This document shows positions 1-26,138 of a stretch of 26,138 bases of DNA, one piece after another. How positions within the stretch are numbered: the stretch's first letter is position 1; every line of letters begins with the position of its first letter. This DNA comes from a virus. The stretch spans positions 1-26,138 of IMG/VR virus record IMGVR_UViG_3300017782_000188, one strand, 5' to 3'. The position numbers and the translations under genes were made by a program. The notes beneath the pieces are model-generated. The model was not told where the DNA came from. It searched no databases and saw only the letters and a program-made list of their open reading frames with translations.

Positions 1-365
1 CCTAACTGAGCACCCTCGTCAATTAAATTCTTAACGATTTTGCCGTAAGGAGTATCCATTACTTTTGCCTCGCCAATAAAGTTTTTACCTTCTGGTTTCA
101 GACTAGTAATCATATGCGAAACTCTTTCAAGATTAACTGTTGGTCCGTCTGGATGTCCTAGTTCACCGAAAGCACGTTTCTTGTTAATAAACTCTTTTGT
201 GTATCTGTTTACTTCTTTTTGTAAAGTCTCTACTGGATAAATTCGACCATTACGGTTCTTTATATCCGCTTGCATAAAGACACCTCTTATCTTGTATGAC
301 TTTCCACCCTTAACGTCTTCAGTCAATACTTCGATATCTTCGATTGTTTCTGTAATTAGTTTCAT
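1..365 (-). CDS. 21: Prohead core protease gp21, N-terminal part (cut by window edge)
   Basis: The gene starts at the ATG at 363-365 and runs off the window; 121 residues are visible. The protein is the T4 gp21-type prohead protease, which cleaves scaffold and capsid proteins during head maturation. The visible part contains the family block NRNGRIYP (residues 38-44 region), then RAFGELGHPDGP (64-75), whose His71 matches the catalytic His of this herpesvirus-assemblin-like serine protease fold, then VNLERVSHMI and DTPYGKIVKNLIDEG. The catalytic Ser lies beyond the edge. The start overlaps the stop of the 61-residue gene by 4 bases (ATGA), suggesting translational coupling. Its place after portal and core genes matches T4 order. 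Confidence 0.93.
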   Translation of the reverse strand, partial: MKLITETIEDIEVLTEDVKGGKSYKIRGVFMQADIKNRNGRIYPVETLQKEVNRYTKEFINKKRAFGELGHPDGPTVNLERVSHMITSLKPEGKNFIGEAKVMDTPYGKIVKNLIDEGAQL

Positions 366-547
366 TTATCTACCTTTTGTTTATTATTGTAAATTTTGTC
401 TACAACTTCTCTCTTTAATTCTTCTTTTGCAATTCCGTACTTCTCTGCAAAAGCCTTTCTAAATTCGTCTGCAATCTGACTTTTAGATTTTGTTCCTACA
501 ATTCTTTCTAAAATTGCTCTTGAATAATCTTTTTTCTTCTTTCCCAT
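362..547 (-). CDS. Small basic protein of unknown function upstream of gp21
   Basis: A 61-residue, Lys/Arg-rich protein starting MGKKKKDYSRAI, predicted by eye to be mostly helical, with no motif I recognise. It begins one base after the upstream stop and its TGA overlaps the ATG of the protease gene by 4 bases, so it is a real, coupled member of the late operon. In T4 the core gene 68 sits between 67 and 21. This protein occupies a similar position but is far shorter, and I see no similarity that would justify calling it gp68. It could be a core/scaffold component. Confidence 0.75.
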   Translation of the reverse strand: MGKKKKDYSRAILERIVGTKSKSQIADEFRKAFAEKYGIAKEELKREVVDKIYNNKQKVDK

Positions 548-967
548 TTATCTTACTTCTAAAATAATTGTATAGTTATCGCCTGCAACAAACCCTTTTG
601 TTGAAAGTAATATGTCGCCTGCAGGAGATGTATTCGCTGTTAATGTTGCGTTGTTAGGAATACTATTACCAGCAGTAAAGTAATCATGAAAACCACGACC
701 AGAGAAAAATCCTATAGTTGCATTAGCAGAACTTGTTCCACTGCCTGCCCATAATAATTCTACGCCTGATTTACCATTTGTTGTATTGACTGCCCAATAT
801 ATTTTTGCAATTACTCTATTCGCATCTTCTGACAAAAAGTTTAATGCACTAGCATCCATTTTAGTCACAAGTGTTTCACCTGAGCCGTCACTTATATTAG
901 TAAACTTCATAACAGTTTTAACTCCAACTGTATCTGCTATTGTTTGTGTTGTAACAACATCTGCCAT
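548..967 (-). CDS. Small virion-type protein, paralogue C of a three-gene set
   Basis: A 139-residue, Gly/Thr/Asn-rich, apparently all-beta protein. Its central stretch (VIAKIYWAVN, then ELLWAGSG and a GRGFHDYFTAG turn, ending in a short beta tail with LEVR) aligns by eye with the 142-residue protein at 1329-1757, and more weakly with the 114-residue protein between them. It starts ATG at 965-967, one base before the preceding gene's stop codon, and is followed immediately by the small basic gene. Its place between the prohead core gene and the protease suggests a head-associated role such as decoration or reinforcement. That is inference from position and composition; no named family is recognised. 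Confidence 0.8.
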   Translation of the reverse strand: MADVVTTQTIADTVGVKTVMKFTNISDGSGETLVTKMDASALNFLSEDANRVIAKIYWAVNTTNGKSGVELLWAGSGTSSANATIGFFSGRGFHDYFTAGNSIPNNATLTANTSPAGDILLSTKGFVAGDNYTIILEVR

Positions 968-1312
968 TTAATTTCTCCTAAACTCTGTAATTAACAAATA
1001 ACTCTTAACATTCGAATCAGTTGTTAATTTTATTATTTTATCATTGCCAAATTTTAACTGGTCAGGTCGTAATCCATACTTACCATTTCCAGTAAAACTC
1101 AAATCATCTTTTTCACTTTCGGCACTCATCTTTAAAGTACCTGTACCTTTTATTTGATAGTGACACTCAATCAAACTTACCTTTGATTCATTTGTACCAC
1201 CTGTTAACTTTTCTGCGTCAACTATTATCTGGTCTGTCTCATCAAGGATACCCTTTGATTGTACAATGTATTTCAAAGTGGTATCAACAAAAACTTTATT
1301 CGTAATCGCCAT
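968..1312 (-). CDS. Small virion-type protein, paralogue B of a three-gene set
   Basis: A 114-residue protein starting MAITNKVFVDTTLKYIV. It has the same broad plan as its two neighbours: an N-terminal strand pair, a central segment SLIECHYQIKGTGTLKMSA matching the WWQL...IQFKG / YWAV...LLWAG segments, a Gly turn (FTGNGKYG) and a C-terminal strand ending ITEFRRN. It is the most diverged of the three and carries more charge. It is separated by 16 bases from the upstream 142-residue gene and abuts the downstream one. The function is unknown; a head accessory protein is suggested only by gene position. Confidence 0.78.
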   Translation of the reverse strand: MAITNKVFVDTTLKYIVQSKGILDETDQIIVDAEKLTGGTNESKVSLIECHYQIKGTGTLKMSAESEKDDLSFTGNGKYGLRPDQLKFGNDKIIKLTTDSNVKSYLLITEFRRN

Positions 1313-1328
1313 TAAAAAACCCTATCTA

Positions 1329-1757
1329 CTATGCAGTAAATGATTCGTCTTTTCTTAACTCGATTATAACACTACCAGAAGTTCCAAAAGCACTTAACTC
1401 TAAATCTCCTGAAGTTGCACCAGTATTTGTTGCGTTGTTAGTAATCTTACCAGCAGTACCGTCATAGTGACCTGTACCAGCAAGTTGTATTGCTGTTGTA
1501 TCAGATGATGCACCTTTGAATTGTATCTGTACATGACCTGTATTATCATCAGCAGTACCTTGTACTAACTGCCACCATATTCTAGTGATATCTAGTTTTG
1601 CACCATTGGCATGTCCAGATAATCCACTTGCGTCTAGTATGTTAGAGTTAGCAGTTGTGTTATCGTCCATGTTTACCAGAACAGTAACTTTACCACCTGA
1701 CGCACCACTACCAGTTTCTACTACTGTATCTCTGAGCGTTCTCGTTGCAATTGCCAT
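1329..1757 (-). CDS. Small virion-type protein, paralogue A of a three-gene set
   Basis: A 142-residue beta-rich protein, mostly small residues (Gly, Thr, Ala, Asp, Asn). Recognisable landmarks are ITRIWWQLVQG, then VQIQFKGAS, a GTGHYDGTAGKI turn and a closing SVIIELRKDE. It is the clearest paralogue of the 139-residue protein at 548-967. The start ATG is at 1755-1757, ten bases after the stop of the 84-residue gene. It has no signal peptide, membrane segment or catalytic motif. Multiple small beta proteins between scaffold and protease genes would fit capsid decoration, but this is not demonstrated by the sequence. Confidence 0.8.
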   Translation of the reverse strand: MAIATRTLRDTVVETGSGASGGKVTVLVNMDDNTTANSNILDASGLSGHANGAKLDITRIWWQLVQGTADDNTGHVQIQFKGASSDTTAIQLAGTGHYDGTAGKITNNATNTGATSGDLELSAFGTSGSVIIELRKDESFTA

Positions 1758-1767
1758 TTTTTATTCC

Positions 1768-2022
1768 TTACTTTATTGTTTCGTTATCAATGTATCGTTC
1801 TATATTTGATACGTTAATCCCATGTTTTTTAGCCACTTGATTAATAATACTTGGTATTTTCCCTATGAGAGGGTCAGGTGTTTTATTAATCATATCATAA
1901 ACATCATCTATTGCGGTCTTCATTTTAGGTGATAAACTATTATACGCCTTACCCTTTTCAGGACCACCATATCTTCTCTCAGATAATTGTCTTTTAAACT
2001 TCTGAAACGACAGGTTGTTCAT
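1768..2022 (-). CDS. Small basic protein overlapping the core-protein gene; possible core component
   Basis: An 84-residue basic protein (MNNLSFQKFKRQLSERRYGG...) with a C-terminal part that reads as helical (IPSIINQVAKKHGINVSNIERYIDNE). Its ATG (2020-2022) lies inside the 3' end of the gp67-like gene, overlapping it by 29 bases in another frame, so translation is probably coupled. The position corresponds to T4 gene 68, a prohead core protein, but the protein is shorter and I cannot support homology from sequence alone. Alternative: an unrelated small regulator or structural protein. Confidence 0.75.
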   Translation of the reverse strand: MNNLSFQKFKRQLSERRYGGPEKGKAYNSLSPKMKTAIDDVYDMINKTPDPLIGKIPSIINQVAKKHGINVSNIERYIDNETIK

Positions 2023-2278
2023 CTACTTCCTCATCATTGTCTATTTCAACAGGTTCTTGAACAGGTTCTTCCTCAGCAGGTTTCATATACTGAGCATTTT
2101 GTTCTAAGTCTTCTGTTTCATGAGCTGCATTTAACCAATCATTTGCGACAGTCATTCTTTTATCATCTAAAGCACTACCTATCTTATCAGATAAAGCACT
2201 TTTAAATGCGTCTTGAGCTGCGATATTATCGCCGTCTGCAAGTGAATCAACCATTGCTCTTACGTTATCTTCTGTCAT
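1994..2278 (-). CDS. 67: Prohead core protein, gp67-like
   Basis: A 94-residue protein with a helical first half (AAQDAFKSALSDKIGSALDDKRMTVA pattern, read in pieces: DAFKSALSDKIGSALD then DDKRMTVAND) and a very acidic second half rich in Glu, Asp and Pro (AEEEPVQEPVEIDNDEEVDE). The DAFxxALxxKIxxALDxxR pattern is common in scaffold/core proteins of T4-like phages, and the location directly after the portal gene is that of T4 gene 67 (prohead core, processed by gp21). It starts 2 bases after the portal stop. A TATAAATA late-promoter octamer lies just upstream, at the end of the portal gene. The assignment rests on position, size and acidity. Confidence 0.75.
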   Translation of the reverse strand: MTEDNVRAMVDSLADGDNIAAQDAFKSALSDKIGSALDDKRMTVANDWLNAAHETEDLEQNAQYMKPAEEEPVQEPVEIDNDEEVDEQPVVSEV

Positions 2279-2280
2279 AA

Positions 2281-3831
2281 TTATTCATCTCCTATATTTA
2301 TATCAGTATTATCATCATCTTCCATTTGTGCGCCTTCTGGAGCGGCAATAATACCTTGTTTAATTTCATCTCGAATCTGACTATCAATATTGATAATATC
2401 GTCATCAGTTTGTCTTAACACATTCTTTCTGATATATTCAACAGAAAAATATTTACCAATATATGGACTAACTTCGTTTACAAGACTTAGTCTTTCTCTT
2501 AGCATTTCAGCATGTTTTAACTCTGAAAAATATCCATCTTTTAAATAATCATATTGTATGTGTTCTTTTAACTTACTCCAATCTTCTATTGTGATAATAC
2601 CTTTTAAAACTAATTGTGTTTTAAGTACATCATGAAATAGTTGAGTAAATCTTTTTCTTAATCTTTGAACAAACTTAGTAAATTTAAGTTCATCTCTTGT
2701 AATTTCTGCAGCTCTTCCTAGATTAAAACCATTTTGGGAATCTAATCTTGAAATAGGTACATTCAAAGATTTGTATAATTTCTTTTGAAAGTATTCTACG
2801 TCTGATATCTCACCAAGATTTTGTCCGCCTTGTAGTGTAGAAACTTCTGTGCCTTTCGCACCTTCTCTACGAGGTAACCAAAAATCTTCAAGCATAGACA
2901 TATGTTTTCTATCATCTCTAATCTCACCAGTTGAAGCGTCATAAACAAGTTTGTTTCTATATCTTGCCATAACATCTCTTAGATAGGATTCTGCTTTTAC
3001 TTTAGGTAAGTTGCCTACATCAACATAGAATATTCTTCTTTCTGGTGCCCTTACTATTCTGTAAATAACAACAGCATCTTCAATCATTCTTAATTGATTG
3101 ACAGGTTTAATTGCCTTATGCAAGTGACCCATAACCATATTTTTAGTTTGGTCTATTACACCTGAAGTAATATAAGAGATTGCGTCAGCAGAAATTTTAA
3201 GACCAGCATTTGAATTTGCTGATGATATACCTTTTTCATTATAAACAAACCATTCTGCTGTTTGTTCTATAATTTCTATACCTTTAGTGCCTTTCGTATC
3301 TCTTTTCTTTGTAACCTCACGAACTTTCTTAATTTTTCGTGGGTCTATGTATCGTAATTCTGTTAATCCTTTTCGTGGACTTTTTGGGTCTATGACTTTG
3401 TGAAAGTATATTCTACCATCAACATAAAATCTTTTAAAAATGTCATGACCTTTTTCGTCAAAATTTAAGAGCTTCATAACCTCATCAAACTCATTACGAA
3501 TTTTCGCCTTAATAGGTTCTGAGACTGCCAGTTTATCTAGCGATATTGAAACAGACTGGTCTCTATCGTCTGATACAATAACCTCATTTATGATATCTTC
3601 AATTGCCATATCACACTCTGGGTGTTGAGCAACTTCTCTATATCTTTTTATTAAGTCGACATCATTCTTCGCATTAACTTCCATATCCAAGTATTGGCCA
3701 AAGTAACCGCCAGCAGATATAGTAGTTGTACCGTCATCAGGAGAAGGAACCGTGAAAGCCTGTTTGGCTTCCGCCGGTTTATCCTTATCGTCATTCAGTC
3801 TTGTTATTTGGAAGCCAAGTAATTGTGCCAT
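2281..3831 (-). CDS. 20: Portal vertex protein gp20
   Basis: A 516-residue protein, close to the 524 of T4 gp20. It forms the dodecameric portal through which DNA is packaged and to which the neck attaches. Family landmarks include IEDIINEVIVSDDR near residues 77-90, the central wing/stem region with MIEDAVVIYRIVRAPERRIFYVDVGNLP, then DFWLPRREG and SRLDSQNGFNLGRA. The C-terminal end is acidic (MEDDDNTDINIGDE). It starts at ATG 3829-3831 with a ribosome-binding AAGGA about 8 bases upstream. It lies between tail tube and core protein genes, exactly as in T4. Confidence 0.97.
   Translation of the reverse strand: MAQLLGFQITRLNDDKDKPAEAKQAFTVPSPDDGTTTISAGGYFGQYLDMEVNAKNDVDLIKRYREVAQHPECDMAIEDIINEVIVSDDRDQSVSISLDKLAVSEPIKAKIRNEFDEVMKLLNFDEKGHDIFKRFYVDGRIYFHKVIDPKSPRKGLTELRYIDPRKIKKVREVTKKRDTKGTKGIEIIEQTAEWFVYNEKGISSANSNAGLKISADAISYITSGVIDQTKNMVMGHLHKAIKPVNQLRMIEDAVVIYRIVRAPERRIFYVDVGNLPKVKAESYLRDVMARYRNKLVYDASTGEIRDDRKHMSMLEDFWLPRREGAKGTEVSTLQGGQNLGEISDVEYFQKKLYKSLNVPISRLDSQNGFNLGRAAEITRDELKFTKFVQRLRKRFTQLFHDVLKTQLVLKGIITIEDWSKLKEHIQYDYLKDGYFSELKHAEMLRERLSLVNEVSPYIGKYFSVEYIRKNVLRQTDDDIINIDSQIRDEIKQGIIAAPEGAQMEDDDNTDINIGDE
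2295..2302 (-). promoter_or_regulatory. T4-type late promoter inside the portal gene end, before the gp67-like gene
   Basis: An exact TATAAATA on the coding strand within the last codons of the portal gene, 16 bases before the gp67-like ATG. AGGAG follows immediately, so a transcript starting here would have a minimal leader. Confidence 0.6.
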
Positions 3832-3851
3832 ATTATATTTTCCTTATAACT

Positions 3852-3859
3852 TGTTTATA
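3852..3859 (-). promoter_or_regulatory. Possible late promoter before the portal gene, one mismatch (TATAAACA)
   Basis: TATAAACA differs from the T4 octamer at one base and lies in the 29-base gap between tube and portal genes, followed by AAGGAAA before the ATG. Confidence 0.4.
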
Positions 3860-3860
3860 A

Positions 3861-4388
3861 TTATGTAGTAGTATCTGTTTCAAAATACTGATATGTAAAT
3901 GAACAACCGAACTCTTCTATGGCGTTATTTGAACCATAGTTAAGTGCGATATCATCTAGAGCAGTTGGGAATGCACCTCTTAAAGTATAAGATTTAAGAG
4001 TATCACCATTTCTGTCTAAGTGGTCAATGAATATATCAACTTGATAATCTGAAGGATTAGTTAACCCCTCGTTATCAGTCATGTTATTCATGCCGTTCAT
4101 CCATCTTTCTAGACCTCTATAAATTTTGAAGTCTGTATCGTTTAATACTGTAATAGACCATGGGTTAAATGTTCTATCACCAACTAAATTCAGTATTCTT
4201 CCTCTAAAGTTTACAGGAACAGTACCAAGATTTTGCCCAGGTATTGATGTAGCATTACATAAGAATGCCAAGTCAGCTGTTTCTCCACCAACTGCTGAGT
4301 AACCAGGGAAAGGTAAAGTTACCTTGAACTGATTGGCTCTTGCACCACCGCCTTTTAGTCGGGCTTTAAAGTCATTAATATTCGCCAT
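3861..4388 (-). CDS. 19: Tail tube protein gp19
   Basis: A 175-residue protein (T4 gp19 is 163) that polymerises as hexameric rings forming the inner tail tube. Landmarks are MANINDFKARLKGGGARANQFKV at the N-terminus (read as MANINDFKARL and GGARANQFKV), FLCNATSIPGQNLG, the FRGRILNLVGDR strand, TVLNDTDFKIYRGLERWMN and a C-terminal EEFGCSFTYQYFE. This is the typical T4-like tube protein pattern. It follows the sheath gene with a 13-base gap and precedes the portal gene, matching T4 order. Confidence 0.96.
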   Translation of the reverse strand: MANINDFKARLKGGGARANQFKVTLPFPGYSAVGGETADLAFLCNATSIPGQNLGTVPVNFRGRILNLVGDRTFNPWSITVLNDTDFKIYRGLERWMNGMNNMTDNEGLTNPSDYQVDIFIDHLDRNGDTLKSYTLRGAFPTALDDIALNYGSNNAIEEFGCSFTYQYFETDTTT

Positions 4389-4401
4389 TGTTTATCCCTC
4401 C

Positions 4402-6399
4402 CTATGCGCCTGCTACTTCAGAAAAGGCAACGCCTGTTCTTGTAGCAATAAAGTTAAGTTGAATGAAGTTAATAGAACGAGCAGGTTTGACAAATATGTC
4501 AGCCCTAAATTCACTTCTATCAATAACATCTCCAGTATTATTTGAATCGTCACAAACAACACTAAAGTCTGTAATACCTCTTCTACCTTGTACATCTCTC
4601 AAGAATGGTTCTACAAGATTTCTAAATTGAGCCCTTGTAAATTCATCATTGAATTCAAACAATTGAAACTTAGATGCAGTAGATATTGCTTTTTCTAGAG
4701 TAATGAATAATCTTCTTACATTAATTCTATCAAATGCACTTGGTTTTCCCTGAGCAGTTTTGTCACCAAACAGTACAGTTCCCTGTCCAGGGAATGCGAC
4801 TACTGGATTAATTCTTGCCTTGTACAATTCATCTCTCTGTGTTTGATTTGGATTGAAAGCAAGTTTAACTGCACCTCTAATCTGACCTCTGTTAAAACCA
4901 GCAGGTGAGAAGAAAGGGTCTGCAATATTATCTGTTCTTGCACAAAGTCCTGCAATGTCACCATTTAATGGTACAAATCTAAAGACATCATTATATCTGT
5001 CGTACATATATTTGTAACCACTATCAATAACAGCATAACTTGTTGATGGTAGACCATCTGCAAAAGATACTACGTTCTGAGTTTGTGTGATTGCGTTAGA
5101 AACACCAACAACATCTGCTCTCGCAGGTGAAATAAATGCCACACAATCTTTTCTTGCAGTTGCGATATCCATAACAGCAGTTGCCTTTGTATCGCCAGTA
5201 GCGTCAGCACTTGTCTGTGAAGGGCCGCAAAGTAGTAAAGATACATCTACGTTTTCTACATCATTAAATTTTTCGTATGCAGTTGCAACTTCAGCATTTG
5301 TAGCAGCATAATCGTCTGTTCCAGATGCCAATGAATAAGTCTTAACAGCAAACGCATCGCCTTGAGTGTTATCGAAAGTTTGACTTTTCTTAACACTACC
5401 TGCATTTGCGAGTGTTGATTCATGGTCCATTACATATACAAATTTACTTGTTCTGTATATTACATCAGGATAGAAGTTTGAGTTACCTGAATCATCTTTA
5501 GCATCTCCTGCCTGTGAAACACCAGCAAAAGTTTCTAAGATTTGTCCTGTTTCTCCTGTAATTCCGCCATCTTCATCTAACACTACGATATGCATTTCAT
5601 CTAATGAACCGCCAGCAGCAACAACATCATCTGTTGAAGTTGGTGGGCCGTCAAAGTTGAAATAATATTCCCAATGTCTTAGAACTTTAGCGTTATCTAC
5701 GATAGCATGTCTTAGACCGCCTGTCTCTGTTTTACCAGTTGCAGGATTAAATCTTGCGATTGTTAGAACGTGTGTACTGATTGCTGTAATTTTATAGAAA
5801 AATCCTGAAGGTGCACCATCAGTTGAAGGTACATTAGATGCATCTCCAAACTCTAGTATGTCGCCCACTTGAAATAGAGAACCATCATCCATTGTGATAG
5901 TTGTATCTCCGATAGCAGCAGAAGAATCATTTGTTAGAGTACCACCATTAGAGTGTGGTCCAAAAGCGGTTGAATTTGTACAGACAGAAATTTTAAGTGA
6001 GTTTCCTAGAGTCCCTGCTTCTCTAGCGGCATATGCCCCTACGGTAGCAGCAAAACTAGCTTCACTTGAATAATTGTCCAGGTAATCAGTAGTATTTTTT
6101 ATTAAGATAGGGGTACCAGATACACAAGCATTTACCATACCTGTTATTGGTCTCACTACCTTTAGATTGTTTCCGTAACCTAAAAAGTTAGCAGCACAAA
6201 AGAACTCTTCAAAGTTAGATGAATTAGGTTTCCCAAATACATCAACTAACTCAACCTCAGACGAAATTGTTGTTATCTCATCCATGGGTCCTTTTTCTGC
6301 TGTCATTACTATTGCACCAGATGATGTTGAAGCAGCTGGTATTACATTAGTAAGGTCCTTTTCAGTAACGAGAACTCCCGGTGATACTTGAAAAGCCAT
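4402..6399 (-). CDS. 18: Contractile tail sheath protein gp18
   Basis: A 665-residue protein (T4 gp18 is 659). It begins MAFQVSPGVLVTEKDLT, the hallmark N-terminus of T4-like sheaths, followed by GAIVMTAEKGP and FGKPNSSNFEEFF. The C-terminal domain has the conserved DRINVRRLFITLEKAI, FNDEFTRAQFRNLVEPFLRDVQGRRGITDF and the final beta segment that interlocks neighbouring subunits (RPARS-like KPARSINFIQLNFIATRTG). The variable, Thr/Ser/Asp-rich middle (about residues 100-420) corresponds to the surface domains. An exact TATAAATA late promoter (6452-6459) and an AAGGAG ribosome-binding site precede it, consistent with very high late expression. Confidence 0.98.
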   Translation of the reverse strand: MAFQVSPGVLVTEKDLTNVIPAASTSSGAIVMTAEKGPMDEITTISSEVELVDVFGKPNSSNFEEFFCAANFLGYGNNLKVVRPITGMVNACVSGTPILIKNTTDYLDNYSSEASFAATVGAYAAREAGTLGNSLKISVCTNSTAFGPHSNGGTLTNDSSAAIGDTTITMDDGSLFQVGDILEFGDASNVPSTDGAPSGFFYKITAISTHVLTIARFNPATGKTETGGLRHAIVDNAKVLRHWEYYFNFDGPPTSTDDVVAAGGSLDEMHIVVLDEDGGITGETGQILETFAGVSQAGDAKDDSGNSNFYPDVIYRTSKFVYVMDHESTLANAGSVKKSQTFDNTQGDAFAVKTYSLASGTDDYAATNAEVATAYEKFNDVENVDVSLLLCGPSQTSADATGDTKATAVMDIATARKDCVAFISPARADVVGVSNAITQTQNVVSFADGLPSTSYAVIDSGYKYMYDRYNDVFRFVPLNGDIAGLCARTDNIADPFFSPAGFNRGQIRGAVKLAFNPNQTQRDELYKARINPVVAFPGQGTVLFGDKTAQGKPSAFDRINVRRLFITLEKAISTASKFQLFEFNDEFTRAQFRNLVEPFLRDVQGRRGITDFSVVCDDSNNTGDVIDRSEFRADIFVKPARSINFIQLNFIATRTGVAFSEVAGA

Positions 6400-6451
6400 A
6401 TTTTAGTTCTCCTTATTAATAAGTTTATTATTAGTTATAACCCTTTGTGTA

Positions 6452-6459
6452 TATTTATA
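6452..6459 (-). promoter_or_regulatory. T4-type late promoter before gp18
   Basis: The coding strand reads TATAAATA, the exact T4 late-promoter octamer recognised by the gp55/gp33 sigma system. It lies in the 76-base gap between the terminase stop and the sheath start. Transcription would begin a few bases downstream, leaving a leader of about 45 bases with AAGGAGAA before the ATG. Confidence 0.85.
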
Positions 6460-6475
6460 GTATATCAAAACTACA

Positions 6476-8116
6476 CTATTCTCCTTTTCGATATGATACG
6501 GGTCGCCAAATTTCTCCTGCGTCAACAAAGTAACCATCTTGACCGTTAGGGTCGTTCAGTCCGTCATCTATGAACCCAAAAGGTGCCATATCTGCCTCGA
6601 TAGCGTTCTGTTGTTCAGTAAACATTTGACCTCTTACATCTACATTTGTAAGTTCTTTAAAATATCGTTGATTTGCTAACCACGAAAATATCACTAAACA
6701 CATTACTAAATCATCTGTTGCGCCAGTTTCTGCCTCAAAAGATTTTCCTTTAGATATAAAAGTCGATAATTCTGAAATAATATCAAAATCTGAGACAAGT
6801 AATTTATCTCCCTCGATTAAACTTTTGAGATTAGAAGTTCCTATCTTTTTTGTACCTTTAGTCATTCTCAAGCCTAGTTGATTGCCACGACCACTAAATC
6901 CTCCACCTAATACTTGTCCAGAACGACCTCTTTGTGTAACCATCATCATGTTATCATACTCTAATTCAAACTGTAAGTTATCTGCTACTTGTTGTCCTAA
7001 ATCGTTTATCTCTACTAAAATAAATGCTTTGTTATAATGTCTTGCAACTTTTTCTATAATACTAGGAAAAAGAAGAGGTTTGATTTCATTATCTCTAAAC
7101 TTTGCAACTACCTTGTAGGGCACACTTGTACAATCTATTACACAAAAGGCTGAATAATCACTTGTTAATCCTCTTGATACATCAACTGTCATTGTGTAAA
7201 GGCGGTCTTTCTTTGGCATTTCGTAAACATCTAAACCACCACTTCGTTTAGGTTCAACAACAGGCATAGTTTTTAATTTACTTGCATTGATGAGTGTATC
7301 AATACTACCTAGAAACTCACATTCAAACTCTGTCTGAAATTGTGCTTCACTTGTATTCTTTATTGTTTCTTCTTTCCACTTTTCATCACGACCTGGTACT
7401 TCACTCCAATGTACTTCGACAGGAACAAAATTATTATTCTTATTTGTTGCGTCTATCCACATCTTATAAAACATATTCATTCCATGAGGTGTAGATACTA
7501 TCATCACCTTTGATGATTTACCAGATGATATTGTAGGATAAACTGAACTAAAAAACTCTTCGGCAATATTATTAGGCACATAAGCAAACTCATCTAAGAA
7601 TATTATATTAAAGGTACTTCCTCGAACAGCACTAGAAGAAGTACTTGCCGCTACAATTCTACTTCCGTTTTCTAATTCAAGTGAACCTTTGTTCCAGTTG
7701 AGAACGCCTTGTTGCATCCATTTAGGTAAATGTTCGTAAGCTAATTGCAAACGACCTAATAAATCTCTTGCCGTAGAAGACTTGTTGGCCAATATTGCAA
7801 CATTCACATTATCATTAAATAATACATAATGTAAGAGGTAGGAGACTATGATAGTTGACTTTCCACTCTGTCTAGGTAATTTACATATTGTAAACCTATT
7901 ATCGTGGAAAGTATCTACCATCTTCCGCTGAAAGTCGTACATTTCAAAAGGTACTAAACCTTTATCAATGGTGACAATTTTTAAATATTCTTGTATAAAG
8001 TATTTAGGATCCTCAAGACACTTCATTACTTCCTCGATTTGTTTCTTTGTAAATCGAGAAGGTGTGTGAGCCTTTTTTAAATTAGGGTTACCTAAATATT
8101 GGTCTGTTGTTCCCAT
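6476..8116 (-). CDS. 17: Terminase large subunit gp17 (packaging ATPase and nuclease)
   Basis: A 546-residue DNA-packaging motor. The ATPase domain shows the Walker A loop PRQSGKST (81-88), Walker B IIFLDE (171-176, with catalytic Glu176) and the coupling motif STP (208-210). The RNase H-like nuclease domain carries the acidic triad typical of gp17: Asp312 in MTVDVSRG, Glu369 in ILVEIND and Asp468/469 in ATDDLVM. It is shorter than T4 gp17 (610), mostly at the ends. The ATG at 8114-8116 comes directly before the stop of the phosphatase gene, so the pair is probably translationally coupled. Confidence 0.98.
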   Translation of the reverse strand: MGTTDQYLGNPNLKKAHTPSRFTKKQIEEVMKCLEDPKYFIQEYLKIVTIDKGLVPFEMYDFQRKMVDTFHDNRFTICKLPRQSGKSTIIVSYLLHYVLFNDNVNVAILANKSSTARDLLGRLQLAYEHLPKWMQQGVLNWNKGSLELENGSRIVAASTSSSAVRGSTFNIIFLDEFAYVPNNIAEEFFSSVYPTISSGKSSKVMIVSTPHGMNMFYKMWIDATNKNNNFVPVEVHWSEVPGRDEKWKEETIKNTSEAQFQTEFECEFLGSIDTLINASKLKTMPVVEPKRSGGLDVYEMPKKDRLYTMTVDVSRGLTSDYSAFCVIDCTSVPYKVVAKFRDNEIKPLLFPSIIEKVARHYNKAFILVEINDLGQQVADNLQFELEYDNMMMVTQRGRSGQVLGGGFSGRGNQLGLRMTKGTKKIGTSNLKSLIEGDKLLVSDFDIISELSTFISKGKSFEAETGATDDLVMCLVIFSWLANQRYFKELTNVDVRGQMFTEQQNAIEADMAPFGFIDDGLNDPNGQDGYFVDAGEIWRPVSYRKGE

Positions 8117-8710
8117 TTAATCTTTTAAGAAATTTTTAAAAGACACTTTGCCTTCATTCATTTCTTGTCCGTAATCCATTTTATTCATTAACACATACAT
8201 CTTTTCACCAAGTAAGTTACCAGTATCATAATCTGAAACATAATGAAACCCTGCAACCACTCTACCGTAACCACATTCGTAAGCTGCTTTCATTAACTCT
8301 TTTTCTAATTGTGGTACTTTACCAGCAACATATCTTGCAAGTATAACTGATTGACATGCGTGACCACTAGGATATGACCTAGTTTTATTTGTTTTACTTG
8401 GTAAAGTATTTAAACTAGAAAGAACTTCAACAGGTCTTGCACGATTAAAAAAATCTTTAAAGTGTTTAATTATTGGCACAGACTCTTTTATAATTTGTTT
8501 AAATTCACTATCATGAAACTCTAAACCATTTTCTTCACAAACCTTGCGAATTGCATAGTAAGGTTCTTGGTCATGGTCTCTAACAGACTGTACTTGCTCA
8601 GGTGTTCTTGCCTTGACAATTCTCTCTACCTCTAACGCTTCTTTCATATCATCTTTTGGTGGTGGCGGTAAAGTAATTACTTCTTCTAGTTTTTGTCTAA
8701 AAAATATCAT
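8117..8710 (-). CDS. PAP2-type acid phosphatase inserted between terminase genes
   Basis: A 197-residue protein with the three phosphatase signatures of the PAP2/class A acid phosphatase superfamily: K85-x6-R92-P93 (KDFFNRARP), PSGH at 114-117, and R150-x5-H156-x3-D160 (GRVVAGFHYVSD; the usual SR is GR here). His117 and His156 would be the catalytic pair, so it looks active. There is no convincing signal peptide and no set of membrane helices, which favours a soluble enzyme. It overlaps the gp16 gene by 4 bases and abuts gp17, so it is fully embedded in the packaging operon. Its substrate is unknown; lipid phosphate, nucleotide or other phosphomonoesters are possible. Confidence 0.9.
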   Translation of the reverse strand: MIFFRQKLEEVITLPPPPKDDMKEALEVERIVKARTPEQVQSVRDHDQEPYYAIRKVCEENGLEFHDSEFKQIIKESVPIIKHFKDFFNRARPVEVLSSLNTLPSKTNKTRSYPSGHACQSVILARYVAGKVPQLEKELMKAAYECGYGRVVAGFHYVSDYDTGNLLGEKMYVLMNKMDYGQEMNEGKVSFKNFLKD

Positions 8711-9126
8711 TTTTCTTTTTTGCCCTTTAACATCTGTTGTAACTCAGTTGTTGAACCAACAAATAATGCGTTAGTAACACTCTTTGGTCCTTTATCAGGT
8801 ACGTCTTTTATTTTCTTTAACTTATCTTGCAAGTCTAAAAGATTTTGTGATACTTCACTTACTGTTTTAATTAGTTGTCCTGCAACTTCATAAGCACGAG
8901 GATGTTCTCCTTCTTTTGCAAGATTGAGTATACCATCAATTGCTTCATTACCTTTATCAATTAAATTATAAAGATTTTTTCTACCAGTCTCAAAGTCAAT
9001 ATCTGGATCCTTGTTTTCTGGTACTAACACTTCTGTTTTAGATACTCGTGATACTTCGTTCTCGAAAGTTTTATCTACCTCTGCAATACCTAATACTTCG
9101 TTTAGTTTATCATCAATGTTACTCAT
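8707..9126 (-). CDS. 16: Terminase small subunit gp16
   Basis: A 139-residue, mainly helical, charged protein (T4 gp16 is 164). The central segment, RKNLYNLIDKGNEAIDGILNLAKEGEHPRAYEVAGQLIKTV read in pieces (RKNLYNLIDKGNEAIDGIL; EHPRAYEVAGQLIKTV), is the conserved core of T4-like small terminases, followed by a coiled-coil stretch (SQNLLDLQDKLKKIKD). It oligomerises, selects concatemeric DNA and regulates gp17. The C-terminus is basic (LKGKKEK). It starts at ATG 9124-9126 and its TGA overlaps the phosphatase ATG. Confidence 0.93.
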   Translation of the reverse strand: MSNIDDKLNEVLGIAEVDKTFENEVSRVSKTEVLVPENKDPDIDFETGRKNLYNLIDKGNEAIDGILNLAKEGEHPRAYEVAGQLIKTVSEVSQNLLDLQDKLKKIKDVPDKGPKSVTNALFVGSTTELQQMLKGKKEK

Positions 9127-9142
9127 ATTAAAATCCTCTTAA

Positions 9143-9955
9143 TTACTTATCTTCACCAGTTGCCTCATCATAATCTAAAGTGTCGGTGAAGAAATCTATT
9201 GTAGTAGTGTATGTATAGTTGTCATCTTTATCGGCCGATGTTGGGTTTGGTGTAACTGTAACTCTTTCAACTCTTGGTGGACTAGCACTTTGTGCATTAG
9301 CATACATATCAGCAGAAACAGTTTTAATTACAGCTGATGTAGATACTGGTCCATACAAATATACTTTCGCAGTAAATGTAAGTGTGTAAATTATTCTTCT
9401 ACTACTTGTTAATGTTCCTGTATAACTATCTTCATAATCTACATTGTTTAATACAATTGGGATATCACTTTTTGTATCCATTGTTCTACTTTCAATCATA
9501 GTAACAGTATAGTCAGGTTGAAAGTATGGAAGTATTTGTTCTATTATTTGTAATCCATCATCTGAATTAGCAACATAAACACTTAAAGAAAAATCAACAT
9601 TATAAGGCACAGGTGTGTATTGACTATTCAGTTTAGTGGTGTCGGCATTTGTTGTTACTTTAGTTATCTTTTGATTCTTATTTAACTTACGACCGCCATC
9701 GTAACTATATCCAGTAACTTCAAATGACATTCGAGGTAGAGTGATTGCCACTTTTGAATCGTCTCCAGATAGGTCTTGTTGTGCATCTAATCTGGCTAAA
9801 AACTTTTCTTTTGGTGAATATGATAAAGGTACTTTAATATTTTGTAGAGGATTTCCGCTAGAATCTAATCTCTTAATATTTACATTATTAAATATTGTAC
9901 CGAACGCAATAACAGTATTACGAATTTTTTTGTGATAGAAGTGTTCTCCAAACAT
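9143..9955 (-). CDS. 15: Tail completion and sheath stabiliser gp15
   Basis: A 270-residue protein (T4 gp15 is 272), which caps the assembled tail and connects it to the neck. The N-terminus MFGEHFYHKKIRNTVIAFGTIFNN is the typical opening (read as MFGEHFYHKKIRN and TVIAFGTIFNN), followed by IKVPLSYSPKEKFLARLD, ITLPRMSFEVTGYSYDGGRKLN and VPYNVDFSLSVYVANSDDGLQI. The C-terminus is an acidic tail (TLDYDEATGEDK). Its ATG shares one base with the gp14 stop (TAATG), so the neck and tail-completion genes are coupled. Confidence 0.95.
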   Translation of the reverse strand: MFGEHFYHKKIRNTVIAFGTIFNNVNIKRLDSSGNPLQNIKVPLSYSPKEKFLARLDAQQDLSGDDSKVAITLPRMSFEVTGYSYDGGRKLNKNQKITKVTTNADTTKLNSQYTPVPYNVDFSLSVYVANSDDGLQIIEQILPYFQPDYTVTMIESRTMDTKSDIPIVLNNVDYEDSYTGTLTSSRRIIYTLTFTAKVYLYGPVSTSAVIKTVSADMYANAQSASPPRVERVTVTPNPTSADKDDNYTYTTTIDFFTDTLDYDEATGEDK

Positions 9956-10722
9956 TAGTATTCGTCAACCTCTCCGAATGGGTTTCTTTCGCTGAAGTCT
10001 AATATATCATCAGCAGTTGAAGATGTATTTGTTCCTGCAGCCGTTTCAAATGCCTGTCCTTGGTCAGTAGGTTGTTGAGTTGCCATTGTGAAACTCTCAT
10101 TTATTATGTAATCTATTTTACCAATACTACTTTCTAATACAAATGAACCGTCTTCGTTTTCTAAAGTAAATTGAAAATTCATTGAATCAGTTGATAGACT
10201 ATCTTCAACACTATCAATTGTAGAAATACCAGTATCAAGTCTTTCTGAACTATATTCAAATCTAGTACAAGATAACTTGTAGGTAGGTAAAGCATTTTGT
10301 TGATAGAATGGTTGTTCATGTTCAACAAACTGTATTTCAAAAAATGCACTTGTAGCTGGGAAGTAAACTAAGTCACCCTCTTGTGGTCTATCAGCAACTA
10401 AGTCTGCATTATTACCTACTAAAGTTTCCCATCTTAATTTAGATAAAGTAAATACAATGTCGTCTCTTAATTCTAAACCAAACTTTTTAATAATCTCTTG
10501 TTCGCCCATATATCCATCAGTATTATCTACATACATTTCAATGATATACGAATCATCAAATGAGCTTGCAGGATCCTCACCAAAGATTGTGTCTTTGTTG
10601 GCAATCTTTCTTGGTAAGTAATAGACATCTTGGCCGTAAATCTTGAGCTGTTCTATAATTAAATCTTCGTATAGTCTCTGCTCAGATGTTGTGCCTGTGT
10701 CGAAATAGACATTCGTTGGCAT
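9955..10722 (-). CDS. 14: Neck protein gp14
   Basis: A 255-residue protein (T4 gp14 is 256) forming the neck ring with gp13 at the portal. It opens MPTNVYFDTGTTSEQRLYED, then IIEQLKIYGQDVYYLPRK, FGEDPASSFDDSYIIEMYV and GYMGEQEIIKKFGLELRDD, all familiar gp14 blocks. The C-terminus (NPFGEVDEY) is likewise characteristic of the family in marine T4-like phages. It starts 4 bases after gp13 stops and overlaps gp15 by one base. Confidence 0.95.
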   Translation of the reverse strand: MPTNVYFDTGTTSEQRLYEDLIIEQLKIYGQDVYYLPRKIANKDTIFGEDPASSFDDSYIIEMYVDNTDGYMGEQEIIKKFGLELRDDIVFTLSKLRWETLVGNNADLVADRPQEGDLVYFPATSAFFEIQFVEHEQPFYQQNALPTYKLSCTRFEYSSERLDTGISTIDSVEDSLSTDSMNFQFTLENEDGSFVLESSIGKIDYIINESFTMATQQPTDQGQAFETAAGTNTSSTADDILDFSERNPFGEVDEY

Positions 10723-10726
10723 TTAG

Positions 10727-11533
10727 TTATCCTTGTTGCATGTGAGCGGGTTCTTCATAATTTAATCTGATTTCTTCCTCTAACTGTCGTTGTTCTTGAA
10801 TTGCTGTAGAGAATAATTCAGGCCCATTTAAAGTAACCCCACCTAACATAGCGGTGCCTGAAAATTTTGAAAGATTTTGTCCCCATTGTTTTTTAATTAG
10901 TGTTGTAGCATATCTTTTTAAATATATGTCATCATATATATCGGTATGAGTATCAGGGTCTAATTTACGAAAAACTTCTATAATTAAATATTCGTCTGCC
11001 TTTATATCTACTCCCCAATCCATATCAATAAACAATCTGTTTGATAAATGATTAAATCTCATTGGTTTTTCTCCCACTAAAACGTGGTCAAGAAAATCAA
11101 GATGTTGCATTGTCATTTGATAATGTACGATACTTGTAGATGAAAAATCATACAAGTCATTTAATCTTAATTGATATCTAACATCAAACATGTTTAAGTT
11201 TGCTCTGTCTGATAAAGGAAATACATTGACAACAGAAATTACACTTGAAGGAACTACAATAAAATTATCTGCTCTTTCATAAGCAGTTGTAATAGAATTG
11301 TCTGTAACTGACTCTGAAGTATTAGTTGTCATTCTTGTAATATCAGCAGCAGTTACTTTATATTTTAAATACATTCTCTCAACACCATCAACATGATATT
11401 GGGCAAAATATTGAATTGCTTCGTCTATTCTGTCATCTACTTGGTCATCATCAACATTTATATCTATTACTGGCTTACCTAATGCTCGTAAACAATACTC
11501 TTTAAATGTTGCTTTTGTACTTGGGACTGCCAT
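10727..11533 (-). CDS. 13: Neck (head completion) protein gp13
   Basis: A 268-residue protein (T4 gp13 is 309). The N-terminal block MAVPSTKATFKEYCLRALGKP followed by VIDINVDDDQVDDRIDEAIQYF is the conserved start of gp13 in T4-like marine phages; further matches are QLRLNDLYDF, LDHVLVGEKPMRFNHLSNRL and KKQWGQNLSKFSGTAMLGGV. It seals the DNA-filled head and joins it to gp14. It is the first gene after the fibre region and has its own late promoter (11555-11562) and a purine-rich AAGGAAG ribosome-binding site. Confidence 0.95.
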   Translation of the reverse strand: MAVPSTKATFKEYCLRALGKPVIDINVDDDQVDDRIDEAIQYFAQYHVDGVERMYLKYKVTAADITRMTTNTSESVTDNSITTAYERADNFIVVPSSVISVVNVFPLSDRANLNMFDVRYQLRLNDLYDFSSTSIVHYQMTMQHLDFLDHVLVGEKPMRFNHLSNRLFIDMDWGVDIKADEYLIIEVFRKLDPDTHTDIYDDIYLKRYATTLIKKQWGQNLSKFSGTAMLGGVTLNGPELFSTAIQEQRQLEEEIRLNYEEPAHMQQG

Positions 11534-11554
11534 ATATTATTCTTCCTTTATAAC

Positions 11555-11562
11555 TATTTATA
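11555..11562 (-). promoter_or_regulatory. T4-type late promoter before gp13
   Basis: An exact TATAAATA on the coding strand in the 33-base gap between the 430-residue fibre gene and gp13. It is well placed to drive the whole neck-terminase block. AAGGAAG follows about 12 bases before the ATG. Confidence 0.82.
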
Positions 11563-11566
11563 CTTA

Positions 11567-12859
11567 TTACAATGCCATTGCAAGTGCCATAGCGAACGCC
11601 TGTGTTGTTTTTGTGTCTAGTTGTGTTTGTATTGCACTTGTAACTCCGTCTAAATGACCTATTTCAGTTGACGTTACAGCACTTACAGATACATCACCAT
11701 TACCATCAGAAACTAATGCTCTTGCAGTAGTTAAGTTTTCCATCTTACTAAATGCAATTGCGGCTGATGATTTAATATCTGCATTAACAATATTTGTAAT
11801 TGTGTTATTATCAGAATCAATACTTTTGTTTGTTAAAGTTTTTGTTGTAGCAGCAAGAAAAGTATCTAGTGTAGCAATTGTTGTTTGACGCATTGTACCA
11901 TTATCGTTAGTTACTAAACCATCACCACTTGCAAAAGCAGTTGTTCCCGCTGATGTGTCGCCATCTATTATATTTAATTCAGCGGCAGTTGAAGTAACAC
12001 CATCTAAGATGTTTAATTCTTCTGGTGTTGATGTAATTTGTGTTGCTGATGCAGCTGCAAGAACTGGTAATGTTCCTGAAACATTAGGTAAAGATATTGT
12101 TCTATCTGCTGTTGGGTCAACTGTTGTTAATGTTGTTTCATGAGCATCTGCTGTTGCACCTTCAAATACAAAAGCATTTTGAATACTAACAGTTGTAGAG
12201 TCGACTGTTGTAGTTTGACCTGAAACAGATAAGTTACCTGCAATGGTAACATTTGCACCACTCAATGTTATAGCATTACTACCACCATTAGCAATTGTAC
12301 TTGTGGTTAGTGTTGTAATTGTTTGTGAAGTTGCTGTCCCCCCAACAACACCATTAATTGTTGGAGCAGTTAAAGTTTTATTCGTGAGTGTTGAAGATGT
12401 TCCAGAAACAAAAGTATCTATCTGTGAAGCATTAAGTCTTTTTTCTGTACCACCATCTGATACTACAAATTTATCTGTAGCAGCTAAAGTAATTCCTGTA
12501 CCATCAGCATATGAGTCAATGTCTAATCCTAATTCTGCATTAACATAGGTTGATATTTGAGATGCGGTTACAAATTTTTCTGTACCACCATCTGAGATAG
12601 CAAACTTATCAGTATCAGCAATTGTTGCACTTGACCCATCGGTCATTCCGTCAATATTAATAATTGCTTCTACACTACCAAATTCTAACGCACTAGCACC
12701 TGAATTAACTTTTAATACTTGACCAGCAGAACCTATTGATAATGAAGCCCCAAGACCACCATGTGTTAGTCCTACTGTATCGCCTGTCTGAAACTCAGAA
12801 AGACCTGTTGCAGTACCGGCGTCATTAAATACTGCTCTAATTGGTGTTTTATTTGCCAT
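11567..12859 (-). CDS. Fibre-like virion protein (430 aa) with AMAL C-terminal tag
   Basis: A 430-residue, low-complexity, beta-rich protein (Thr, Ser, Ala, Asn, Gly, Asp). It has two related modules near residues 80 and 120 (TDKFAISDGGTEKF and TDKFVVSDGGTEKR), one TLTNKTLTAPTI element, a DAHETTLTTVDPTADRTISLP element shared with the two proteins at 22103-24655, and LNILDGVTST/LNIIDGDTSA repeats. These are typical of marine myovirus fibre or baseplate-attached proteins. The last ten residues are AFAMALAMAL, similar to the ends of the two related proteins. It starts at ATG 12857-12859, nine bases after the 436-residue gene. Its exact place in the virion is unknown. Confidence 0.85.
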   Translation of the reverse strand: MANKTPIRAVFNDAGTATGLSEFQTGDTVGLTHGGLGASLSIGSAGQVLKVNSGASALEFGSVEAIINIDGMTDGSSATIADTDKFAISDGGTEKFVTASQISTYVNAELGLDIDSYADGTGITLAATDKFVVSDGGTEKRLNASQIDTFVSGTSSTLTNKTLTAPTINGVVGGTATSQTITTLTTSTIANGGSNAITLSGANVTIAGNLSVSGQTTTVDSTTVSIQNAFVFEGATADAHETTLTTVDPTADRTISLPNVSGTLPVLAAASATQITSTPEELNILDGVTSTAAELNIIDGDTSAGTTAFASGDGLVTNDNGTMRQTTIATLDTFLAATTKTLTNKSIDSDNNTITNIVNADIKSSAAIAFSKMENLTTARALVSDGNGDVSVSAVTSTEIGHLDGVTSAIQTQLDTKTTQAFAMALAMAL

Positions 12860-12868
12860 TATTTATTC

Positions 12869-14179
12869 CTAAAATTGAAAAATGGTAGTGTCACTATCAG
12901 CTAGTGCATTGCCATTTGCCAATGTAAATGTTTTTGTTCCTGTAAACGTTGTTCGAGTATCAATCGAAGCGTTAAACTCAAAGTCTGTATTCTTTGTATC
13001 TAGTCCTGCTGAAGCAGTAAAAAAAGGTATTACTCTTGTAGGTTGTCCCCCAGCTGCACCAGTACCACTAGCCAAAATTGCTAATTCGTTATCACCTGAT
13101 TTTGTGCCTGCAGGTAATGTTGCACCTGTTGCTGATATTGCAATTGCACCTGTGCCATCAGAACTTATTGTTGCACCTGCAAGGTCAATTGTATCACCAG
13201 CAAGAAATAAATCATTAAATCTTTTTGTTGAACTACCTAAATTTCTTAGATTAGTTACATCTGGTACAATGTCTTGGTCAATTCGACTTAAATCTACTGG
13301 TGCCCCAAAAGTACCATCTTGTAAATCTAAACCGTCACCAGCATTTGAACCACTTGAATCTGTGCCATCTAAAATTACTCTATCACCAGCATTTGAACCA
13401 CTTGAATCTGTAGCATTTAAAACTAAATCTTCAGTTTCTAAAACTGTACCTACAAACGTATTAGTTGCTGAGTCAAATTGTAAAACTCTTTTATCTACTA
13501 GAGCAGTATCAGTATCAATATCAGTTAATCCAGCCAATGATGAAGATGCTGTTCCAAAAACTATTTTACCTGTTGATGCTTGATACTTTAATACCTTGCC
13601 ATCACCAATAGAACTTATATCTACATCATCTAACTTTGTTAAATTAACTTCACCGCCACCACCTATTGTGGACATTTGTTTAGTTACAATATCTTTAAAT
13701 TGAACAAACTCTTTTTTCATATCATCTAAAGAGGTTATCTTATCTAAAGATTTTAATTTTTCTTTTTCTAGTTCATTTGCAACTTTCATTTCAGAAAGTT
13801 TTTTAGTTGTTTGTTTAATTATATCATCTGTATTGTCATCTTCAGAAATTTCAATTTCAATAACTGGTTTTTCTTCTTTTATTTCTTTCTTAGGTTCTAG
13901 TAATAATTCTTTTTTCTTTTTTGGTTTTGTTTTCTTTTTCTCTTTCTTTAGAGAAGAAAACAATTCTTCTAAATCAGATATTTTCTTTTCTGCCTTAGCA
14001 ACTTTTTCTTGTGATTGTTTTTTTGCATCAGCAATTACAGAGAAAAAGTCTTCTAATTTCTCTTCTGGTTGTTCTGCGACCTTAACAACCTTCTTTATAT
14101 CTTCTTTGATTTTAGAATTTAACTTTTTTTCTTGTAAGAGTGAAATTTGTTTTTCTATATCTGGATCAATATCTATCAT
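12869..14179 (-). CDS. Fibre-like virion protein with Lys/Glu coiled-coil N-terminus (436 aa)
   Basis: Residues 1 to about 170 are extremely rich in Lys and Glu and read as long coiled-coil helices, with a KKEKKKTKPKKKKELL stretch. A GGGGE linker near residue 175 leads into a beta-rich fibre-like half (LDDVDISSIGDGKVLKYQAST, then SLAGLTDIDTD and a LGSSTKRFNDLFLAGDTIDL block). This suggests a helical trimerising or anchoring domain fused to a fibre shaft; that is inference. A 16-residue unit TDSSGSNAGDxxxLxDG is duplicated, giving two 29-base exact DNA repeats (13335-13363 and 13383-13411). It starts two bases after the stop of the 110-residue gene. Confidence 0.82.
   Translation of the reverse strand: MIDIDPDIEKQISLLQEKKLNSKIKEDIKKVVKVAEQPEEKLEDFFSVIADAKKQSQEKVAKAEKKISDLEELFSSLKKEKKKTKPKKKKELLLEPKKEIKEEKPVIEIEISEDDNTDDIIKQTTKKLSEMKVANELEKEKLKSLDKITSLDDMKKEFVQFKDIVTKQMSTIGGGGEVNLTKLDDVDISSIGDGKVLKYQASTGKIVFGTASSSLAGLTDIDTDTALVDKRVLQFDSATNTFVGTVLETEDLVLNATDSSGSNAGDRVILDGTDSSGSNAGDGLDLQDGTFGAPVDLSRIDQDIVPDVTNLRNLGSSTKRFNDLFLAGDTIDLAGATISSDGTGAIAISATGATLPAGTKSGDNELAILASGTGAAGGQPTRVIPFFTASAGLDTKNTDFEFNASIDTRTTFTGTKTFTLANGNALADSDTTIFQF
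13335..13411 (-). repeat. Tandem 48-base duplication in the coiled-coil fibre gene
   Basis: The 29-base stretch at 13335-13363 recurs exactly at 13383-13411, a period of 48 bases or 16 codons, encoding two copies of ATDSSGSNAGD/GTDSSGSNAGD. The near-perfect DNA identity suggests a recent in-frame duplication in the fibre half of the protein. Confidence 0.9.
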
Positions 14180-14181
14180 AA

Positions 14182-14514
14182 TTATCTACTTACGCTTGGT
14201 GTTACCGTTGCACGTCCCTCTATTCTTCGAGTGATAAGTCCTGAACTATCAGTTGTTGTCAAATCCCAAACATATCTACCTTCTGAAAGAGCACCTGTTA
14301 CAGTATCAGTTAGTGCAATAGAGCAAGTGCCGTCAGTTGCACTTACCTTTGCTGTTGTAAACGAGGTTGATGAACTAGCAAGATGTGTTTTTCTCAATGT
14401 AGCAGTTATCGTTTCGCTTGATAAATCGACTACTGTTCCTGTCGAATCTTTTACTGTTAATGTTTCAGTATAATCGCAATCTTGGTCGATAGTAATGTTC
14501 TGTATTGTTGCCAT
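14182..14514 (-). CDS. Small beta-sandwich adaptor-like virion protein (110 aa)
   Basis: A 110-residue protein with the layout of widespread phage N-terminal adaptor domains (BppU/fibre-base type): ITIDQDCDYTETLTVKDSTG, VVDLSSETITATLRKTH, then CSIALTDTVTGALSEGRYVWDLTTTDSSG and a closing RRIEGRATVTPSVSR. The GRYVWDL...G..TRR.EG..TVTP pattern is the recognisable part. Here it stands alone rather than fused to a fibre, so it may bridge baseplate and fibre. It has an exact late promoter at 14542-14549 and an AGGAA ribosome-binding site 7 bases before the ATG. Confidence 0.8.
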   Translation of the reverse strand: MATIQNITIDQDCDYTETLTVKDSTGTVVDLSSETITATLRKTHLASSSTSFTTAKVSATDGTCSIALTDTVTGALSEGRYVWDLTTTDSSGLITRRIEGRATVTPSVSR

Positions 14515-14541
14515 TAATCATTCCTGTTTTTCTTATAATAC

Positions 14542-14549
14542 TATTTATA
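14542..14549 (-). promoter_or_regulatory. T4-type late promoter before the 110-residue adaptor gene
   Basis: An exact TATAAATA on the coding strand, 28 bases before the ATG. It restarts late transcription after the hairpin cluster that ends the radical SAM unit. Confidence 0.82.
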
Positions 14550-14579
14550 ATTCAAGAAAAGAGAAAGCTAAAACAATTT

Positions 14580-14645
14580 AACGGGATTTGCCGTCTCATA
14601 GCCGCCCGCTAGGCGGCGTTAGGGGCTGCCTGCATATGATAGTAC
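14580..14645 (-). terminator. GC-rich hairpin cluster, putative terminator or structured RNA
   Basis: This stretch is conspicuously GC-rich (37 of 60 bases in 14581-14640) inside an AT-rich genome. On the coding strand three short stem-loops can be drawn in series: GGGG/CCCC (outermost), a perfect GCCGCC-TAGCG-GGCGGC hairpin (14601-14617), and GACGG-CAAATC-CCGTT. There is no clean U-tract after the strong hairpin, so a classic intrinsic terminator is only partly supported. It lies right after the radical SAM stop and before a late promoter, so it probably separates two transcription units. It may instead be a structured RNA or a scar from a horizontal insertion. Confidence 0.45.
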
Positions 14646-14654
14646 CCCCTAATT

Positions 14655-16082
14655 TTAGACATTTTTAACCTGTATATCTGATTTTCTTCGAACTATTGTA
14701 ATTGGTTGGGGTTTTAACTCACCTATTTTTCTTGCTTTTCGTGTATTCTTAGGTTTACCGTTTACTGCCCAAAATATATCTTTACGGTCTTCTCTAAAAT
14801 CGCCTTCAATATGTATTGGAAAATAACCTGAGATACTATCTATAACATGGCAAAGCATAATCACGTTATCACTATATGCATTATTACAAGATGCTTCCCA
14901 AAGTTCACCTGTTAAAAATAAACAAGAACCTTTACATAGATGTATTACAGGACATTTAGGACAGTCTGGTCGGTCACTCCAATGTGTGCCTGTTTTTATT
15001 TTTACTTTCTCTAAATCATTTACATGACCAATATGATGTGAAATGCCTGCAGGATTAGTTGATACAGGACTTACATTTTGACAAGTCAAAACATTTCCAT
15101 TTAAATCTACAGCCATATTTTTTCTTTCACTCATTCCGCATTTTTGAGGTAATGTTTCTACACGTCTTCCTATCTGTAGACTTTTAATAAAATCTCTGGC
15201 CTTTTTGTCAACTAAACCAAATCTTGACGCTGTGTTTTCTCTTAATTCAGCAGCTGCTTTAATTCTGTACTCAACATCTTTTTCACCATCTAATAAAGAA
15301 GTATCAAGACCTCCTTCATCATACGCATCAATAAAACCACCTTCACCAAGTTCTAAATATTGTAAATATTCTTTACCAATTTCTTTTTCTACAAAGTTTT
15401 CAAACCATTTTTGAACAGTTGCACGACTTATATTGTCGGCATGTATCATTGAATTAAAAGACATTCTACCTTTAGGTGCTAATCTTTTAAATAAATCTAT
15501 AATACCTACTTTTGATTTAGGGTCACTCAAAGGGTCAGGACCACGAATATGTTGACCTACAGCATCATGTGACATTCCTATAGAAAACCCATACTCTTCT
15601 AAAAAATCATTCTTTTTTTTATCTAATAAACTACCATTAGTAACCATACTCATTGTACAATCAGGATATTTTTTCTTTAATGCAATAGCTAATGGTTTCA
15701 AAGTTTTCCAATAAACTAAAGGTTCTCCTCCCCAAAATTCAAATCTTGGTTTGCCGTCACCATGATACCAGTTGTCCATGTTACTAACAAAGTCATCTAC
15801 TTGTTTGTAATTAGTTGCTTTTGCTCTAGGAACAAATCTTTGACTACAGTATGAACAAGAATAGTTACAAGATAAACCTAATTGTATTTTAATTTTTTCT
15901 AGTTCACCTTTTCCTTTTTCCATTTCTGCAACTTTAACGTTATTTGGGTCTTGTACTTCTGCACCTCTTATCACTGGCAGTCCTGTATCTTTCCAATGTA
16001 ACGTACTTACATCAGTATCATATACCATTTGTCTTTTATGTTGTGTCTTAAAGTTATGACAAGTTAATGTAAATTTAGGCAT
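14655..16082 (-). CDS. Radical SAM/SPASM enzyme, peptide- or protein-modifying type
   Basis: 475 residues from the ATG at 16080-16082, which shares one base with the preceding stop (TAATG) and has AAGGG upstream. An earlier in-frame ATG at 16118 would add 12 residues. The radical SAM motif is C72-x3-C76-x2-C79, with GGEP at 118-121. The C-terminal SPASM signature is complete: C315-x13-G-x4-C334, then C374-x2-C377-x5-C383-x3-C387, and C399/C411, enough for two auxiliary [4Fe-4S] clusters. Such enzymes modify peptides or proteins (sulfatase formylglycine maturation, thioether or other crosslinks). There is no sulfatase here. It is the last gene of the oxygenase cassette and sits among fibre genes, so a virion protein is a plausible substrate (inference). 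Confidence 0.93.
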   Translation of the reverse strand: MPKFTLTCHNFKTQHKRQMVYDTDVSTLHWKDTGLPVIRGAEVQDPNNVKVAEMEKGKGELEKIKIQLGLSCNYSCSYCSQRFVPRAKATNYKQVDDFVSNMDNWYHGDGKPRFEFWGGEPLVYWKTLKPLAIALKKKYPDCTMSMVTNGSLLDKKKNDFLEEYGFSIGMSHDAVGQHIRGPDPLSDPKSKVGIIDLFKRLAPKGRMSFNSMIHADNISRATVQKWFENFVEKEIGKEYLQYLELGEGGFIDAYDEGGLDTSLLDGEKDVEYRIKAAAELRENTASRFGLVDKKARDFIKSLQIGRRVETLPQKCGMSERKNMAVDLNGNVLTCQNVSPVSTNPAGISHHIGHVNDLEKVKIKTGTHWSDRPDCPKCPVIHLCKGSCLFLTGELWEASCNNAYSDNVIMLCHVIDSISGYFPIHIEGDFREDRKDIFWAVNGKPKNTRKARKIGELKPQPITIVRRKSDIQVKNV

Positions 16083-16621
16083 TACTTTTGTACCCTTGGT
16101 TTGTAAATATATTCCCATTTAGATGCAGGAGTTAAATGTAACCCTACACTTATTCTGAGTTTATTTTTTTCACTAGGTGTCTCAGGCATATGAAACAGAT
16201 TAGAATTAAAAAGAACAGCCCTATTTGGTACATATGGCACTCTATGAATTTTGTCATCTTGATGTATTTGTAATGCACCTGCCCAATCATTTTTCCATTC
16301 TTTAGAACCAAACCAGATAAGACTAAGGTCTTTTGGTGTGCCGTCTTGATGTAAATGTGACTCGTTCAATGCCGTTGCACCATTAATGCCTACTCGTTGT
16401 ACAGCATAAGGTGTTTTTATTTGTTGATGGTCTAGTGAATTACAAGTTGTAAATCTGTTATACAATTTTTCTCCTATTGCCTTTTCTACATCAGGATTAA
16501 AAATACGCCAACCTTGATTGCCTGTTATGTTACTTAAATTTGGAAACTGCCAATAACCCTTTTTAAAAAATTCGTAACAGTAATTCCAATCTTCATCTTT
16601 TAAAAAATTATCTATAATCAT
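16082..16621 (-). CDS. 2OG/Fe(II)-dependent oxygenase-type protein 3
   Basis: 179 residues. The metal motif is canonical: H91-x-D93 (SHLHQDG), distal H144 (SNLFHMPE) and R156 (KLRISVGLHL), the usual 2-oxoglutarate-binding Arg 12 residues after the distal His. The strand VPYVPNRAVLFNSNLFH before it is typical of the double-stranded beta-helix (prolyl-hydroxylase-like) fold. It would hydroxylate a protein or small-molecule substrate with O2 and 2-oxoglutarate. It overlaps its upstream neighbour by 4 bases (ATGA) and touches the radical SAM gene. It is not closely similar to the other two oxygenases, so it was probably recruited separately. Confidence 0.88.
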   Translation of the reverse strand: MIIDNFLKDEDWNYCYEFFKKGYWQFPNLSNITGNQGWRIFNPDVEKAIGEKLYNRFTTCNSLDHQQIKTPYAVQRVGINGATALNESHLHQDGTPKDLSLIWFGSKEWKNDWAGALQIHQDDKIHRVPYVPNRAVLFNSNLFHMPETPSEKNKLRISVGLHLTPASKWEYIYKPRVQK

Positions 16622-17241
16622 ATTGTAATAAAAGAGTCTGCTTGTTGTCTGTCCTTAACTTTGGCGTTTATAACAATAAATATTCTGTCTCTTTTTCCTT
16701 TATACATTTCAGATTCATGAAATAAATATGATGGATGTATGGTTAACATTTTTGGTTTAGGTTGTAATTGAATTAACATATCATGATTTAGACCTCTTGA
16801 GCGTTGTGCTATTGGGTCAATTAATAAAAATCTACCATCATCATTATCACAGGTTGCGTCATTAGTTTCTACGTTATCTAAATCTACATAGTAAACTCCA
16901 GTGTAATCAATGCCTCTATGAGTATGAGGTCGTGCCCGATTACCTTTGACAAATCTTCTAGGAAATGCAGTTACTTGTATTTCTAATTCGTCCGGGTCTA
17001 TAAATTTTTCTGCATGTAACATCTCATACAGTTTTACTTTAATCTTTTCTCTAAATAATTTTATTATTGGCGTGTCTAAAGCAAATAAATTTGGTACTTT
17101 AATCTCTTTGTTAAAAATTTCAGGAGTACCATTAAATTTATCAATCTCTGGTTTAACTGCTTCTAATAATTGAAGATTATCTTCACTGGTCAACAGGTCT
17201 TCTTCGACCATAATGTTATTTACCCATGCTTGATATATCAT
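16618..17241 (-). CDS. 2OG/Fe(II) oxygenase-like protein 2 (paralogue of protein 1)
   Basis: 207 residues. The core resembles the putative 2OG-Fe(II) oxygenase family seen widely in marine phages: RPHTHRGIDYTGVYYVDLD (His106, His108), GRFLLIDPIAQRSRG, then KMLTIHPSYLFHESEMYKG with distal His175, followed by KRDRIFIVI with Arg184/186. There is no HxD, so the exact metal triad cannot be read by eye. It aligns along its whole length with the next upstream protein, including the N-terminal YQAWVNNIMVEED versus LQAFWATNVIMEG. The ATG at 17239-17241 overlaps the upstream stop by 4 bases. A protein-hydroxylating role is likely for the family; the substrate is unknown. Confidence 0.85.
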   Translation of the reverse strand: MIYQAWVNNIMVEEDLLTSEDNLQLLEAVKPEIDKFNGTPEIFNKEIKVPNLFALDTPIIKLFREKIKVKLYEMLHAEKFIDPDELEIQVTAFPRRFVKGNRARPHTHRGIDYTGVYYVDLDNVETNDATCDNDDGRFLLIDPIAQRSRGLNHDMLIQLQPKPKMLTIHPSYLFHESEMYKGKRDRIFIVINAKVKDRQQADSFITI

Positions 17242-17885
17242 AATTTTGTGTAAAACGGTGCTTGTATAGGTTCTGCTACTCTACAAACAATAGTAAAGAA
17301 AGACCTAGTTTTTTTACCTAAATAAGGTTCACTAAAATGATACAAATATGCAGGGTGCATAACAAGCATTTTAGGATAAACTACTACATCTACGTTTTGT
17401 GTGTGATTCATTGCTCTTGACCTTTGTGTTATAGGGTCAGTAAAAATAAATCTACCTTTAGGTTGTTTAAAATTATCACCTAGACCTTCCATAGCATCTA
17501 AATCTGCATAATATACAGCCACATAATCACAACCTCTGTGATTGTGTGTTTTACTTCTGTCACCATGTTCGTGTTCTCGATATGCAGCCACTGCTTCAAT
17601 GTCATATTTTTCAGGTTCAATAAAACCATCTGCTTTCATTAATAATCTTACACGAGATTTTATAAGAGCTGCAAGTTTATCTATAGCAGGATGGTCAACA
17701 TTGAATAAATTATAACCTTGACGATTAGGGTCTTGAATATCTGGAACATGTTTAAATACTTTTGAGTGTTCTTTACCAATTCTAATTAACTCTTGATTAT
17801 CTTCATCGGTTATGTCAACGCCTTCCATGATAACGTTTGTTGCCCAGAAAGCCTGTAGTTTTATATTTTGATTATCTAATTTCAA
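17238..17885 (-). CDS. 2OG/Fe(II) oxygenase-like protein 1, TTG start
   Basis: 215 residues. The core is KTHNHRGCDYVAVYYADLD (His114, His116), KGRFIFTDPITQRSRAMNH, then KMLVMHPAYLYHFSEPYLG with distal His183 and KKTRSFFTI with Arg194. It is a clear tandem paralogue of protein 2. No ATG exists before residue 20, yet homology to protein 2 begins near residue 10, so the TTG at 17883-17885 is the likely start; a GGGA lies about 9 bases upstream and the start is 14 bases inside the previous gene. An ATG at 17828 would remove conserved residues. The function is inferred from the family only. Confidence 0.83.
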   Translation of the reverse strand: MKLDNQNIKLQAFWATNVIMEGVDITDEDNQELIRIGKEHSKVFKHVPDIQDPNRQGYNLFNVDHPAIDKLAALIKSRVRLLMKADGFIEPEKYDIEAVAAYREHEHGDRSKTHNHRGCDYVAVYYADLDAMEGLGDNFKQPKGRFIFTDPITQRSRAMNHTQNVDVVVYPKMLVMHPAYLYHFSEPYLGKKTRSFFTIVCRVAEPIQAPFYTKL

Positions 17886-18636
17886 TTTCTGTTTTCCCTG
17901 TAAAATGTTTAAAACCTGCTTTAACTTTGCCTCTACCTTTAAATAAAATCTTAGTACTTGCTTTACCTACATTGTTTGTATAAATTCTATTTTCACGCAA
18001 CACACCTGTTGTTGTTTCTAAAAATATTTCTACATTTTCTTTATAAGCATTTGTACCATCAGCTTCTAATAATTGTGCTGTAATATTATCTTCATTATCC
18101 ATACTTAATTGAATCGTTGGCATCATAGGAATAATATCATCTAATCCGTTACCATTAATAGTTTCTATCATTTTATCACCTTGTTCAACACCATTAATTA
18201 TAATTTTAGAAGCAGGTAGAAATACAATCCAATCGTCAATGGGTGAGTCTGCCCAAGGTCTAGCAAAAGAGAAACCTTGTTGTATGCCTAACATTGATGC
18301 TACAACATGTCCTGTGGTTGATTTAGAATCAGTAGTGTGTCTGAAGAAATCATACACTCTAACTTTTTCATGTAATCTAAAACCTACAGCGATAATTGCA
18401 TGTGGTTGATTTATCTGTTTATTAGAAGAAGTATCTCTGTTTAAGTCAGCTTTAGATAAGTAACCTTGATAGTGGTCTCTTTGGTCCATACGCATTTCAC
18501 GTCTGTATGAAACAAGAGCGTCTTTACTACCGGTTAGTTTTAAGTCATATTCCAGACCTTCTGGATTATGATTGATGATTAATTCATTTGGGGATTGTTG
18601 CTCATTTACATGAGGGCATTTTTTGTATCCAATCAT
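17872..18636 (-). CDS. Ig-like virion protein B, first gene of the modification cassette
   Basis: 254 residues from the ATG at 18634-18636; an AAGGAG (18645-18650) sits 8 bases upstream, which rules against the in-frame GTG overlapping that site. The N-terminal half contains HAIIAVGFRLHEKVRVYDFFRHT and a DDWIVFLP strand; the C-terminal part (about residues 165-254) looks like a bacterial group-1 Ig-like domain: PTIQLSMDNEDNITAQLLE, VEIFLETTTGVLRENRIYT, VGKASTKILF, GKVKAGFKHFTGKTEIEI. It is a paralogue of the protein at 18692-19378 in both halves. It shares a transcription unit with the oxygenases, making it a candidate substrate or partner. Confidence 0.82.
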   Translation of the reverse strand: MIGYKKCPHVNEQQSPNELIINHNPEGLEYDLKLTGSKDALVSYRREMRMDQRDHYQGYLSKADLNRDTSSNKQINQPHAIIAVGFRLHEKVRVYDFFRHTTDSKSTTGHVVASMLGIQQGFSFARPWADSPIDDWIVFLPASKIIINGVEQGDKMIETINGNGLDDIIPMMPTIQLSMDNEDNITAQLLEADGTNAYKENVEIFLETTTGVLRENRIYTNNVGKASTKILFKGRGKVKAGFKHFTGKTEIEIR

Positions 18637-18658
18637 TAAATACACTCCTTTTCATAAT

Positions 18659-18687
18659 ATTATAACATAATGTTAATATGATGTAAA
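18659..18687 (-). promoter_or_regulatory. Sigma70-like promoter (extended -10) driving the oxygenase/radical SAM unit
   Basis: On the coding strand TTTACA (18682-18687) is followed by exactly 17 bases and then TATAAT (18659-18664), preceded by TGT, giving an extended -10. It lies in the 46-base gap before the Ig-like protein B gene. The start would fall near 18652, just ahead of the AAGGAG site. No TATAAATA octamer is present in this gap. Confidence 0.65.
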
Positions 18688-18691
18688 GCTA

Positions 18692-19378
18692 TTATATAGT
18701 TATTTCTGCTTTTCCTGAGAAATATTTGAAACCTGCTTTGACTTTACCTGCGGCAGCACCAACTACTGTAGTTGTAGCGACACCACTTGAATTTGTTTTG
18801 ACTCTATTTTTATTTAGATATCCGCCTGTAGTTTCAAAGTAAATCTCTACGTCTTCTTTAACGGGGTCAATTGTAGCTGAAATATCTGTTCCGTCTTTAG
18901 ACATTGAAATACTTGGTAGTAAGTCGCCGGCAGCCGCACCAATCGACCTGTTATTATCTACATTAAATGTAGCAAGAGCACTACCTTCATTTGTAGCAAT
19001 ACTTGAGTTTACTACTAATGTCCAATCATCTGTTGAACTATCAACATAAGGTATAAACACAAACACTATAGGTTTAATGTTCATTAAATTTCTAAGTGAC
19101 CCTACACTTGACTTATTGTGTTGTGTATGTTTAAAAAAGTTTGTAGCTTTTAATGTACCAGCTGCACCATAATTGTCATCATGAACTGACAACACAGAAA
19201 TAGCATGATGTGTAGTAATAGTTTCTTTTGATTTATGGTCTGCTAAAATAAGGTCTTTATCAAACGCATATGTATTTGAACCTATTGTAAGTTCAAATTC
19301 ATCACTACCTTTATCTTTTAGTGTTACTGTTTCGCCGTTATATGCCGGTTCAGTTTGTGTATTTTTTCTTAAATTCAT
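18692..19378 (-). CDS. Ig-like virion protein A
   Basis: 228 residues. The N-terminal half has the conserved stretch HAISVLSVHDDNYGAAGTLK, KATNFFKHTQHNKSSVGSLR and IVFVFIPYVDSSTDDWTLVV; the C-terminal part is an Ig-like beta sandwich (LLPSISMSKDGTDISATI, VEIYFETTGGYLNKNRVKTN, GVATTTVVGAAAGKVKAGFK). The last ten residues or so (FKYFSGKAEITI) match those of Ig-like protein B (FKHFTGKTEIEI). The start is ATG 19376-19378 with AAAGGA upstream. It is likely exposed on the virion, where Ig-like domains commonly decorate phage tails or heads and can bind cell-surface carbohydrate; that role is family knowledge, not shown here. Confidence 0.82.
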   Translation of the reverse strand: MNLRKNTQTEPAYNGETVTLKDKGSDEFELTIGSNTYAFDKDLILADHKSKETITTHHAISVLSVHDDNYGAAGTLKATNFFKHTQHNKSSVGSLRNLMNIKPIVFVFIPYVDSSTDDWTLVVNSSIATNEGSALATFNVDNNRSIGAAAGDLLPSISMSKDGTDISATIDPVKEDVEIYFETTGGYLNKNRVKTNSSGVATTTVVGAAAGKVKAGFKYFSGKAEITI

Positions 19379-19389
19379 TGTTTATCCTT

Positions 19390-21639
19390 TTAACAGTTAC
19401 AGTTACATGCACAGTCGTGGTTGTGACCAGATGAAGCAAAACCGGAAACGGCATTGAATGTTCCGTCGCCTCTTAAAAATGTAGTACTATTTCTTGTTCC
19501 ACTACCAGCAATTTTAGCCAATGTAACTTGTGTGTCCCCTATGTGGGCAGTATCAATACTACCGTCTGTATAATGTTCACTATTGATTGCATTATCAGCA
19601 ATTTTAGCACCTGTGATTGCGTCTGCCTGAATGTCTGCTGTTGATACTGTATTGTCTGGTAATACAGGCACTTGACTAAATGTAACTACACCGTCTGAAG
19701 CAATTGTTATAGAATCTGCATCTGAAGCAACACCTATTGTACCGCCATCTTTAATTACTAAATCGTCTGCAATAGTCAAGAGACCAGCAGAACTTAATGT
19801 CATTTTAGATGATGCGGCTTCACTTGCACCAGTCTTGAACACTAATTTAGTTGCATTGTTAGAAGAACTAAAGTCTCCTTCTGAGACTGCCTCAATACCA
19901 GCAGCAACAAGTATTGCATCTGTGCCTGTTGCCTCATCTGGTGCCTGGAAATCTATTTTACCAATAACATCATTAGCAGCGATATCTGTTTCGCCTGTTT
20001 GTAATGTTAATGAAATTGGTTTATCGTCTGCCGTAGCAGTATGTTTTAATATTAATCCTGTGTCAGCAGTATGAATTAATCTGACTTCTTGGTCGTTACC
20101 AAACTGAATTGTTCCGCCATCTGCCAAGAATAAATCTGACCACTCTAGTGAAGCAGAACCTAATGCAGCTCCGTCAGCACTTGCAGGATTACTTGAGCCT
20201 GCAGCCGCAAAGGATAATACACCAGAACCATTTGTTACTAATGCCTCTCCACTACTTCCGTCTGAAGATGGTAGAGCAAATGATGTGCCTCCAGATGTAA
20301 GTGTAAGTTTTGAACCATCTGATTCAATTTTTTCGTTTGCATCTGTAAAGTGTAAACCTACGTTTGTAGGAATAATAACATCTGTAGCCGCTGTTAATTT
20401 AATATTATTACCAGCGATTGTTAAATCTGTACCATCTCCTTCAATTTTTTCTGCTGAATCACCGAACACCATTCCTACATTGTTAGGTAAGTGTACGTCA
20501 CTTGTAGCAGTTAAGTTGATTTTGCCACCAGATGTTACTGTTAAATCTGTGTTGTCGCCTTCTATTTTCTCGCCAGTACCGAAAGTAACTCCTACGTTTG
20601 CAGGAACTACAACGTCACTTGTAGCAGTTAAGTTGATTTTAGCGCCAGATGTTATTGTTAAGTCTGTATTATCGCCTTCAATCTTTTCACCAGTACCAAA
20701 TGTTACGCCTACGTTTGCAGGAACTACAACATCTGCTGTTGCAGTAAGATTAATATTATTACCAGCGATTGTTAAATCTGTTCCGTCGCCTTCAATTTTC
20801 TCAGCATCATTACCGAATGTTAATCCAACATTTGCAGGTATGTTAATATCTGTTACTGCTGTTAGATTAAGGTCGGCGCCAGCATTGATAGTTAAATCTG
20901 TTCCGTCTGAAGATATTTTCTCTCCACCTTTATCAAAGAAGTAAACTGCCCTATCATCAGCAATTCTCATTACTTCGTTACCATCATACTGATTAAATAC
21001 TAAGTCGTCTGAGTCGACACCGAGTTGAATGACTTGAGCACCTGAAGTGCCGTCCATGTCTAAAGTAAGTTGTAAAGTACCAGCGTCTTTGAATTCTACG
21101 TTACCACCAGCAGCATCTATAACGATATCGTTTGATGAGTCTAGTGTAATATCTGTGCCATCATTTGTAATGGAATCAAGTGCAATACTTCCAATATTTG
21201 TAATATCAGCATCACTCATATCGAAACTACCTGTTACATCTAAGTTTCCACCAATACTTGCATTACCTGTAACTGTTAAGTTATCAGCGATTGTTGTTTC
21301 ACTTGTAGTATGTCCGATTGTTACAACGATACCAGAGGTTTCGGTTGCAACTTTTAAAGCGCCTGTTTTGTTTGCAATGTATGAATTAGTGCCATCGTGA
21401 TAGATTTCTAAATCATCACCAGTACCAAATAGTCCTTTTGCACTATCAGCAAAAGATTGACTACTTCCTGTTAATACACTAAATGTATTTGCTGTGAATT
21501 GAAAGTCATCAGCGCCAGCAATTCTGACATCAATCTGGTCATCCGAATCCGCGGTAAGGGATGTATCCTCATCTATATCTAAAGTTAATTCTTGACCGCC
21601 AACTTTAGTTAGTATGTTTGTTAAACCTATATATGCCAT
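19390..21639 (-). CDS. Repeat-containing tail fibre-like protein with Cys-rich C-terminus (749 aa)
   Basis: A long fibre-type protein. The N-terminal part (1-240) has DDLEIYHDGTNSYI and NLTVTGNASIGGNLDVTGS elements. Residues 241-436 form five tandem repeats of 38-40 residues (KIEGDGTDLTI...NLTATxDVxxPxNVGxxFG), with a sixth partial copy to about 450. A fibre-tip region follows (LGSASLEWSDLFLADGGTIQF; DITIASDG; LRGDGTFNAVSGF). The extreme C-terminus is GHNHDCACNCNC, with H739/H741 and C743, C745, C747 and C749, the only cysteines in the protein. HxH motifs bind iron in the T4 long-fibre tip. It is probably trimeric and receptor- or baseplate-associated (inference). A late promoter is at 21662-21669. 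Confidence 0.88.
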   Translation of the reverse strand: MAYIGLTNILTKVGGQELTLDIDEDTSLTADSDDQIDVRIAGADDFQFTANTFSVLTGSSQSFADSAKGLFGTGDDLEIYHDGTNSYIANKTGALKVATETSGIVVTIGHTTSETTIADNLTVTGNASIGGNLDVTGSFDMSDADITNIGSIALDSITNDGTDITLDSSNDIVIDAAGGNVEFKDAGTLQLTLDMDGTSGAQVIQLGVDSDDLVFNQYDGNEVMRIADDRAVYFFDKGGEKISSDGTDLTINAGADLNLTAVTDINIPANVGLTFGNDAEKIEGDGTDLTIAGNNINLTATADVVVPANVGVTFGTGEKIEGDNTDLTITSGAKINLTATSDVVVPANVGVTFGTGEKIEGDNTDLTVTSGGKINLTATSDVHLPNNVGMVFGDSAEKIEGDGTDLTIAGNNIKLTAATDVIIPTNVGLHFTDANEKIESDGSKLTLTSGGTSFALPSSDGSSGEALVTNGSGVLSFAAAGSSNPASADGAALGSASLEWSDLFLADGGTIQFGNDQEVRLIHTADTGLILKHTATADDKPISLTLQTGETDIAANDVIGKIDFQAPDEATGTDAILVAAGIEAVSEGDFSSSNNATKLVFKTGASEAASSKMTLSSAGLLTIADDLVIKDGGTIGVASDADSITIASDGVVTFSQVPVLPDNTVSTADIQADAITGAKIADNAINSEHYTDGSIDTAHIGDTQVTLAKIAGSGTRNSTTFLRGDGTFNAVSGFASSGHNHDCACNCNC
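20332..20919 (-). repeat. Five tandem ~117-base repeats in the 749-residue fibre
   Basis: Units correspond to residues 241-280, 281-318, 319-357, 358-397 and 398-436. Copies three and four are the most alike (both KIEGDNTDLT...GxKINLTATSDV). The regular 38-40 residue period with PxNVGxxFG at each turn suggests a beta-solenoid or triple-stranded shaft. Near-identical copies allow length variation by recombination. Confidence 0.92.
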
Positions 21640-21661
21640 TAATTAATTCCTCTTATTTAAC

Positions 21662-21669
21662 TATTTATA
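21662..21669 (-). promoter_or_regulatory. T4-type late promoter before the 749-residue fibre gene
   Basis: An exact TATAAATA on the coding strand, 22 bases upstream of the ATG, directly after the stop of the 119-residue gene. A GAGGAAT ribosome-binding site follows. Confidence 0.82.
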
Positions 21670-21671
21670 AC

Positions 21672-22031
21672 TTAGACATCTTCTAAAACTGAGACAGTAA
21701 TATCTATTGAACTGCCAGCACTAGCAAGAGCTTCTAAATTGTCTCCGTTTGAACCATCATTTTGTAATACTAATTTATTTCCTGACATTACTTCTAAAGA
21801 AGCGCCTGCAGGTATTTTAGCATTCTTCACAATGAATACATCATTTGAACCATCTTCATTATCTAAAAAAATACTGATGGTCTTTTCGCTGGTTGTTTTA
21901 TTCGCACAAGTAAGACCGATAACGATTGATTCTAAAGCAGAACTAGATGATCCTGCAGGTACAGCGTAAATCGTTGTATTACTGGTGTGACTTATGTCTG
22001 GTGTACAGAATCTTTTAAAATCGTTAGCCAT
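21672..22031 (-). CDS. Small virion structural-type protein (119 aa)
   Basis: A 119-residue beta-rich protein of a kind common in marine myovirus structural regions: MANDFKRFCTPDISHTSNTT, IYAVPAGSSSSALESIVIGL, ISIFLDNEDGSNDVFIVKNA, KIPAGASLEVMSGNKLVLQN and a final SIDITVSVLEDV. The F-xRF-xTPxI start and IVKNAxIPAGxSLxVxxGxKxVL core are characteristic; the function is unknown, probably a capsid or fibre accessory. Two tandem late promoters lie upstream, suggesting high expression. A GGGAAAAAAC leader precedes the ATG at 22029-22031. Confidence 0.82.
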   Translation of the reverse strand: MANDFKRFCTPDISHTSNTTIYAVPAGSSSSALESIVIGLTCANKTTSEKTISIFLDNEDGSNDVFIVKNAKIPAGASLEVMSGNKLVLQNDGSNGDNLEALASAGSSIDITVSVLEDV

Positions 22032-22049
22032 GTTTTTTCCCTTTTCCTA

Positions 22050-22057
22050 TATTTATA
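22050..22057 (-). promoter_or_regulatory. T4-type late promoter (proximal) before the 119-residue gene
   Basis: An exact TATAAATA on the coding strand, 18 bases before the ATG, so the leader would be short. It is the downstream member of a pair. Confidence 0.75.
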
Positions 22058-22091
22058 CTATATTTCACAATTAATCTGTTATTCTTACTAC

Positions 22092-22099
22092 TATTTATA
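22092..22099 (-). promoter_or_regulatory. T4-type late promoter (distal) before the 119-residue gene
   Basis: A second exact TATAAATA, 42 bases upstream of the first copy, between the stop of the 415-residue gene and the 119-residue gene. Confidence 0.8.
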
Positions 22100-22102
22100 C
22101 AA

Positions 22103-23350
22103 TTAACCTAGTGCAATTGCCTGAGCAATAGCAAAAGCATTTGTGGCCGCACCTGCCGTAGTGATTAGTGTTCCTGTTTCATTTGGTATTGTAATAGTTC
22201 TATCTGCTGTTGGGTCTACAACTGTTAAAGTTGTCTCATGTGCGTCAGCAGTTGCACCTTCAAATACGATACTTGCGTCTGTTAATTGCAAGTTAGTAGC
22301 AACTAAACTTGTAATAGTAGGTGAATTTAAAGTTGGACTTGTCAAAGTTTTATTTGTCAAAGTCTGTGTTCCTGCTAATGTTACAACTGTACTATCAAGT
22401 GCAAGTGTTACTGTATTACTTGAGCCTGAACTATCAATACCAGTACCACCAGCAACGGTTAGTGTCTCACTATCTAAATCAATCGCAATAGTTCCACTAT
22501 CAGTTGTAATGTCTAAATCTTGAGCAGTTATAGTTGCATCAACATATGCCTTAATACTTTGTTGTGAAGCAGCTTTTGTGGCAGAATTAGATGCCATATT
22601 ATCTTCATCAAGAAAGGCAGTTCCTGAAAGAGCAGTATTTAAAACACCACTATTAATTACAGGACTTGTTAAAGTTTTATTTGTAAGTGTTTGAGAACCT
22701 GTTAGAGTTGTTACAGTTGAATCAATAGCAAGTGTTATTGTGTTGCCTGAACCTGAACTGTCTAATCCTGTTCCACCAGCAATCGTCAATGTTTCACTAT
22801 CAAGGTCAATTGCAATCGTGCCACTATCTGAAGTTACATCTAAATCTTGAGCAGTAATTTGAGCATCAACATATGCTTTGATTGATTGTTGAGATGCTAA
22901 CTTTGTTGCACTATTAGAATCCATACCGTCTTCATCTAAAAATGCAGTACCTGAAAAAGCAGTATTAAAAACACCACTTGTAATAACTGGTGCAGTTAAA
23001 GTTTTATTTGTAAGAGTTTCAGTTGCATCTACTACAGAAACAGTACCAGACGCATCTGGAAAAGTAATTGTTCTATCAGCAGTTGGGTCAGCTACTTGTA
23101 TTGTTGTTTCGTGTGCATCATCTGTATCGCCTTCAAAAACTATTTTAGTTTCGAATATTGAAGTACCTGCTTTCAGAGCAGCGATTTCTGTATTCTTTGC
23201 AACGACAGCTTCTACAATATCTGAAGATGAAGCAATTGTGCCACTTGCACTTGTTAGGCTCGAAATATCTCCAACATCAGCCGCTGTCAGATTATAAGTC
23301 TGTCTAAAAGTTTCTAGTGTATCTGTTACTGCTACGGTTCTATCTGCCAT
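22103..23350 (-). CDS. Fibre-like virion protein (415 aa), tandem duplicate of its upstream neighbour
   Basis: The N-terminal 55 residues (MADRTVAVTDTLETFRQTYN, DIVEAVVAKN) align with those of the 428-residue protein upstream. Then come a DPTADRTITFPDASGT element, two copies of a 109-residue repeat (112-220 and 221-329: TLTNKTL..., FLDED, SATKxASQQSIKAYVD, TAQDLD, SDSGTIAIDLDSETLT, GGTG), a second DPTADRTITIPNETGT element and the C-terminal tag FAIAQAIALG. Such modules are typical of fibre or baseplate-attached proteins of marine T4-like phages. A one-mismatch late promoter (23356-23363) precedes it. The role in host recognition is inferred. Confidence 0.85.
   Translation of the reverse strand: MADRTVAVTDTLETFRQTYNLTAADVGDISSLTSASGTIASSSDIVEAVVAKNTEIAALKAGTSIFETKIVFEGDTDDAHETTIQVADPTADRTITFPDASGTVSVVDATETLTNKTLTAPVITSGVFNTAFSGTAFLDEDGMDSNSATKLASQQSIKAYVDAQITAQDLDVTSDSGTIAIDLDSETLTIAGGTGLDSSGSGNTITLAIDSTVTTLTGSQTLTNKTLTSPVINSGVLNTALSGTAFLDEDNMASNSATKAASQQSIKAYVDATITAQDLDITTDSGTIAIDLDSETLTVAGGTGIDSSGSSNTVTLALDSTVVTLAGTQTLTNKTLTSPTLNSPTITSLVATNLQLTDASIVFEGATADAHETTLTVVDPTADRTITIPNETGTLITTAGAATNAFAIAQAIALG
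22364..23017 (-). repeat. Two 109-residue tandem repeats in the 415-residue fibre
   Basis: Residues 112-220 and 221-329 are close copies, each beginning TLTNKTLT and containing SQQSIKAYVDA and IDLDSETLT. They also match the repeats in the neighbouring 428-residue gene. Confidence 0.9.
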
Positions 23351-23355
23351 ACTAC

Positions 23356-23363
23356 TATTTATC
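23356..23363 (-). promoter_or_regulatory. Possible late promoter, one mismatch (GATAAATA)
   Basis: The coding strand reads GATAAATA in the 18-base gap before the 415-residue gene. The first base differs from the T4 octamer and the leader would be nearly absent, so this is weak. Confidence 0.3.
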
Positions 23364-23368
23364 CTATC

Positions 23369-24655
23369 CTAAATACCTGTTCCAGAATGTGCAGCTCCAG
23401 AGGACCCTAATGCTATCGCAAGTGAAATTGACTTGCCCTTAGTTACATGGGTTGCTGTTGTTGCTAATGTCATATCTGTATCTGGTATTGTGATTACATT
23501 GTCTTGTGTAGGTTCTTCACAATCTAAAGATGTCTCAAAATCATTTGATGTAGAACCTTCAATTATAATTCTTTCACCTACGTTTAATCCACTTACAGTA
23601 CCAGATGATAATGTGAAATTACTAACGACTGGTTCTGTAAATGTTTTATTTGTTAATGTTTGTGACGCTGTTGTTATTGCAATAGTCGAATCAACGGCAA
23701 CTGTCAACGTATTACCTGTAGCACTTGAATCTAGTCCTGTGCCTCCTGAAACAGTTAATACTTCACTATCTAAATCAATATTTAATGCCCCACCACTATC
23801 GGCTGCAAAATCTAAATCTTGAGCAGTTGTCTGAGCATCAACATACGCCTTAATACTTTGTTGTGAAGCCAATTTTGTTGCACTATTAGAATCTAAATCA
23901 TCTTCATCAAGAAAAGCAGTTCCACTTATTGCTGTATTTAAAACAGCACTAGTTAATGTGGGAGATGTTAAAGTTTTATTTGTTAGTGTTTGTGTTCCTG
24001 CTAAAGTTGTTACAGTTGAATCAACAGTAAAAGTTGCTGTATTACTTGTAGCACTTGAATCTATTCCTGTACCACCTGCAAGGGTTAATGTTTCACTATC
24101 TAAATCTATACTTTGTTCTGTACCACTATCTGGTGCAATATCTAAATCTTGGGCAGTTAAATTAGTATCAACGTATGCCTTAATACTTTGTTGTGTTGCA
24201 GCCTTTGTAGCAGAATTAGATGAAAAAGTATCTTCGTCTAATACGGCAGTACCACTTGCACCTGTATTTAAAACAGCACTTGTTATTGTAGGTGTTGTTA
24301 TTGTTTTATTTGTATATGTTTGAGATGCTGTTATTACTGCCATTTCACCACTAGCATCTGGTAAAGTAAATGTTCTATCTGCTGTTGGGTCAGTTACAAC
24401 AAGAGATGTTTCAAATCCATCATCTGTAGCACCTTCAAAAACTAAACCGTCACTAGTAAAAATATGACTGTCAGTTGATATAGTTGTTAAGTCAGGATTC
24501 AATAATACAATTGCTTCAACAACATCTGTTGCACTTGCAATAATACCACTTGCGCCTGTGATACCTGAAATATCTCCTATATCTTCAGCAGTACCATTAA
24601 ATTCAAATCTAAATTTATTTAATGTATCACCCGCTGATATACTTCTATCTGCCAT
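23369..24655 (-). CDS. Fibre-like virion protein (428 aa), tandem duplicate
   Basis: The architecture is the same as the 415-residue neighbour: an N-terminal block (MADRSISAGDTLNKFRFEFN, ATDVVEAIVLLN), DPTADRTFTLPDASGE, two 110-residue repeats (113-222 and 223-332), then a more diverged EPTQDNVITIPD element. The C-terminus has the ISLAIALG tag followed by an extra SSGAAHSGTGI. The ATG at 24653-24655 overlaps the preceding small gene by 11 bases. It is probably a fibre or fibre-adaptor protein; its divergence from the duplicate suggests diversifying host-contact function (inference). Confidence 0.85.
   Translation of the reverse strand: MADRSISAGDTLNKFRFEFNGTAEDIGDISGITGASGIIASATDVVEAIVLLNPDLTTISTDSHIFTSDGLVFEGATDDGFETSLVVTDPTADRTFTLPDASGEMAVITASQTYTNKTITTPTITSAVLNTGASGTAVLDEDTFSSNSATKAATQQSIKAYVDTNLTAQDLDIAPDSGTEQSIDLDSETLTLAGGTGIDSSATSNTATFTVDSTVTTLAGTQTLTNKTLTSPTLTSAVLNTAISGTAFLDEDDLDSNSATKLASQQSIKAYVDAQTTAQDLDFAADSGGALNIDLDSEVLTVSGGTGLDSSATGNTLTVAVDSTIAITTASQTLTNKTFTEPVVSNFTLSSGTVSGLNVGERIIIEGSTSNDFETSLDCEEPTQDNVITIPDTDMTLATTATHVTKGKSISLAIALGSSGAAHSGTGI
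23660..24319 (-). repeat. Two 110-residue tandem repeats in the 428-residue fibre
   Basis: Residues 113-222 and 223-332 repeat the plan TxTNKTxTxPT, SGTAxLDED, SATKxAxQQSIKAYVD, TAQDLD, IDLDSExLT, GGTGxDSSAT. The second copy is closer to the repeats in the 415-residue protein than is the first. Confidence 0.88.
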
Positions 24656-24875
24656 TTGACATACCTACTAGTAAGTTTTTTATTTCTTTCATTTCATTTC
24701 TTAATTCATTTACTTCACGAATTACTTTTCTTACTTCATCATCTTTTTCTTTTTGTTTTGCTTTTCTTGCCATATACTTTGCATAGGCATCTGAATCAGT
24801 ATTAATGATTGCTTGAGATTTTAAATCTCTAACTAAGTTTGTGTGGCCTTCGACCTTTGCGATATCTCTACTCAT
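24645..24875 (-). CDS. Small coiled-coil protein (76 aa) of marine T4-like phages
   Basis: It starts at ATG 24873-24875, four bases after the upstream stop; an in-frame TTG seven codons earlier is less likely because MSRDIAKVEGHTNLVRDLKS is a familiar start for this small protein family in marine T4-like phages. A helical, charged middle (RKAKQKEKDDEVRKVIREVN) leads to a coiled-coil end (ELRNEMKEIKNLLVGM). The function is unknown. It sits between a large virion protein and the fibre genes and could be an assembly factor or a small structural clamp. Confidence 0.8.
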   Translation of the reverse strand: MSRDIAKVEGHTNLVRDLKSQAIINTDSDAYAKYMARKAKQKEKDDEVRKVIREVNELRNEMKEIKNLLVGMSNGR

Positions 24876-24879
24876 AAAA

Positions 24880-26138
24880 TTAAACTGCCAGAGCAATTCC
24901 TCGTAAATCTTTCACTCTAGGAGGATAAGAACTAACTGTACCCTTTAGAACTACTTTTAATTGGAAAGATGTGAACGTAGGTAACTCACTCACGCTATAT
25001 TTGTGTTCTTTAAATGTTATATTATCGTCTGATGGAGTAACAGCCGTATCGGGAGAACCATCATCATTAAATGGTGTCCACACTAATTCTTTTATGTTTC
25101 TAGCATCATCAGCTGCGGTTGTTCTAAAGTACATTTCAACTTCTGAAGTTGAAGGAACATAAGCAGATATTCGAATATCTAATGCAGTTGAGTCGTTAAT
25201 TAATTTAACTGGTCTTGTTACATATTTCGCAGAAGAACTACCACCACTTTTTGCAGTATCAGCAACAAAATCTGGTGTAGTTCCTGAAACAGGATTATAT
25301 AAATGATTTCGTATTAAGTGAGTACTTAATCTACTTGTATCGACAACAGGAGATAAATTGCCTGATGTTGAGTTTAATGTAATATCTAGATTTAAAGATT
25401 TACCACCAGACATCTCGTTAGTTTCATTAATTGCAGAAGCAACAAGTCTAGGTCCTGTGAAGTAATAATCTTCATTTAATTCTACTGCCACTTTATCAGA
25501 AGCAGTTGTTAAAGTAAATTCTGTTTCAGAGCCTTCTAGTGTTTTACCAGTTGTTGCTCTTAATGTAGAGCCAATCGTTGTATTTGGTGGTTGAATAACA
25601 CCTGCAACGGGTTGAATTACATCATATAAAATGTTTCTTGTTGCAGTAACAGTAGCACCACCAACATCACCTAATGCAGTAGCAAAATCAGAGTTCTGTG
25701 CTGTAATTACATAACTATGCATTTTAATATCTGAGATAGATGTATATGTGCCATTGATATTTGTTGAAGCAACACCATTGTAAGTACCAGAAGCGACACC
25801 AGCAATTGTTACATTGTTTGATGTACCATGCATACCATGATTTCTATGAGCTACTCTTAATGCAGTAGTACCTATTGTTGCACCACTAGTATGAGTGGCC
25901 GCTGTTGTAGAATTTGCACCACGAGTGACGCCGGTCAATGAAGTTGCAGTTTTTCCTGTATATGTCATTTGTTCAGAATCAATCAATATTGTTCCTGAAG
26001 TAGGAAATTGTTTTGTACTAACTACATCAATTTCAGTTTCACTATCATCTAATCCTTCATTTAAAGTACCTGTAATTGTTGTTATAGGATTTAGTCTTAA
26101 TGTTTTAGTTGGTAATTCATCATTAACAAGATGAACAG
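24880..26138 (-). CDS. Large virion (baseplate-type) structural protein, C-terminal part
   Basis: The reading frame is open from 26136 to the window edge; the apparent start near 25986 is only an internal TTG, so the true start lies outside. At least 418 residues are visible. Upstream of that TTG the frame continues with LRLNPITTITGTLNEGLDD and FPTSGTILID, joining SEQMTYTGKTATSLTGVTRG. Other marks are VAHRNHGMHG, YDVIQPVAGVIQPPNTTIGS, NEDYYFTGPRLVAS, and a C-terminal beta domain ending SSYPPRVKDLRGIAL, typical of large virion or baseplate proteins in marine T4-like phages. The exact T4 counterpart is uncertain. Confidence 0.85.
   Translation of the reverse strand, partial: VHLVNDELPTKTLRLNPITTITGTLNEGLDDSETEIDVVSTKQFPTSGTILIDSEQMTYTGKTATSLTGVTRGANSTTAATHTSGATIGTTALRVAHRNHGMHGTSNNVTIAGVASGTYNGVASTNINGTYTSISDIKMHSYVITAQNSDFATALGDVGGATVTATRNILYDVIQPVAGVIQPPNTTIGSTLRATTGKTLEGSETEFTLTTASDKVAVELNEDYYFTGPRLVASAINETNEMSGGKSLNLDITLNSTSGNLSPVVDTSRLSTHLIRNHLYNPVSGTTPDFVADTAKSGGSSSAKYVTRPVKLINDSTALDIRISAYVPSTSEVEMYFRTTAADDARNIKELVWTPFNDDGSPDTAVTPSDDNITFKEHKYSVSELPTFTSFQLKVVLKGTVSSYPPRVKDLRGIALAV

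Follow-up and report, generated by a model that had tools for sequence, protein, structure and literature searches.

The window, which is the whole 26,138-bp record of an uncultivated virus, carries a predicted host-type promoter ahead of five cassette genes, and this reading is well supported by the sequence of the site, its position and the retention of the extended -10 element in three lineages. As read from the sequence, the promoter sits within a tail-end exchange module and does not mark the 5' end of a moron. The promoter alone is ordinary for this phage group, and the module that surrounds it is more interesting. The virus has the gene order of the T4-like pelagimyophages (fibres, gp13-gp20), and its terminase and the one of Pelagibacter phage HTVC008M share 69.5% identity.

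The predicted promoter site and the genes around it

The site lies in the 55-bp gap between the genes of two Ig-like proteins, Ig1 and Ig2, 22 nt 5' of the Ig2 start codon (ATG at 18636), and was resolved into the following elements.

18659..18687, minus strand: host-type (sigma-70, extended -10) promoter TTTACA -17- TGtTATAAT, with a predicted transcription start at about 18652
18687-18682, minus strand: -35 element TTTACA
18667-18666, minus strand: TG of the extended -10
18664-18659, minus strand: -10 element TATAAT
18645..18650, minus strand: AAGGAG ribosome-binding site of Ig2

The -35 element of the window is a 5/6 match at the 17-nt spacing, and the spacer (TCATATTAACATTATGT on the minus strand) ends in TATGT. 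The ATG at 18636 is conserved in relatives, and GTG 18645, the start given in the ORF list, is probably incorrect. An earlier note had described TTTACA, a 17-base spacer and TATAAT with TG before AAGGAG, and this arrangement was borne out on the minus strand at 18687..18659; its seven exact T4 late octamers elsewhere in the window were likewise found by count.

The genes concerned are listed below in the order in which they are read.

19390..21639, minus strand: fibre-type structural protein ending in ...HNHDCACNCNC, the likely substrate
18692..19378, minus strand: Ig1, Ig-like, upstream of the promoter and in the same conserved block (Big_1, 21.3 bits, below cut-off)
17872..18636, minus strand: Ig2, 254 aa, with a putative Ig-like domain at its C-terminus; the first gene behind the promoter
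17238..17885, minus strand: 2OG-1, 2OG-Fe(II) oxygenase (Pfam PF13759, 31.7 bits; cut-off 27)
16618..17241, minus strand: 2OG-2, 2OG-Fe(II) oxygenase (Pfam PF13759, 43.6 bits)
16082..16621, minus strand: 2OG-3, probable 2OG-Fe(II) oxygenase (PF13640, 23.8 bits, below cut-off; phrog_274)
14655..16082, minus strand: radical SAM/SPASM enzyme with CNYSCSYC and SPASM (PF04055, 42.4 bits; TIGR04085, 28.4 bits, cut-off 27)

From Ig2 to the radical SAM/SPASM enzyme, the genes downstream of the promoter overlap or abut. The structure of Ig2 was predicted with low confidence (pLDDT 55), and from this weak model, which resembles the intimin D0/D00 Ig-like domains, it can be suggested that the C-terminal domain is Ig-like. 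Searches of cultured phages returned no match for Ig2 and no DNA similarity to the region.

Promoters of related phages

In HTVC008M, the motif TTGACT-N12-TGTGA-TATAAT recurs before the genes for gp55, DNA polymerase, primase, exonuclease and endonuclease V. A weight matrix built from eight HTVC008M sites gave 30 further matches; seven of these precede a start, where 1.4 would be expected. Of the 21 late octamers of this phage, 18 are found no more than 100 bp ahead of a start. A variant of the motif with TAGGAT also occurs in HTVC008M (L174-L176), and a perfect copy lies antisense in the adenylate cyclase gene at 13039. Host-type sites were also present inside the late region of HTVC008M, at 76441 (endonuclease V), 80353 (gp55) and 16538 (hub catalyst). 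For cyanophages and RB49, early promoters that overlap with late ones are considered a substitute for the MotA-dependent middle promoters (PMC2984593), and the annotation of the related methylophage Melnitz contains 31 early, 15 late and no middle promoters (PMC9004378). Taken together, these late-region sites and the two reports imply that a host-type promoter before non-structural genes of the late region is ordinary in the group. In an earlier pelagimyophage survey, attempts to predict middle and late promoters were reported as unsuccessful (PMC7029224).

Late octamers and the Ig1-Ig2 gap in sister phages

The seven exact TATAAATA octamers of the window are all on the minus (coding) strand.

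22099, 22057, 21669, 14549, 11562, 6459 and 2302, minus strand: exact TATAAATA octamers
21662..21669, minus strand: T4-type late octamer TATAAATA preceding the fibre gene; L002 has none at that position
14542..14549, minus strand: T4-type late octamer ahead of the gene at 14182-14514, kept in cassette-less relatives

Among the gaps of at least 29 bp in the window, the promoter gap was the only one without TATAAATA or its one-mismatch form TATAAACA; the best match to the late octamer there has two mismatches.

A gap of comparable kind between Ig1 and Ig2 was found in only three independent sequences, namely the window (55 bp), L002/L003 (62 bp) and L004-L006 (54 bp). The last 31 bp are shared (TGnTATARTATTATGRAAAGGARTGTATTWA), with identities of 30/31 between the window and L002 and 27/31 between the window and L004, and a scan of IMG/VR for this block matched only the records of these same three groups. 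The extended -10 is kept as TGaTATAAT in L002/L003 and as TGtTATAGT in L004-L006. Within the block, the 14 bp upstream of the ribosome-binding region (TGnTATARTATTAT) were identical at 13 of 14 positions between the window and L004, against fourfold-degenerate sites that are about 67% identical between the two; the resulting P value of 0.029 is weak because only three independent sequences carry the extended -10.

The upstream half of the gap behaved differently from this block. TTTACA was present in the window only; L004 has a weak TTTTCA at 16 nt, and L002 has no -35. The genes flanking the gap are about 95% identical between the window and L002/L003, and the fourfold sites about 93% identical between the window and L002. 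Against this last baseline, the 5' part of the gap agreed at just 11 of 24 ungapped positions (P ~1e-9, a value inflated by an indel). In a gapped alignment, the whole gap was 73% identical, and the other alignable gaps were 96-100% identical. The 5' part also diverges between the window and L004. No promoter was found at the Ig1-Ig2 junction of L007/L008, L009, L014 and L022/L024, in which the gap is missing or 19 bp long. The check proposed in the earlier note, whether the promoter is kept in relatives with the cassette, therefore had a mixed outcome: the -10 was found in three of about seven cassette lineages, and the -35 was confined to one.

Upstream of the fibre gene, where the window has the octamer at 21669, the same gap in L002 is about 10 bp long and has no octamer; the fibre gene of L198 also has just about 10 bp of gap upstream. 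The position of the late octamer in the operon thus differs between the window and L002, which are sisters about 95% identical. These positions indicate that the late promoters of the operon moved between the sisters while the extended -10 stayed.

The main rival to the host-type promoter reading draws on this mobility. It takes the gap as a late-control site and the enzymes as late genes, so that the TATAAT-like sequence would be a remnant or decoy and the promoter class would drift between sisters. Where the window has its -35, the gap of L002/L003 carries the exact late octamer TATAAATAGTTA (L002 7947-7954), which matches the extended late motif found elsewhere in the window, and the shift of the octamers within the operon fits this view as well. 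However, no octamer with at most one mismatch is present in the gap of the window, and L002, for all its late octamer, retains TGATATAAT, which is closer to the -10 block of HTVC008M than the site of the window. In addition, L004 is an HTVC023P-type podophage in which octamers occur at background level, and yet it retains the -10 block. With this evidence, we regard late control of the gap as unlikely.

Chance expectation of the site

Between 6500 and 26138, the site at 18687..18659 was the best sigma-70-type match and the sole 11/12 match with TG. The total number of sigma-70-like sites in this range was 74, compared with 84 +/- 9.2 in shuffles. The count is uninformative because it does not exceed the shuffles, and it is the position alone that makes the site notable. 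The same-strand gaps of the window sum to 520 bp. In first-order Markov sequence trained on these gaps, the probability of at least one 11/12 site with TGn across the 520 bp was 0.0008, and it was 0.014 when TG was not required. On the HTVC008M-promoter weight matrix, the site scored 15.1, for which 0.25 matches are expected per 26 kb on both strands. The stability of an RNA hairpin in the promoter gap was not above that of shuffles (z -0.68), and a regulatory-RNA hairpin at this place was rejected on that value.

A chance match in AT-rich DNA would explain the site differently: the conserved part would be the ribosome-binding site with its spacing, and transcription would come by read-through from 21669. 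The conserved block does continue directly into AAGGAG and ATG, AT-rich gaps favour TATAAT, and the site count has no excess. A similar matrix score occurs in antisense coding DNA at 2410, and L007, L014 and L022 have no Ig1-Ig2 gap at all. On the other hand, conservation reaches 14 nt past the ribosome-binding region, to TGnTATARTATTAT, and the probability in gap sequence is about 0.0008. Short Ig1-Ig2 junctions suffice elsewhere, yet the gap has been kept in two phage types. We therefore consider chance an improbable explanation, somewhat more so than late control.

Extent of the exchanged unit

Three close relatives (L198-L200) share the backbone genes and lack the cassette, with other genes and another fibre end in its place. 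Their fibre homologue matches residues 1-449 of the fibre-type protein (78% identity for L198), after which it differs and has no Cys. Since the match stops at residue 449, the start of the exchanged unit falls within the fibre gene, near nt 20292. It comprises the C-terminal part of the fibre from about aa 450, Ig1, Ig2, the three 2OG oxygenases and the radical SAM/SPASM enzyme, and the promoter is located internally, about 1.6 kb from the start of the unit. The order Cys-tailed fibre, Ig1, Ig2, 2OG-1, 2OG-2, 2OG-3 and radical SAM enzyme was observed in several phage backgrounds. The same cassette occurs in a T4-like myophage (the window) and in the HTVC023P-type podophage L004, with Ig2 85% identical, a cross-family transfer of the module.

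At the far end of the cassette, the earlier note had placed a hairpin cluster as the cassette's own terminator.

14563..14677, minus strand: structured repeat element (the hairpin cluster), about 115 bp

This role was ruled out, as the element is inverted at the same locus in the cassette-less L198-L200, occurs in unrelated contexts and does not follow the cassette in L004. L018 has it in nearly unchanged form, and L180 has two opposite copies. Nearly identical copies (L177-L186) were seen in contigs without homology to the genes of the window. In Rfam, no family matched the element above the gathering score, and a match below it was at chance level, so a known RNA was rejected too. The scan for intrinsic terminators gave only a weak hairpin at 14595.

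Morons typically have host-type promoters. The earlier note had read the cassette as a moron, placed between structural genes and equipped with a promoter and a terminator of its own, and the cassette is indeed missing from L198-L200 at the same place; but such a moron is very improbable, since the exchanged unit takes in Ig1 and the C-terminal end of the fibre, both upstream of the promoter, the hairpin is not linked to the cassette, and relatives carry the cassette without a promoter at that place. With the promoter internal, the -35 not conserved and a late octamer in the gap of L002, moron anatomy is not supported.

Cysteine-tailed fibres and radical SAM enzymes

An upstream ORF whose last 10 residues include three or more Cys, typically as CNCNC, is present in 62 of the 67 distinct radical SAM loci that have sufficient sequence upstream; in the same loci, 2.5% of ORFs have such an end. 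Fibre-type proteins with (NC)n Cys tails lie upstream of a radical SAM/SPASM enzyme across many phage and prophage types (the window and L002-L117). In place of the one long fibre, three consecutive short ORFs with Cys tails precede Ig1 in L009 (6395-7204) and L014 (3431-4214). From this linkage of fibre and enzyme, we infer that the enzymes would act on the Cys tail of the fibre, and the system resembles a RiPP-like pathway that modifies the ends of virion fibres.

The radical SAM enzyme of Achromobacter phage JWF (L267 4646-8167) is 46% identical and has no Cys-tailed neighbour, so that JWF cannot stand in as a cultured test case and its substrate must differ. Against the cut-offs of specific NCBIfam maturases, the radical SAM enzyme scored 50-56 bits at best where 180-400 are required, and nothing on a CNCNC tail with radical SAM enzymes was found in the open-licence literature.

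Proposed role of the promoter

Weighing these readings, we think that the gap probably holds a real promoter of the extended -10 type that serves unmodified host RNA polymerase (sigma-70) and would give the enzymes a supply independent of the late class. Host RNA polymerase would start a transcript near 18652 that carries Ig2, the three 2OG oxygenases and the radical SAM/SPASM enzyme. The late promoters upstream of the fibre gene could also serve these genes, the octamer at 21669 by read-through. The internal promoter would then be an extra supply, independent of gp55-driven late transcription, and the enzymes could be present before, or in excess of, the Cys-tailed fibre protein that is their presumed substrate. 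Expression of the cassette earlier than the virion proteins is thus possible. Promoter activity, its timing and the modification of the fibre tail by the enzymes are all deduced here from the DNA letters.

Should the promoter be active, the virion-modifying enzymes would be made apart from the late programme, and the maturase could be ready first. The comparison also yields a recognisable non-late promoter motif, as well as late octamers, for HTVC008M, and defines the start and the end of the exchanged tail-modification unit. A broader picture is conceivable, though doubtful: marine phages of different families might exchange a RiPP-like tail-end module, which in pelagiphages would travel with a portable host-type extended -10 promoter making the enzymes before, or independently of, the fibre. 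The upstream half of the promoter would be retuned in each recipient, with a -35 in one and a late octamer in the sister.

Comparison with known systems

The early promoters of T4-like marine phages (HTVC008M, and the sigma-70 motifs of S-PM2 and Syn9, PMC2984593) share TGnTATAAT, the 17-nt spacing and a non-structural gene next to the site. Unlike the HTVC008M type, the window has TTTACA instead of TTGACW at -35, the site is inside a tail-modification block, and the -35 is not conserved in sisters. The overlapping "middle mode" promoters of RB49, S-PM2 and Syn9 (PMC2984593) resemble L002, where a late octamer and an extended -10 share one 62-bp gap, whereas the gap of the window has the host-type element only.

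With a moron of the lambdoid type, the cassette shares accessory genes within the structural region and a promoter-like site. It differs in that the promoter is internal to the unit, the hairpin is not the cassette's, and the gene of the presumed substrate lies inside the unit.

The part of the pelagimyophage genome that separates the fibres from the neck genes is called the "host recognition cluster", and the radical SAM gene cassettes there differ between two related phages (PMC7029224). These cassettes resemble the one in the window in their genome region and in differing between related phages; in the passages of PMC7029224 that deal with them, a substrate, a promoter and a boundary are not among the features described.

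The RiPP radical SAM/SPASM maturases (e.g. PapB) and the anaerobic sulfatase maturase are alike in the CxxxCxxC core, the SPASM domain and the adjacent Cys-rich substrate tail. In contrast to the RiPP maturases, the presumed substrate in the window is the C-terminus of a virion fibre, and the block adds three 2OG oxygenases and Ig-like proteins.
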